Assembly: GCA_009773455.1 (NCBI GenBank)
Contig: WSXU01000002.1
Span: 310,001 to 374,000 of the forward strand
Length of the DNA stretch: 64,000 nucleotides
Origin: Bacteroidota bacterium
Lineage (GTDB): Bacteria; Bacteroidota; Bacteroidia; Bacteroidales; Lentimicrobiaceae
Direction: 5' to 3'
Under the pieces are notes generated by a model, which saw only the letters and a program-made list of their open reading frames with translations, did no database searches and had not been told where the DNA came from. This document shows positions 1-64,000 of this stretch, one piece after another (the stretch's first letter is position 1; every line of letters begins with the position of its first letter). The position numbers were made by a program, and so were the translations under genes.

Positions 1-597
1 CCAGGCCGGTGGACTCCAGGGTGTTCCCATCAATCTGATTCCCGGAGAAATCTGAATTATCTCCCTCATTACAGGAATAACATCCTCCATATCCTGCGCA
101 AGTGAAAACTGTTGAAGATCATAGTCTGTCTGACCAGCAGGCAGATCGTTATAGGTAAAATCGGAGACCGAAAAGTCGGAGGCCCCTATGGTAAGCCGGA
201 GGTAGGAAACCCCGATACCGGTTCCGGGGTCGAAGAGTTCTTTCAAAACTTCCTGCCTGACAGACGGGCTGAGTTTATTATTCAACAGGTATGCAGAAGA
301 TCCGGTAAGGGCTGCACCATAACCTTCAATCTCCTGAAAACGAAAGGTTGTATCAAGGGTGATTACCGGGTTTGAATTGTTTACATTTGATTCAATTACC
401 AGAGACTCCTGTTTGGAAAATAGCTGGCTTTTATCCCCTTTGGTCAGATAAACCTGAGCTTTACCGGGTTCGGGTTGAACCTGAGGATCGGGGTTGTCTT
501 TCCCATTACATCCCGATAGGGAAACAACCATCACAAAGGCCAGCATGAGTGAGAGGGGTAGCAGGGTATCAGTAAATGATTCGGTTTTAGTTGCCAT
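1..597 (-). CDS. GH30 family glucosylceramidase-like glycosidase, lipoprotein (C-terminal part outside window)
   Basis: Reverse-strand translation open to the window edge: MATKTESFTDTLLPLSLMLAFVMVVSLSGCNGK...FQEIEGYGAALTGSSAYLL...GTGIGVSYLRLTIGASDFS...MGTPWSPPAW; GH30 hallmark segments and a lipobox. Not in the ORF track because it has no stop inside the window. Confidence 0.85.
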   Translation of the reverse strand, partial: MATKTESFTDTLLPLSLMLAFVMVVSLSGCNGKDNPDPQVQPEPGKAQVYLTKGDKSQLFSKQESLVIESNVNNSNPVITLDTTFRFQEIEGYGAALTGSSAYLLNNKLSPSVRQEVLKELFDPGTGIGVSYLRLTIGASDFSVSDFTYNDLPAGQTDYDLQQFSLAQDMEDVIPVMREIIQISPGIRLMGTPWSPPAW

Positions 598-633
598 TTT
601 AGTTCATTTTTGTGAGCCTTTGATGAATAAATA

Positions 634-661
634 GCAGAGACGCGTTGTATCGCGTCTCTGC
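634..661. repeat. Perfect 11-bp inverted repeat hairpin (GCAGAGACGCG-N6-CGCGTCTCTGC) between susD and the GH30 gene
   Basis: Read directly: gcagagacgcg ttgtat cgcgtctctgc. No T-tract on the gene strand, so it is more REP-like than a classical terminator. Confidence 0.75.
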
Positions 662-693
662 GGTATTTTTAATATACAGATTCAGTACCTGAA

Positions 694-2154
694 TTAATAA
701 TTCGGGTTTTGCACCAGGAGTTCGTTTTTATCCAGTTCAGACTGAGGAATTGGCCAGACGAGTCCGGTTTCAGCAAGATTATAGCCATATGGAGAGCCTT
801 CAGGGCCTATTGCGCTGTTAATCACATCTATTGCACGGCCTGTGCGTTTCAGATCATACCAGCGGTGGCCTTCAAAAGCAAGTTCAAGTCTGCGCTCTTT
901 CTCAATGGCCAGACGCATAGCATCCTGGCTTGAAGCCGTAGTATTGGGCAGATCAACCCTTGAACGAATCTGATTTACCAGCTCAGCGGCACCAGTAACA
1001 TCTCCCTGCTCATTTAATGCTTCAGCCTTCAGCAACAGGATGTCAGCAAGACGCAGGAGAATATAGTTCTGTGGGCTGGGTGATGTAAATATCCTGTATT
1101 TATTCATAAATGGGTAGTTGGTCTGAGGCCAGTTGGCATCGGACCATTTACCGGTGACGTCCAGAAAAACCACTGAAGCATTTTTGCGGATAACATCGTT
1201 TTCATCATCAAATGCCTTGATGAGATCGTTGCTCGGTATATTGAATTTTTTCCAGTCGAGACCACGGAACATACTGGCACCCCAGTTGGCATCAGTATTG
1301 GTGCCTTCATAGTTGATTTCGAAAATGGCTTCGGATGAGTTTTCATTCTGGTTGTCCCACAACATATCGTATTCGGGCAACAGACTATAGCCCCCATTGA
1401 TGACGGCATCACAATACTGAACAACTTTGCTCCAGTCCCTGGGTTCTGCAGCAGCATAAACCTTGGCAAGCAGGGCATTGGCAGCGCCTTTGGTGGCATA
1501 GCCCTTGTGGGGCTGGGTAGCTTTAACATTGGCTATGGCATATTCAAGGTCTGCAATAATCTGAGCATACACCTCTTCTTTAGGTGCCCTTGCAGGGAAC
1601 AACTGCGGATAAATCTCGGGCAGCAGTTCTGCACTTACGACGGTAACCTCTTTCAACTGAAGGGGTGTATCACCCCATAGCTGGACTGCCTGAAAGTACA
1701 TCATTGCCCTGATGAAAGAAGCCTCACCCTTGATTTCCCTTTTTCGTTGTTCACTCAGTGAGGGGTCAGGAACGATTTCTACGTTATTAATGACCACATT
1801 GGCGCGTCCGATGGTACCGTAAAGATAGGCCCAGTCACGGCTTACATTGCTGTTGGTCGCATCCAGACGGTAATCGTCGATCTGGAAATTGGCAGGATTA
1901 TCGGCACCGGCATAGGCATCATCAGACTGTGCATCACCATTGACAAAATAGTCAAGTTCCCAATATTCGTTCTTGTAATCACTGTAAACACCGGCCAAAG
2001 CCGCTTCAACTTCATTGGCTGTCTTATAGACAGTGTCAGATGAATTCTGAATATAGATGCCATTACCGACAGGCTTCAGGTCCAGAAACTTCTCACAGGC
2101 ATAAAACGGCAGTGCAAGCAATAATGCAAACACTATTTTATATATTTTTTTCAT
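694..2154 (-). CDS. RagB/SusD family nutrient-binding outer membrane lipoprotein
   Basis: Lipobox LPFYACEKFLDL, ...FIRAMMYFQAVQLWGDTPL..., C-terminal LAFEGHRWYDLKRTG; directly downstream of SusC. Confidence 0.95.
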   Translation of the reverse strand: MKKIYKIVFALLLALPFYACEKFLDLKPVGNGIYIQNSSDTVYKTANEVEAALAGVYSDYKNEYWELDYFVNGDAQSDDAYAGADNPANFQIDDYRLDATNSNVSRDWAYLYGTIGRANVVINNVEIVPDPSLSEQRKREIKGEASFIRAMMYFQAVQLWGDTPLQLKEVTVVSAELLPEIYPQLFPARAPKEEVYAQIIADLEYAIANVKATQPHKGYATKGAANALLAKVYAAAEPRDWSKVVQYCDAVINGGYSLLPEYDMLWDNQNENSSEAIFEINYEGTNTDANWGASMFRGLDWKKFNIPSNDLIKAFDDENDVIRKNASVVFLDVTGKWSDANWPQTNYPFMNKYRIFTSPSPQNYILLRLADILLLKAEALNEQGDVTGAAELVNQIRSRVDLPNTTASSQDAMRLAIEKERRLELAFEGHRWYDLKRTGRAIDVINSAIGPEGSPYGYNLAETGLVWPIPQSELDKNELLVQNPNY

Positions 2155-2168
2155 GGATTCAGCTTTTT

Positions 2169-5102
2169 TTAGAGTTCAACATTTACACCAAATACAATGG
2201 TTCTTGACTGCGGGTATGTACCATAATCAACGCCCATCGAAACAGCGCTTGATCCGAATGCATTCACTTCCGGATCAAAACCAGAATAATTGGTGAGTGT
2301 AATCAGGTTTTGACCGGTAACATATACCGAAACACGTTTCAATGCCTTAACTTTTGGATTGTTGTCGATTACCTGATATGACAAAGTAAGTGATTTCAGC
2401 CTGAGGTAAGAGCCATCCTCAATAAATCGGGTTGAGTTCCGCACATTGTCAACATTTCCATTGCCAACAGCCCTTGGCATATCTGTAATGTCCCCGGGAT
2501 TTTTCCACCGGTCAAGAACATCGACCGATTGGTTCTTACTGTCAAACATTCCTTCCAGATCAACACGGGTTGCATTGAATATGTCGTTGCCATAGCTTCC
2601 CTGAAAGAAAACATTGAGATTAAACCTTTTGTAGCTGACGTTATTGGTAAACCCAAATGTAAAGTCAGGCATACCATAACCGATAACCTTACGGTCACCC
2701 GGATCAAAGATCCCGTTCCCGTTAACATCCTTATAAATGATATCGCCTGTCTCAGGATCCACTCCTTCCGAAACGTATCCATAGAAAGCGCCCATCGGTA
2801 ACCCTGTTTTGAAAATATTAACATCCTGGTTGTTACTGTAAATACGTCCAAAATAATAAACAGGTGTATATTTGAGACTGGTAACCTCGTTACGATTGAA
2901 CGACATATTCAGGTCACTATTCCATTTGACTTGCTTTTTGCTGATGTTAACCGTACTGATGCTGAATTCAATACCCTTATTCACAATTTCTCCGGCATTG
3001 GTTTGAATGGTACTGACCGGCAAAGAACTTGTTAACTGAACGTTGAGTAACACATCAGGCGTTTTCTTGTAATAAGCATCGAATGCAAACACAACCCTGG
3101 CATTGAACATACTCAGGTCGATCCCAAGATTGGCCTGATTTGTGGTTTCCCACCGCAGATCGGGATTGCCCAATGAAGTAGCATATGTTCCCGGTCCATT
3201 CAGGGTATCTCCGGGGGTTCTGCGGTAATAACCTGTCAGAGCCATACTGGCGTAATCAGAGAGCCCGTTGATATTTCCTGTCTTTCCCCATCCTCCGCGG
3301 AGTTTCAGGTCATTGATGAATGTCACCCCTTCCATAAATTTCTCTCCCGAGATTCGCCAGGCGGCAGATAATGAAGGCATGGTCCCCCAGTGGTCAGCCA
3401 GTTTGGAAGAGCCATCGCGGCGGACAGATGCGGTGAGATAATACTTTCCTTTGAAGTCATAGGTGGCGCGACCGAAAAAAGAAACAGAAGCCCATTCACT
3501 GCGCCAGGTTCCTCCGGTATTCAGCTGATTGGCAGCCCAGATGGTTCTGATGTCAGTATTATCGGGAAAGTCGGTTCCTTCAATATAAGTACCATTCCCA
3601 TCATACTTCTGAACACTGTTACCTACCATGGCAGTAAAACTATGATCATTTAGCTTTGCTGCATAGTCAAGGGTGTTTTCTGCAATCCAGATGTTATGGT
3701 TGGCTTTGTCAGACCGGCCGATACCGTGATTCTGCCTTCCGTAATTGGTCCTGAACGGATCCAGGTAATAATCATATTGATGACCGGTAACATCAACGCC
3801 AAGTCTGGATTTTAGCTTAATATCTTTAAGGAAAGATATTTCACTATAAACATTTCCAAACAACTTATTGTCGCGTGAACGTTGATCGGGGCCATCCATG
3901 TATGCTACCGGGTTCTCCCATGATGGCTGGAAGGGATTCGGATCGAACTGACCACTTCCATCGTTTTTATATATACTTAGGAACGGAGGTGTATTCAGGG
4001 CGCTCATGATAACCCCACCCCTTCCTGAACTTGCATTATCGGGCGTGTCTTTTGAGTTGATGCTCCAGGCATTGATGCTTGTACCCAATTTAAACCATGG
4101 ACGAACATAGGTATCAAGGTTTACCCTGAAGGTATAGCGATCGAACCTTGCAGGAGCAACTACGCCGTCTTCCCGCAAATATCCTCCTGACACAAAATAC
4201 TGGGTTTTTTCATCACCTCCTGTCGCAGAAAGCTGATAGGATTGCTGGGTTCCGGTATCGAAGGTAAGATCACTCCAATTGTTAAACTGTGTCCAGGTCG
4301 GGTCCAGTGGAACACCGATTTCCTGCATCAGGTCACGGTATTGTTTTGTATTCAGCACATCAATCGTTTTACGGAGTGTGCTGACCCCATAATAAGCATT
4401 GAAATTAATTGAAGGTTTGTTCTCCTTTCCGCGTCTGGTTGTGATAATCACGACACCATTGGCACCCTGTGCCCCATAAATAGCAGCTGAAGAGGCATCT
4501 TTCAATACCGACATGCTTTCAATATCGTTGGGGTTAATTCCGGATATATCGGTAGTAGGTACACCATCAACAACATATAGCGGCTCATTACCTGAAATAA
4601 CAGATGTTGCACCACGAATCCTGACTGAGGGACCAGAGCCAGGTTTCCCTGAACTCGAAATTACCTGAACTCCTGCAGCCTTACCCTGAAGAGCAAGAGC
4701 CGCTGAAGTAACCGGCCTGTCTTTTATTTCTGCTGATCCGACCACTGAAACTGCTGTGGAAAGGTCTTTCTTTTTCACAGCGCCGTATCCGATCACCACC
4801 AGTTCATCCAGCATTTTAGCATCTTCGAGTAACACCACATTGATGGTTGATTGGTTTCCTATGGTTACTTCCTGTTTTGAAAAGCCTACAAAACTGAAGA
4901 CAAGCACATCGCCAGTGGCATTCAGACGGTATTTCCCGTCTAAATCGGTTACTGTGCCCGTGGAGGTTCCTTTGACCAGAACGGTCACTCCCGGTAGCCC
5001 TGAGCCACCGGCATCCGTCACTTTTCCCGTAATCTGTTTCCCCTGCGCAAAAACCGACAGCGAGATTACGGTTAAAAATATTATTGATAATAGTTTATTC
5101 AT
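2169..5102 (-). CDS. SusC/RagA family TonB-linked outer membrane protein
   Basis: CarboxypepD_reg-like N-terminus (GKVTDAGGSGLPGVTVLVKGTSTGTVTDLDGKY), plug motif (PLYVVDGVPT..INPNDIESMSVLKDASSAAIYGAQGANGVVIITT). Confidence 0.97.
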   Translation of the reverse strand: MNKLLSIIFLTVISLSVFAQGKQITGKVTDAGGSGLPGVTVLVKGTSTGTVTDLDGKYRLNATGDVLVFSFVGFSKQEVTIGNQSTINVVLLEDAKMLDELVVIGYGAVKKKDLSTAVSVVGSAEIKDRPVTSAALALQGKAAGVQVISSSGKPGSGPSVRIRGATSVISGNEPLYVVDGVPTTDISGINPNDIESMSVLKDASSAAIYGAQGANGVVIITTRRGKENKPSINFNAYYGVSTLRKTIDVLNTKQYRDLMQEIGVPLDPTWTQFNNWSDLTFDTGTQQSYQLSATGGDEKTQYFVSGGYLREDGVVAPARFDRYTFRVNLDTYVRPWFKLGTSINAWSINSKDTPDNASSGRGGVIMSALNTPPFLSIYKNDGSGQFDPNPFQPSWENPVAYMDGPDQRSRDNKLFGNVYSEISFLKDIKLKSRLGVDVTGHQYDYYLDPFRTNYGRQNHGIGRSDKANHNIWIAENTLDYAAKLNDHSFTAMVGNSVQKYDGNGTYIEGTDFPDNTDIRTIWAANQLNTGGTWRSEWASVSFFGRATYDFKGKYYLTASVRRDGSSKLADHWGTMPSLSAAWRISGEKFMEGVTFINDLKLRGGWGKTGNINGLSDYASMALTGYYRRTPGDTLNGPGTYATSLGNPDLRWETTNQANLGIDLSMFNARVVFAFDAYYKKTPDVLLNVQLTSSLPVSTIQTNAGEIVNKGIEFSISTVNISKKQVKWNSDLNMSFNRNEVTSLKYTPVYYFGRIYSNNQDVNIFKTGLPMGAFYGYVSEGVDPETGDIIYKDVNGNGIFDPGDRKVIGYGMPDFTFGFTNNVSYKRFNLNVFFQGSYGNDIFNATRVDLEGMFDSKNQSVDVLDRWKNPGDITDMPRAVGNGNVDNVRNSTRFIEDGSYLRLKSLTLSYQVIDNNPKVKALKRVSVYVTGQNLITLTNYSGFDPEVNAFGSSAVSMGVDYGTYPQSRTIVFGVNVEL

Positions 5103-5161
5103 GGTTAGTTTTTTTGATTAAAGGTTCAACCTATGCGTTTCTTAATCTCTCCGTCGCCGGA

Positions 5162-6931
5162 TTAACGTTCGAGTATTACCGACCAGGATTGGGAAGCATC
5201 GTGAGCAACCGAATAGTCAACTGAAAGGAACAGGTACTCTTTTGTTCCGCTGTTGGCGTATCCCATCACTTCATAACGGTTGGTCGTGTTGCCTCCGTTT
5301 GGAGCCACTGTTCCATCGCCATTTTCACCTCCGTAATAGCCTTTGTAAAATCCAATGAAAGCGGCCCTGTTTGCACCGTTGGTTAAAACAATAACCGGAC
5401 GGGCCAGGAAACTTTTTGCTGGCTGATAGGTATAACTGTGGGTACCCGAACCAAATGCAGCTCCATTTCCACTGTTTGCAATTTCCTCATCGGTGATGCA
5501 TCCGTTTGGTGTGCCAAAATAACCATCATTCCGGGCACTGCCATTTGTACTGTATGTATAGATTCCACCTGCCGTAAAGGTAAATTCATCATCGGTAATG
5601 CACGACCAGTCGTCGGCTCCTGATGTTGAACCATCAAGCGAGCTTTTGGGAACACTCCACCAGTTATAACCTCCCATGGTCTGACCACAGAAAATGGAAT
5701 AACTATCGGCCCTGACTTTCCATGCTCCACCCTGCAATATTGCTTCGGTGACAACCGAATTGGTTGCGAAAGCAGGTTTGGTTCCGGTAACAAAACCATT
5801 GGCATTGGTTGCCTTCAGGGTCACATTGTAAGCTCCTTCTGTAAGATAGGTGTGCACCGGTGATTGCTCGGTTGAGGTCTGTCCGTCGCCGAAATCCCAT
5901 TCATAGGAGGTTGCATTGGTTGTATTGTTGGTGCAGGTCAGATTCAGACCGTTCAGTTCGATTGAAAAATCAAGTGACGGGGCCGGACCCGGAATGGGGG
6001 GTTCATCTGCCGGATTATCATAGTGAACAAGCACAAAACGCCAGTAAGCAGGCTGGGGAGAGGTTCCTCCCGTCATATAGGATGTTTGCAGAACCAGGGT
6101 ATCAACGGCTCCGTCGGAGAGTTTCAGCACGTTGTAAGTAACGGATGGCTGAGGCAATGTTACTTCGGCATCGGTGGCTACCTTACATAATCCGATGAAG
6201 GCACCCAGCCCGATCACTTTCAGCGTAGGTGCTGCACCAGCTGTCATCTCGAATTGATGTTCTCCATTGCTCCATGGTGTAAGATCATCACCATAAAGGT
6301 TTGTCATATGGTCAGTTGATGTACAGGTATTGGCCGGGAAAAAAACGCCACCCTCAGCCCAGTAGTCACCCTTGGCATCATACGACATGACTCCGCCGCG
6401 CCTGAAAGTCCACTCATCGTTTAAGACACAGGGCCTGTTGGCCAGTTCGTCGTTATCGCGACCCATTGCCCACCATATAGTGGCATGTGATTCAGGACCG
6501 ACTTCAAGCGGATATCTTCCGGTGCTGACATCACGGATCAGTTTCCATGTTTTGGAATCATCCCCGACCAGTTTGGCAAGTTCGGCATTTGGGTCAATAA
6601 TGGGAATGGTCACTGTATAGGTTTCAGTTGTTCCGCCGGATGACTTTGCTGTGATTGTTACAGTGTACTCACCTTCGGCAGCATAATAATGTACATGACG
6701 CAATGAGTCAGACACCAGCGTGCCGTCACCGAAATCCCAGGAAACGGAAGGCATGCCCTTTAACCCCGTTGAGTAGCTGATGAAAGTAACTTTCTTAAAA
6801 TCATCCTGATCAACTTGATAGGCGAAGCTGGCAATGACATCGTCACCCTGATCTTCTTTTTTGCAGGAGACCAGTTGCGTTGCCAGCAGCAACAGCATTA
6901 AGAGTCTGCTGAATGAAAAGGTTGGTTTCAT
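5162..6931 (-). CDS. Lipoprotein with two PKD domains, each followed by a similar ~200 aa module; candidate surface glycan-binding protein
   Basis: Lipobox LVSCKKE; VSWDFGDGTLVSDS and YEWDFGDGQTSTEQSP PKD motifs; repeated WK(L/V)R....(D)DE(W/F)TF..GG...Y segments. Confidence 0.85.
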   Translation of the reverse strand: MKPTFSFSRLLMLLLLATQLVSCKKEDQGDDVIASFAYQVDQDDFKKVTFISYSTGLKGMPSVSWDFGDGTLVSDSLRHVHYYAAEGEYTVTITAKSSGGTTETYTVTIPIIDPNAELAKLVGDDSKTWKLIRDVSTGRYPLEVGPESHATIWWAMGRDNDELANRPCVLNDEWTFRRGGVMSYDAKGDYWAEGGVFFPANTCTSTDHMTNLYGDDLTPWSNGEHQFEMTAGAAPTLKVIGLGAFIGLCKVATDAEVTLPQPSVTYNVLKLSDGAVDTLVLQTSYMTGGTSPQPAYWRFVLVHYDNPADEPPIPGPAPSLDFSIELNGLNLTCTNNTTNATSYEWDFGDGQTSTEQSPVHTYLTEGAYNVTLKATNANGFVTGTKPAFATNSVVTEAILQGGAWKVRADSYSIFCGQTMGGYNWWSVPKSSLDGSTSGADDWSCITDDEFTFTAGGIYTYSTNGSARNDGYFGTPNGCITDEEIANSGNGAAFGSGTHSYTYQPAKSFLARPVIVLTNGANRAAFIGFYKGYYGGENGDGTVAPNGGNTTNRYEVMGYANSGTKEYLFLSVDYSVAHDASQSWSVILER

Positions 6932-7325
6932 TTTTGGTTGGTTTTTGTGTTAATGATTATGGTTGGTTGATTTATTCGGAATCTGCAGGAAATGTGGACA
7001 GGGAAAACAGAAAAGTGTTGGTGATCATAATACACTATGGTCTGATTTCCTGTCTGCCAATAAGTGCGACAAGGAAAAAATAGTGCTAAGTGTACTTTGG
7101 ACACAAAGGTATAAAATGAAATTCATTTTTTTCTACAATATACGATTTTTTTAAGAAGATGCTGACCGGCAGCGTTGGAAAAGAAGCAAGATTCAGGATA
7201 ACAATCTCCTCCCGGTTAATTTTTACCCGGAAGTTCACTAAAAGTTCATAGTCTGACAAGATTAAACCACGTTAGCCTGATTCGTATATCGCTGTTTTAA
7301 TGATCTTTAAAAATATTTTTCGAAT

Positions 7326-7346
7326 ATTCGACACTTTTAGTCGAAT
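7326..7346. promoter_or_regulatory. Candidate TetR operator (ATTCGAC-N7-GTCGAAT) just upstream of the tetR promoter
   Basis: Exact 7-bp inverted repeat read from sequence; a GTCGAAT half-site recurs at 8040-8046 upstream of the tolC-like gene. Confidence 0.55.
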
Positions 7347-7350
7347 TTTA

Positions 7351-7382
7351 TTGACTTATTTAAGAAAACAACAGTAAATTTG
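7351..7382 (+). promoter_or_regulatory. Bacteroidota-type promoter TTG-N21-TAAATTTG for the tetR gene
   Basis: TTG at 7351-7353 and TAAATTTG at 7375-7382 match the TTG/TAnnTTTG consensus with 21-nt spacing. Confidence 0.65.
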
Positions 7383-7420
7383 CAGTCCCAAAAGTTGAAA
7401 ACCATCTGAGCAAATCAAAA

Positions 7421-8002
7421 ATGCTTGATAAAGACGAAGTAAAAGAAGCGATTGTAAATGTGGCCCGCCACATATTCTCCAGGTTTGGTTTTAAAAAAAC
7501 CACCATGGATGAAATTGCCGTTGCCAGCCGCAAAGGGAAAAGTTCGATCTACTATTATTTTTCCAGTAAAGAAGATATTTTCAGGGCGGTCGTTGAAAAA
7601 GAGGCATCCATTCTGAAGCAGGAACTTGTCAAAGCTACAAAAGATGCGGGAAGTCCATCACAGAAACTGAAGATTCATGTACTTGTGAGGATGCGATCAA
7701 TGGAAAAACTGGCCAATTTTTACAGTGCCATCAAGGACGACTATCTTAGTCACCTTGACTTCATTGATAACATAAGGAAAAAATACGACCAGGAAGAGAT
7801 ACAGATGATGGAAAGTATCCTGACCGAAGGCGTTGAAAATGGCATGTTTGAGATTGAGGATACTTCTCTGGCGGCCATTGCAATTGTCACAGCCCTAAAA
7901 GGAATGGAGATACCCCTTTTCTGGGATGTTGAAGAAAAAGATGTCGAGCGCAGGCTTGATCATCTTATCCATATTCTTTTTCATGGCGTACTCAAACACT
8001 GA
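7421..8002 (+). CDS. TetR/AcrR family transcriptional regulator
   Basis: N-terminal HTH: IFSRFGFKKTTMDEIAVASRKGKSSIYYYFSSKEDIFRAVVEKE. Confidence 0.95.
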   Translation: MLDKDEVKEAIVNVARHIFSRFGFKKTTMDEIAVASRKGKSSIYYYFSSKEDIFRAVVEKEASILKQELVKATKDAGSPSQKLKIHVLVRMRSMEKLANFYSAIKDDYLSHLDFIDNIRKKYDQEEIQMMESILTEGVENGMFEIEDTSLAAIAIVTALKGMEIPLFWDVEEKDVERRLDHLIHILFHGVLKH

Positions 8003-8118
8003 TTTTTTTTGCACATTTTTCGTCCATTTTACTCTATTGGTCGAATATACAAATTTTAATAAACGGAAAGATAAACCAGCATTGGTTCAAAAAAGTAAAA
8101 CAAAATTTCAAAATCGAA

Positions 8119-9621
8119 ATGAAAACCAGGATTCCATTACTGTTACTGACCCTGATTCTGGGTTTAATTACAGAAAAAACCGACGCACAATCGCTTCAGG
8201 TTTCAGCAGAACTGAAAGAACTGATCAATCTTTCGGTGAACAAGGACCGCAAAGTGATTGAAAAAACTATCGACAGGGAGATTGCGCTTTCAGAGCGTAA
8301 GGCCGTCAGGTCAGCATATATTCCAAAGCTTGAGTTGGGTGGTAAATACCTCTATGCTCAATCCAGCCTGGATTCACGGATTGGTGATGTTACCGGTTTT
8401 GAAGGCGTTTCAAAGTTGCAGGAATTCATGAATAATCCGGCATTTCCGACGCTATTTCCAAACCTGGCCGGATTAAGCAGTGAAATTGTAAGATTGCAGC
8501 AGATGATGGCCCAGCAGGGAATGGCATTCCCATCTCTAGGGGAAAAAATGCAGGGCGATTTCAATGGTAACTATTATGGGATTGATGCGACTGCCAAAAT
8601 GCTCCTTTATAGTGGCGGGCAGGTTCCCAATGTTTCGAAGGCTTTGTCAGAAAAGGTTAAGGCACAGGAAGCCCTGACAGATAAATGCACTTCGGATGTT
8701 ATCAGTGAAGTGATCACCTGTTATGATCAGCTTGCCCTGCTCAATCAGTCAAAAAAAGTGCTTGATGAATCTGCCATCCGTCTTTCAGCTGAGAAAAGAT
8801 ATGCCGCTTCCGCACTGAGAAATGGTTTCGCAACCGATTTTGACACACTTAAGATAGCAGTGGCTGAAGCTGGTTTACAGGCCCGTCTTTCAGCGTATGA
8901 AGCCAAAAGAACCTTGCTCTTCCAGAAGCTGGCATTGCTCACCGGGAGGCCGGCTGACAGTTTCGAAAACCTCAATCCTGAATTACAGCTCATGCTATAC
9001 CTCCCTCAACGTACAGACGTCAGCAACCGGGCCGAACTTCGTGCGCTGATGGCCGGAACCGAAGCCAGAAAATATCTGCTAAAATCAGAAAAATCGCATT
9101 ATCTGCCAAAAGTACAGGCATTGGCTTCTTTCAGGTACGATAACATTTTTAATGCAGAAGCAAATTTTGACGCACCATTGCCAATGGGAATGAACATTGA
9201 TCGTATCATGCTGGGCCCAACATTTATGGCCGGAGTTGGCTTTAAATGGGAATTGTTTGACCAGTCGGGAGGTAATGCCAGGGTTCGTCAGGCAAGGCTT
9301 GAGCTGATGAAAGCCGTGAATGCTGCAGAAGAAGCGCGTGAGTTGCTTCAGCTGAATCAGCTCAGTAGCTCAACCAATTATGAAGCGAGTCTGAACCAGG
9401 TAACATTTAAAGAAAAACAGCGTATTGCAGCACGCCGTGCACTGGAACTGGCTACAAAATCATACAATGAAGGGATGATCAGCATCACTGAAAGACTAGC
9501 TGCCGAAACAGAAGTACAAAACACTGATCTTGAATATCTGCAGGCAGTTTTCGCACAGCGGCAGGCTTCGCTCGATTGCTATAAGGCAACCGGAGACCTG
9601 GTTATCGCAAACATCCGGTAA
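8119..9621 (+). CDS. TolC family outer membrane efflux protein
   Basis: Signal peptide plus coiled repeats typical of TolC/OEP; located between TetR and HlyD-like genes. Confidence 0.9.
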   Translation: MKTRIPLLLLTLILGLITEKTDAQSLQVSAELKELINLSVNKDRKVIEKTIDREIALSERKAVRSAYIPKLELGGKYLYAQSSLDSRIGDVTGFEGVSKLQEFMNNPAFPTLFPNLAGLSSEIVRLQQMMAQQGMAFPSLGEKMQGDFNGNYYGIDATAKMLLYSGGQVPNVSKALSEKVKAQEALTDKCTSDVISEVITCYDQLALLNQSKKVLDESAIRLSAEKRYAASALRNGFATDFDTLKIAVAEAGLQARLSAYEAKRTLLFQKLALLTGRPADSFENLNPELQLMLYLPQRTDVSNRAELRALMAGTEARKYLLKSEKSHYLPKVQALASFRYDNIFNAEANFDAPLPMGMNIDRIMLGPTFMAGVGFKWELFDQSGGNARVRQARLELMKAVNAAEEARELLQLNQLSSSTNYEASLNQVTFKEKQRIAARRALELATKSYNEGMISITERLAAETEVQNTDLEYLQAVFAQRQASLDCYKATGDLVIANIR

Positions 9622-9667
9622 TCAATTAATAACAAAAAACGTAATCATTTTGTAATTCCCAAAACCA

Positions 9668-10672
9668 ATGAAAACAATAAACAAAAGACATTCAGGAATG
9701 CTGATTGCATTTTTATCCCTGCTTTTTGTAATTACAGTTGTAAGTATAATCGGCTGGATGGTGCTTAAACCTGAACCAATCAGTTTACAGGGGCAGGCAG
9801 AAGCAACCGAAGTGCGTGTTTCAGGTAAAGTGCCGGGTCGTATCGACAAATACCTTGTATCGGAAGGCATGACAGTCAACAAGGGAGATACCCTGGTTTT
9901 AATTGCCAGTCCGGAGCTGAATGCAAGGCTTTTGCAGGCAACCTCAGCTGAAGATGCAGCCAGCGCCCAGAATCAGAAAGCCATCAAAGGTGCACGTGCA
10001 GAACAGATTGCCGGAGCATATGAACTCTGGCAAAAGGCGGAAGTCGGGGTTCAACTGGCAGAAAAAACATTCAACCGTGTTCAGAATATGTTTAATGATG
10101 GCGTAGTGCCAGTTCAGAAACGCGATGAAGCAGAAGCCGGATACCAGGCCTCGTTTGCTACTGCAAAAGCGGCCAGATCGCAATATGATATGGCACTCAA
10201 TGGAGCTGAGAAAGAGGATAAGATGGCAGCGGCTGCCATGGTAAACAGAGCCAGGGGAGCCGTTTCGGAAGTTGAATCATACCTGTCGGAAACCACACTG
10301 ATTTCTCCGATCAGTGGCGAAGTGTCTGATGTCTTTCCGAAACAGGGCGAATTGGTTGGTTCAGGAGCCCCCATCATGAATATTGTCGACCTGAGAGATA
10401 TTTGGGTGGTTTTCAACATCAGGGAAGACATGCTGACCAACATCAGGATAGGAAAAGAATTTGACGCAACCGTACCGGCCCTCGGTAACCAAACGATAAG
10501 GCTGAAAGTAAGTTACATTAAAGCCATGGCCAGCTATGCCACTTTTAAAGCGACGAAAACCAATGGTGGTTTTGATGTAAAAACCTTCGAAGTACGCGCC
10601 AAACCACTAACACAACCCGAAGGGCTCCGTCCCGGAATGAGCCTGATGGTCGATTATGACAAGTTGAATTAA
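9668..10672 (+). CDS. HlyD family secretion protein / membrane fusion adaptor
   Basis: Single N-terminal TM, EATEVRVSGKVPGRIDKYLVSEGMTVNKGDTLVLI lipoyl-like half, ETTLISPISGEVSDVFPKQGELVGSGAPIMNIVDL second half. Confidence 0.95.
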   Translation: MKTINKRHSGMLIAFLSLLFVITVVSIIGWMVLKPEPISLQGQAEATEVRVSGKVPGRIDKYLVSEGMTVNKGDTLVLIASPELNARLLQATSAEDAASAQNQKAIKGARAEQIAGAYELWQKAEVGVQLAEKTFNRVQNMFNDGVVPVQKRDEAEAGYQASFATAKAARSQYDMALNGAEKEDKMAAAAMVNRARGAVSEVESYLSETTLISPISGEVSDVFPKQGELVGSGAPIMNIVDLRDIWVVFNIREDMLTNIRIGKEFDATVPALGNQTIRLKVSYIKAMASYATFKATKTNGGFDVKTFEVRAKPLTQPEGLRPGMSLMVDYDKLN

Positions 10673-10742
10673 CGAATGATATCCCGGTGATAATGTCTGA
10701 TTAATAATGCATCTTCCGGCCAAATACTCTGAAACCAAAACC

Positions 10743-11930
10743 ATGATACAGCGAATTATTTTAATCCGGAGAGTGGCAGCCAGGGAAATAAACCGAATGA
10801 CTTCACGGAGTCTGTATTTCCTCGTAGTGCTGGTATTTCCGCTGCTCGGCATCCTGTTTTTTTCGTCACTTATGAAGCAGGGAGTTCCCACCCGGATGCC
10901 GATTGGCATTGTGGATCTGGATCAAACTGCCACTTCCCGGAAAATAGCACGTAACATCGACGTAACCCCTCTAAGCAAGGTAACAATGAGCCTGCAATCA
11001 GAAAATGAAGCCATGTCACAACTGCGGACCGGAAACATATACGGCTTTGTCATTTTGCCTGAAAACCTTCAGGCTGATCTAATGGCATCCCGGCAACCGG
11101 TTATCAGCTACTATTATCAGAATGGATTTCTGATTGCCGGTGGATTGATGCAAAATGACCTGACACTGATTCTACATACTCTTTCGGGCGGGATCAATAT
11201 ACAGAAACGTGAAGCCATGGGTCAGTCAAAGGATTTTATTCTTTCGCAGGTGCAACCGATGCAGTTGAACACACATTTGTTGTTTAACCCGGTTTCAAAT
11301 TACTCAATCTACATAACCTCTATAATTCTGCCTATCATGCTTCAGATTTTTATCCTGCTGATGACGGTTTACAGCATTGGGATCGAAATCAGGGAAAGAA
11401 CTTCACACGAATGGCTTCACACAGCTGACAAATCAATATTTATTGCCCTGACAGGAAAATTATTGCCATACACCATCCTGTTTTTTACTGTAATGATGTT
11501 TCAGAATTTCATGCTGTACAAGGTGATGCAGATACCCGTGCATACAAGCATAGGCTGGCTCATGTTCATCTCATTCATCTTCGTTTTAGCCTACCAGGCC
11601 ATTGGTGTTTTCTGTATCGGACTATTGCCAATGATGCGACATTCGTTGAATTTGTCTGCTTTTTATGGTATACTTGCCCTGACCCTATGTGGATTTTCAT
11701 TTCCTGTTGAGTCAATGCCTGCGGTATTCCAGTACTGGGCTGACGGATTCCCGGTAAGGCATTATATGCACATTTTCCAGAGTCAGATTCTGGCAGATTT
11801 CGGTCTCAGCTATGCACTTTTTTCTTACCTCAGTCTTTTGCTGTTTCTTTTATTACCGTTTACGATCATCAGAAGGCTGAAATCGGCCCTTATTTATCAG
11901 AATTTTATTGAAAATATGCATAAAACCTAA
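10743..11930 (+). CDS. ABC-2 type transporter permease (first of pair)
   Basis: YhgE/ABC-2 extracytoplasmic pattern (MPIGIVDLDQTATSRKIARNI), C-terminal TM helices; likely start at 10743 (MIQRIILIRR), not 10707. Confidence 0.9.
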   Translation: MIQRIILIRRVAAREINRMTSRSLYFLVVLVFPLLGILFFSSLMKQGVPTRMPIGIVDLDQTATSRKIARNIDVTPLSKVTMSLQSENEAMSQLRTGNIYGFVILPENLQADLMASRQPVISYYYQNGFLIAGGLMQNDLTLILHTLSGGINIQKREAMGQSKDFILSQVQPMQLNTHLLFNPVSNYSIYITSIILPIMLQIFILLMTVYSIGIEIRERTSHEWLHTADKSIFIALTGKLLPYTILFFTVMMFQNFMLYKVMQIPVHTSIGWLMFISFIFVLAYQAIGVFCIGLLPMMRHSLNLSAFYGILALTLCGFSFPVESMPAVFQYWADGFPVRHYMHIFQSQILADFGLSYALFSYLSLLLFLLLPFTIIRRLKSALIYQNFIENMHKT

Positions 11931-11995
11931 GGGGATAAACAGATTGTTTCTGATTTATTATTCACGGATTAAATCCAGACATTAAACATTATAAT

Positions 11996-13264
11996 ATGAA
12001 AAATGCAAATCCGAACCTATCCGCACAAATCAGGGAAGGATTCGGCCATATGTTTCAAATCTGGCTACGCGAGTTCCAGCTGATTTTTTCCGATGTCGGT
12101 GTGATGATACTCATATTTGCAGTACCACTGGTTTACCCGGTTCTGTACTCATTTATCTATTACCCCGAAGTGGTCCGTGACCTGCCGGTAGCTGTGGTTG
12201 ATCTGTCAAAATCATCCGAAAGCCGGAAGTTTATCAGAGGCCTCAATGCAACTCCTGACCTGTATATTCAGAGCCAGCCCTGTTCGATGGAGGAAGCCAT
12301 AAGACTCTTTAAAAAACGTGATATACGCGGAATAGTCCAGATTCCTGAAACCTTCAGTAATGATATTGCCCTGAAAAGGCAGACCACCATATCAGCCTAT
12401 GCCGACATGGAGTTCTTTTTGTATTATAAAGCTCTGGTGACGGGTGTAAGTTTTGTGACCCTTGAAACCGGTCATCAGATCCAGGTAAGTAATCTGATGC
12501 AGGAGGGAATCTCCATGCACCAGGCCGAAATTATTGCTGAACCCTTGAAATTGGTCGACAATCCTATGGCCAATCCTTCGGGCGGTTTTGCGAGTTATGG
12601 AATTCCGGCCGCCCTTATCCTGATTATCCAGCAAACCCTGATTATAGCCATTGGGATTATGGCTGGGACTGCGCGGGAGCGCCATACATTCGGCACTCTT
12701 GTGCCCCTCGACCGCAGGCGCATGGGAACACTCAGGCTGGTATCCGGTAAGTCAGCTGCATATTTTACCATCTATGCCCTGCTTTGTGTTTATATGCTCG
12801 GATTAATTCCCAAATGGTTTGGCTATTCCCGTTCGGCAGATTTCATTGAACTGTTGGCCCTGATTACTCCCTTCCTTTTATCCAGCATATTTTTCGGACT
12901 AACGCTTTCGGTATTATTTAAAAACCGTGAAAGTTCCATGATGTTGTATCTGTTCTCTTCTATACCGCTGCTGTTCCTGTCAGGAATAATATGGCCCTTG
13001 TCGAATTTCAGCCCTTTATGGTTATTGGTACGTGAAGTATTTCCTTCATCCAATGCTATGTTTGGTTATATAAAAATGAACTCATTGGGAGCTTCCATTT
13101 TCGAAACCAGGAAAGAGATCATGTCATTGTGGATTCAGACGGGTGTATATTTTCTGACAGCCTGCTTCGTTTACAGATATCAGGTTCAATTTTCTCAAAC
13201 CCTCAGAAAAAACCTGGCTCATCTGCCTTTCAGGGAAATAAGAAGGCAGTTTGCTAACCGGTAA
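11996..13264 (+). CDS. ABC-2 type transporter permease (second of pair)
   Basis: LPVAVVDLSKSSESRKFIRGLNATP..., multiple TM helices, paralogous to the previous gene. Confidence 0.9.
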   Translation: MKNANPNLSAQIREGFGHMFQIWLREFQLIFSDVGVMILIFAVPLVYPVLYSFIYYPEVVRDLPVAVVDLSKSSESRKFIRGLNATPDLYIQSQPCSMEEAIRLFKKRDIRGIVQIPETFSNDIALKRQTTISAYADMEFFLYYKALVTGVSFVTLETGHQIQVSNLMQEGISMHQAEIIAEPLKLVDNPMANPSGGFASYGIPAALILIIQQTLIIAIGIMAGTARERHTFGTLVPLDRRRMGTLRLVSGKSAAYFTIYALLCVYMLGLIPKWFGYSRSADFIELLALITPFLLSSIFFGLTLSVLFKNRESSMMLYLFSSIPLLFLSGIIWPLSNFSPLWLLVREVFPSSNAMFGYIKMNSLGASIFETRKEIMSLWIQTGVYFLTACFVYRYQVQFSQTLRKNLAHLPFREIRRQFANR

Positions 13265-13883
13265 GATCATCAGAGAACCCCATGATGGGGACTTAATAAA
13301 TCTTCTAACGGTCAGGGGCTCAGTAATGTAAATATGAGGTTAATCAAGTGGTTTATTCCCGTCCTTTTTTATCTCCACTTCAAGCCTTCTCCGCCGGAAC
13401 AGGCATTTCACAGGAAACAAATTGAAAACCCAGCCGGGAGGCCATTTTTTCAGTTAACCAGTTTTATAGTATCATGGTCGGGGATGTTCATTTGGCCATC
13501 CCGGTTCACTTCAATCTCCATAATAGTTAACGTATTGTAAATCATAAAAATATATCAATAGTTTGTTTTCATATTGATTCCGGAATAGAAACGATTAAGT
13601 TTTGTAATGAAATTATGAGTAGTTTTAGGAAGAATTCAATGAAAATCAGATTTTATAGAAGAATTTTATCTGTTTAACTGCTCACTTTAAAAAGAAGCAA
13701 GGCAGGTTTTACACTTCCTTGCACTTTTTAACTGAAGTATGCACCAAATACTTAAAGTCCCGGGTTACATCACTCATCAATCTGCCATTAACAGAGTACC
13801 GCTTCCTACTGAAAATATTAAAAAGGACCTTTGTCCGGATTATTGTTTTTAAAGAGACGTTTTCAAAAAAAAGGGGGATGTGA

Positions 13884-16800
13884 ATGGATCAGGATTTTTA
13901 CAGGAATATTTTATTTAATGGTCCACTGGCTTATGCCTGTCATAAAATTATATTCGGTCCGGACAGAACGGGTATTGATTCAATGATCGCAGAAGCCAAT
14001 GGTGCTTTTGCCGCAATATGCAATCTGGAGCCTGCGCTTATCGAGAATAAGCGAATTACGGATGTATTGCCTGATCTGGGCGGACAGGAAAAAGACTGGC
14101 CGGCCATTATGGGGGAAACCATTCTGAAGGGTACGAAAAAAGAGATCGTCATTCAATTAAAAACCAAGGATGTCTGGTATAACGTACAACTCTTTTCTCC
14201 GGATAAAGAACATTGTATCACCCTGATAAACCCAATAAAAAAGCCTCATAGTCAAAACAGGGAAACACCTGATAAGGAATACCTGTACCAGTCTCTTTTT
14301 GACACTATGGAATTGGGTGTTATATATCAGAACGCTGAAGGGTTAATTAGTGCAGCCAATCCGGCTGCGGAAAAGATACTCGGACTCACCCTCGATCAGT
14401 TGCAGGGCCGCTCATCCATTGATCCTAGATGGCAATCAATTTATGAGGATGGAAGTCATTACCCCGGAGAAGTGCATCCATCAATGATTGCTCTAAAGAC
14501 AGGAAATGTCATTGAGAATCAACTGATGGGTATATACAATCCTGTTACGGACAATACCCGCTGGATTCTAGTCAGCTCATATCCCGAGTTCTTACCGGGA
14601 AGTAACAGTCCCAGCCGGGTCTTTTCAACTTTTTCAGACATTACTGAACGTAAAAAAGCTCAGGATGCCTTGTATGAAAGTGAGTTCAGATTCAGGGAGG
14701 CAGAAAAAATATCTCATGTAGGATATTATGAAATTGATCTGAAGACAAACCGATCAAACTGGTCTGACGAAACATTCAGAATTTTCGGGATGAATCCTGA
14801 AAAAGAAAAAGAGCCGGATCTGGATACAATTCTTGGCATGGTCTTCCCGGATGATCTTGGCATGCTGCAGGAAACCTATGAAAGATGCTTCAGGGAGAAG
14901 CGTGTGTTTGACCTGGTTTACCGGCTTTGTGCAAAGGACAATGTGCTGAGGTATGTGCATAGTATCGGCAATCTTAAGTTTGACTCAGAGGGCCTGCCGG
15001 CAATTATGTTCGGCACTTACCAGGACGTTACCGAAAGGAAATTAACAGAAAAACGGCTCACTGAAAGTGAGGAAAAATTCAGAACAGCTTTTTATCTCAG
15101 CCCCGATCTGATCAGTATCACAAGACTATCTGACGGACTATATGTTGATGTGAATCATGCTTTTATATCAAAATCAGGGTATACCAGGGATGAACTAATC
15201 GGCCATACGGCCCTGGAATTAAACATCTGGGCCTATCCGGAAGACAGACAAGCCCTTGCTTCATCGCTAAAGAAACAAGGGTTTGCCGAAAACATTGAGG
15301 CAACTTTCAGGCTGAAAGACGGAAGTACAATTACCGGCCTCATGTCGGCAGGTTTGCTTGAAATAAGCGGAGAAAAGCATTTGCTGGCTTTTACAAGGGA
15401 TATCACTGAACGGAAAAAGATTGAAACATCGCTTCGGAACAGTGAAGAATTATACAGGACGGTTGTCTCAGCTTCCAGCGATGGTATTATTCTTCAGGAT
15501 AAGGATGGAATCATACTGACCTGGAATAAGACAGCAGAAAGGATTTTTGGTATTCCGGCAGATCAGGTTATTGGAAAAACTTCTTTAAGCCGGTCATTCA
15601 ACACCTTTAAGGAAGACGGAACAGAATTCCCTTCGAATGAGCATCCCTCTTTGGTGACCCTTTCTACCGGAATGCCTGTTAAGAATGTCCAGATGAAAGT
15701 TTGTAAAAGTGCGGAAGAGATCACCTGGATCAATGTAAATACCAGTCCGGTATTTACAGATGACAAAGAAAAACCTGCCATGGTCGTTGTTGCCTTTTCT
15801 GATATCAGCCGGTTAAAACTGGCCCAGGAGGCACTTGTTGCTTCGGCAGAAGTTGCCAGGTCGATTCCATCAGGGTTATTCATATACCGGTTTGCAGCCC
15901 CGGAGCAGTTGTATCTTATTGAATGTAACCCTTCTGCACTGGAAATTACAAGAATTGATTATGAAAAAAACATAGGAAAGGAATTTAATGAAACATGGAC
16001 AGGTAAGAGTGCCGCCTTATTAAAAAAGAAGTACCTCAGTGTGATGGAAACATCAAAACCTTATCTCGGAACTGACATTTTGTATGAGGATGAAAGAATT
16101 TCGGGGATTTACAGGGTTTCAGCATTCAGAATCAACGAAAAGACGCTGGGAATTGCAATTGAAGATATTTCTGAATTAAAAATCACGGAAAACGAACTGA
16201 TCAAAGCAAAGGTAAAGGCACAGGAAAAGGAAGCACTTCTGAGGACCATCATTGAGAATGCTCCTTTTGAAATTTGGGCCAGGGATACCAAACAGAAAGG
16301 AATTCTCGAAAACCAGCACTCTATCGATCATATCGGCACTATAATGGGTCGAAAACCTGACAATAACGGGGTATCGGATGAAGTTGCTGAAATGTGGAAA
16401 TCGAATAATGAAAGGGTATTAAATGGCGAAATTCTGAATGAGGACTGCATCTACGAAATAGACGGAGAGAATATTGCCTATCAGCAGATTATTGCCCCAC
16501 TGAGAAAAGGGAAAGTAATTGAAGGTATAGTCGGGTTCAATATCAATATCAATGAACGAAGGAAAGCCGAAGAAGAGATCCGCAAACTGAACGAAGAGCT
16601 GGAGAACCGGGTTGAAGAACGGACCTTTGAGCTCAAGGTAGCAAACAAAGAACTTGAGGCTTTTGCATATACAGTTTCGCATGACCTTCGGGCTCCCCTG
16701 CGTGCCATTGACGGTTTTACCAATATTCTCAGGGAAGATTATGAAAAACTGCTGGATGCAGATGGAAAAAAGGTAATCGGGATCATCATTGAGAATACAC

Positions 16801-17321
16801 GTCGAATGGGAACACTCATCGATGATTTACTTGCTTTCTCAAGGCTGAGCCGCTCTGAGATGAATCTTTCGGTAATTGACATGAATCAGCTGGTAATGCA
16901 GGTATATAACGAAGTTACCAATCCCGTTCACCGTGAGAAGATCAGGCTTATTTCAAAAAAATTGCCTTCGGTTGTTGCCGACAATTCACTGATTAAGCAG
17001 GTCTGGATTAATCTCATCTCAAATGCCGTGAAGTTTTCATCGGGGAAAGAAAGCCCTGAAATCATAATTTCGGCAAAAAAGACGGACAATAAAATACACT
17101 TTAAGATTTCCGACAATGGTGTTGGCTTCAATATGAAATATGCGGGCAAGCTTTTTGGTGTTTTCCAGCGGCTCCACAGTGTTAAGGAATTTGAAGGCAC
17201 GGGCGTAGGATTGGCCATTGTTCAGAGAATAATAGGAAGGCATGGCGGCACAGTGTGGGCTCATTCTGAGCCTGACAAAGGAGCTTCGTTCTATTTCTCC
17301 TTACCTGACAGGTCAAATTAA
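13884..17321 (+). CDS. Multi-PAS domain sensor histidine kinase
   Basis: Repeated PAS/PAC (DITERKKAQDAL, DVTERKLTEKRL, DITERKKIETSL), H-box YTVSHDLRAPLRAIDGF, N/G boxes (WINLISNAVKFS, GTGVGLAIVQRIIGRHGG). Confidence 0.95.
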   Translation: MDQDFYRNILFNGPLAYACHKIIFGPDRTGIDSMIAEANGAFAAICNLEPALIENKRITDVLPDLGGQEKDWPAIMGETILKGTKKEIVIQLKTKDVWYNVQLFSPDKEHCITLINPIKKPHSQNRETPDKEYLYQSLFDTMELGVIYQNAEGLISAANPAAEKILGLTLDQLQGRSSIDPRWQSIYEDGSHYPGEVHPSMIALKTGNVIENQLMGIYNPVTDNTRWILVSSYPEFLPGSNSPSRVFSTFSDITERKKAQDALYESEFRFREAEKISHVGYYEIDLKTNRSNWSDETFRIFGMNPEKEKEPDLDTILGMVFPDDLGMLQETYERCFREKRVFDLVYRLCAKDNVLRYVHSIGNLKFDSEGLPAIMFGTYQDVTERKLTEKRLTESEEKFRTAFYLSPDLISITRLSDGLYVDVNHAFISKSGYTRDELIGHTALELNIWAYPEDRQALASSLKKQGFAENIEATFRLKDGSTITGLMSAGLLEISGEKHLLAFTRDITERKKIETSLRNSEELYRTVVSASSDGIILQDKDGIILTWNKTAERIFGIPADQVIGKTSLSRSFNTFKEDGTEFPSNEHPSLVTLSTGMPVKNVQMKVCKSAEEITWINVNTSPVFTDDKEKPAMVVVAFSDISRLKLAQEALVASAEVARSIPSGLFIYRFAAPEQLYLIECNPSALEITRIDYEKNIGKEFNETWTGKSAALLKKKYLSVMETSKPYLGTDILYEDERISGIYRVSAFRINEKTLGIAIEDISELKITENELIKAKVKAQEKEALLRTIIENAPFEIWARDTKQKGILENQHSIDHIGTIMGRKPDNNGVSDEVAEMWKSNNERVLNGEILNEDCIYEIDGENIAYQQIIAPLRKGKVIEGIVGFNININERRKAEEEIRKLNEELENRVEERTFELKVANKELEAFAYTVSHDLRAPLRAIDGFTNILREDYEKLLDADGKKVIGIIIENTRRMGTLIDDLLAFSRLSRSEMNLSVIDMNQLVMQVYNEVTNPVHREKIRLISKKLPSVVADNSLIKQVWINLISNAVKFSSGKESPEIIISAKKTDNKIHFKISDNGVGFNMKYAGKLFGVFQRLHSVKEFEGTGVGLAIVQRIIGRHGGTVWAHSEPDKGASFYFSLPDRSN

Positions 17322-17349
17322 TTTTCAAACGATCCTTAAACAATATAGG

Positions 17350-20300
17350 ATGGATACAAAAACCCGGATTCTGATAGTTGAGGACAGCATGCCCGATGCT
17401 GAACTAAATAAGCGTGAGGCAATGAAGGTACTGCAGAAATGCGCTTTTGAGATTGTGGAAACGGAACCTGATTTTCTCAAAAGCCTCAGCTCCTTTAAGC
17501 CCCACCTGATACTGTCAGATTACACTATGCCGGTATTTGACGGATTGACAGCTCTTTCTCTCGCCATAGAGCACACCCCTGAAACCCCCGTTATTATAGT
17601 AACCGGTTCGGTAAACGAAGATACTGCCGTAGAATGTATGAAAGCCGGTGCAGCAAACTATGTTATTAAACAACATATTAAAAGACTGGGGCCGGCAATT
17701 CTTCATGCATTAGCAGAAAACAAACGGAGGCTGGAACATAAGAAAGCAGAGGAAGCGCTGAAAGACAGCGAACTAAGGTACCGCAATCTTTTTGATCTTT
17801 CTCCGGTTGGTGTTCTTGTTCAGGATTCAAAAAACATCATCATTGATGCGAATAAAATCTACTGCGGGATAACAGGATATCAAAAAAAGGACCTTATTGG
17901 GAAACACATCAGTGTTATCGTTCCCCAAAAGTTTCTCTATTCAATAGATATCAATACGCCAAGGATTCTTGCGGGGGAGCAGCTCCTTCATGAGACAGAA
18001 TGCAACAGAAAAGACGGAACCATCTTTTCAATTGAACTAACAGAATCCAGGGTCACCCTGCCCGATGGCTCCATCGGGATAATGTCTATTGCCAATGACA
18101 TCACAGGAAGAAAAAAAGCAGAGGAAGAATTCATCAGAAGTGAAAAAAGGTATCATGAATTGTTCGATGCCTATAAAGATGGAATTGCAGTGATCAGTAT
18201 CAACCGGGATGATTCGGTTTCAAACTTCCGGGAGTTGAATGATGCAGCGGCAGCTATGTTGGGTTACAGCCGGAATGAAATGATGGGTATTCCCATAACG
18301 GCACTTGAATCGGGGTATACTGAACAAATGCAGATTCAGCGCAGAATGGAACTTGAGGAGAAAGGAACCTGCAATTTCGAAACTGAATTCATCCACAAAT
18401 CCGGTCATCTGGTGCCGGTTGAAGTGTCAGTTTCAATCATTACTTATGAAGGAATACCGGCTCTGCTGAATATTACCAAGGATATCTCAGAGAGAAGATT
18501 CAGAGAGAACCTGCAAAAGATACAGTACAACATCGTCAATGCAATGATCAATGCCGATACTCTTCATGAACTGTATGAGGCTGTGAGGATTGAGTTATCC
18601 GTGCTACTTGACACCCGCAATTTCTTTATCGCCTTTCTGAACCCTGAAACCGGGATGCTTTCGGCTCCCTTTGAAAAAGAAGAGAAAGATTCTGTGAATG
18701 AATGGCCTGCCGAAAAATCACTCACAGGCATGGTGATAAAACAGCAGAAATCCCTGCTGCTCAGCAGGAATCAGATTACTGAGCTGGCCAATTCAGGTGA
18801 GATAGAGATCATTGGCGCCCGTTCTGAAATCTGGCTTGGGGTTCCGCTTTTCAGCGGAAAAAAAGCCATAGGTGCCATGGTTGTTCAGAGCTATGACAAT
18901 CCATATGCCTATAACAAGGATTCAATTTATATCCTTGAGCTTATGGCTCATGAATTGAGCATTTATATTGCCAGGAAAGAAGCAGAACAGAATGCACTGA
19001 AGCTTTCGAAGGCCATTGAGCAAAACCCGATCAGCATTGTCATTACAAACAAGGAAGGTGTTATTGAATATGTTAATCCGAAATTTTCAGAAATAACCGG
19101 ATACACCAGAAAAGAGTCAACAGGGAAAAAACCCAGCATTTTGAAGTCGGGGGCACATTCGGAAGAATTCTACCTTCACCTCTGGGAGACCATTTCATCG
19201 GGCAGGGACTGGCAGGGTGAAATGAAGAACAAGAAGAAAGACGGATCCTTTTATTGGGAAAATATGATCATATCACCCATACTGAACGATGTCGGTAAGA
19301 TTACCCATTATGTAGCTGTTAAAGAAGATATTACAGAAAAGAAAAACATCATTGAAGAACTAAAAATAGCAAAAGAAAAAGCGGAGGAGAGCGACAGGCT
19401 TAAAACGGCTTTCCTGCAGAATATCTCTCATGAAATCAGAACACCGCTAAACGGGATCCTGGGCTTTTCCGAACTGCTGATCCAGGAGTGGACTACACCG
19501 GAAGAACGGATTGAATACAATGAAGCCATTCAGATCAGTGGTAAAAGACTGATAGAGATTGTCAGCAATGTGCTGGATATTTCCATTATTGAAACCGGGC
19601 AGGTAATATTGAACCCTGAACGGTTCAACCTCAATACCTTTTTAATTGACCTTTACAATTTCTATCATACACAGGCGTACCAGAAAGGACTTCAGTTAAA
19701 CTTTAAGCCCGGCTGTATAGACAAGAGTTGTGAAATTACCGCGGATCCTTTCAGGATTAACCAGGTCATGACCAACCTGCTCAACAATGCCATAAAGTAT
19801 ACCAAGCGGGGTGAAATCAGTTTTGGGTACCGATTCACAAAAGAAGATATCATTTTCAGCGTGTCAGACACCGGCATCGGAATCAACAACGCCCACCACC
19901 ACCGGATTTTCACCAGGTTTTACCAGGCAGAGCATTCATCCGCAAGAAGCTACGAAGGGGCCGGGCTCGGGCTTTCGATCAGCCAGGGTCTTGTGCAGGC
20001 AATGGGGGGTAAAATATGGTTTGAATCGGAAGCAGGCGTTGGATCCACTTTCAGTTTTTCCATTCCGGTTGCCGAAGCAGTTGAACAGTCAGCAAGGAAA
20101 CCGGCAGCAGACCACATTAAACTCGTTGATGACATTGTTCTTATTGCTGACGACGACGACACCAGCTATATGCTGCTGATGACTACGCTAAAGAAAAGAA
20201 AGGTTGGTATAATGCGCGCCGAAACGGGTGTTGAAGCGATTGAACTGGTAAAGAGTCATGAAAACATTCGCCTTGTATTGATGGATGTTAAAATGCCGGA

Positions 20301-20493
20301 GATGAACGGACTTGAGGCTACACGGATCATAAAATCACTCTGGCCCGATTTGCCTGTCATTATTCAGACTGCTTATGCCTTCACGGATGATATAGATGAA
20401 GCATTTGCCGTCGGTTGCGATGAGTATTTATCTAAACCCATTTCATCAGATAAGTTGAATCATATCTATGAAAAATACCTGGGTAAAGACTAA
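17350..20493 (+). CDS. Hybrid histidine kinase: REC-PAS-PAS-GAF-PAS-HisKA-HATPase-REC
   Basis: Starts MDTKTRILIVEDSMPDAELN (REC), DITGRKKAEEEF, GAF-like middle, LQNISHEIRTPLNGILGF, GLGLSISQGLVQAMGG, C-terminal REC VLMDVKMPEMNGLEATR. ORF track start at 17242 overlaps the previous gene; 17350 preferred. Confidence 0.93.
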   Translation: MDTKTRILIVEDSMPDAELNKREAMKVLQKCAFEIVETEPDFLKSLSSFKPHLILSDYTMPVFDGLTALSLAIEHTPETPVIIVTGSVNEDTAVECMKAGAANYVIKQHIKRLGPAILHALAENKRRLEHKKAEEALKDSELRYRNLFDLSPVGVLVQDSKNIIIDANKIYCGITGYQKKDLIGKHISVIVPQKFLYSIDINTPRILAGEQLLHETECNRKDGTIFSIELTESRVTLPDGSIGIMSIANDITGRKKAEEEFIRSEKRYHELFDAYKDGIAVISINRDDSVSNFRELNDAAAAMLGYSRNEMMGIPITALESGYTEQMQIQRRMELEEKGTCNFETEFIHKSGHLVPVEVSVSIITYEGIPALLNITKDISERRFRENLQKIQYNIVNAMINADTLHELYEAVRIELSVLLDTRNFFIAFLNPETGMLSAPFEKEEKDSVNEWPAEKSLTGMVIKQQKSLLLSRNQITELANSGEIEIIGARSEIWLGVPLFSGKKAIGAMVVQSYDNPYAYNKDSIYILELMAHELSIYIARKEAEQNALKLSKAIEQNPISIVITNKEGVIEYVNPKFSEITGYTRKESTGKKPSILKSGAHSEEFYLHLWETISSGRDWQGEMKNKKKDGSFYWENMIISPILNDVGKITHYVAVKEDITEKKNIIEELKIAKEKAEESDRLKTAFLQNISHEIRTPLNGILGFSELLIQEWTTPEERIEYNEAIQISGKRLIEIVSNVLDISIIETGQVILNPERFNLNTFLIDLYNFYHTQAYQKGLQLNFKPGCIDKSCEITADPFRINQVMTNLLNNAIKYTKRGEISFGYRFTKEDIIFSVSDTGIGINNAHHHRIFTRFYQAEHSSARSYEGAGLGLSISQGLVQAMGGKIWFESEAGVGSTFSFSIPVAEAVEQSARKPAADHIKLVDDIVLIADDDDTSYMLLMTTLKKRKVGIMRAETGVEAIELVKSHENIRLVLMDVKMPEMNGLEATRIIKSLWPDLPVIIQTAYAFTDDIDEAFAVGCDEYLSKPISSDKLNHIYEKYLGKD

Positions 20494-20511
20494 ATGAGCC
20501 ATAAGGAAAAA

Positions 20512-20558
20512 TAAAAAAAATCCTGCATTCTAATCACCTTGTAATTAAAATGCAGGAT
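20512..20558 (-). terminator. Intrinsic terminator for the minus-strand T9SS gene
   Basis: On the minus strand ATCCTGCATT...AATGCAGGAT stem followed by TTTTTTTT; lies between convergent genes. Confidence 0.8.
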
Positions 20559-20578
20559 AATGAAAACATCGTGGATAT

Positions 20579-22663
20579 TTACCGGATGAATACTTTACCG
20601 GTAGCTGTTCCCAGGTCGCTTATGATACGTACAAAGTAAATGCCTTCTGCCAGATTGGTTGTATAAGTGGCATTGTTGCCATTCAGATTAAACCCGGCAA
20701 CACACTGACCATTCAGGTTGACAACCTGAACACTGCCGTTAACTTCCTTTACAAGTTCAATCTTCAGTACCTTACCATAAGCATAGATTTTCCCCATTTC
20801 AGAAACAGGAGAGCCAATGCCGAGGGTAGTATTAACAACAAGCACGGTTGTGGCTCCTCCGGTAGGGTTTTTGGTATCAACAGTACCCCATATTCCGTTA
20901 TCGGAATTTTTTGAGTTTACCACTGTGCCATTGACCAGGCTGTGTTCTTCGACGCGTTTAACACCGTTTGCATTGATATTCGGGACAATCCCGCCCCAGG
21001 CGCCTTCGGTACCGGCAACATTTTCGGTATAAAAAGCGGCATAGGAACTGGAGCCTGCAAAATCGATGGCAGTACCTTCAACCTGTGTTCCGTAAAGCGG
21101 CCGGCCTGATCCCTGGGTATTATCGAAGAGAAATATGAAATTCTTTGGTGCGTAGGAACTGATTCCACGAATGGCAGTTCCGGAAGAATCAGCAACATTG
21201 TTATAGAATCCAAGAACCTTAATGCTTTCGGTGGAGGTGAGTCTTGTTGCCTCTGTCGTTCCACCAGCGCCGTCATTCAGAATAATCCTGACAAATAGCT
21301 CTGTTCCGGGTTTAAACCTGCTGGCATTACCGGTAGGTTCGGTCATGAACCATCCGCTGTAAACGCCACTTTCTCCTGTAGTAAATTCTCCATATTCTCC
21401 GACGGTTCCAAACGAAGTGCTGGATGTACGCGTAAAGGTACCGGCTGCCGGATTTACAAATATACAGTTACCTGCACCATTATAGTCGGGTGCATCAGAA
21501 CCCAGGACTACCTTATTGTAATACCTGTAGGTTGCATTGGGCAGCAGGTTGTTGAGTGTTGCATAATAGGCATATGGAACCCGGGTTACATTTGGTACGG
21601 CTCCCTGCATATACATAGGGAGTGTAATATTGGCAATAGAAGCAGGTGTTGTTGAAGTAACACTCCCCGAGAGGTTGACAACCAGATCCGGGGCTCCACC
21701 ACCCGAAATTGTAAGTGTGCCATTGTAGGAACCTGTTACCAGGGCATCTTTCATACGAACATATATGGTTGTATTTGAAACCTGACTGTTCTCATAAATA
21801 AACTGATAGGAATCAACATAATCAGTAACATTTACCGAGATTTCGAAATCTGCACTCGGGGTCAGTGTAATTGTACCTGTTGCAGGGAGCAGGTTAAAAC
21901 CATTGAGCAGGATGCTTTGTGATTCTGAAGGGCCTGTAGTTTCAACATAGGTAAAGCCGCTGAGGCTGCCGGGAGTGGAAGTGAGAAGAGGAGCGGATCC
22001 TGATCCACCCATGATGGTCACGTTATCGAAACGGAAAGTACCGTTGACACTGTAGACACTTGTAATGGTGGCAGCTGCATATTCGACCCCGTCGAAAAAT
22101 TCGGATACAACGCGAATGGCGAAGGCTGCATTGTCGCTGGCTCCACTTATGGAAGCAAAACTTGCTGAACGCTGATACCAGGTATCTCCTGCATCGGTAA
22201 TATACCGGCCGTTATCGAACCCTTTATCAACACCAAGGGCAGTATTGGTGGCATTGGAAGCGTTGGCATCAAAATTAACCCAGGTGGTTCCGTTCAGGGT
22301 GTACTGTAAACGTACCCTGTTGGCAGAGGTATTGCTATGCCTGTGGTCCCAGGTGACACTGATATTAGAGAAGCCTGATGTAGATACAAGGAATTCAACG
22401 CCAGCCGTGCCGGAACCTGTTCCCTGTTCCGGGTAAGTGTTTGTATTCCATGCCCTGCCTGAAGAGACCCCACCTTCAAGTCCGGTTGCAAATGTAGCGG
22501 CAGTTCCTCCGATCAGGCTGGCAGTTCCTGAACCTGTGCTTGGAGTTATCACATCTCCTTCGAAGTTCCATTGAGTGATGGTAACCTGGGCACTTGATGT
22601 AAAGGCAATGGCAAAAATAGTCAATGCCGTGACAATTAAAGATTTAAAGTAATTTTTCATCAT
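20579..22663 (-). CDS. Secreted protein with T9SS type A C-terminal sorting domain
   Basis: Signal peptide; C-terminus KIELVKEVNGSVQVVNLNGQCVAGFNLNGNNATYTTNLAEGIYFVRIISDLGTATGKVFIR. Confidence 0.85.
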   Translation of the reverse strand: MMKNYFKSLIVTALTIFAIAFTSSAQVTITQWNFEGDVITPSTGSGTASLIGGTAATFATGLEGGVSSGRAWNTNTYPEQGTGSGTAGVEFLVSTSGFSNISVTWDHRHSNTSANRVRLQYTLNGTTWVNFDANASNATNTALGVDKGFDNGRYITDAGDTWYQRSASFASISGASDNAAFAIRVVSEFFDGVEYAAATITSVYSVNGTFRFDNVTIMGGSGSAPLLTSTPGSLSGFTYVETTGPSESQSILLNGFNLLPATGTITLTPSADFEISVNVTDYVDSYQFIYENSQVSNTTIYVRMKDALVTGSYNGTLTISGGGAPDLVVNLSGSVTSTTPASIANITLPMYMQGAVPNVTRVPYAYYATLNNLLPNATYRYYNKVVLGSDAPDYNGAGNCIFVNPAAGTFTRTSSTSFGTVGEYGEFTTGESGVYSGWFMTEPTGNASRFKPGTELFVRIILNDGAGGTTEATRLTSTESIKVLGFYNNVADSSGTAIRGISSYAPKNFIFLFDNTQGSGRPLYGTQVEGTAIDFAGSSSYAAFYTENVAGTEGAWGGIVPNINANGVKRVEEHSLVNGTVVNSKNSDNGIWGTVDTKNPTGGATTVLVVNTTLGIGSPVSEMGKIYAYGKVLKIELVKEVNGSVQVVNLNGQCVAGFNLNGNNATYTTNLAEGIYFVRIISDLGTATGKVFIR

Positions 22664-23049
22664 GATTTTTTATGAATTTGGGTTGGGTTGTTACAACAGA
22701 CAAAAGGGATTGAAAGAACTTATAAAAGTACAATCATTTCTCAAACGGGATGCAAAGTAAGCCAATTTTTCGTTGTCAGGAGTCAAAAAAACACCGGCCT
22801 TAATCCAGCTACTGAATAAGGAATTTAAATACATGCTGGCCATGAGAAAGTAATTTACCCGACTATCTATTCCGGACATGGTTTTAAGCGTATGGATTCC
22901 CGGAACATTTTCATTTTGATGAAACCCGGTAAAGTACCAGTGGGGTATATATCCGGAACAGAAATAACTTAACTTTGTGAGACCCGGATTTCTCAGGTTA
23001 AAAATGCCGGGTCAACTTCACCCCATTCAAACCGGTAAACACTGATTTC

Positions 23050-24507
23050 ATGATTGAAGACCTGGTCAGCATCCATGATAAATTCTCGGTCGAAATAAAA
23101 CTCGGGTTCATTGCTCCCGGCAAACGGGATATCAGCGACTTTGCTGTAAACACATGGATTTTTATTCCTGACAGTCTTGATGTCAACAGGGAAACATACG
23201 ATAAATCAGACTTTTATCGTGATCTGAAGTCTAACATCCGTCTTATTACCCCGGCCTTTCTCCTGCGTGATATTGCAGAAAGCAAAAATGCCCCGTTTTC
23301 ACTGATAGAGAGATCTTTTCGCGAACTTGCCTCCACGCCAACACAAACATACATCTCTGCCTACGAGTACCATATCAGAATGTTTGTCTCTATTGTGAAA
23401 AGCGCCCTCCGGGCAGAAATAAAACACATTCTGAACAACGGCATTGCCGGAGATGTTGAATTCCTTGTTAATTCATATATTGAGCATATCGGAAGAATTG
23501 GTGAAAATTACCGCAGCCTCAGTCGTATCATCAATGTCCCCTCCATCAACAAAGGCCTCCTCAACTATTATCTTTTTGGCGATGAGTTTCTCAGCAATCT
23601 CATTGAACAGCACTCGTTCAAACTGCTAGAAGGAATCGGCAACACGATGGACTTGTCAAACCTTACAAGGGACAGGCTACTGAAACTCATCACTGCTGAA
23701 GTAGAATACAAGCGAAAAAAGGGACACCCCGTAGTTGAAAAGGATAGTCCAAATCACAACCGGGACCTGGTTTTCAGGCTCACACTCCTGAAAAAATATG
23801 CTGAAAATGAACTATTTCTGAACACCAGGAAACGTCGTGACGGAATCCTGATTGAACAGGTTTACCTGAGCATAGCAGCAGGAATCTCAATGATATTTGC
23901 AACCGTCATTGCCTTCTCTTTTCAGCAGAAATTCGGCAATTTAACCATGCCTTTTTTTGTAGCGATCATCGTCGGTTATATGCTGAAAGACAGGATTAAG
24001 GAATTGTTAAGATATTATTATGCACACCGCCTCAGCCGGAGGTTTTTCGATCACAGGACCGATGTCAGCCTAAGCGGTAACAAAATTGGCTGGAGCAAGG
24101 AAAGTATGGATTTTATACCTGAAAGCAGGGTTCCCTCCGAAATCATCAGAATACGCAACAGGTCCGATATCCTTGAAGCCGAAAACCGGAACAACAGGGA
24201 AAAAATTATCCTTTACCGCAGGTTGATAAGGCTGAACCGGAAAGACCTGGACGAATGCAGTGAATACCCGGTCAGAGGGATCAATGATGTAATCCGGTTT
24301 AATGTCTCTCATTTTATTCAGAAAATGGATAACCCGTTGATCCCTCTTTACATACCTGATCATGAAAGTGGCATTAAGATAGTAACAGGAGAAAAAATGT
24401 ATTATATCAACCTGTTGTTTCAGTTCAGAAGTGAAGGAAAAACAGATTATAAGCGTTACAGGATTGTGCTTAACCGGGAAGGAATCAGGGAAATTGAAAA
24501 ATTCTGA
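23050..24507 (+). CDS. Uncharacterised protein with a central pair of TM segments
   Basis: Long ORF with typical codon usage; TM segments around IAAGISMIFATVIAFSFQQKFGNLTMPFFVAIIVGYML; no family recognised. Confidence 0.75.
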   Translation: MIEDLVSIHDKFSVEIKLGFIAPGKRDISDFAVNTWIFIPDSLDVNRETYDKSDFYRDLKSNIRLITPAFLLRDIAESKNAPFSLIERSFRELASTPTQTYISAYEYHIRMFVSIVKSALRAEIKHILNNGIAGDVEFLVNSYIEHIGRIGENYRSLSRIINVPSINKGLLNYYLFGDEFLSNLIEQHSFKLLEGIGNTMDLSNLTRDRLLKLITAEVEYKRKKGHPVVEKDSPNHNRDLVFRLTLLKKYAENELFLNTRKRRDGILIEQVYLSIAAGISMIFATVIAFSFQQKFGNLTMPFFVAIIVGYMLKDRIKELLRYYYAHRLSRRFFDHRTDVSLSGNKIGWSKESMDFIPESRVPSEIIRIRNRSDILEAENRNNREKIILYRRLIRLNRKDLDECSEYPVRGINDVIRFNVSHFIQKMDNPLIPLYIPDHESGIKIVTGEKMYYINLLFQFRSEGKTDYKRYRIVLNREGIREIEKF

Positions 24508-24698
24508 TTTCCATTCCGGCTCTTTTAAACTGAACTCATAAATGATTAATCCGCACATCGAATTCTTGTTTCAATTAAAAACTATCACATGTGCCTTATA
24601 TTCAAGTCAATAGCCATTGAAGTATTTCGGATTATACTTATCTGAAAATCTCCTGCCGGAAATTTTCATGGCGGTTTCAGATTTCCATGTTTTTCTGT

Positions 24699-24706
24699 TA
24701 ACTTTG
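24699..24706 (+). promoter_or_regulatory. -7 element TAACTTTG upstream of the 24735 gene
   Basis: Matches TAnnTTTG 28 nt before the ATG; no clear -33 TTG at ideal spacing. Confidence 0.45.
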
Positions 24707-24734
24707 TATAGATGCAAACCAAAACCCACCAAAT

Positions 24735-25550
24735 ATGAAAAAAACATTACTCATCATTTCATTACTTACCTTAAGCCTGTTAGGCTTCAGCCAAAACATG
24801 CTGCTCGAAGAGTACTTCAACGATCCTGTAAACATCCCTGCAACCTGGACAACTGTTGACCAGGACGGTGATGGCCACAACTGGTATGTCGATACCTACG
24901 ATGCTGAAATCTATGTTGTTTCAGAGTCATGGGTTGACGATATCGTGCTGACCCCTGAGAATTATCTGACCTCACCGCAGATTAACCTGGCCGGTCTTGT
25001 AGGCACGGTTAAACTCCGCTATACCATGCAGGTTGCCGATGAAGAATATTTTGCCGAGCATTACAAGGTAGCTGTTTCAACCACCGGCAATGCAGTTCAG
25101 GATTTCACCAACATTGTGTTTGAAGAAACCTGTACGGCAAATGATTATTATGAAGTTCCGCCCTACTGGCATGAGAGAATTGTTGATCTGACCCCATTTA
25201 TCGGACAAAGCATCTATCTGACTTTCTGCCATTACAACTGTACCGATATGTACAAACTGCTCCTCGATAGTGTCCAGGTATATAACCTGGATAATGTTGG
25301 CGTAAGCAAACTGAATCTCATCAATCTGACAGTTTATCCGAACCCTGCAACTGAAAAGGTTTATGTCAACGGTGATTTTGACAATGCCCGTATTTCACTG
25401 TATTCTCCGGATGGTCGTCAGGTTTATGTTGCTGATAAACAAAGCAGGCAGACCTACATCAATGTTTCACAATTTGAGCGTGGCATGTATCTGCTTCAGA
25501 TGGAAACTTCCAAAGGTATTGTCAGCCGAAAACTGGCAATAACCCATTAG
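24735..25550 (+). CDS. Choice-of-anchor/MAM-like secreted protein with T9SS type A sorting domain
   Basis: Signal peptide; C-terminus LTVYPNPATEKVYVNGDF...GMYLLQMETSKGIVSRKLAITH. Confidence 0.88.
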   Translation: MKKTLLIISLLTLSLLGFSQNMLLEEYFNDPVNIPATWTTVDQDGDGHNWYVDTYDAEIYVVSESWVDDIVLTPENYLTSPQINLAGLVGTVKLRYTMQVADEEYFAEHYKVAVSTTGNAVQDFTNIVFEETCTANDYYEVPPYWHERIVDLTPFIGQSIYLTFCHYNCTDMYKLLLDSVQVYNLDNVGVSKLNLINLTVYPNPATEKVYVNGDFDNARISLYSPDGRQVYVADKQSRQTYINVSQFERGMYLLQMETSKGIVSRKLAITH

Positions 25551-25572
25551 CATTTTAGATTTTTTAAGCAGA

Positions 25573-25607
25573 AAAGGCTACCTTTTAACCGGTAGCCTTT
25601 TTTTTAT
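25573..25607 (+). terminator. Intrinsic terminator
   Basis: AAAGGCTACC-N8-GGTAGCCTTT followed by a T-run, directly after the 24735 gene. Confidence 0.88.
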
Positions 25608-25654
25608 ATACTTCAACCGGAATTTCTTTCAGTCAGCACTTATACCAAGTAAAA

Positions 25655-25827
25655 AGAGGCCGTCTCATAAATCAAGAAAGGCTTCGACTCCGCCTGCCTG
25701 AATGCATGGCAGGCAGGCTCAGCCTGACATCTGATAATCAATCTATTGTCATCTTGATCAGCCTACCCCGCCAAAGTGGGCGGGGTAGTCGAAATATAGA
25801 CAATTTCTGATTTTAAGACAGCCTCTT
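25655..25827. mobile_element. MITE-like/REP-like non-coding element with imperfect terminal inverted repeats and two internal palindromes
   Basis: Left end AGAGGCCGTCTCATAAATCAAGAA vs reverse complement of right end AAGAGGCTGTCTTAAAATCAGAAA; internal palindromes GCCTGCCTG-N9-CAGGCAGGC (25692-25718) and CTACCCCGCC-N6-GGCGGGGTAG (25763-25788). Confidence 0.6.
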
Positions 25828-25844
25828 CCGGAATCTTAATAAAA

Positions 25845-27044
25845 TCAGAGCTTGATCCAGGTTACCTGCATGGCATGGGGGCTGACACCGGTTAACCAGT
25901 CTTCCTGTCCGGAACCATCCAGATTGGAACGGATAATTTTCCCGTCGGGATTAGAATTGGAAATTTTATATCCCCAGAAAAGTTTATTCCTTTCATGATC
26001 TATGGTCATTCCCCAGGTGGCTTTTGAGCCGTAATCACCAATTTTAGCCAGGCCCGAACCGTCCGTATTACAGATGTAAATTCCCCCCTCTGTAACGGCA
26101 GTTCCATCAACAGGATATACGGCCATATATACTTTATCTGTTTCAGTATCTACTTCAATGGCCGTTCCATCAATATCCGGAATAACCTCTGTCATACCGG
26201 CTCCGGTGAAATCGCAGGTGAAGTATCCTCCGGTATAATCCGTCCGGTCATTGACCAGGTAAATTTTTCCGGTTTCCCTGTCGTATTGCATGTCGATCGG
26301 GTATTCTGGAACAGTACCTTCTGTGCTGATATACACTTCGGGACTGGTTCCATCCAGATTACAGCGGTATATTCCGCCAGGTCGTCCCCAGTAGAGTTTA
26401 TCGCCAACCACCATTAGAGCTTCGGGCGAATCAACGATTTCCTGTCCGGGAACAGCATAGTCCAGAATTCTGACAGGATTTTTCCCATCGGCATCAAAGC
26501 GATAGATAATGCCCAGTGAATAGTCCGAAACATACACTTTGCTGTGGGCCGTATCGATGGCCATCCCATAAGGCCGGGATAGTTCAACCGGTTCGAAATC
26601 CTGCACCAGCGGAGCATCATCAGTGAGGATCACCATGTGTACACTTCCGCCTTCCGGAGTGCGCATGGTGTAATACAATACCTGTGTCAGACCGGCCATC
26701 GGATCTTTTATATTCACCACCAGCGTTTTGATGAGTTTATTGTAATGTACATCATTTTCCGGTGTACAGGTCAGGGTGACTGTATACAATCCCGGCGTGT
26801 CAAATGAAATAACCGGATTGGCTTCAGTTGAGGTCTGACCATTCCCGAAATCCCATAAATAACCGGCTGCATTGAGCGATGCATTTGTAAACGTGACCGA
26901 ACAGGGAGCATAGCCATCGTTACTGACTTCGTATGTAAAATCGGCAACTGTACTGGCCGGAGGATTCCCGAGTTCATAGGTTTCACAACCACTTAAGATA
27001 AAACCGGGGAGCAGCAGTATCAGATATATCAGTATCTTTTTCAT
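25845..27044 (-). CDS. PKD domain + LDLR-YWTD/NHL-type beta-propeller lipoprotein (SusE/F position)
   Basis: Lipobox LSGCETYE; PKD GYLWDFGNGQTSTEANPVISF; YWTD-like repeats KLYWGRPGGIYRCNLDGTSPE and KLFWGYKISNSNPDGKIIRSNLDGSGQE. Start at MKKILIYL preferred over 27074. Confidence 0.85.
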   Translation of the reverse strand: MKKILIYLILLLPGFILSGCETYELGNPPASTVADFTYEVSNDGYAPCSVTFTNASLNAAGYLWDFGNGQTSTEANPVISFDTPGLYTVTLTCTPENDVHYNKLIKTLVVNIKDPMAGLTQVLYYTMRTPEGGSVHMVILTDDAPLVQDFEPVELSRPYGMAIDTAHSKVYVSDYSLGIIYRFDADGKNPVRILDYAVPGQEIVDSPEALMVVGDKLYWGRPGGIYRCNLDGTSPEVYISTEGTVPEYPIDMQYDRETGKIYLVNDRTDYTGGYFTCDFTGAGMTEVIPDIDGTAIEVDTETDKVYMAVYPVDGTAVTEGGIYICNTDGSGLAKIGDYGSKATWGMTIDHERNKLFWGYKISNSNPDGKIIRSNLDGSGQEDWLTGVSPHAMQVTWIKL

Positions 27045-27070
27045 TGTTTTCCTTTTGATTAAGTTAAAAA

Positions 27071-28405
27071 TCAATAACCATGGTTTTGTTGCATCAGGCT
27101 GTTGGTCTGCATTTCACTCAGCGGTATCGGAAATAAAGTATAATCTTCTTCTATTCCAAGCAATCCGGTAGCTCGTTTTGTCCTGACCAGATCAAACCAG
27201 CGATGACCTTCAAAGGCAAATTCATGGCGACATTCATTTTCAATGGCCAGTTTCAGGGCACTGTAGGTATCAGCCGTTGTTGCATCAAGACCTGCCCGGG
27301 AGCGGATTGCATCGATGCTTTCCCGGATGGTTAGTATGTTGCCATTTGAATATGCAAGGGCCTCGGCCTTAATCAAATACATTTCAGCCAGCCTGAGTAC
27401 CAGCACCGCATCAGACCCGGCAGCCAGCTGCTCGTATTTGGTTCCATAGACTTTGCTCTCAACATCGGAGGCTATGGATGCTTCAAGTCTCTGATCACCC
27501 GCTTCATAACTTTGAACCAAATCATCAGAGGGGGCAATTTCATAACGTCCGGCAAGGCTTTTTGGAAAGAAGTATTCGGCAAGCCTGTTTTTATTCTGCG
27601 CATCAAAAACTATTTCGAAAATCACTTCACTGTTGGTCCCTTCAAACAATGCCCCATAAGGGGAAACCAGTGAGAAATTTCCTTCTGTTATTACCTTATC
27701 GGCCATCTGCACTGCCAGAACGGCATCGGCAGCGTCTCCGATTGCATGATAGCGGGTCAGGTAAACCCTGGCCAGTAAAGCTGAAGCTGCAAATGAGTTT
27801 GCCCTCCCGGCCGGCATTGTTTCCGGAAGTTTGGCTTCCGCAAGCAAAAGGTCGGCGATGATCTGATCATAAACCTGCCCGGCAGGATTGCGTGCCTGAT
27901 TTACATTACTGATATCGAGTGTGGGTGCGGTCTTTATAGGAACCCCGCCGAAATAGGTCAGCAGATTAAAGTGGAAAAGTGCACGCATAAACAGCGCTTC
28001 CCCTTCATATTTGTCCCTTTCAGCAACAGTAAGGTCATCTATTCTTCCGAGTGCATAAAGAACGTTGTTTACCCTGTTTAGTCCATCATATGCAGCTATC
28101 CAGGTGCCTTCGATGATGGCATTGTCGGCAGGTACGTCATTGTTTTCTATCTGATAGTATTCATAGGTAGTACCGGTCCATTTCAGGTTGTCGGCGGCAA
28201 GGTCGCCCAGGATAATCCGGTTGCGGCCATACAATCCTGCTGACTGCAAAGCAGTATATGAACCGATGGTGGCCCGTTCAATTCCGACTTTGTCGTTGAT
28301 CGCGGTTTCAGATGAAATTGAAGCAGCAGGTTCAACATCCAGCACCTTTGTGCATGAGACAAGGATTAGTGCAGATGAAATCAGTAAATATGTTATCTTT
28401 TTCAT
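27071..28405 (-). CDS. RagB/SusD family outer membrane lipoprotein
   Basis: Lipobox LVSCTKV; FMRALFHFNLLTYFGGVPI; FAFEGHRWFDLVRT. Confidence 0.95.
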   Translation of the reverse strand: MKKITYLLISSALILVSCTKVLDVEPAASISSETAINDKVGIERATIGSYTALQSAGLYGRNRIILGDLAADNLKWTGTTYEYYQIENNDVPADNAIIEGTWIAAYDGLNRVNNVLYALGRIDDLTVAERDKYEGEALFMRALFHFNLLTYFGGVPIKTAPTLDISNVNQARNPAGQVYDQIIADLLLAEAKLPETMPAGRANSFAASALLARVYLTRYHAIGDAADAVLAVQMADKVITEGNFSLVSPYGALFEGTNSEVIFEIVFDAQNKNRLAEYFFPKSLAGRYEIAPSDDLVQSYEAGDQRLEASIASDVESKVYGTKYEQLAAGSDAVLVLRLAEMYLIKAEALAYSNGNILTIRESIDAIRSRAGLDATTADTYSALKLAIENECRHEFAFEGHRWFDLVRTKRATGLLGIEEDYTLFPIPLSEMQTNSLMQQNHGY

Positions 28406-28424
28406 GATTTTCGGATCTTAAGGA

Positions 28425-31331
28425 TTAAAAACCTATGTTCAGGCCGGCCATAATGGTGCGTGATTGCGGGTAAGTAAAGAAGTCTGTGCCCAGGATGATG
28501 TTATCGTTCCCATAGTAGTTTACCTCCGGGTCCATCCCTGAATAGGTTGTCTTTGTGAACAGGTTCTGACCAGAAACAAATAGTCTGGCCGATTTGATGC
28601 CCGTTTTTCTCAACATGGTTTTCGGGAGGGTGTAACCGATGGAAATGTTCTTTATTCTTAAGAAGGATCCGTTTTCGATAAACCTGGATGAGATGGCTCC
28701 ATCCCCTGCCCTTGGAACATCGGTTATATCTCCGGGTTTCATCCACCTGCGCAGCATGGTTGTAGTCTGGTTGTCTTCCCCTATTCCTGATTCAAGGTAA
28801 ATCCGGGTTCCGTTAAAAACATCATTGCCGTAAACTGCCTGAAGAAAAATGGACAAGTCGAAGCCTTTAAAACTAAAGGTATTGGTCATACCGGTGGTAA
28901 AATCAGGATTCGGGTCCCCGGTTTTTGTAAGGTCATCGGCGGTAATGGTCCCATCGTCATTGATATCCTCATAAACCAGGTCGCCGGTAGTGGGATCTAC
29001 GCCCAGGCAATTGTAACCCATGAAAATTCCAATGGGCTCGCCCTCAATAACCCAGTTGCTTCCCCGTCCAAGATCTGCTATGGGTTGTCCATCATAAAGT
29101 TTGGTTATTTTATTCCGGTTGGCAGCAAAATTAAACGAGGTATTCCACGTAAATGCACCCCTGATGTTCTCCGTGTTTAAAACCAGTTCGAATCCTTTGT
29201 TCTCTAGGTTTCCGATATTGGCAAAAATGGTGCTGTATCCCGTTGAGGGAGGCAGAGGTCTTTCAAGCAACAGGTCTCTCGTTTTGTTGAAATACACATC
29301 AGCATTCAGACTAATGCGGCTATCGAATACTGCAATATCAAGACCAAATCCTGTCTGGGCTGTGGTTTCCCATTTCAGGTCCGGATTTGGCAACTGGGTT
29401 GGTGCAATCCCTGAATTACCACCATAATTAAATCCGCCACCGTAAAGACCAAGAGAAGCAAAATCAGGAATACCATCATTCCCGGTTAATCCGAAGCTTG
29501 CTCTGACTTTAAGTTCGCTTAACCAGGCAAACTGCTTCATAAATTCCTCTTCATTTAACCTCCATGCGAATGAAGCAGCAGGGAAATATCCGTACTGATT
29601 GTTCTCGCCGAATTTTGATGAACCATCGGCCCGCGCTGTGAGTGTCACAATATATTTATACTTATAATTGTACTTAAACTGCCCGAAAAATGAATTCAGG
29701 CCACGGTCGAGCGATGAAGCTGATGCGGCCCTGATGGTTCCTGCCGAGGTGATATACTGTAAATTCTCGTTGGGAAAATCAATGGCTTCGATATAGGTAG
29801 TGCGCCTGGCATACTTTTCAAAACTGTAGCCTGCCATGACTTCAAAGTTATGCTTTTCGCTGAGGGTTATAATGTATTGCAGAACATTGCTGCTAACCAG
29901 ATTGCTCACATATGATGTACCTTCAATTCCCAGTCCGTTGTATTTGGCACCCTGCCTGGTTGTAATGGGGTCATATTCATGTTCGCGAAGATTATAAATA
30001 TCGGCGCCCCATTTGGTTGTAAAGGTGAAGCCATCAAGGAATTTATATTCCAGGAATACATTTCCATTGTTGCGGTTTGTGTAAGCAATATTTACCGTTT
30101 CATTGGAGATGGCAACCGGATTTGCATAAGGGCCCTGTTCGTTGTAAGTACCATCTTCGTTATACACCGGATAAATTGCAGGAATCGACAAGGCATTGGG
30201 CAGTGGCCCGAAGAGGGTCTGGTCGCCTTCAACCCGGTCGTTTTTCGAATACGTCATTGAAATACTGCCTCCAATAGTCAGGCCCCGATAGAGTAGGTGA
30301 TCAACATTCAACCTGCCCGAATACCGGTTATAGTCGGTACCTTTAACAGTCCCCTCCTGGTTATAATAACTCCCTGAAACAAACAGCCTGGTTTTGTCGT
30401 TGCCGCTGCTTACCGAGAGTTCTGTGTTGGATGTTGGAGCCACCTGAAGTATTTCACTCATCCAGTCGGTATCGATCCCCTGAACATCGGTTCCTTTGTA
30501 TTCATTCCATTGCTGCGCGTTCATCAGCTCCGGTAAACGTTCCTTTGGCAGGGTTTGCCAGCCGTAGGAAGTATTCAGATTAATGCTGGTTTTTTGCAGA
30601 TTTCCCTTTTTTGTGGTAATGAGAATAACCCCGTTAGAAGCTCTTGCCCCATAAATAGCAGTTGCAGAGGCGTCTTTCAGAATGGTAACCTGTTCTATAT
30701 CGTTGGGGTTGATGTCGGAAAGTGCACCAATTTCCTGTCCGCTGTAGCCAATTTGTCCGAAACTTCCGGAAAGGGCCGGCACTCCGTCAATCACGATCAG
30801 CGGCTGGTTGGTAGCATTGATTGAACTTCCTCCCCTGATTTTGATGGAATTCTGTCCGCCGGGGGTACCTGAGTTCTGGTTGATTGTCATACCGGCTGCT
30901 TTACCCTGGAGAACACCATCGATGGTCCTTAATGGAATGGCCTTGATTTCTTCCTGATCTACCAGTCCAAAAGAGCCTGTTATCAACTTTTTGCTCGAAG
31001 TATTATAACCCATTACTACCACTTCACCCAGGTCAATCTTTTCTTCTGACATTTCAATGCTGATCTGTCGTTTTCCCTTTACCGGGACTTCCTGCTTTTG
31101 CATCCCGACAAAGGAGAATACAAGCACCCCGTCCGATGGGATGTCAAGAGAAAAGGAACCATTCGCATCTGTGACAGTTCCTTTGGAAGTGCCTTTGATA
31201 ACGACGGTAACTCCGGGGATCGGCTGTTTATCCGTTGCCGAGGTAACCTTTCCGCTGACAGGTATGTTCTGTGCTTTCAGGGAACCTATGACCAGCATGA
31301 ATACCAAAAATAAAATATAAGGTCTCTTCAT
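28425..31331 (-). CDS. SusC/RagA family TonB-linked outer membrane protein
   Basis: GKVTSATDKQPIPGVTVVIKGTSKGTVTDANGSF; PLIVIDGVPA...INPNDIEQVTILKDASATAIYGARASNGVILITT. Confidence 0.97.
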   Translation of the reverse strand: MKRPYILFLVFMLVIGSLKAQNIPVSGKVTSATDKQPIPGVTVVIKGTSKGTVTDANGSFSLDIPSDGVLVFSFVGMQKQEVPVKGKRQISIEMSEEKIDLGEVVVMGYNTSSKKLITGSFGLVDQEEIKAIPLRTIDGVLQGKAAGMTINQNSGTPGGQNSIKIRGGSSINATNQPLIVIDGVPALSGSFGQIGYSGQEIGALSDINPNDIEQVTILKDASATAIYGARASNGVILITTKKGNLQKTSINLNTSYGWQTLPKERLPELMNAQQWNEYKGTDVQGIDTDWMSEILQVAPTSNTELSVSSGNDKTRLFVSGSYYNQEGTVKGTDYNRYSGRLNVDHLLYRGLTIGGSISMTYSKNDRVEGDQTLFGPLPNALSIPAIYPVYNEDGTYNEQGPYANPVAISNETVNIAYTNRNNGNVFLEYKFLDGFTFTTKWGADIYNLREHEYDPITTRQGAKYNGLGIEGTSYVSNLVSSNVLQYIITLSEKHNFEVMAGYSFEKYARRTTYIEAIDFPNENLQYITSAGTIRAASASSLDRGLNSFFGQFKYNYKYKYIVTLTARADGSSKFGENNQYGYFPAASFAWRLNEEEFMKQFAWLSELKVRASFGLTGNDGIPDFASLGLYGGGFNYGGNSGIAPTQLPNPDLKWETTAQTGFGLDIAVFDSRISLNADVYFNKTRDLLLERPLPPSTGYSTIFANIGNLENKGFELVLNTENIRGAFTWNTSFNFAANRNKITKLYDGQPIADLGRGSNWVIEGEPIGIFMGYNCLGVDPTTGDLVYEDINDDGTITADDLTKTGDPNPDFTTGMTNTFSFKGFDLSIFLQAVYGNDVFNGTRIYLESGIGEDNQTTTMLRRWMKPGDITDVPRAGDGAISSRFIENGSFLRIKNISIGYTLPKTMLRKTGIKSARLFVSGQNLFTKTTYSGMDPEVNYYGNDNIILGTDFFTYPQSRTIMAGLNIGF

Positions 31332-31353
31332 ACAATAAGGGTTTGGTTGGTTG

Positions 31354-32622
31354 TTATTTAATCTTTGTTACTGATACTTTTACAGGGCTGATATCCAGGC
31401 GTATATCTGCAACAGAATACTCATCCTCTTCGCGTGCATTCTCAAAATAGAAACCCTGGCTGGAGGGTTTTTTTGTAAAGTTAAGCAGGAAAGCATTCTC
31501 GGAATCGGTAAAATTAAGGTTTGAGATGCTTTCAGCACCTTTGTTATCCATAAGATTGATGGTAATCACATCGCGGAGGGTCGAACCATTGGCCGATAAA
31601 ATCCCGGCCTGTGCCGGATGTTCACGTTTGTAGTATTCATTCCCCCTGGTAGCCTTCTTTCCTGCGGCCGGAATCAGTTCGCCGGTATTCACCAGGTAAG
31701 AATCACCGTTCTCCAGATAGCTGACAGAAAGGTTGGAGATATCAGGCAATCCCTGTACCAGTGAATATGTGGCTTCAGCAGCATTAATAATGGTCAGGCC
31801 TGCTGCCCCGGCAACCTGAATTTTATGGTCGTAAGCAGAATAGATCAACGCTGTGTTTTCATCCACCCCGAAAGCAAGATGATATTTCTCCCGTGAATCC
31901 ATAAGTGCAACAATCAGCCTGCCTATTCTGGCTCTCTGATTAAAATGCTGATCAACAATGCCTTCAGGAAAAAATCCAATACCCCTCGAAAGCAGCAAAG
32001 CATCAGTTTCTTCATTCTCAGGGCCATTGTCACGGATGATGCCCTGTTTCAGGGCTCCCATGCTGGTACCATTACCGATCATGATTTCACTCATGATGGC
32101 TGCACCGGCACTGCTCCCTCCGATTACACCTCCCTTGTTATAAACCTCCCAAACAGCTTCAAGCACGGGTGTCCGTCCGCCATCCGGCAAAGTCAGAGCC
32201 ATCATGGTACGCATCTGGTCACCACCGGTAAACCAAACCCCTGTACATCCCCGGATCGTTCTTGCCAGCCTTTTGTCGTTGCCGTTTCCGGCCCATTTCG
32301 ATTCATCGGTATCCATGGTGCTGTCATCATCCATCACCGAAATGTTTATAAGGTGTATGTTATCGGCTTTAACCCCATACGACTGAAGTGTTTTACTGAT
32401 GCTCACCCACGACTGAACAGGGACACCGCTTGCGGAAGGGATCACGGCGAAAGCCGCTTTCTCCGGGCCTCCGGCCAGTCCTATCATCCTGCTGTAAACC
32501 TCTTTATTATCCGGGTTCAGACCACCACCTACGATGACAAGACTTCCTTTTCCATCCTGAGCTGTAACAATGAAAGAAGTGCATAACAGCAATAACAACA
32601 AGGAGATACCGGCTCTTTTCAT
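31354..32622 (-). CDS. Cyanophycinase-like S51 family peptidase with signal peptide
   Basis: GSLVIVGGGLNPDNKEVYSRMI, Ser-nucleophile motif GGSSAGA, and VDQHFNQRARIGRL, all characteristic of cyanophycinases. Confidence 0.88.
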   Translation of the reverse strand: MKRAGISLLLLLLCTSFIVTAQDGKGSLVIVGGGLNPDNKEVYSRMIGLAGGPEKAAFAVIPSASGVPVQSWVSISKTLQSYGVKADNIHLINISVMDDDSTMDTDESKWAGNGNDKRLARTIRGCTGVWFTGGDQMRTMMALTLPDGGRTPVLEAVWEVYNKGGVIGGSSAGAAIMSEIMIGNGTSMGALKQGIIRDNGPENEETDALLLSRGIGFFPEGIVDQHFNQRARIGRLIVALMDSREKYHLAFGVDENTALIYSAYDHKIQVAGAAGLTIINAAEATYSLVQGLPDISNLSVSYLENGDSYLVNTGELIPAAGKKATRGNEYYKREHPAQAGILSANGSTLRDVITINLMDNKGAESISNLNFTDSENAFLLNFTKKPSSQGFYFENAREEDEYSVADIRLDISPVKVSVTKIK

Positions 32623-32641
32623 AGATTGAATTTAAGGGTTA

Positions 32642-34618
32642 TTATTCCTTGACAAAATTAGAAGCTGCAACGATCCTTCCAGAACCATCGGAAAGCAGCA
32701 ACATGTAAATACCTCCAGGCAAAAATGAAATATCCGCGGATACATTGTTCTCCGAAATAATTCCTTCTCTGACATTACTTCCTGAAAGAGAGACAATTTT
32801 CCATGATGAAGCTCCTTTTACAGTGCTGAACTTAATCAATCTCCCGGCAGGATTGGGTGCAATTGCTATGGGAAAAGAGAATTCCGGACCGGAAATCCCT
32901 TCAGGAGAAACGTCTCCCATCTGGAAAGGCGTTGTATAATCAATGAAATACATACTGAGTTTCTCAAATCCTGCCACCATTCTGGGGGTTCCAGGGCCAC
33001 CTGTGCCGGTCTGATGAGAAAATCCGGCTTTTGTGCCTTCATTGGCTATTACCATAACCGGGGCCGTGCCGTAACCGGTAAGCCAGGTTTTCCCGTTAAG
33101 CGGAGCATACTTCATGTAATTGTGATTGGTGAGCCAGATGCCAAACTTCACTGTATCGAGAGCCATGGCATAGGGGACAGCAGTAGCGGTATTTTCATAG
33201 ATATCGCTGTTCAGGTAGGTTTCGGGCATGATGACTGTATTCTTCAACAATTCCATACCGCGTGTAAATGTCAGCTCCCCGTACCAGGATGCCAGGTACT
33301 CAAGATAATTTCCTATGATTGTTTTGCCCGCCAGTCGGGCATCCTGACCGGCAAAGGCACTGATCATCCCGTCTCCCTTCAGTTTTTGAATCAGCAATCT
33401 TCCATTCGGCGTCAGCAAAAACTGGCTGAATGTGGTTTCGTTGTTCTTTACAAACAGGATTTTGGAAGCCCCTGTAATTTCTGATGCAAATTCCGCATCT
33501 GATCCGTTGGCTGCGACAGGATTAAAGATGGCAACCTCAGCAGCACCTGCTTCAAGAAGTCCGGCACTGAAACTGCCGGCCATGGTATTGTCGCCTGAAA
33601 GGATCATCACACCGGCTTCAGGAACTCCGCAGGAAGTTACCAGATCGGTGATCATGGCCGAGTTGTCGTTCAACAGATTACTTCCTGAAGCCAAAACCGT
33701 ATAGTTTCCGGATTCCGACAAACCTGATGTATTGATCTGCCGGTCAAGCGTCAGGTAACCGGTTTCTCCGGTTGAAAAGTTATAGGTACATCCTTTGATC
33801 AACTGTATCACTATGATGGAATCGGCAAGCAATTTGTTGCCGTTCTGGCTGAAACTACCGGCTGATCGGTAAAAATTAGCACAGCCCGTTCCATATACCG
33901 TACCCAGGCCATTCTCATCAACGGTCATGCAGGTCATATCGTCCATGCCAAGCCCGGTAAGATCTTCGTTCGCACTGAACCTGTAATTGGCGAGAAATCC
34001 GGCAAGCCTTCCAAACCGTGCCCTTTCACAAAAATGGGTGTCAAAAATAAAACCCGGTTTCAGGTCAAGGAAATCATCTTCCAGTGTAACGTAACTGTTG
34101 TTGGGGTTTTCGATGCATTGATATGGATAAACTGTACCGTTTTCAGCTGTAAATACGATGGATGAAAGGATGTGCATACCGGCTGAGGTGCCACCGATAC
34201 ACCCACCCTGGCTATACTTATCGTTCACCGCATCCAGAAGCCTGGTGTTGCGGTAAAGGTTGTAATATTCCCATTGGTCGCCTCCCCTGAAGAAAATGAC
34301 ATCATACGTCATGAGGGTATCATAGGTTGCCTGACTGTCAGCACTGTCGCGCGTTGCAATGGCAAACTCCCTTGCCCGGGCAGCACCACACTGACTCTCC
34401 ATATAGGGAGCAAGGCTTCCGGTTTCTGTTCCAATGATGGCAACCCGTTTCCCTTCCACGGCCCATCTGTAGGGTGGAGTACTCCAACTGTTGGTTCCAT
34501 TCTTTTCCGAACCACCTCCCACCAGTAGCAACCGCCCTTGCGCTAACGATCCGGCACAGGAAATGAATAATAAAAATATGAGTATGAAACCCTTATGAAT
34601 TTCGTTGTGTGATGGCAT
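32642..34618 (-). CDS. Cyanophycinase-like S51 family peptidase with T9SS type A sorting domain (extracellular)
   Basis: GRLLLVGGG, GGTSAGM, FDTHFCERARFGRL; C-terminus FPIAIAPNPAGRLIKFSTV...LPGGIYMLLLSDGSGRIVAASNFVKE. Confidence 0.85.
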   Translation of the reverse strand: MPSHNEIHKGFILIFLLFISCAGSLAQGRLLLVGGGSEKNGTNSWSTPPYRWAVEGKRVAIIGTETGSLAPYMESQCGAARAREFAIATRDSADSQATYDTLMTYDVIFFRGGDQWEYYNLYRNTRLLDAVNDKYSQGGCIGGTSAGMHILSSIVFTAENGTVYPYQCIENPNNSYVTLEDDFLDLKPGFIFDTHFCERARFGRLAGFLANYRFSANEDLTGLGMDDMTCMTVDENGLGTVYGTGCANFYRSAGSFSQNGNKLLADSIIVIQLIKGCTYNFSTGETGYLTLDRQINTSGLSESGNYTVLASGSNLLNDNSAMITDLVTSCGVPEAGVMILSGDNTMAGSFSAGLLEAGAAEVAIFNPVAANGSDAEFASEITGASKILFVKNNETTFSQFLLTPNGRLLIQKLKGDGMISAFAGQDARLAGKTIIGNYLEYLASWYGELTFTRGMELLKNTVIMPETYLNSDIYENTATAVPYAMALDTVKFGIWLTNHNYMKYAPLNGKTWLTGYGTAPVMVIANEGTKAGFSHQTGTGGPGTPRMVAGFEKLSMYFIDYTTPFQMGDVSPEGISGPEFSFPIAIAPNPAGRLIKFSTVKGASSWKIVSLSGSNVREGIISENNVSADISFLPGGIYMLLLSDGSGRIVAASNFVKE

Positions 34619-34830
34619 GCAGGAACATCCGGATTAACGATAGCTTTTCCAAACTTACAAAAATTATTTCATGAAATGAAAAGAGTATAATTAGTAATGG
34701 AGACAAAAACAGGAAGGCATTGGCATTATTAATCCTTACCTTTCCCAGAATCTGATTCGTGTCCCGGTTTATTTCCATACGTCAGCACCATATCTTATAT
34801 CACTGAATTCTACAGACGCTCAAACTTTGC

Positions 34831-34838
34831 TAACTTTG
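34831..34838 (+). promoter_or_regulatory. -7 element TAACTTTG upstream of the isoaspartyl dipeptidase gene
   Basis: Matches TAnnTTTG, 20 nt before the preferred ATG at 34859, which excludes the longer ORF start at 34838. Confidence 0.45.
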
Positions 34839-34858
34839 TGATTCCAAAAACCAGACAG

Positions 34859-36025
34859 ATGCTCACGCTCATCAAGAATGCTGAAATATACGCTCCTGAA
34901 AAACTGGGGCGCATGGATGTATTGCTCGCCGGTACCAGAATTGAGGCCATTGAGCCCGAAATTAATCTTCCCCCTTCACTGAATGTAAGCATCATTGATG
35001 CGTCAGGGTTATGCCTTGTTCCAGGTTTCATCGATGCTCATGTGCATATAGCTGGAGCCGGTGGAGAAGGCGGTCCTGCAAGTCGTACCCCGGAGATGCA
35101 GCTCAGTGATATGATCTCTGCCGGAGTAACCACAGTAGTTGGCTGCCTTGGGACAGATGGTATCACCCGAAGTGTGGATAGTGTCCTGATGAAGGTGAAA
35201 TCGCTCAGGGCCGAAGGTGTTTCGGCCTGGATGTATACCGGTGCTTACCAGGTTCCCACACCCACTGTAACCGGAGATTATGCCCGTGACATTGCCCTGA
35301 TTGAAGAAATTATCGGTGTGGGTGAAGTGGCGGTTTCGGATCACCGTTCTTCAAACCCGACAAATGAAGAACTGACCCGGATAACAGGTCATGCCCGTGT
35401 TGCAGGGATGCTCAGCGGAAAAGCCGGGATCATCAACATCCATATGGGGGATGCCAGAGACCCGTTCAGGCCGTTGTATAAAGTTGTCGAAGCCAGTGAA
35501 CTTACCCTCAGGCAGTTCCTTCCTACCCACATAAACCGCAACGATTATATTTTTGAAGATGCCAAGACTTACGGTTTGCAGGGTTATGTTGATATTACCA
35601 CCAGTTCATACCCTTATTATCCCGATGAAGAGATAAAACCGGCCACTGCGCTCAGGCTGCTGATCGAAGCCGGGGTCCCGGCCGAACACATTACCTTCAC
35701 TTCCGACGCCTGCGGTTCCCTGCCCGGTTTTGATCCTGTAACCGGCGAACTGGTAAAGATGGAAACCGGCAAACCCTCCTCCAACCTTCGTGAATTGCGC
35801 GATGCCGTGCAGGAAGAAAAAATCCCTCTGGAGATCGCCCTGAAAGTGCTGACCTCAAATCCTGCCCGGATACTGAAACTTAAACAAAAAGGCAACGTTG
35901 CCAAAGGTATGGATGCCGATGTGTTGCTTCTGGATTCCGATCTTAAGATTCATTCTGTTATTGCGATGGGCATCAGGGTATTGGCTGATGGAATATTGCT
36001 GAAGAAGGGAACCTACGAGCAATAA
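34859..36025 (+). CDS. iadA: Beta-aspartyl-peptidase (isoaspartyl dipeptidase)
   Basis: GFIDAHVHIAGAGGEGGPASRTPEMQLSDMISAGVTTVVGCLGTDG and ITFTSDACGSLPGFD; strongly typical of IadA amidohydrolases. Confidence 0.93.
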   Translation: MLTLIKNAEIYAPEKLGRMDVLLAGTRIEAIEPEINLPPSLNVSIIDASGLCLVPGFIDAHVHIAGAGGEGGPASRTPEMQLSDMISAGVTTVVGCLGTDGITRSVDSVLMKVKSLRAEGVSAWMYTGAYQVPTPTVTGDYARDIALIEEIIGVGEVAVSDHRSSNPTNEELTRITGHARVAGMLSGKAGIINIHMGDARDPFRPLYKVVEASELTLRQFLPTHINRNDYIFEDAKTYGLQGYVDITTSSYPYYPDEEIKPATALRLLIEAGVPAEHITFTSDACGSLPGFDPVTGELVKMETGKPSSNLRELRDAVQEEKIPLEIALKVLTSNPARILKLKQKGNVAKGMDADVLLLDSDLKIHSVIAMGIRVLADGILLKKGTYEQ

Positions 36026-36208
36026 CTGACTGCCTTTCAGAACTGAATACAAGTTTCAATAAAAAACCCTGCGGTCAGGAATTTCAAGCCTGGCTAAAAA
36101 AGGGAAATTCAGGGAATAAGAGTTTTTCCTTTATACTACTATGCTTTTATAAATTCCTGTTCAAATAAAAAGGATGATATTCTGCCAGCTCCACTTTACT
36201 CTTTTATC

Positions 36209-36823
36209 CTACATTCTGCTCTTTGTCTGTGCCTTCAGGTCATCGATCCATTTGCTATCAACTTTGAGAGATTCATAACCTTCGATGGCCTCAAGAAGGT
36301 GTTCGGGATATTCATTCACGAGCAGGTTTTTGTGGTGCTCAGGTCTTACAAATCGTTGTTCAACAGTGTATTCAAGGAAACTAACGAGCTGATTGTAAAA
36401 TCCTTTGGTATTCAGCAATGCCACCGGCTTGTCCATGATCTCCAGCTGGTTCCACGACATGGCTTCGAAAATCTCGTCGAGTGTACCGATACCTCCAGGC
36501 ATAGCAATAAAGGCATCTGACAATTCCGCCATTTTCTCCTTGCGGATACTCATGGATTCTACCACGTGAAACTCCTTCAGTTCGGTATAGGCAACCTCAC
36601 GATCAATCAAGCCCTGGGGCATTACACCTACCACATGCCCACCTTCGGCCAGGCAAGCATCGGCAATGGCGCGCATCAATCCGATGTTGCTTCCTCCATA
36701 GACAAGGGTAATTCTCTTCCTGCCCAGTAAGCGGCCAAGCTGACGCGCTGCAGCAGTATATTCCGGATCGGACCCCGGTGAGGAGCCACAGAAAACACAA
36801 ATGGATTTTATTTTTCTCATCAT
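36209..36823 (-). CDS. TIGR00730 / LOG family Rossmann-fold protein
   Basis: ICVFCGSSPGSDPEYTAAARQLG, YGGSNIGLMRAIADA, MPGGIGTLDEIFEAMSWNQL. Confidence 0.93.
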   Translation of the reverse strand: MMRKIKSICVFCGSSPGSDPEYTAAARQLGRLLGRKRITLVYGGSNIGLMRAIADACLAEGGHVVGVMPQGLIDREVAYTELKEFHVVESMSIRKEKMAELSDAFIAMPGGIGTLDEIFEAMSWNQLEIMDKPVALLNTKGFYNQLVSFLEYTVEQRFVRPEHHKNLLVNEYPEHLLEAIEGYESLKVDSKWIDDLKAQTKSRM

Positions 36824-37530
36824 TGGATTTTTTCAAGTTCACATGCCTCAACCCTCGTAAGGTCAAGATTATAAACCGCCGCTAACCTGGCGGCAAGCAA
36901 GGTTTTCACTTCATCAACATTCACCTGCCGTCCAAGTTCGGCCGACAGGGAAGTTACTGCTTTGTCGGTAAACCCGCAGGGATTGATGTAATTAAAATAC
37001 TGCAGGTTGGTATTTACATTCAGGGCAAATCCATGCATGCTGACCCAGTGGCTGGTCCTGACGCCGATGGCACAGATTTTTCTCGTCCTCCCGGGTTTAT
37101 CGGTATCGAGCCAAACACCGGTAGCCCCGGTAAGTCTTCCGGAATGAATTCCATATACCCGGAGTGTCTGGATAATGGCTTCTTCCATCTTTTCGATGTA
37201 TTCCCGGGCGCCTTTAACAACTGTCTCCAAGTTAAGGATAGGGTAACCCACGATCTGACCCGGCCCATGGTAGGTAATATCGCCTCCCCTGTTTGTGCGG
37301 TAAAAAGTGGCATCCTTTGCCTGTAGCTGGATCATGTCGAGCAGCAGATTATTGTCGGATCCGCTCTTCCCCAGGGTATAGACATGCGGATGTTCGCAGA
37401 ACAACAGATAATTATCAGTCGCAGAAGCTCCGGATTTCTTAAGGGAAATGATATGGTTAAACAACCGCTCCTGCAGATCCCACGCAGTTCTGTATTCAAT
37501 CAGACCAAGATCGGTAAATAAGGTTTTCAA
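36820..37530 (-). CDS. lipB: Lipoyl(octanoyl) transferase LipB
   Basis: NRGGDITYHGPGQIVGYPIL, KICAIGVRTSHWVSMHGFALNVNTNL; ATGA overlap with the LOG gene. Confidence 0.95.
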   Translation of the reverse strand: MKTLFTDLGLIEYRTAWDLQERLFNHIISLKKSGASATDNYLLFCEHPHVYTLGKSGSDNNLLLDMIQLQAKDATFYRTNRGGDITYHGPGQIVGYPILNLETVVKGAREYIEKMEEAIIQTLRVYGIHSGRLTGATGVWLDTDKPGRTRKICAIGVRTSHWVSMHGFALNVNTNLQYFNYINPCGFTDKAVTSLSAELGRQVNVDEVKTLLAARLAAVYNLDLTRVEACELEKIQ

Positions 37531-37667
37531 TTTAAAAAGTTACGGGGTTAAACCACACCAGCCAACCCTCTTCTCCAAATAGATGGCGGAAGTATGTTGG
37601 GCTTATAAGTTAAATTCTTACTGGAATATGCATCAAATTAATTCAATGCAACTCAGGAAGTAAAGAG

Positions 37668-38960
37668 CTATTTCGTGTAATATTCGAGCATATCCCGGAT
37701 GGCTTTCCTGCAAACCGGACAAAAGTTATTGTATTTCAACGATTTCATGGTACAATCGAAAGAAGGCCGGTAGATACCCTTACTCAGGTAGCCTCCTCCT
37801 TCATATGCCCCCACAGGATATGCCTCCTTATCGGCTTCCGGTGTAGGAATGGGTGCTCCCGGTGTAACCAGGTTCTTCCATTTTGAATCAAAATCGGTCA
37901 GGGTAGTGAGGTTGGGTTCCCAGGGTTCAACCTTAAGGTTATAGATGTCCTCATAGGCGACTTCAGAATTATAGTATTCATCACCCAATCCGGCAAAAGC
38001 ATGACCAAATTCATGCACAAATACATAATTGGCAAATGCATTGTCACTGGTAAACAGGGCATAGTGGTTATATATTCCGCCACCACCGTAAACCTGAGAG
38101 TTGGCAACAATACAAATCTGGTCATAGGGTACATTGGCAGCCACATCCCTCACGCTTTTCATATCGATTGTAGTCAGATAACGGTCGATGTCGAATGTAT
38201 AGAAAGAACTGTTGAGGATGGTCTTTTTCCAGATATCTTTCCCGGGGCTGTCAGCTCCAGATTCCTGTGAAGGAGCAAGTACACCGGAAATATTTATTTT
38301 ATCCCGGTACTCATCAAATGGTATGCATTGCAGAAGAAAATCCCCAAGCCGGGCACAATCGGCCCTGAATTTATCCATTTCATTAGCCGTATATCCTTCC
38401 GGAATAAAAACGATATCAAGATTCACCGCCGGATCTCCTGATTTTTTCAATACAAATGACGGATATTCGTGCCGGCGTTCCTTTTTGATAAAATAGCTGG
38501 CCGGATCAACCCTGTAGCTGAATTTCTTCACCCACGAGTTGTCCTTCATGTGATTGTAAAAATCAACCATGACAGGCTTCCTGGGAAAAGGAAAAATCAC
38601 GTTCTCAGGATACGACCTGGAGGTCTCCCTGGCTTCTGCCGTTGTCTGCCATTCGGAGAAAAGACTGGAATAACCATGGGTATATATCACTGCACCGGAT
38701 TCGATATCTGTAACAGTAAACCTGTAATTGCCATAATCCACGGCACTGACCAGGTTAACCCTGGAGCCGCCCCAGTGCGGTTCCTCTATCAGCTCATCAA
38801 GTGCGTAAGCATCCGTAGTGCTGTTGCCGGAATGCATGTAATCGAGGCGGAGGGTCTTATTCAGGAAATACTTTTCAAACTGGGCCTCAGCACTGAAACC
38901 CAAAACCATAATGAAAAGAACCATGTAAAATCTCATGAGGGATGCTGTTGTTTCAGGCAA
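37668..38960 (-). CDS. M64 family (IgA peptidase M64-like) metallopeptidase
   Basis: FVHEFGHAFAGLGDEYY zinc motif, VDIVFIPEGYTANEMDKF; signal peptide. Confidence 0.92.
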   Translation of the reverse strand: MPETTASLMRFYMVLFIMVLGFSAEAQFEKYFLNKTLRLDYMHSGNSTTDAYALDELIEEPHWGGSRVNLVSAVDYGNYRFTVTDIESGAVIYTHGYSSLFSEWQTTAEARETSRSYPENVIFPFPRKPVMVDFYNHMKDNSWVKKFSYRVDPASYFIKKERRHEYPSFVLKKSGDPAVNLDIVFIPEGYTANEMDKFRADCARLGDFLLQCIPFDEYRDKINISGVLAPSQESGADSPGKDIWKKTILNSSFYTFDIDRYLTTIDMKSVRDVAANVPYDQICIVANSQVYGGGGIYNHYALFTSDNAFANYVFVHEFGHAFAGLGDEYYNSEVAYEDIYNLKVEPWEPNLTTLTDFDSKWKNLVTPGAPIPTPEADKEAYPVGAYEGGGYLSKGIYRPSFDCTMKSLKYNNFCPVCRKAIRDMLEYYTK

Positions 38961-39181
38961 AAGTAAATAATTACAGGAGTGATCTGACAGTCCTGAAAGT
39001 ATAATTCAGCCATATGTTTCGCTTTAACAGATATTGCTAAAGAGAACCGCCCTGATTGACAATGCATGGGGGCAGAGATAAGAACCCGGAATAAAAAATG
39101 AACCGCTAACCTGATTAATTCCGCTCACATGCCGGACAATACTCTGAATTGTGACTATATTTGTTTTTTAAAAACTGAGTT

Positions 39182-39526
39182 ATGAAAAAAGGTTATTTAG
39201 TCATTATCGGCACCATTCTGCTGGCGGCCTGCGGAACAACAAAACTCATCCAACCTACACAGGCTGATGCTGAGCGCGGTTCTCAGAAATTTACCAATCT
39301 TACCCTTGCCCAGCTGAATCAGGGTAAAGAACTTTATGAACAGAATTGTTCGATATGCCATGGTATAAAGAAACCTGAATCCAGAAATGAAGATCAGTGG
39401 AATAAGATTGTTCCGAATATGGCTGAAAAGGTAAACAGAAAAAAAGGAGAAGGAACTATAAACAACGAGAAACAGGAAATCCTGCTTAAGTACCTCGTTA
39501 CCATGAGCCATTCGCAGGTTAAATAA
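39182..39526 (+). CDS. Small cytochrome c-type lipoprotein
   Basis: Lipobox LLAACGTT; heme motif CSICH; 114 aa. Confidence 0.85.
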   Translation: MKKGYLVIIGTILLAACGTTKLIQPTQADAERGSQKFTNLTLAQLNQGKELYEQNCSICHGIKKPESRNEDQWNKIVPNMAEKVNRKKGEGTINNEKQEILLKYLVTMSHSQVK

Positions 39527-40669
39527 TTAAACCTGGATCCGGTTTAAAACAGGTCTGGCGTATAAATTCAGGAGCAGCTTTCTGAGTTCATTCTGGTCGC
39601 CTTCGATTGGCCCTGTTTTCTGTGAAACATACTCACCGAAACGGGTAAATTCCCCACTGCTATAGTTGGCCGCATAATCATGCTTTCCGGACAACATGTC
39701 GAAGGCAATATAATTGTTTGGAAACAATCTGAACATACTGTGAATCTGCCGGTCCATCTCTGCAGCAGCAGCTTCAGACAGCCCGTTCTGATTCAGTGAT
39801 TTCCCTCTCAGGTCTTCAAGGAAGCTGTTCAGGGGAGTGCCGAAGGAAAAGTGTATTCTCCCTTTTGGGGATGTAATTCCTGAAAGGACACTTTTAAAAT
39901 CTTCATCTTTGTCCTTTATGTATTCCTGCCGGCCCGAAAGGTAGATCTCACGTGTTTTTTCGATATCACACGGCTCGTATTCATAAGAAACGGCCATTGG
40001 AACAATGTTCAGATCTATCAGGGCCTGCAGGGAATCGGCCTGGTAACCACCCAGCATTTTCAACAGGGCCGACTGGGTCAGGTCGTTTCCATCCTTGGTC
40101 CGTCCATTCCGTTGCGCAATCCATACAGATTCACGCTTGCGGAGAATGGCATCAGAGATATAGGCCGAGTGCAGGAGTGCATTCCTGTACATCTGTATTC
40201 TTGAACCATCACGGTAAAAGGTAAACATTCGGTTCAGCTTACCGAAATCAACCACCAAAGGTGAAGTCATCAGGTTGCTGCCAAAGGTGATCTGTGATGT
40301 TTTATGGCCGTTATCCAGCAACAGCACCTGAAGAATAGCTGCATCAAGCACAATATCCCTGTGATTGGATATAAAAAGGTAAGGTTCCCCTGTCTTCAGG
40401 TTCTCCTGGCCGCTCACCGACAAGCCGTCGCTGGTTTTTTTAACAATGGCGTTAACGGCATGATACATGAATTCAGCCTGAAAGGAATCAACAGAGTCAA
40501 GCTTCAGCAACATCTCTTTAACTCCGGCAAGAGGCCGGTCGGGGAAAAGATAGGCCAAAACAATATCAAAAGCAGGATAACCGGTAAGCCTGCGAAGGGC
40601 AGGCTGAACTTCCTCATCCCGGTAAGGCCGCATCAACTCAAATTCTGCTGAATAATTTATTTTGGTCAT
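39527..40669 (-). CDS. Glycerol-3-phosphate/1-acylglycerol-phosphate acyltransferase-like protein
   Basis: NHRDIVLDAAILQ (HX4D motif) and downstream acyltransferase pattern. Confidence 0.8.
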   Translation of the reverse strand: MTKINYSAEFELMRPYRDEEVQPALRRLTGYPAFDIVLAYLFPDRPLAGVKEMLLKLDSVDSFQAEFMYHAVNAIVKKTSDGLSVSGQENLKTGEPYLFISNHRDIVLDAAILQVLLLDNGHKTSQITFGSNLMTSPLVVDFGKLNRMFTFYRDGSRIQMYRNALLHSAYISDAILRKRESVWIAQRNGRTKDGNDLTQSALLKMLGGYQADSLQALIDLNIVPMAVSYEYEPCDIEKTREIYLSGRQEYIKDKDEDFKSVLSGITSPKGRIHFSFGTPLNSFLEDLRGKSLNQNGLSEAAAAEMDRQIHSMFRLFPNNYIAFDMLSGKHDYAANYSSGEFTRFGEYVSQKTGPIEGDQNELRKLLLNLYARPVLNRIQV

Positions 40670-41976
40670 ACCTGGTCTTTTCTCCTGTCAAAAAATATTC
40701 TGGGCTTGCGTGATCCGTCTGAATACTGCAGCTGTTCGAGCAGGAAAGGATCAGAAAATTCAATTCGCGGAGCCACCCTCAATTTCGCCCTGAAATGGTC
40801 TTTGATGGTTTTTTCAAACTCAGGTCCCTTCAGGTTGGTTCCGACCCTGATCAGAATCTCATCGGTATCGATTTCATTCGAAAACACTTCCACAATATAA
40901 TTGTCAATTCCCCTGATATCGTTGAGGATATCGTAAAGTGCCGGTGGATATATGGTTGTTCCCTTGTATTTGATCATCTGCTTTTTCCGTCCGATCAGGC
41001 TTCCGATGCGAAGGGTGGTTCTTCCACACCGACACGGTTCGGTGTAATGGCAGCAGATATCGCCACTTTTAAAGCGCAGCAGGGGCATCCCTTCAATGCC
41101 GAGGGTGGTGAAGGTTAATTCGCCCGGTTCGCCGGGTTTCACAGGGTTCTCATTTTCATCGAGAAATTCAACGATGAGCAGTTCAGGATGATGGTGACCA
41201 CCGCAGCCATGAACACATTCGGTAAATGCCGCACCCATTTCGGTCGATGCATAGGTGGAGAAAAGCTGAATATCCCAGTTTTCAACGATTTGCTTACCCA
41301 GCGTATTCAGTTCAAAATTGCCGTTGCGGATCGGTTCCCCGATGCAAAAGGCAGATTTTACAGACGTGTCGTTGAGCCGGATTCCATTTGCGGCGGCATA
41401 TTCAATCAATTTCAACAGGAAAGAAGGGACGGTCACCAGTGATGTTGGCCTGAACCGGTTGAATGAATCGATCTGCAATTCCGGATTTCCGGGGCCAACC
41501 CTGACCGCAGCAGCCCCCAGCTTACGGATTCCAAGGAAATAAGCCAGTCCGGCCATAAAGCGCCGGTCCATGGTTACCATCAATTGGTAGATATCCGAAG
41601 GAGAGCCGTTGGCGGTGGTGAAAGAAAGATATTCATTGTATGCCAGGCGGTCGAGATCCTTATCGGTAACAGCAAAGGTAATCGGTGTACCCAGGGTTCC
41701 CGAGGTAGTGATGTAATCGATGATTTGCCCGGGTTCCACACAAAGGAAATCCATATTGCTTGCCTGCAGGTTTTCCTTGCCGGTCGTAGGAATATGCTTC
41801 AGATCGGTAAGCTTTCTGATTTTGGAAATATCCGTGTTGTTCTCCCTGAAAAGCCTGGAATAATAGGGAGAATGGTGCTGCAGGTACTGAAGCAGTTCCT
41901 GAAGGCGCGATTCCTGATAGCTGGTAATCTCACCAGGTCCGAGCGTTTCTATTTTAGGAATAACCGATATTGACAT
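40666..41976 (-). CDS. Phenylacetate-CoA ligase-like (PaaK family) AMP-forming adenylating enzyme
   Basis: YITTSGTLGTPITFAVT, STYASTEMGAAFTEC, LLRFKSGDICC. Start at MSISVIPK preferred: a TATTTTTG -7 element (41999-42006) lies downstream of the ORF-track start at 42009. Confidence 0.85.
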   Translation of the reverse strand: MSISVIPKIETLGPGEITSYQESRLQELLQYLQHHSPYYSRLFRENNTDISKIRKLTDLKHIPTTGKENLQASNMDFLCVEPGQIIDYITTSGTLGTPITFAVTDKDLDRLAYNEYLSFTTANGSPSDIYQLMVTMDRRFMAGLAYFLGIRKLGAAAVRVGPGNPELQIDSFNRFRPTSLVTVPSFLLKLIEYAAANGIRLNDTSVKSAFCIGEPIRNGNFELNTLGKQIVENWDIQLFSTYASTEMGAAFTECVHGCGGHHHPELLIVEFLDENENPVKPGEPGELTFTTLGIEGMPLLRFKSGDICCHYTEPCRCGRTTLRIGSLIGRKKQMIKYKGTTIYPPALYDILNDIRGIDNYIVEVFSNEIDTDEILIRVGTNLKGPEFEKTIKDHFRAKLRVAPRIEFSDPFLLEQLQYSDGSRKPRIFFDRRKDQV

Positions 41977-42138
41977 AAACCCATTTGCGGTAAAGGCGCA
42001 AAAATACAATTAATAATGAATTGATGAAGCGGGCATTGGTAAAGGCAATCAGGACAGAAAGCAGCCAGGCGCCGGAGGTGGCTCCTTTTAAAGGCTTCCG
42101 TCCGATTGTTTTCGGTTACTGCTGCTTATCTTTCCCGG

Positions 42139-42178
42139 AAAAGCCGTACGGCTTTCAGAAAAAAGATGCTCATCTTTT
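42139..42178. repeat. Two adjacent palindromes: AAAGCCGTACGGCTTT (42140-42155) and AAAAGATG-CT-CATCTTTT (42161-42178)
   Basis: Read directly; the first shares its core with the 46-bp palindrome that follows. Confidence 0.8.
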
Positions 42179-42190
42179 CAGGAAAAGGAG

Positions 42191-42236
42191 CTTAGGATTT
42201 ATATAAAAGCCGTACGGCTTTTATATAAATCCTAAG
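42191..42236. repeat. Perfect 46-bp uninterrupted palindrome CTTAGGATTTATATAAAAGCCGTACGGCTTTTATATAAATCCTAAG
   Basis: Each 23-nt half is the exact reverse complement of the other; no loop. Confidence 0.95.
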
Positions 42237-42283
42237 GAAGAAATCATAAAGGGGGGCTTAAGGGTATCGATAACCGGATCAAG

Positions 42284-43963
42284 CTATTTCTCAATAACCT
42301 CCATCAGCATCGCCTCCACTTCCTCCCGGTCAACCTTCCGGGGAATTTCCTTTTCAAGGGATAATTTGAACTTCTCCGCAGCCTTTGCCGGAAGTCCGCT
42401 TAAGTTGTAATACCTGCCAGCCAGAAAATAGGGGTAATAATAGCCCGGGTTCAGGTCAAGGTAATGATTGATAAAGGCTTCTGTGAGGAATCCTGAATGT
42501 CTCTTGTCCAACCTGTTTTTCAACCAGGCGGTTGTTTTCATGTATTCCCTGTAACGGGTCCATTCGCCGGATAGTAAAAAAGTATCTGCCGGGATGGTGA
42601 GTTCCCGGATGTCGATTTCGTTCCGAAAATCAGGTTTTCCATTAAATACGGCATTTAAATCATAACAGAGATAAGCGCCCTCCTGGTAAGGGTCTGTTGA
42701 AACCCACACTTTCAGTTCGGCGGGCTTAAAGATCACCGAATGATGGGCGATCAGCTGGTTGATGGCCTTTTCGTTTCCGAGCCCGATGTCAGCATTCTTC
42801 AGGCCCTTTCTGTCGCGCAATATGCCGGCAGCACTTACAGGATTTAGCTCAGGTGTTTGGTTAAGCAGTTCTTCAACCCGCTGATAACGATAGGGCGAGG
42901 CGCTTTCAGCCATACTTTCAGTGGTGAGTTTATCCCTGCTGAAGGTATCGCCCTGGAAATGGTTGGTGACTATCAGCCTTGATCGGGCCGGTGAAAATAC
43001 GCCCGTTTTCTCCGGCGATTTTTCAATCAGGACAGCCCTGTTTTCCTTTGCAGACCCAATCAGGAAAGATTCGGAAACAAAAGTCTGGTTTTCGCGGGCA
43101 ATTTGAATGGCTTCATCGGTGGTGGCCGCATATTGCAGAATGGTTCTGGCAAGGATAGAAACCGGTGTTTTTGCCTTCCACGGGATCGATGATTTTGCTG
43201 AATTCAGCGTGATGGTGAGCCCTTTTTCATTCATCCCGGATACCACCCCGGTCATGCCGCCCCAGGTCAGCATCATCAGGCGGTAGCCCTTGTCGGGGTT
43301 GAGAAAAACCACGATTTTGTTACGCGCAAAATCCTCGCCCATATAAAAGTCGAAATTCCGGCCGATGATGAGTGTACTGTCTTCCGAATCGCCATTCCAG
43401 GCTGCAAAAGCCGTGCATCCCACCAGGTTCAGGTTCTGCATGGCATGGCCGATATCGTGCGCAGCATGATAATTCAGGATACGCTGGTAGTTCGGGGCTA
43501 TGAAATCATACTCAGAAGATGCAGCCATGGAAACCCCATAGATTTCCTGCTGATTTTCCTCCGGGACATAAACATCCATATCGCGGTTAAACCAGGCCAC
43601 AAAGTACTTCAGGGTATTGATATACCAGGGTGACGGAACCATTTCGCGCAACCGTGCCACGAACACCTCTTCCTGGTAACCGATCAGCTCCCTGGTAAGT
43701 ATCCCGTTGATCAATCCCATCTCAAAGGGGCTGCCTTCAAGGTACATTTCATAAATTCCCAGCCTGTTTTTCCGTATCCAGCTGTTTTTACAGGTGAGTA
43801 TTCCGGGAGCCACCGTATCACGCCCGAGGCCGGTCGGGATTTTATTTCCGACATCGGGTGGATTAAAACTCACCGCCTGAAAATAATAGATGATGAAGGC
43901 AGCCAGCAGCAACAGCAGCAGCAACAGGATACGGACAAGCCGGTATCTGAAAAATTTCTTCAT
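42284..43963 (-). CDS. C45 family autoproteolytic acyltransferase/hydrolase-like (Ntn) protein with N-terminal TM
   Basis: NLVGCTAFAAWNGDSEDSTLIIGRNFDFYMGEDFARNKIVV; candidate Cys nucleophile; C-terminal TPR-like helices. Confidence 0.82.
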   Translation of the reverse strand: MKKFFRYRLVRILLLLLLLLAAFIIYYFQAVSFNPPDVGNKIPTGLGRDTVAPGILTCKNSWIRKNRLGIYEMYLEGSPFEMGLINGILTRELIGYQEEVFVARLREMVPSPWYINTLKYFVAWFNRDMDVYVPEENQQEIYGVSMAASSEYDFIAPNYQRILNYHAAHDIGHAMQNLNLVGCTAFAAWNGDSEDSTLIIGRNFDFYMGEDFARNKIVVFLNPDKGYRLMMLTWGGMTGVVSGMNEKGLTITLNSAKSSIPWKAKTPVSILARTILQYAATTDEAIQIARENQTFVSESFLIGSAKENRAVLIEKSPEKTGVFSPARSRLIVTNHFQGDTFSRDKLTTESMAESASPYRYQRVEELLNQTPELNPVSAAGILRDRKGLKNADIGLGNEKAINQLIAHHSVIFKPAELKVWVSTDPYQEGAYLCYDLNAVFNGKPDFRNEIDIRELTIPADTFLLSGEWTRYREYMKTTAWLKNRLDKRHSGFLTEAFINHYLDLNPGYYYPYFLAGRYYNLSGLPAKAAEKFKLSLEKEIPRKVDREEVEAMLMEVIEK

Positions 43964-43965
43964 GA

Positions 43966-45465
43966 TCAGGCGTTCCTTATTTTCTGTACAACAGATTGAA
44001 TATCGATAAAATTTCCGGCTGTGATCAGTGCTCCGATGGTAACACCCAGCATACCGTGATTGTTGATGTTCTGCCCGGTAAAATAGAAATTCGGAATTTT
44101 AGTCCTGACGGAAATAAAGGTTTTCAGCGCATTGTTACAGTCCTTTTCAATGCCGTACATCGATCCGTTCACGGATCCGGTATAATCGCGGAAGGTCAAT
44201 GGTGTGGCGGCGTAGGAATGCAACACATTACCCTTAATTTCAGGAAGCTTTTTCAGAATCAGGGTGGTTAGCGCTTCCATCTTTTCCTGTTTAAACCTCC
44301 TGTAATCCTCACCCCGCCTGCCGGTAACCGTATTTTCCCATTGTCTGACTTCGTTGTATTCCAGCATCGTAACAACTGTAATGCTTTCAGCGTAACCTGT
44401 ATCGCCGTCTTTGGTTGTGTAAAGCATATATCCATGCGGCCATGGTTTGCCCGGGGTCCTGTTGATGTCCCATACATCCTCATCCACCGAGTAATAGAGG
44501 TTCCCGTTCCGGTGTCGGATTTTCCCCTTCCCAACAACCAGGTAAAGCACAAAAGCGCCGATGGTGTTCTCAATATTCCGGATTCTGTCGGTGTAAACTT
44601 TTGGAAGTTTCCCGGGTTCGATCCAGTCGAGGCTTACCGCCGGATGCACGGCCGAGATAAAATTGTCTGCAAAATAAGCTTCACCCGCGGATGTTTCTGC
44701 TGATGCAACTCTCTTACCTTCGAAGGATAACCTTGTTACCTTTTTGCCGGTCAGCACCAAACCGCCTTGTTGCTCAATCTTTGAAACAAGGGCATTGGCC
44801 AGTTGGTGCCCGCCTCCTGACATCCTGTAAGCACTCCCCAGGTAAAAGTTGTTGGTATTGGCAAGCAGATTGACCGGGGTCTTCTTTGAATTTCCGCAGT
44901 AAAGACCGTTGTTGCCCGCCAGCACGGCACGAAGAAGCTTGTTCTGTGTCAGGTTATTGATGAAATCAAAAGCGCTTTCATTGTAGCTGAAAAAGTAGGC
45001 TGCCTTATCTGTTTCATCGTCGAAGATCCCGAGGGTATTTACCTGGTTGCTGACCCTTTTGATGGTATCAATATAGGCATCAATCGCTGATTCTTCACCG
45101 GGAAAATATTGCTTCAGGTTTTTAGAAAAATTATCATATCCGGTGGAGAACCTGAATTCCCGGTCACCGATTGAAATCACATCATAACCTTCATCATCGA
45201 GCCGTTGTACTTTAAATTTATCAACCAGACCGAGGTATCTGAAAATCTGGTATAGTGGCTGACCTTTATCATACGAGCCAATATAGTGCATGCCGGTGTC
45301 GAACAGGCAGCCATTGCGGCTGAATGTCTGAAGGTTGCCCCCGGCTTTTTTGTCCCTTTCAAGAACACAGACTCTGTAATTGTTCTGAGAAAGGATGCCG
45401 GCGCACATCAGACCTCCCAGGCCACCGCCGATAATTACGAAATCGTATCGTTGATCAGTGTGCAA
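43966..45465 (-). CDS. FAD-dependent oxidoreductase, phytoene desaturase/CrtI-CrtO-like
   Basis: YDFVIIGGGLGGLMCAGILSQNNYRVCVLERDKKAGGNLQTF; C-terminal NFYFTGQNINNHGMLGVTIGALITAG. Confidence 0.88.
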   Translation of the reverse strand: MHTDQRYDFVIIGGGLGGLMCAGILSQNNYRVCVLERDKKAGGNLQTFSRNGCLFDTGMHYIGSYDKGQPLYQIFRYLGLVDKFKVQRLDDEGYDVISIGDREFRFSTGYDNFSKNLKQYFPGEESAIDAYIDTIKRVSNQVNTLGIFDDETDKAAYFFSYNESAFDFINNLTQNKLLRAVLAGNNGLYCGNSKKTPVNLLANTNNFYLGSAYRMSGGGHQLANALVSKIEQQGGLVLTGKKVTRLSFEGKRVASAETSAGEAYFADNFISAVHPAVSLDWIEPGKLPKVYTDRIRNIENTIGAFVLYLVVGKGKIRHRNGNLYYSVDEDVWDINRTPGKPWPHGYMLYTTKDGDTGYAESITVVTMLEYNEVRQWENTVTGRRGEDYRRFKQEKMEALTTLILKKLPEIKGNVLHSYAATPLTFRDYTGSVNGSMYGIEKDCNNALKTFISVRTKIPNFYFTGQNINNHGMLGVTIGALITAGNFIDIQSVVQKIRNA

Positions 45466-45466
45466 G

Positions 45467-46975
45467 TTAAAATGATTTTAGTTTATTGATCAGATAATCA
45501 TACCCCAGCAGTTCGGAACAGGTAAGCACCGAACCGATGGAAACACCAAGTATTCCATGCATGTTCAGGTTCTGACCGGTATAAAGCAGGTTCGATATCC
45601 TTGATCGCGGTGAAACAAGGCCTGCATATGGGTCCTTCCAGTTTTTCAGTATCCCGTATGCGGATCCTTCAGGCGTACCCGTGTAATCGCGGTAAGTCAG
45701 CGGTGTGGACGTATGAAATGTCTTGATTGATCCTTTGAATCCGGGCAGTTTCCTTTCAACAAAATCAATCAGCTTTCCGGCCTTTTGATTTTTAAATTCC
45801 AGATAAGATTCGCCCCTGCGTCCCACTGCTGTATGAGCCCACTGCTCCACTTCCTCATAACGCATATAGGTAATCACAATGGCGCTGTCGGCCCATTCTT
45901 CAGACCTGGAAACAGCCGGGGTATACATCATAAAGTGGGTAGGCCAGTCGCTGATCCGGTAACCCGTGGTCCAGGTATTGACCTCTGCGAAATGGTGATG
46001 GTTGAAATTCAGGTAAGGGAATGATTCTTCCTTAAAAGTCACATAAAGGGTAAACATTCCTATGGTATTTTTCATGCTGTTGATCCGCTGCCTGTGACCT
46101 CTTTTCGACAGTGAATCTTCAATCAGGTTAACCGTCAGGGATGGGTGAAGATTGGAAATAAAGTGTTTCCCGTTGATGCGTGTTCCGTCTTTCAGCCGGG
46201 CAAATCCGATGGTTCTGTTTGCGCCGCCAAGGCAATCAACTTCAGCATTTTTAAAAATGTGACCGCCAAAATCCTCAATTTTCCTGGCAAGTTGCACGGC
46301 AAGCTGCGAACTGCCATCCACCAGTCGCCAGGCACTGGTCATAAAAGAATAACAAATCAGGGCATGCACATAGAACGGCGTGCTGTCCTCAACACCTGCA
46401 TAAAGGGAGTTGGTTCCGGCAAGCACCTGCTGAAGCTTATAATCGGCAGTTACTCCCTTCAGCGTATCAAATGCGCTTGAAGTAAGATACTTATGTTTGC
46501 CTGAATCGTTTGGTGATTCACTTAATGAAAATAAAGGGAAAGAGTTGCAGGCTTTCTCCATCAGCTCAACATAAGCGGTCAGGTTCCGACGTTCACCGGG
46601 GAAACAGGAAGACAAATGTTCGATAAAGTTATGCTTCCCCTGGGCAAATGGATATTCAACAGGATCACCGTTAAAGGATATCTTTTCAAAGGCATCCATA
46701 TCCATCCTCCGGATTTTAAGCTTATCAAAAACACCGAAGTATTTGAAATACCGGTTAAGCGTTTCACCTTCGCCAAGGCTTTCGGTGAAATTAAGGCCTG
46801 TATTGAAAATAACCCCGTTCCGGGCAAATGACTGAATGCTTCCTCCGATCCTGTTGTTTTTTTCAAGTACACAAACACTGAAACCCTCATGGCTGAGAAT
46901 ATTGGCACAGAGCAATCCGCCCAGGCCGGCCCCGACCACCACAACATCATAGTTCTCCGAAGGACCGTTTTTCAT
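45467..46975 (-). CDS. FAD-dependent oxidoreductase, phytoene desaturase/CrtI-CrtO-like (tandem paralogue)
   Basis: YDVVVVGAGLGGLLCANILSHEGFSVCVLEKNNRIGGSIQSF; NLLYTGQNLNMHGILGVSIGSVLTC. Confidence 0.88.
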   Translation of the reverse strand: MKNGPSENYDVVVVGAGLGGLLCANILSHEGFSVCVLEKNNRIGGSIQSFARNGVIFNTGLNFTESLGEGETLNRYFKYFGVFDKLKIRRMDMDAFEKISFNGDPVEYPFAQGKHNFIEHLSSCFPGERRNLTAYVELMEKACNSFPLFSLSESPNDSGKHKYLTSSAFDTLKGVTADYKLQQVLAGTNSLYAGVEDSTPFYVHALICYSFMTSAWRLVDGSSQLAVQLARKIEDFGGHIFKNAEVDCLGGANRTIGFARLKDGTRINGKHFISNLHPSLTVNLIEDSLSKRGHRQRINSMKNTIGMFTLYVTFKEESFPYLNFNHHHFAEVNTWTTGYRISDWPTHFMMYTPAVSRSEEWADSAIVITYMRYEEVEQWAHTAVGRRGESYLEFKNQKAGKLIDFVERKLPGFKGSIKTFHTSTPLTYRDYTGTPEGSAYGILKNWKDPYAGLVSPRSRISNLLYTGQNLNMHGILGVSIGSVLTCSELLGYDYLINKLKSF

Positions 46976-49005
46976 TTTTCTGCCCGTTTCAAAACAAATG
47001 TAATATCAGCCTTTTTCGTGGATTTGTCATCCCGTTCAACGACAAAATTATGCTTCGCTGCGATATCTGCAATAATGGTACCTGACGTAAAGTATAAAGC
47101 ATCGGCACTGGTTTTGTTAAACCTGAAAAAGCGGGTTGAATAAAACTCGTTCAACCGGGTTCTCCACATTCTTTTCTTCAGGTCGGTATCCGCATCCCTG
47201 ATGATAATCATTCCCCCGGTATTCAGGTTATTGATGCATTTTTCAATCACCGTTTGATGAAATCCGGAAGGCAGGTAGTGTAAAACATCCAGCAGCAGAA
47301 AAACATCCGCCTTTGGTAGTTCATAGTTAAGGATATCCGCCACTTCGAAGCGGACATTCTTCAGCGAGGTGTCAATCTGGCCTGTAATGGCAATTTTATT
47401 ACTATCGTAGTCAAGTCCCAGTATCCTGCGCTTATCTGAGACCATGCACAGCATATGGCAAAGAAAGCCATAACCGCAACCGATGTCAACAATCATGGCT
47501 TCACGGGGTATGATGCTGTTTAACCGGCTATAATTCTTCTCCAGGCTGACTTTTATCCTGGCATACCATTCAATGAATGGTCCCTTATATAAAAACTGAC
47601 TGAGCAGCCGGTTGCGGAAATAACCCGGCGTTTCAAGCTCTTCACTCATTTTTTCAAACTCATTGCGGTATATTTTGCGGAGAGACTGAGCCTGAATCCT
47701 GTATGATTCATCATCACCGACACTGGTCACTTTGATTTTCCCGAGCGCCCTCAGGGTGATACTGCCCGGACGGAGAAAGAACTCCCTTTTAATCATGCAG
47801 TGATTTGCCCCGTGAAGCAGCAATGGTTGAATATCGATCTTCAGCTTGTCGGCCAGCCAGAAAGCTCCCTGGTGAAACCTGTTGATCCGCCCGTCGTTCG
47901 TGCGCGTGCCTTCGGGAAAAACCAGGATGGAATAGCCCTTCTCCACTTTCTTGCCTAACCTTTCGGCCAACTGTTGATCCAAACCTTTGAATATGGGATA
48001 GAACTCGGCAAACCTTACGACAAAGCCATAGAAAGGGTTGTTCCAGACCCATTTGTTGGTCAGTACGATGATTTTGGGGTGAAGCATCAGGATAATGGAC
48101 AGATCGAGATGCGACTGGTGGTTGCACACGATGACCGAAGGCTTGCTGAAATCAACTTTATTACGGATCTCAATGACTTTCCTTATTGGGAAGATGGAAT
48201 AGACCACGATACGCAGTGTAGCTGAAACAAGCCAGTGGAAAATGTATCTGGTCCTGTCGCGACCGATAGGAACAATCCTCAGAACCGGGATGATCAGGGT
48301 AAGAAGCAGCGAACCGGTCAGAAACATTAAAAATGCAATGATGGAAACCAGAAAGCTGGTTAATGTCACTGGCTCAACCCTCCTGGTGTGCTTGTGATAA
48401 ACCAGTGACTTAAACACGACAGGAACCAGCAACCCTGATAGCGCCAGGGTAAAAGTGATTGCCGATACTGTAACCAGGGTACCCGGGCTGAACACCGGAT
48501 GCCCTGCCACCCATAACAGTAAAAGCAAAACCAGCAATGAAAACAGTATATAAAATAGTCCGGAAAGTAAGGACGGTGGAACATTCTTGCCGGATTTATA
48601 TCTGTTGACAAGTCCGCGTTCCAGGTAAATACTGTAACCGGTACCCAGGCCAAAAAGCAGCGGTGTTTCAAGCAAGAGGAAATAACTGTCGGCATTGCCC
48701 TGATTCCGGATGAGTCCGTTCAGGCCCAACCAACCTGCAAATAAAGGAATCATGCTAATCAGCGCCAGTTCTATCCGCCCGAACACCATCAGCAGTATAA
48801 TAAATGCAATACCGGCTGAAATAAGGGGATTCATCCCTGAATCCGTATGGATAACCTTCTGCAGCAGTCCGTTGCCCTCTCCGGGAATGCCTGCATCAGA
48901 TGTAATATAATCTGCAATGAACAACAACCCAAATGCTATGATGAACCCAAGCGCCGCAAAAAATGCGGCTGTTCTGAAAGGGTGGTATCCGATAGGTTTG
49001 CTCAT
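46972..49005 (-). CDS. Fusion: MMPL/RND-like TM region + PlsC acyltransferase + SAM-dependent methyltransferase
   Basis: N-terminal multi-TM with MMPL-like LLFGLGTGYSIYLERGLVNR; PlsC NHQSHLDLS and FPEGTRTNDGRI; methyltransferase VDIGCGYGFLCHML. Confidence 0.85.
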   Translation of the reverse strand: MSKPIGYHPFRTAAFFAALGFIIAFGLLFIADYITSDAGIPGEGNGLLQKVIHTDSGMNPLISAGIAFIILLMVFGRIELALISMIPLFAGWLGLNGLIRNQGNADSYFLLLETPLLFGLGTGYSIYLERGLVNRYKSGKNVPPSLLSGLFYILFSLLVLLLLLWVAGHPVFSPGTLVTVSAITFTLALSGLLVPVVFKSLVYHKHTRRVEPVTLTSFLVSIIAFLMFLTGSLLLTLIIPVLRIVPIGRDRTRYIFHWLVSATLRIVVYSIFPIRKVIEIRNKVDFSKPSVIVCNHQSHLDLSIILMLHPKIIVLTNKWVWNNPFYGFVVRFAEFYPIFKGLDQQLAERLGKKVEKGYSILVFPEGTRTNDGRINRFHQGAFWLADKLKIDIQPLLLHGANHCMIKREFFLRPGSITLRALGKIKVTSVGDDESYRIQAQSLRKIYRNEFEKMSEELETPGYFRNRLLSQFLYKGPFIEWYARIKVSLEKNYSRLNSIIPREAMIVDIGCGYGFLCHMLCMVSDKRRILGLDYDSNKIAITGQIDTSLKNVRFEVADILNYELPKADVFLLLDVLHYLPSGFHQTVIEKCINNLNTGGMIIIRDADTDLKKRMWRTRLNEFYSTRFFRFNKTSADALYFTSGTIIADIAAKHNFVVERDDKSTKKADITFVLKRAEK

Positions 49006-49019
49006 CTTTGCCGATTTGT

Positions 49020-50192
49020 TTACTTTTCTTTCCGCCAGAACGACAGGGCTGAATAGCTGATGACAAAGGCTCCGCTGCCGGTAATTAAAGCAAGCAATAT
49101 TGCACCCAGCACATATTGTTTCAGGTAGGTAAATGCCACATCAAAGGTAACATCCATCATCGAAAAAGAATGCAGTCCGCTTTTGCCAAGCAACAATCCA
49201 CCCGTATAGAAACTCGCAAAAAGTATCAGGGGTATCATGGGCGGGATGCTGATGTTGGCAGCGACAAAAAAGATTGCCTTGTTAAGCCTGAACAGATGTG
49301 CCAGCGTAAATCCAACCAGAAGCTGGTATCCCCATATGGGGACAATGCCCATAAACACTCCGAATCCTATGGCCAGCGCTATTTTCAGATTTGTACCGGT
49401 GGCCAGGTATATTTCATCGTGGATGAGCTGACGTATGCTCTTTTTTCTGTATGGACTCAATGCTTTTTTTGGCCAGAAAACAAACAATGACAGGGTAACC
49501 AGCAATACATTCAGCAGGGATATCCTTATAAAATCGACAAAAGGACGATAATGTGAGATTCTTTCCCCTTCCGGGGCATAATAGACCTCAACAGGAACAG
49601 TTTCAACCTCCAGGCCTTTCCAAACCGATTTTACGATAACCTCCACTTCAAATTCGAACCGGCTTGAAATAAACCTGGTTCCCTTAAGTTTCCTGACAGG
49701 ATACAGCCGGAAACCAGACTGGGTGTCGGACAGTTTCAAACCAGTCATGACTGTGATCCAGAAATTGGAGAATCGCTTGCCAACAGAACTCTTTAAAGGC
49801 ACATTATCAACATTCATATTGCGCGATCCGATGATCAGCGCATCGGGGTGCTGTATCGACTTCTCAAGAAAAACCGGTAAATTCCTGACGAGGTGCTGTC
49901 CGTCAGAATCAATGGTGATGGCATAATCATAGCCCTTTTCGGTCGCGAGCCGGAAAGCTTTGCGCAACGAATAACCCTTGCCACGGTTGACTTTATTATG
50001 AATGATATCAATACCGGTAAACCGGTCAAGCACTTCAGCCGTGCCATCGGTTGAACCATCATTGACAACAATGATACGTGAAGTAAACGCCAGGGCATCC
50101 TCAATCACACCGGCCAGGGTTGCCCGGTTATTGTATGTAGGAATGATGATACAACAGTTGTGAGAATCAAAAATGTTTTGTGTACTATCCAT
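49020..50192 (-). CDS. GT2 family glycosyltransferase fused to DUF2062
   Basis: CIIIPTYNNRATLAGVIED...IIVVNDGSTDGTAEVL; C-terminal GTNLKIALAIGFGVFMGIVPIWGYQ. Confidence 0.9.
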   Translation of the reverse strand: MDSTQNIFDSHNCCIIIPTYNNRATLAGVIEDALAFTSRIIVVNDGSTDGTAEVLDRFTGIDIIHNKVNRGKGYSLRKAFRLATEKGYDYAITIDSDGQHLVRNLPVFLEKSIQHPDALIIGSRNMNVDNVPLKSSVGKRFSNFWITVMTGLKLSDTQSGFRLYPVRKLKGTRFISSRFEFEVEVIVKSVWKGLEVETVPVEVYYAPEGERISHYRPFVDFIRISLLNVLLVTLSLFVFWPKKALSPYRKKSIRQLIHDEIYLATGTNLKIALAIGFGVFMGIVPIWGYQLLVGFTLAHLFRLNKAIFFVAANISIPPMIPLILFASFYTGGLLLGKSGLHSFSMMDVTFDVAFTYLKQYVLGAILLALITGSGAFVISYSALSFWRKEK

Positions 50193-50559
50193 TTTCCTTC
50201 CTTAATATCCCCTTTATTTTCAGATATGTACGATTCAGGTCGGACAGTGACCCGGAGAAGGAGATGTCTCCTTCCGGCAATCCCTCAAAGTTTATCTCGC
50301 AGGTGAGGCCACTGACATCCGTTGGGTTCATCATGTTGATGAATTTGCAGACTTTTGTTTCTGAAAGCAGAAATGAACCACTTTCAAAGGAACACATAAC
50401 CTCTTTCATGATCTGAACCTGGCAAACTCCGGGAACCACCGGCATTCCCGGAAAATGCCCCCGGTAAATCCTGTGCTCAGCATTGAGTTGAATACCCGCC
50501 TTGATCAAGCCGTTATCCTGAACAATATTTTCAATATAAAAGAAATCTCCGGTAAGCAT
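50185..50559 (-). CDS. FabZ/FabA-like 3-hydroxyacyl-ACP dehydratase
   Basis: HRIYRGHFPGMPVVPGVCQVQIMKEV hot-dog dehydratase signature. Confidence 0.85.
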   Translation of the reverse strand: MLTGDFFYIENIVQDNGLIKAGIQLNAEHRIYRGHFPGMPVVPGVCQVQIMKEVMCSFESGSFLLSETKVCKFINMMNPTDVSGLTCEINFEGLPEGDISFSGSLSDLNRTYLKIKGILRKENG

Positions 50560-51218
50560 TATTTTTCAATGTTTAAAATTGAGAGTTTCATCGTGTGTTT
50601 CACAGGCCGGCCGTAAAATGTAATCGATGATGGCATGTCTGTACTGTCATAATCCAGGTGTAAAATGAGCTTTTCACCGAAACATTTACGCTGTTCTATC
50701 CTGTAAGGTAAACCTTCGCGGCGGTAAAAATAAAGATACTTTGTGAGGCCCTGCCTGGTTTTGTATACAATATCGTTTGTTTTCAGGTCGGTGCATTTCT
50801 TTGAATTCTTCATGCATTCAGGCTCAAAAACAAGCATTCTGACATTTTTTTCAATGGAATTGATGATCACCCGTCGTTTCAGGAAGTCCTGGCAATTGTT
50901 AATGGTTGTGCCTGATTTACCAATTGACATATCCATCAGGTTCAGACCAAATTCCGATAACATTACGATCCTGAACGAGCTGTCAGCCGGCACCGGTTTT
51001 ATAAGGAAAATTCCTGAGAATTGTTTACCAAAGGCTTCCATATTGGCTTTATACAAAACCCGGGTAAAATCCCCCTTCAGCGGGGCGCCGGCAAAGAGAA
51101 TGGCACTGGCTCCTGATTCTGCATCACCACACTTCTTCAATCCGGAACAGGATCCGAATAAAGTCGTCAAAACCAGAAGGAGGAGAACCTTTACGGATTT
51201 TTCTGCCATTGATATCAA
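50559..51218 (-). CDS. Lipoprotein, LolA/LolB-like
   Basis: Lipobox LFGSCSG; beta-rich pattern FSGIFLIKPVPADSSFRIVMLSEFGLNLMDM; position in lipid-type cluster. Confidence 0.55.
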   Translation of the reverse strand: MISMAEKSVKVLLLLVLTTLFGSCSGLKKCGDAESGASAILFAGAPLKGDFTRVLYKANMEAFGKQFSGIFLIKPVPADSSFRIVMLSEFGLNLMDMSIGKSGTTINNCQDFLKRRVIINSIEKNVRMLVFEPECMKNSKKCTDLKTNDIVYKTRQGLTKYLYFYRREGLPYRIEQRKCFGEKLILHLDYDSTDMPSSITFYGRPVKHTMKLSILNIEK

Positions 51219-51281
51219 TCACTTAATCTTAATTTCCACTTTCATCATCACAAGGTCAAAGAATTTCCGGTAAGTGCAACA

Positions 51282-52367
51282 TCATCGAGCCGCCTTACTC
51301 TGGCATTTCTGCAACAACATAAATGAATGATTTCTGAACCCATCGTGATGGTAGATCAGGATCTGCCCGATTTCCCGTTCCACCGGGTTAAGCCTGGCAT
51401 AACCGGGAATTTTTCCTTCACGCATGATCCGGGCAGCAAACCACAATCCAAAGCTGGCAGCTGTGTCGTATTCGCCGGAAAGATGTTTGTATATTCCATG
51501 GATAGATTGACGAAACCCTGAGTTAAGCAATTCAATGGTAAAGGCATCCGAATCCCTGTCGCCGTTGTTGCCTGTCAGAACAAGGTCAATCTGTTCCGGT
51601 CCGGAACCGGAATCTGAAAGAAATGCAAGCATTTTCTCCAGGACTTCATCCTGACTATCCGAATATGGGTAAAGTGAAACTCCGTCTATCCGGGCATAGC
51701 TTTGTTCCGCTTCCACTGAAGAAAGCACAAAAAAGGCAACGCCTTCACCCGGAATGCTACCCGGACTTTTGCTATTCAGGATATCAAGGTTCGTGAATGG
51801 CTCACTTTTCCAGAGACCTATGCTCTTCTTGAGTTCGTAATTTTCGTTCGTAATTTCATCGATGCCACCCACGAGCACATGCCCGGCTTCGCCGTCTTCA
51901 ATCAGCATACAGGCATCGATCAGTGCACTTTCAAAGGAGGCCGTCTTATGGGAGTAAACAACATTATAATTGTTGCATTCCAGGTTCAGGGCGATCTGAG
52001 CTCCCAGAGAGTTGTGATTCGACTGGATAAAATTGGTTGGTGTCAGAAACTCCGCATTTTCATCAATGAGCTTATTCAGGAATTTTTCCGATTCCTCGAC
52101 ACTGCCCAGGCTTGAGGCAACAATAATGGCATCCGGTTTTTTAATCCCCGATTCGTTCATGCATTCAAGGGAACAGATGCTGCTGACCTTGACAAGGTTA
52201 CTCATACGCCTCCGCTGGAGCGGATTAAAGTAAAGCCTGAAATCAGGAAGTCTGAATTTCATTACTCCTTGCATGACTTCAACCTCTCCTGGGAGCTTCT
52301 CTGACAGAAACGTATCGTGGGGCGAAAATGCCTGCGCTGCAGATATATATACCTTCATATTCAACAA
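51282..52367 (-). CDS. Beta-ketoacyl synthase-like chain-length factor (no active-site Cys)
   Basis: KS-fold segments IIVASSLGSVEESEKFL, LVGGIDEITNENYEL; the segment aligned to the KS Cys loop reads VVYSHKTASFESALIDA. Confidence 0.8.
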   Translation of the reverse strand: MLNMKVYISAAQAFSPHDTFLSEKLPGEVEVMQGVMKFRLPDFRLYFNPLQRRRMSNLVKVSSICSLECMNESGIKKPDAIIVASSLGSVEESEKFLNKLIDENAEFLTPTNFIQSNHNSLGAQIALNLECNNYNVVYSHKTASFESALIDACMLIEDGEAGHVLVGGIDEITNENYELKKSIGLWKSEPFTNLDILNSKSPGSIPGEGVAFFVLSSVEAEQSYARIDGVSLYPYSDSQDEVLEKMLAFLSDSGSGPEQIDLVLTGNNGDRDSDAFTIELLNSGFRQSIHGIYKHLSGEYDTAASFGLWFAARIMREGKIPGYARLNPVEREIGQILIYHHDGFRNHSFMLLQKCQSKAAR

Positions 52368-53623
52368 CCTGAAAAAACCAGTGAAGTATTGTTACCACCG
52401 AATCCGAAAGAATTCGACAAAACATGGTTCACCGGAATATTGGTTAGTACTTCCTTTACGGGAATCAGTTGCAGGCCATCCATCGGCTCGCTGAAAAACA
52501 GGTTGGGGAAAACAACCTGATTCAGTATCGACATCACAGAAACAACGGCTTCTATACCACCGGCTGCACCCAGGGTATGTCCGAAATATGATTTGGTGGA
52601 GCTGAAAGGAGGAACATGATTACCGAATACCCTTCCCAGTGCCGTTGCTTCCGTTACATCGTTGTTTTCCGTTCCTGTTCCGTGCACATTGATATAGCTG
52701 ATCCGGCTACTTTCAATCCCGGCTTTCCTGAGTGCTGCTGTCATACTCAGAAAGGGTCCGTTTCCTTCGGGAGAGGTTGCTGTAGGATGATAGGCATCGT
52801 TGGCATTGGCATATCCCGAAAGCATGGCCAGCGGCTTCGCTCCTCTTTTTATCGCGGCATCAACCGACTCAAGCACCACCACTCCGGCTCCCTCCCCGAG
52901 GTTCATTCCTGCCCTGTTTTTATCAAAAGGTCTGCAGATTTGAGGATCAACAACCATCAATGAACTGAATCCGTAATAGGTAAACTTCGACAAAGCGTCT
53001 GTACCACCGGCTATCACACGGTCAACAATTCCATGCTTTATGAGCCTGGCACCCAACATGATCGCATTGGCTCCGGATGAACAGGCCGTTGAAATGGTGG
53101 TGGCATAGCCCCTGATTCCCAGATGATCGGCCACCTGCTCGGTGATGTAGCCACAACTGTGACTTTTTATGTAAGTATTGTTTCCCGGAAATTTATGATA
53201 GTATTTCTCTGTCAGGTCCATACCACCGACCGTATTCCCCAGTACAATTCCCGTTCGCCAGGGGTCTTCGCCCGAGATACCGGCCTGATCCATGGCCTCT
53301 CTGACAGCCACAATCGCGAGCAATGCGGATCTGGGAAGGTCGGACGACTTATCGCAACCGGTCAGTGCGGCAATCTGCGGGTTGGTTGATCTGATTTCCC
53401 CTGCCATGAAGGCATGCTCACCCTTATCAATGAGCAGTTCAACCAGGTGAATTCCGGTTCTTTGCTGCATAAGAGACCGCAAATTTTCTTCCCTGTTGTA
53501 TCCTATCGCTGAAATGATCCCCAAACCGGTAACACATATTTCTTTATTCATATCCAAACCACTGCTGCTGAAGTCACCCATATGAAGCCTGAAGTTTCTG
53601 ATTTCCCGGAAACTGATTTTCAT
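52361..53623 (-). CDS. Beta-ketoacyl-ACP synthase (FabF-like)
   Basis: TISTACSSGANAI (Cys), NVHGTGTENND (His), KSYFGHTLGAAGGIE (His). Confidence 0.93.
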   Translation of the reverse strand: MKISFREIRNFRLHMGDFSSSGLDMNKEICVTGLGIISAIGYNREENLRSLMQQRTGIHLVELLIDKGEHAFMAGEIRSTNPQIAALTGCDKSSDLPRSALLAIVAVREAMDQAGISGEDPWRTGIVLGNTVGGMDLTEKYYHKFPGNNTYIKSHSCGYITEQVADHLGIRGYATTISTACSSGANAIMLGARLIKHGIVDRVIAGGTDALSKFTYYGFSSLMVVDPQICRPFDKNRAGMNLGEGAGVVVLESVDAAIKRGAKPLAMLSGYANANDAYHPTATSPEGNGPFLSMTAALRKAGIESSRISYINVHGTGTENNDVTEATALGRVFGNHVPPFSSTKSYFGHTLGAAGGIEAVVSVMSILNQVVFPNLFFSEPMDGLQLIPVKEVLTNIPVNHVLSNSFGFGGNNTSLVFSGC

Positions 53624-53921
53624 TCATCTTCGCCTCCGGGAAGAAAGATGCACAAAAATATTGAAAAGAAACAGAGTCTGTTTAAAAATTAATTCCCGTC
53701 ATACCGTTTTTACTGGCATGTGGTAACAATGACAATTTACGTTTCAATTTTCACTATTTATGTTACTGATATTAGTTAAGTTAGGAAATCCATGCGGAGC
53801 ACTTGCCATCATCAGGAGGCCAAAGAAGCCAAAATATAACAATATGCACCCTGCTTCAAAATCCTGCTTTAAATACAATAAACCAACATCCTGACCTGGT
53901 GGGTTTAAATTGTCAACCCGG

Positions 53922-53956
53922 TTAAAAACATTGAGGGAACTTTTCAGGTTCCCTCA
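53922..53956 (-). terminator. Intrinsic terminator downstream of prfB
   Basis: TGAGGGAAC-N7-GTTCCCTCA stem followed on the minus strand by ATGTTTTTAA. Confidence 0.7.
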
Positions 53957-53989
53957 GCTGCTTGGAGTTAATCTTCTGAATACCTGCAA

Positions 53990-55085
53990 TTATATGGCAT
54001 CTCTGCCGAATTCCATGAGAAAGGCCTTGATAAAATCGTTGAGGTCCCCATCAAGTACACCAGCTGTATCACTGGTTTCGTGATCGGTACGCAGGTCTTT
54101 TACCAGTTTGTAAGGATGAAGCACATAGCTCCGGATCTGTGAACCCCATTCAATTTTCTTTTTCTTGCCTTCAATCACCGCGATGGCTTCCTTCTTCTTG
54201 CGGAGTTCAATTTCATACAACTGTGATTTCAGCATCTGTATGGCTTTCTCGCGATTCTGGCCCTGTGACCGGGTTTCCTGGCATTCAACTATAATTCCCG
54301 ATGGTTCATGTTTGAGCCTTACAGCGGTCTCCACCTTGTTCACATTCTGCCCGCCGGGTCCGCTGGAGCGGAAAGTATCCCAGGTAATGTCGGATGCATT
54401 GATCTGGATGTCAATGTTATCATCTACAACAGGGTAAACATAAACAGAGGCAAAGGAGGTATGACGTTTGTTGGCAGAGTCGAAGGGCGACAGCCTCACC
54501 AACCGGTGTACCCCGTTCTCACTTTTGAGGTATCCGAAAGCATTTTCACCTTCAAATTCAAGAACGACTGATTTGATTCCGGCCACATCGCCTTCATGCA
54601 TATCGAGTTCCTTGATTTTGTATTTGTTTCGCTCACCATAACGCACATACATACGCATGAGCATTTCGGCCCAGTCGTTGCTTTCGGTTCCGCCGGCTCC
54701 GGCATTAATCTGTAAAATTGCGCTCAAACGGTCTTCCTCATTGGAAAGCATATTGCGCAATTCAAGATTTTCGACGCGGTCGATGGCTACAGAAAATTGT
54801 TTGTCAAGGTCTGCCTCTGTGGCATCACCGGCATCGTAAAAGTCGAACATCACAAGGAGGTCCTCAACAGCCATTCTTGCCGATTCAAAATCGGTTGTCC
54901 AGCGCTTCTTTTCCTGAATGGCCCTGAGCAGCAGTTCGGCTTTTTTGGGATCGTCCCAGAAACCCTGCTGATGGGTAATTTCTTCTTCTTCTTTTATCTG
55001 TTCAAGTCTGGCATCAATGTCAAAGGAACCTCCTTAAAGCATCAAGCCTTTTCTGAATGTCATTCAACTGATCTTTCTGAACCAT
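53990..55085 (-). CDS. prfB: Peptide chain release factor 2, requiring programmed +1 frameshift
   Basis: Main ORF contains GGQ ([19 protein letters not shown]). Upstream zero-frame ATG GTT CAG AAA ... TTA AGG AGG TTC CTT TGA C; +1 shift joins [32 protein letters not shown]...MAVEDLL. Confidence 0.95.
55019..55034 (-). promoter_or_regulatory. prfB: Programmed +1 ribosomal frameshift site in prfB (AGGAGG TTC CTT TGA C)
   Basis: Internal SD AGGAGG at 55034-55029, slippery CTT at 55025-55023, in-frame TGA at 55022-55020, then C. Confidence 0.95.
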
Positions 55086-55087
55086 GA

Positions 55088-55558
55088 TCAGATGCCTTTC
55101 TTTTTCATCAATTCATCAATGATGTCGCTGACCAGTTCGGGCTCATACCCTTTGGCAATGGCGGTTTTGGCGAGACGGTGCTTAAACAGCATTTTATTGC
55201 TGCTATCAGTTACCGAAATCTTATATTCAACCATTCCTATAATCCGGTTGCGGTATTCATCTTCGTCTATTTCACTGAGCCCTGTTTTGATCAGATCATC
55301 CGGTATCTGCCGGGCCTTTAGTTCTCCGATAATCCTGGCACGACCCCATTTTTTATTGCGGAATTTACCTCCGGCATAGAGTTTTGCAAAACGTTCCTCG
55401 TCAATGAATCCTTCTTCATTCAGCTGGCTGATGATCTTATCGGTACTTTTATCCGGAATTCCGATGGCACGGCAATGTATTCTGACTTCAACCATGCAAC
55501 GCTCCTGCATAGCGCACCAGCGGCGTATTTTTGCCAGATGTTTTTCAAATTCTGTCAT
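55088..55558 (-). CDS. recX: Regulatory protein RecX
   Basis: CMVEVRIHCRAIGIPDKSTDKIISQLNEEGFIDEERFAKLYAGGKFRNKKWGRARIIGELKARQI. Confidence 0.88.
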   Translation of the reverse strand: MTEFEKHLAKIRRWCAMQERCMVEVRIHCRAIGIPDKSTDKIISQLNEEGFIDEERFAKLYAGGKFRNKKWGRARIIGELKARQIPDDLIKTGLSEIDEDEYRNRIIGMVEYKISVTDSSNKMLFKHRLAKTAIAKGYEPELVSDIIDELMKKKGI

Positions 55559-55589
55559 ATCTAGATTGTTTAAACATTTATTTTCGGTG

Positions 55590-55620
55590 CAAATATACTA
55601 TTTTGAGCTAAAAAAAACAA
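55590..55620 (-). promoter_or_regulatory. Bacteroidota-type promoter TTG-N20-TATATTTG for recX-prfB
   Basis: Minus strand: TTG (55620-55618), 20 nt, TATATTTG (55597-55590). Confidence 0.65.
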
Positions 55621-55666
55621 TAAAAAGTCCTGAAAGCATTGAAAAAAAAGAGAGAACAAAAAATTT

Positions 55667-56137
55667 CTATTCTATATTAATCAGATGAATATCGAATATG
55701 AGAACTGTATTGGCCGGTATGCCGGCAACGCCTGAATTACCGTATGCCAGACGGGAAGGAATGAATAAGGTGCCTTTCCCCCCTTTTCCGAACAGCTGCA
55801 AGCCTTCCTGCCATCCCTTGATGACCCCGCTTAATGGAAATGTGGGTGCACTCCCCGAATAGGAAGATTCAAAAACCGCATCATCCAGAAAATAGCCTTT
55901 ATAATGAACCGTGACCATTGAATTCAGATCGGGTTTCTGGCTGTTACCCGGTACAGTAATGATATAGTATATGCCGGATTCCGTTTTCTGGGCTGTCAGG
56001 CTTTTCTTCTGCAGGTACTCTCTGATGCTTTTGTCATCCCTTTCGGAATAATCATCTTCCTTCGAACAGGAATTGAACATAAAACTATTAAGGATCAGGA
56101 TAATCAAGGTGAGTGAGCGCAACTGAAATATTTTCAT
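55667..56137 (-). CDS. FKBP-type peptidyl-prolyl cis-trans isomerase lipoprotein
   Basis: Lipobox MFNSCSKE; VTVHYKGYFLDDAVFESS...VIKGWQEGLQLFGKGGKGTLFIPSRLAYG. Confidence 0.93.
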   Translation of the reverse strand: MKIFQLRSLTLIILILNSFMFNSCSKEDDYSERDDKSIREYLQKKSLTAQKTESGIYYIITVPGNSQKPDLNSMVTVHYKGYFLDDAVFESSYSGSAPTFPLSGVIKGWQEGLQLFGKGGKGTLFIPSRLAYGNSGVAGIPANTVLIFDIHLINIE

Positions 56138-56155
56138 CGTACAGTTAAATTAGAG

Positions 56156-56857
56156 TTAATTATTATCATCTTCGGAAAGGAGCCTGCCAACAATGGCCGG
56201 AACACCGGTGCCGGCCTTCTCCCTGACAAACTCCAGGTTATTAATCCAGCGAACCTGAAGGTCACCCGGATCAACAAGGAATATCCTGCAATGCGCAGGT
56301 ACATAATTGACAAGTCCGGCTGCCGGGTAAACAGCAAGTGAGGTTCCGATTACCAGTAAAATATCTGCCTGCATGGTGATTTCAGCTGCATCCTCAATCA
56401 GTGGAACTGCTTCTCCAAACCAAACAATGTGCGGTCTGAGCTGGCTGCCCAGGGCACATTTATCACCCTGTTTGATTTCGCTGTAGCCTATATCCGTAAC
56501 AAGTTCCGGGTTCGCAGTACTCCTCACTTTGGTAAGTTCTCCGTGTAGGTGGAGGATGCTTGAGGATCCGGCCCTTTCGTGCAGATCATCCACATTCTGC
56601 GTTACGATTTTTACCTCATACTTCTGCTCAAGTTTAACCAGGGCATGGTGGGCCGGATTAGGCACCACCGTTGCCAGCTGCATCCGCCTCTTATTATAAA
56701 AATCAAGAACCAGGGCGGGATTGCGCAACCATGCATCGTAGGTGGCTACATCTTCGATCCGGTACTCTTCCCATAAACCATCACTGTCGCGGAAAGTTTT
56801 GATACCGCTTTCCGCACTGATTCCTGCTCCGGTTAGTACAACTACTTTCTTTTTCAT
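56156..56857 (-). CDS. cobB: Sir2 family NAD-dependent protein deacylase
   Basis: VVLTGAGISAESGIKTFRDSDGLWEEY, TQNVDDLHERAGSS, ILLVIGTSLAVYPAA. Start at MKKKVVV preferred. Confidence 0.92.
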   Translation of the reverse strand: MKKKVVVLTGAGISAESGIKTFRDSDGLWEEYRIEDVATYDAWLRNPALVLDFYNKRRMQLATVVPNPAHHALVKLEQKYEVKIVTQNVDDLHERAGSSSILHLHGELTKVRSTANPELVTDIGYSEIKQGDKCALGSQLRPHIVWFGEAVPLIEDAAEITMQADILLVIGTSLAVYPAAGLVNYVPAHCRIFLVDPGDLQVRWINNLEFVREKAGTGVPAIVGRLLSEDDNN

Positions 56858-56872
56858 TTCCGGGATTTGAAG

Positions 56873-56904
56873 CAAAATTAAATATTCGGTTGGGAACCGT
56901 GCAA
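56873..56904 (-). promoter_or_regulatory. Bacteroidota-type promoter TTG-N21-TAATTTTG for the sirtuin gene
   Basis: Minus strand: TTG (56904-56902), 21 nt, TAATTTTG (56880-56873). Confidence 0.6.
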
Positions 56905-56917
56905 TTTTTCACAGCCG

Positions 56918-56959
56918 GAGAAAAAAAATCTGCTGTCCGGCGAACTGAACAGCAGATTT
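56918..56959 (-). terminator. Intrinsic terminator downstream of mdh
   Basis: AAATCTGCTGT-N12-ACAGCAGATTT stem with T-run on the minus strand. Confidence 0.88.
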
Positions 56960-56979
56960 CATCAAAAGAGATTTCAGGA

Positions 56980-57924
56980 TTAGTCTTCGAAAAGATTCAT
57001 ATCGTCGAGCACTTTCATGACACCCTTGACAGAATTTGCTGATTCTTCCAGCATCTTTTTCTCTTCCTTATTCAGGTTGAGTTCAATAATCTCTTCTATT
57101 CCCTTTGAACCCAGTTTTACAGGAACGCCCATATAAACATTATTCAGGCCATACTCCCCATCAAGCAGGGTACAAACCGGGAAAATCCGTTTCTGGTCAT
57201 CCACAATGGCTTCCACCATCTGTGCGGCAGCGGCCCCGGGGGCATACCAGGCCGAAGTACCCATAAGGTTTACCAGTTCACCTCCGCCTTTTTTGGTCCT
57301 TTCAACAATCTTGTCTATTTCTTCCTTGTTAAGCAGGTCGGTGATCGGAATACCTGCTATTGAAGTGAACCTTGGCAGCGGTACCATGGTATCGCCATGA
57401 CCTCCGAGCAGCAGGGAGTGAATATCTTTAGGAGAAACATCCAGGGCTTCAGCAATAAATGCTTTATATCGTCCGGTATCCAGAATTCCGGCCATGCCAA
57501 ACACCCTGCTTGAATTTTTCCTTGCAGCACGGTAAGCGGCATAAGTCATGACATCGAGAGGGTTAGAAACTACGATGATAATGGCTTCAGGTGAATACTT
57601 CACTACCTTTTCGGTGACTTCCTTAACAATGATGGCATTGGTCTTAATCAGGTCATCACGACTCATCCCCGGCTTGCGCGGAAGTCCCGATGTAATGACC
57701 ACAATTGACGATCCTTTCGTTTTCAGATAATCGTTGGTAACCCCAACCACACGGGTGTTAAAATTGTTGATAGAGGAAGTCTGCCAGATATCGAGGGCTT
57801 TGCCTTCAGCAACACCTTCCTTGATATCCACCAGCACTACTTCACGGGTAAGATCCTTATGTGCAATCACATTTGCACAGGTGGCACCTACATTACCGGC
57901 GCCGATTACAGTGATTTTCTTCAT
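56980..57924 (-). CDS. mdh: Malate dehydrogenase
   Basis: MKKITVIGAGNVGATCANVIAHKDL, VITSGLPRKPGMSRDDLI, LLGGHGDTMVPL. Start at MKKITV preferred over 57957. Confidence 0.96.
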   Translation of the reverse strand: MKKITVIGAGNVGATCANVIAHKDLTREVVLVDIKEGVAEGKALDIWQTSSINNFNTRVVGVTNDYLKTKGSSIVVITSGLPRKPGMSRDDLIKTNAIIVKEVTEKVVKYSPEAIIIVVSNPLDVMTYAAYRAARKNSSRVFGMAGILDTGRYKAFIAEALDVSPKDIHSLLLGGHGDTMVPLPRFTSIAGIPITDLLNKEEIDKIVERTKKGGGELVNLMGTSAWYAPGAAAAQMVEAIVDDQKRIFPVCTLLDGEYGLNNVYMGVPVKLGSKGIEEIIELNLNKEEKKMLEESANSVKGVMKVLDDMNLFED

Positions 57925-58096
57925 ATTACAACATATATTATTGTTAAGGAAATGCAATTTCAGGCAGGGAAATACGTCTGCCTGAAACTATTTATGTACA
58001 AAGGTAGGAATTTACATATAAACTTGAAATAAATTCCGCAAATGTTTGTTCAGCATTCTGATTTCGATGCTGATCAACCTGCATAGTGTTTATCTG

Positions 58097-60382
58097 CTAA
58101 CCGGAGACCCTGTCATTAACCCCCTGGGCATCAATTACAGCGATTGTAACCATATTCACAATTTCTGAAACGCTTGATCCCATCTGAAGCACATGTATGG
58201 CTTTATCAAGTCCCATCAGAATCGGGCCGATGGCTTCAGCCCCACCCATTTCCTGCATGAGCTTATAGGCAATATTACCTGCTGTAAGATATGGGAAAAT
58301 CAGGGTATTTGCCGGGCCGTCAGCCAGTTTTGAGAACGGGAAATTCTCGCGGAGAAGTTCGTTGTTCAAGGCAAAATTTGCCTGCATGTCACCGTCAACA
58401 ATCAGGTCAGGATGCTCCCTGTGCAATCTTTCCACAGCATTGCGCACAAGGATCGGTATGTTGCCTTCCACTGATCCGAAATTTGAATAGGAAAGCATGG
58501 CTATACGTGGTTCAACATTGAACTGCCTTACCGCATTGGCGGTCTGCAGGGTTATTTCAACCAGTTGATCCACATTCGGATTCATATTTACTGTTGTGTC
58601 GGCAAAAAAGAAAGGTCCTTTTTTTGTAAGCATGATGTACATACCCGACACAATGTTGGCGCCCTTTCTTTTACCGATTATTCTCAGAGCCGGCCTGATG
58701 GTTGCCGGATAACTGCTTGTCAGCCCCGAAATCATCGCATCAGCGAACCCGTTCTCAACCATGCTGGGCCCAAAATAATTCCTGTGCGTCATCATATCGA
58801 GGGCAGCAGGATAGTTGACACCCCTTCGTTTGCGTTTCTCGTAAAACTGCTTTGCAAACAGCTCTCTGCGTTCATTTTCTTCCGGAGATTTCGGATCAAC
58901 AATCTGAACACCCTCCAGTTCCAGGTCATGGGTTTTAATAAGGTCAAGAATGATCTCCCTGTTTCCAAGCAGGATCGGGATAGCTATTCCGTCATCAACC
59001 ACGATCTCTGCGGCTTTCAGTATTTTGTAATTTTCGGCTTCTGCAAAAACGACCCGTTTCGGATTTTTCATTGCCCTGGCCTTGATCTGCCGGATCAACG
59101 GGTTGCTCAATCCAAGACGTTTGTTCAGTTCGTCCCTGTATGCATCCCAATTTTCGATCGGTTTCCTAGCTACGCCGGTTTCCATGGCAGCCTTAGCAAC
59201 TGCCGGAGCTACATGGGTAATCAGCCGCGGATCACTCGGCTTCGGAATGATATAATCGGTCCCAAACTTGAGGTTGGTTACCTGATAGGCTATATTCACC
59301 TCTTCAGGAACAGGCTGCTTTGCCAGATCGGCCAGTGCATGGGCGGCCGCAAGTTTCATTTCTTCGTTGATGGCCGTGGCACGTACATCGAGTGCTCCCC
59401 TGAAAATATAAGGGAACCCGAGTACATTGTTAACCTGGTTCGGGAAATCGGACCGGCCGGTGCCGATGATCAGATCGTTCCGGGTAGCAACAGCAAGATC
59501 ATAGGCTATTTCAGGGGTGGGATTTGCCAGGGCAAATACGATGGGGTGATCATTCATACTCAGGAGCATTTCCGGTGTAACTACACCGGCAACCGATAAT
59601 CCAAGAAACATATCAGCTCCGACCATTGCTTCGGCCAGGGTGTTGATGTTGCGTTCCGTAACAAATTTCTGCTTTACGGGATTCAGATCGGTACGCGATC
59701 GGTTAAGCACACCCTTTGAATCGACCATGATCAGATTCCCGGGTTTAACCCCAAGCGAGAGATACAACCTGGAGCAGGATACCGCTGAGGCTCCGGCACC
59801 ATTGACAACGACTTTGATCTCGCTGATCTTTTTACCGTTGATCAGCAAAGCGTTCAGCAACCCGGCCGAAGTGATGATGGCTGTTCCATGCTGATCGTCG
59901 TGCATAATCGGGATATCAAGCGCTTCCTTAAGCCGGTCTTCTATTTCGAAACATTCGGGTGCCTTAATGTCTTCAAGGTTTATACCCCCGAATGTTGGTG
60001 CAATAGCCTTCACCGTATTGATGACCCCTTCGATGGTCTTGTCGTTGATTTCAATGTCAAAAACGTCAATATCAGCATAGATCTTAAAGAGCAAACCTTT
60101 GCCTTCCATAACCGGTTTACCTGCTTCCGGGCCAATATCACCCAACCCAAGCACGGCCGTTCCGTTTGAGATCACTGCCACAAGGTTACCTTTTGCAGTG
60201 TACTTGTAAACGTCTTCGGGGTTTGCCTTTATTTCGAGGCAGGGTTCAGCAACACCGGGGCTGTAAGCGAGCGATAAATCATATTGGGACTGATGGGGTT
60301 TTGTCGGGACAACCTCAATCTTGCCCGGCCGGCCTTCTGCGTGATACGCAAGTGCATTTTTACGACTCAAAGGAACTTTCAT
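58097..60382 (-). CDS. maeB: NADP-dependent malic enzyme with C-terminal phosphotransacetylase-like domain
   Basis: [35 protein letters not shown]-terminal PTA-like [24 protein letters not shown]. Start at MKVPLSRKN preferred. Confidence 0.95.
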
Positions 60383-60594
60383 GATATATTGGTTTTCAGG
60401 GATTAATTCCGCCAAAAAAGGGTAAGCCAATCAACATGTAAATTTATACAAACTGAACTATTAATAATAAAAACCAGGCCCGAATATTTGATTAAGAGCT
60501 ATTTAGATGGTTTCCAAATAAACAGGGGCACAAGACTCCGGTGAAAATCACCGGCCGTTGCCTGGACATTACCTTTTCATCATCCGAACATAAA

Positions 60595-60626
60595 TTGGCT
60601 GTATTCAACAATTATCTCTATTTTTG
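60595..60626 (+). promoter_or_regulatory. Bacteroidota-type promoter TTG-N21-TATTTTTG for ruvA
   Basis: TTG 60595-60597 and TATTTTTG 60619-60626. Confidence 0.6.
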
Positions 60627-60652
60627 TCGGTTAACAGGAACAAACCCTGCTT

Positions 60653-61237
60653 ATGTACGCATTTATTGAAGGGAAAATAAGTGAAATAAATCCTGCTTCG
60701 GTAGTTATTGATTGTCACGGGGTTGGCTATGATATTTCCATTTCTGTCAATACATTCTCGCTTATCAAGGATTTGAAGGAGTGCAGACTTCTGACACACC
60801 TTGCAGTGCGCGAAGATGCGATGGTCCTGTTTGGTTTTGCCGGTGAAAATGAACGGTTGCTTTTCAGGCACCTGATTTCCGTTTCCGGTGTTGGTGCGGG
60901 CACTGCCCGATTGATACTTTCATCACTTTCACCTGAAGAAGTTACTGAAGCCATTGTTTCAGGCAATGTCGGATTGCTTCAGCGGGTAAAGGGCATAGGT
61001 GGTAAAACAGCCCAGCGCATCATCATCGATCTGAAGGATAAACTTGGCAAAGACCACGGTATCAGGGAAATTTTGGGAAGCCCGCACAATACTAAGAAAG
61101 AAGAGGCGTTATCTGCTTTATCTATGCTTGGCTTCAACAAATCCCTGGCAGAAAAAACCATTGATAAAATTCTAAAAGAGGATGGCAGCGCAGCAACAGT
61201 TGAACAACTGATCAAGCGGGCACTTAAAATATTGTAA
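60653..61237 (+). CDS. ruvA: Holliday junction branch migration protein RuvA
   Basis: MYAFIEGKISEINPASVVIDCHGVGYDISIS, HLISVSGVGAGTARLILSSL, RVKGIGGKTAQRIIIDLKDKL. Confidence 0.97.
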   Translation: MYAFIEGKISEINPASVVIDCHGVGYDISISVNTFSLIKDLKECRLLTHLAVREDAMVLFGFAGENERLLFRHLISVSGVGAGTARLILSSLSPEEVTEAIVSGNVGLLQRVKGIGGKTAQRIIIDLKDKLGKDHGIREILGSPHNTKKEEALSALSMLGFNKSLAEKTIDKILKEDGSAATVEQLIKRALKIL

Positions 61238-61351
61238 TACCTGTAAAATCAGGTCGGCAGAGGCAGTCCGGACATATCTGACAGAGCTTTGATCCACTGT
61301 AATACCGCTTGAGATGCGATTGGTTAAACACACATAAAACACTGAAGTTCC

Positions 61352-64000
61352 TTGGAGCGCATTGTAAAATTTTCGTTAAGGCTTTTTGTACTGCTTTTTA
61401 TCGTTTCTATTGCCTGGGGCATTCCGGTAAAGCCTGGTCTTCTGAGTTATTCCGAAGATTCAGCCATGCCGGCTGCATCACCCGACACCACCCGTCCGGG
61501 CGGGGAATTGCCTTATCCGCTTCCTGAACCGGAACCCGGCTCACTTACCAACCCTACCGATAAAAATAAAATGTTCCTGGGGAATCCTTCAAATTTCTCG
61601 GAAGACTTTATCTATGACCCTGTTACGCAAACTTACACTTATGTTAAAAAAGCCGGTGACCTGATCCTCACATCGCCGACACCATTCAGCCTTGACGAAT
61701 ACAGGCAACTCGACCTGGACCGTTCCCTGCAGAACTACTGGCATGAACGTGCTGTATCATCAGGAGGCGCCAGCAGATCAGGCATAATTCCTCAGATCCA
61801 CATCGGAGGTGAGGTTTTTGACCGGATTTTCGGAGGCAATACCATCGATATCCGGCCACAGGGAAGCGCTGAAGTTACTTTCGGGGTTTTATCAAACCGC
61901 CGCGACGACCCGGCACTCGATCTGAGGCAGCGCCGCACAACCAACTTCGACTTCCAGCAGCGCATTCAGATGAGTGTAATGGCCAAAATCGGCGATAAAA
62001 TTGAATTCAACACCAACTACAACACTGAGGCCACCTTTGAATTTGAAAACAAACTGAAACTGAAATACGAAGGAAAAGAAGACGAAATCCTCAAACTGAT
62101 TGAAGCCGGTGACGTAACTTTCCCGTTGAACAGCACCCTGATTACAGGTAGTCAGAGTCTTTTCGGCCTCAAAACCCAGCTTCAGTTCGGAAAGGCCACT
62201 ATCACCGGTGTCTTTTCACAACAGAAAAGTGAAACATCCACCATCACCGTCCAGGGTGGGGCACAAACAAGTAAATTCAGTGTCAGGGCACTCGATTATG
62301 AAGATAACAAACACTTTTTCATCGCCCAGTATTTTGCCGATAACTATGACAATGCGCTCAACAAACTGCCGCTCATCAATTCAAACATCAATATTACCAA
62401 GATTGAAGTCTGGCTGACCAACATCGGACCGGCTGTTACCGATAACAGGAACATTGTTGCATTCATGGATCTGGGTGAAAAAAATCCATACAATCAGACA
62501 ATTATGCCCAATGCAGGGCAACCTTACCCTGACAATGCATCGAATGACCTTCTGACAAAGTTCGACACTACCATCATCCGGAACATCAATAAAGTAACAG
62601 ACTACCTGACAGGGTCGCCCTTCGGCTATAATTCAGGTGTTGATTATGAAAAGATTGAAAATGCGCGTAAGCTCAACAGCAGTGAATATACCTACAATTC
62701 CAAACTCGGATTCATTTCGCTCAATTCAACCCTGAATCCTGACCAGGTGCTGGCTGTTGCCTATCAGTACACGGTGATCGGACAGGACAGCATCTACCAG
62801 GTCGGGGAATTCTCTGATGCCGGTATTACTGCACCAAAGTGCCTCATGGTTAAATTATTAAAAAGTACTGCACTCAACACCAAGGTCCCTACATGGAACC
62901 TGATGATGAAAAACGTATATAACATCGGTGCTTTCCAGCTCAACCGCGATGACTTTATCCTCAACATTCTGTATTCGGGTAATGAGAACACCGTTCCAAC
63001 CGGCTATTTTACCGAAGGTCCTGAAGGCGTTAAAGGAATTCCGCTGATCAGGGTATTCAATTTCGACAACCTTGACCCGCAACAGAATCCGCCTCACGAC
63101 GGAATGTTCGACTTCATTGACAACGCTGCCAGGCAGGGAGGAACCATCCAGGCTTCGAACGGACGGATCTTCTTTACCATCCGCGAACCTTTCGGGAGCT
63201 ATCTGCGCAACAAACTGAATGATGATAAACTGGCCGACAAGTATTGCTATGATTCTTTGTATTCGCTGACCAAAAGCGGTGCACAGCAGTATCCCGACAA
63301 AAACAGGTATCTCCTTGAAGGACAGTACAAATCTTCCGGTGGTTCAGAAATTTCACTCAATGCGCTGAATGTTCCTCAGGGATCGGTCAGGGTAACGGCC
63401 GGTGGTATCCCCCTGACCGAAAACGTCGACTATACCGTTGACTATACCCTCGGCAGGGTGAAGATCATCAATGAAGGAATTCTTAACTCCGGCACTCCTG
63501 TAAGCATTTCACTCGAAAACAATGCCACCTTCAATCTGCAGACCCAGACGATGCTGGGAATGCATGTTGATTACAAAGTCAATAAAGACCTTCTCATTGG
63601 CGCTACACTGCTCAACCTGCATGAGCGACCACTGACCCAGAAGACGAATTTCGGGCAGGAACCCATTTCAAATACCATGTGGGGGATTGATTTCAGTTAC
63701 CAGACGGAATCCATGTTCCTGACCAAACTGGTTGACAAACTGCCTTTCTACAGTACCAAAACACCTTCAAGGATCCAGGTGAACGGTGAATTCGCGCATT
63801 TCATTCCGGGGCATTCCCGCGCTGTAGGCAAGACAGGAACTTCGTACATTGATGATTTTGAAGGGGCCAAATCCACCATCGACCTCAAGAATGTGGGCAC
63901 ATGGTTCCTAGCCAGCACCCCTCAGGGGCAGACCTCCCGTGATATGTTCCCGGAGGCAGCCCCCGGGACCGGACTTGACTACGGATTTAACCGTGCAAAA
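61352..64000 (+). CDS. sprA: Cell surface protein SprA (T9SS translocon), 5' part; continues beyond window
   Basis: Open frame to window end; ...LGNPSNFSEDFIYDPVTQTYTYVKKAGDLILTSPTPFSLDEYRQLDLDRSLQNYWHER...GGNTIDIRPQGSAEVTFG...; probable TTG start. Confidence 0.9.
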   Translation, partial: MERIVKFSLRLFVLLFIVSIAWGIPVKPGLLSYSEDSAMPAASPDTTRPGGELPYPLPEPEPGSLTNPTDKNKMFLGNPSNFSEDFIYDPVTQTYTYVKKAGDLILTSPTPFSLDEYRQLDLDRSLQNYWHERAVSSGGASRSGIIPQIHIGGEVFDRIFGGNTIDIRPQGSAEVTFGVLSNRRDDPALDLRQRRTTNFDFQQRIQMSVMAKIGDKIEFNTNYNTEATFEFENKLKLKYEGKEDEILKLIEAGDVTFPLNSTLITGSQSLFGLKTQLQFGKATITGVFSQQKSETSTITVQGGAQTSKFSVRALDYEDNKHFFIAQYFADNYDNALNKLPLINSNINITKIEVWLTNIGPAVTDNRNIVAFMDLGEKNPYNQTIMPNAGQPYPDNASNDLLTKFDTTIIRNINKVTDYLTGSPFGYNSGVDYEKIENARKLNSSEYTYNSKLGFISLNSTLNPDQVLAVAYQYTVIGQDSIYQVGEFSDAGITAPKCLMVKLLKSTALNTKVPTWNLMMKNVYNIGAFQLNRDDFILNILYSGNENTVPTGYFTEGPEGVKGIPLIRVFNFDNLDPQQNPPHDGMFDFIDNAARQGGTIQASNGRIFFTIREPFGSYLRNKLNDDKLADKYCYDSLYSLTKSGAQQYPDKNRYLLEGQYKSSGGSEISLNALNVPQGSVRVTAGGIPLTENVDYTVDYTLGRVKIINEGILNSGTPVSISLENNATFNLQTQTMLGMHVDYKVNKDLLIGATLLNLHERPLTQKTNFGQEPISNTMWGIDFSYQTESMFLTKLVDKLPFYSTKTPSRIQVNGEFAHFIPGHSRAVGKTGTSYIDDFEGAKSTIDLKNVGTWFLASTPQGQTSRDMFPEAAPGTGLDYGFNRAK

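Follow-up and report, generated by a model that had tools for sequence, protein, structure and literature searches.

Predicted flexirubin genes held at two loci in a Lentimicrobiaceae genome

Described clusters and the eleven-gene block

The aryl polyene clusters of Proteobacteria (ape, xanthomonadin) encode ketosynthase (KS), chain-length factor (CLF), dehydratase, GT2 glycosyltransferase, MMPL and LolA-type components. Such clusters are not known to contain a CrtI pair, a C45 protein or a FlxY-type ligase. Work on the flxA–flxY cluster of Chitinophaga pinensis established tyrosine ammonia-lyase activity for FlxA and 4-coumarate-CoA ligase activity for FlxY; FlxW was proposed in 2014 to be ‘ligase-like’, and beta-keto reduction was suggested to fall to FlxB or FlxV (PMC3992019). 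When public genomes were scanned with the C45 protein studied here, 80 loci were retrieved, almost all carrying Bacteroidota titles. The Chitinophaga loci have the C45 gene in the order CLF, polysaccharide deacetylase, LolA, LolB2, dehydratase, GT2, MMPL-PlsC-methyltransferase, CrtI, C45, AcpS-like and FlxY, and the same order is also found in other Bacteroidota. A single contig of C. polysaccharea carries the FlxA-side and FlxU-side genes in one continuous run.

The window, a stretch of 64,000 nucleotides, contains eleven minus-strand open reading frames (ORFs) at 39527–53623, designated A to K (Table 1). They are tightly packed or overlapping, with spacings between successive genes from A to K of −7, 63, −1, −8, 14, −4, 1, 2, 274 and −4 bases. 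An earlier note on this DNA had listed the same eleven ORFs; its coordinates are correct and the overlaps it quoted are real. Pfam and NCBIfam profile searches, used to assign the classes, bear out the enzyme types it proposed, except that F is not a full MMPL-PlsC-methyltransferase protein, most of the transporter being absent. A terminator-like hairpin separates the block from the upstream prfB, which makes a promoter of its own probable for the flx block. The prfB gene itself (window 53990–55070, minus strand) is covered by two overlapping frames and contains an in-frame stop, a pattern resembling the programmed frameshift known for release factor 2.

Letters were assigned to the window genes by counting back from FlxY (gene J, which passes the cut-off of the FlxY model), using position and the functions named for C. 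pinensis (PMC3992019). Set against that cluster and C. polysaccharea (loci L080 and L205), A, B, C, D, E, F, G, I and J correspond in order to N, O, R, S, T, U, V, W and Y, with H and K as additional genes. Judged by sequence, this block makes up half of the established gene set through which many Bacteroidetes produce the yellow-orange pigment flexirubin. The earlier description of an aryl-polyene/flexirubin-like cluster is thereby supported and sharpened to flexirubin by the FlxY and LolB2 models and the Chitinophaga order. An aryl polyene (ape/xan) definition that lacks FlxY, tyrosine ammonia-lyase and Dar genes does not fit this set, which includes FlxY, FlxA and DarB/DarH-type genes.

The earlier note had also taken the CrtI pair together with the C45 protein as suggesting a variant product, and this part was not supported. 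The C45 gene adjoins a CrtI-like gene and FlxY in Chitinophaga too, so these enzymes are standard parts of the set and do not point to a novel product. Tandem CrtI genes recur in about ten other Bacteroidales loci. The block clusters with a known flexirubin family having the same desaturase and C45 protein. We take it to belong to an established pathway, probably in rearranged form: the pathway is ordinary, its arrangement unusual, and the block does not represent a novel class of lipid cluster.

Alignments place Cys181, His314 and the GHTLGAA motif of the ketosynthase A all in position, with the active-site Cys absent from the CLF B. The nucleophile of the C45 protein I, Cys183, is invariant (81 of 81 aligned sequences), and hydropathy indicates one N-terminal transmembrane helix. 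The dehydratase D keeps His35 and has Gln49 in the column where FabZ presumably carries Glu; Gln is found in 20 of 22 aligned sequences, so the FlxS-type dehydratases may not be ordinary dehydratases.

Table 1. Features of the window block and of the second flx block on contig C49 of the same genome (G000)
Feature	Location	Strand	Basis
A: ketosynthase, FlxN position	window 52361..53623	-	PF00109/PF02801; active-site columns
B: chain-length-factor-like KS partner, FlxO position	window 51282..52367	-	PF13723/PF00109; alignment
C: LolB2-type flexirubin lipoprotein, FlxR position	window 50559..51218	-	NF053540 LolB2_flexi, 80 bits (cut-off 60)
D: FabZ-like dehydratase, FlxS position	window 50185..50559	-	PF07977; alignment
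E: GT2 glycosyltransferase + DUF2062, FlxT position	window 49020..50192	-	PF00535, PF09835
F: shortened FlxU, 677 aa	window 46972..49005	-	PF01553, PF13847; length and alignment
G: CrtI-like FAD oxidoreductase, FlxV position	window 45467..46975	-	PF01593/PF13450; tree
H: second CrtI-like FAD oxidoreductase	window 43966..45465	-	PF01593; tree
I: C45 autoproteolytic acyltransferase, FlxW position	window 42284..43963	-	NF040521, 224 bits (cut-off 85)
J: FlxY, 4-coumarate:CoA-ligase-type enzyme	window 40666..42009	-	NF053551, 653 bits (cut-off 520)
K: PlsC-like acyltransferase	window 39527..40669	-	PF01553
Terminator-like hairpin, prfB/gene A interval	window 53932..53956	-	consensus match only
FlxA tyrosine ammonia-lyase	C49:481521-483047	-	NF053541, 794 bits (cut-off 700)
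FlxB ketoreductase	C49	-	NF053542, 372 bits (cut-off 340)
Two ACPs	C49:479239-479493, C49:473750-474004	-	own-genome searches
FlxJ-like methyltransferase	C49	-	524 bits, below cut-off 560
LolA2	C49	-	LolA2_flexi, 229 bits (cut-off 125)
DarB candidate	C49	+	533 bits (cut-off 550); StlD/DarB subfamily 515 (cut-off 450)
DarG family	C49	+	128 bits (cut-off 70)
DarH	C49	+	453 bits (cut-off 300)

The second flx block and the probable split

An ACP, a ketoreductase and an ammonia lyase had been reported missing, and a search for distant ACP and ketoreductase genes had been suggested. All three are indeed absent from the window block but present elsewhere in the genome: searches of the genome for ammonia lyase, ACP and KS located complementary flx genes at C49:464312-483047, among them ACPs and FlxB, and their apparent absence arises because this second flx block lies on another contig. 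Its minus-strand operon runs from 483047 down to 469998, in the order FlxA, FlxB, KS, ACP, LpxL-like acyltransferase, FlxJ-like methyltransferase, FabZ-like, an unknown, thioesterase, KS, KS-like fragment, ACP, KS, CLF, deacetylase and LolA2. A convergent plus-strand block (464312-469980) encodes a DarA candidate, a DarB candidate, a DarG-family protein, DarH, and an ABC-type ATPase with a permease. The DarA candidate had no match in Pfam or NCBIfam; its homologues adjoin DarB in three other loci (L068, L103, L109).

Compared with the Chitinophaga clusters, the C49 block matches A, B, the KS, ACP, DH and MT genes, N, O, P and Q. The LolA2/LolB2 pair is complete in the genome, with LolB2 in the window and LolA2 on C49. 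By these assignments the genome holds a near-complete predicted flexirubin set, in two places, and the window block is very probably its downstream half (FlxN/O and FlxR–FlxY positions), with the upstream half on C49. The present set differs from the Chitinophaga clusters in occupying two loci, in having a second KS-CLF pair, a shortened FlxU, two CrtI-like genes where there is one, and an extra acyltransferase (K), and in the absence of AcpS (position X) from the block.

Among 60 genomes (this one and 59 relatives), FlxY was found above cut-off in nine and FlxA in eight, all of them within the nine. The probability of such overlap at random is near 4e-9, a strength that is overstated since the genomes are related. 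Neither gene was found above cut-off in 18 other genomes of the same genus.

The surroundings of the two blocks suggest how the halves came apart. In five flx-free genomes of the same genus (G001, G006, G012, G016, G017), prfB is followed directly by an arsC-like gene, together with fumarase in G017; in another, G011, an M64 peptidase gene stands beside an acyltransferase gene. Here the window block lies between prfB and M64, and the C49 block between the acyltransferase gene and the arsC-like and fumarase genes. As the genes flanking both blocks are neighbours in the relatives, with the M64-side junction seen in one genome only, the halves would lie at the two reciprocal junctions of a single exchange. 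Homology to relatives ends near the edges of the window block, and base composition gives no hint of foreign origin. Most simply, an uninterrupted cluster, or one that had once been duplicated, was probably cut by rearrangement. No shared repeat was found at the breakpoints; besides weak KS-gene matches, the only match was between a palindromic repeat inside the window cluster and C49 at 491 kb. An assembly misjoin is an unlikely but conceivable source of the split, the genome being a 159-contig assembly, although both halves are situated inside long contigs (385 and 502 kb). Separate contigs likewise carry the FlxA block and the CrtI-C45-FlxY block in two other genomes (G063 and G064, those of loci L088 and L110), with other neighbours.

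Searches of an open-access library brought up no paper on split flexirubin loci or on tandem CrtI genes in flexirubin clusters. Halves separated by rearrangement can make the flexirubin pathway look incomplete in one window, and detection rules that require ACP, ketoreductase and ammonia lyase to be adjacent may overlook or mislabel loci of this type in Bacteroidales.

A near-perfect 20-bp palindrome (CTTAGGATTTATATAAAAGCCGTACGGC...) lies between genes I and J at window 42191–42236, and a related copy (77% over about 100 bp) is found on C49 near 491.4 kb. It is thus a dispersed repeat, and it may separate J–K from A–I in transcription.

Proposed pathway and competing explanations

The pathway that can be drawn for this set rests on gene identities, gene order and co-occurrence observed here, with the FlxA and FlxY steps taken from the C. 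pinensis assays and the other steps predicted. FlxA on C49 would convert tyrosine to 4-coumarate, which FlxY (J) would activate to 4-coumaroyl-CoA. Ketosynthases, ACPs, the C49 ketoreductase and dehydratases from both blocks (C49 and D) would then build the aryl-polyene, to be modified by the FlxJ-like methyltransferase on C49 or by the methyltransferase domain of F, and DarB and its neighbours on C49 would supply the dialkylresorcinol. The G/H pair would probably carry out redox work on the polyene or ring. The membrane-anchored C45 acyltransferase (I) is predicted to form the ester between aryl-polyene and dialkylresorcinol, a role that would agree with the 2014 FlxW proposal, the C45 protein being FlxW by position. 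Transport of the pigment to the outer membrane may involve LolA2/LolB2, the GT2-DUF2062 protein and FlxU.

Gene F, in the FlxU position, retains a few transmembrane helices of the MMPL exporter, followed by PlsC and methyltransferase domains, and so departs from the full-length MMPL exporter-PlsC-methyltransferase fusion that is common to most flexirubin sets, though not strictly defining for them. Nearly all complete homologues are 1245–1309 aa long (about 1285 aa), and alignment reveals that F lacks about 600 residues of the exporter half, including the RND porter region. Export may therefore be impaired or rerouted. Among about 50 complete homologues only one is similarly short, a 678-aa protein (L086:6462-8498) that retains the N-terminal helix and has lost the porter region; this ORF is intact. 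Its closest relatives belong to a different set (59% to L078), which suggests that the two proteins were shortened independently. The genome also encodes a full-length MMPL-PlsC-type protein of 1277 aa outside any flx block (C12:269863-273696). It was considered as the missing MMPL half, but at only 27.5% identity to F over 505 residues it is a separate, distant paralogue.

The loss in FlxU, together with the split and the absence of the set from the rest of the genus, could mean that the flexirubin cluster is decaying and that the finished outer-membrane pigment is no longer made. This is unlikely: apart from F the genes are intact, without stops or frameshifts, the checked catalytic residues of A and I are present, and the L086 cluster is otherwise well kept despite its short FlxU. 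It is very unlikely that the window holds a self-contained, new aryl-polyene-like lipid cluster with a non-flexirubin product, borrowing its ACP and ketoreductase from housekeeping fatty acid synthesis. The block does lack ACP, ketoreductase and ammonia lyase, and has its own KS-CLF pair, two CrtI-like genes and the extra acyltransferase K; against this, J and C match the equivalog models for FlxY and LolB2, C49 carries a complementary half with FlxA, FlxA and FlxY co-occur, and known flexirubin producers share the gene order. A role in ordinary phospholipid synthesis could be read from the PlsC domains of F and K, yet it would account neither for the FlxY match, the C45 protein and the CrtI pair nor for the co-occurrence with tyrosine ammonia-lyase and the absence from 18 genomes of the same genus, and its probability is negligible.

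Tandem CrtI genes and other Bacteroidales features

Within the flexirubin assignment, the real deviations from known clusters are modest. The loci sharing the tandem CrtI pair (among them L048 of Salinivirgaceae, L057 of Prolixibacteraceae, L051, L056, L093, L088 and L110) have in common with the window the CrtI pair, C45 and usually FlxY. In the CrtI tree, G falls with one Bacteroidales set and H with another, and both sets include L048, L056, L057 and L093; the pair is thus old and shared, with H an ancient paralogue of G. Where the F gene is complete in these loci it has the 1280-aa form, unlike that of the window, and the gene order around KS-CLF also differs, the KS-CLF pair standing directly before the CrtI pair in L088 and L110.

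Gene K occurs beside or near FlxY in Bacteroidales loci only, as in L051, L057 and the window, and is not found in the Chitinophaga neighbourhoods. G063 and G064 likewise have a second KS-CLF pair, and G061 has part of one. The idea that the window pair is a recent copy of the C49 pair was rejected, since identity between them is no higher than 48% and 33%; trees of KS and CLF do not settle their order.

Taken together, the CrtI pair, the second KS-CLF pair, K and the porter-less FlxU could mark a Bacteroidales branch of flexirubin synthesis with a different product and another export route. We regard this as rather doubtful; if true, the product might differ, for instance, in its unsaturation or by one more acyl group. 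The CrtI pair and the porter-less FlxU pose two concrete, testable questions, on flexirubin tailoring and on export, that the 2014 paper left open (PMC3992019).

The scan with the C45 protein also encountered a second type of C45 cluster in Bacteroidales (L050, L059, L072, L098, L115, L116, L122 and similar), in which conserved genes of about 423, 128 and 800 aa follow C45, often with no adjoining FlxY. These clusters possibly represent another product class.
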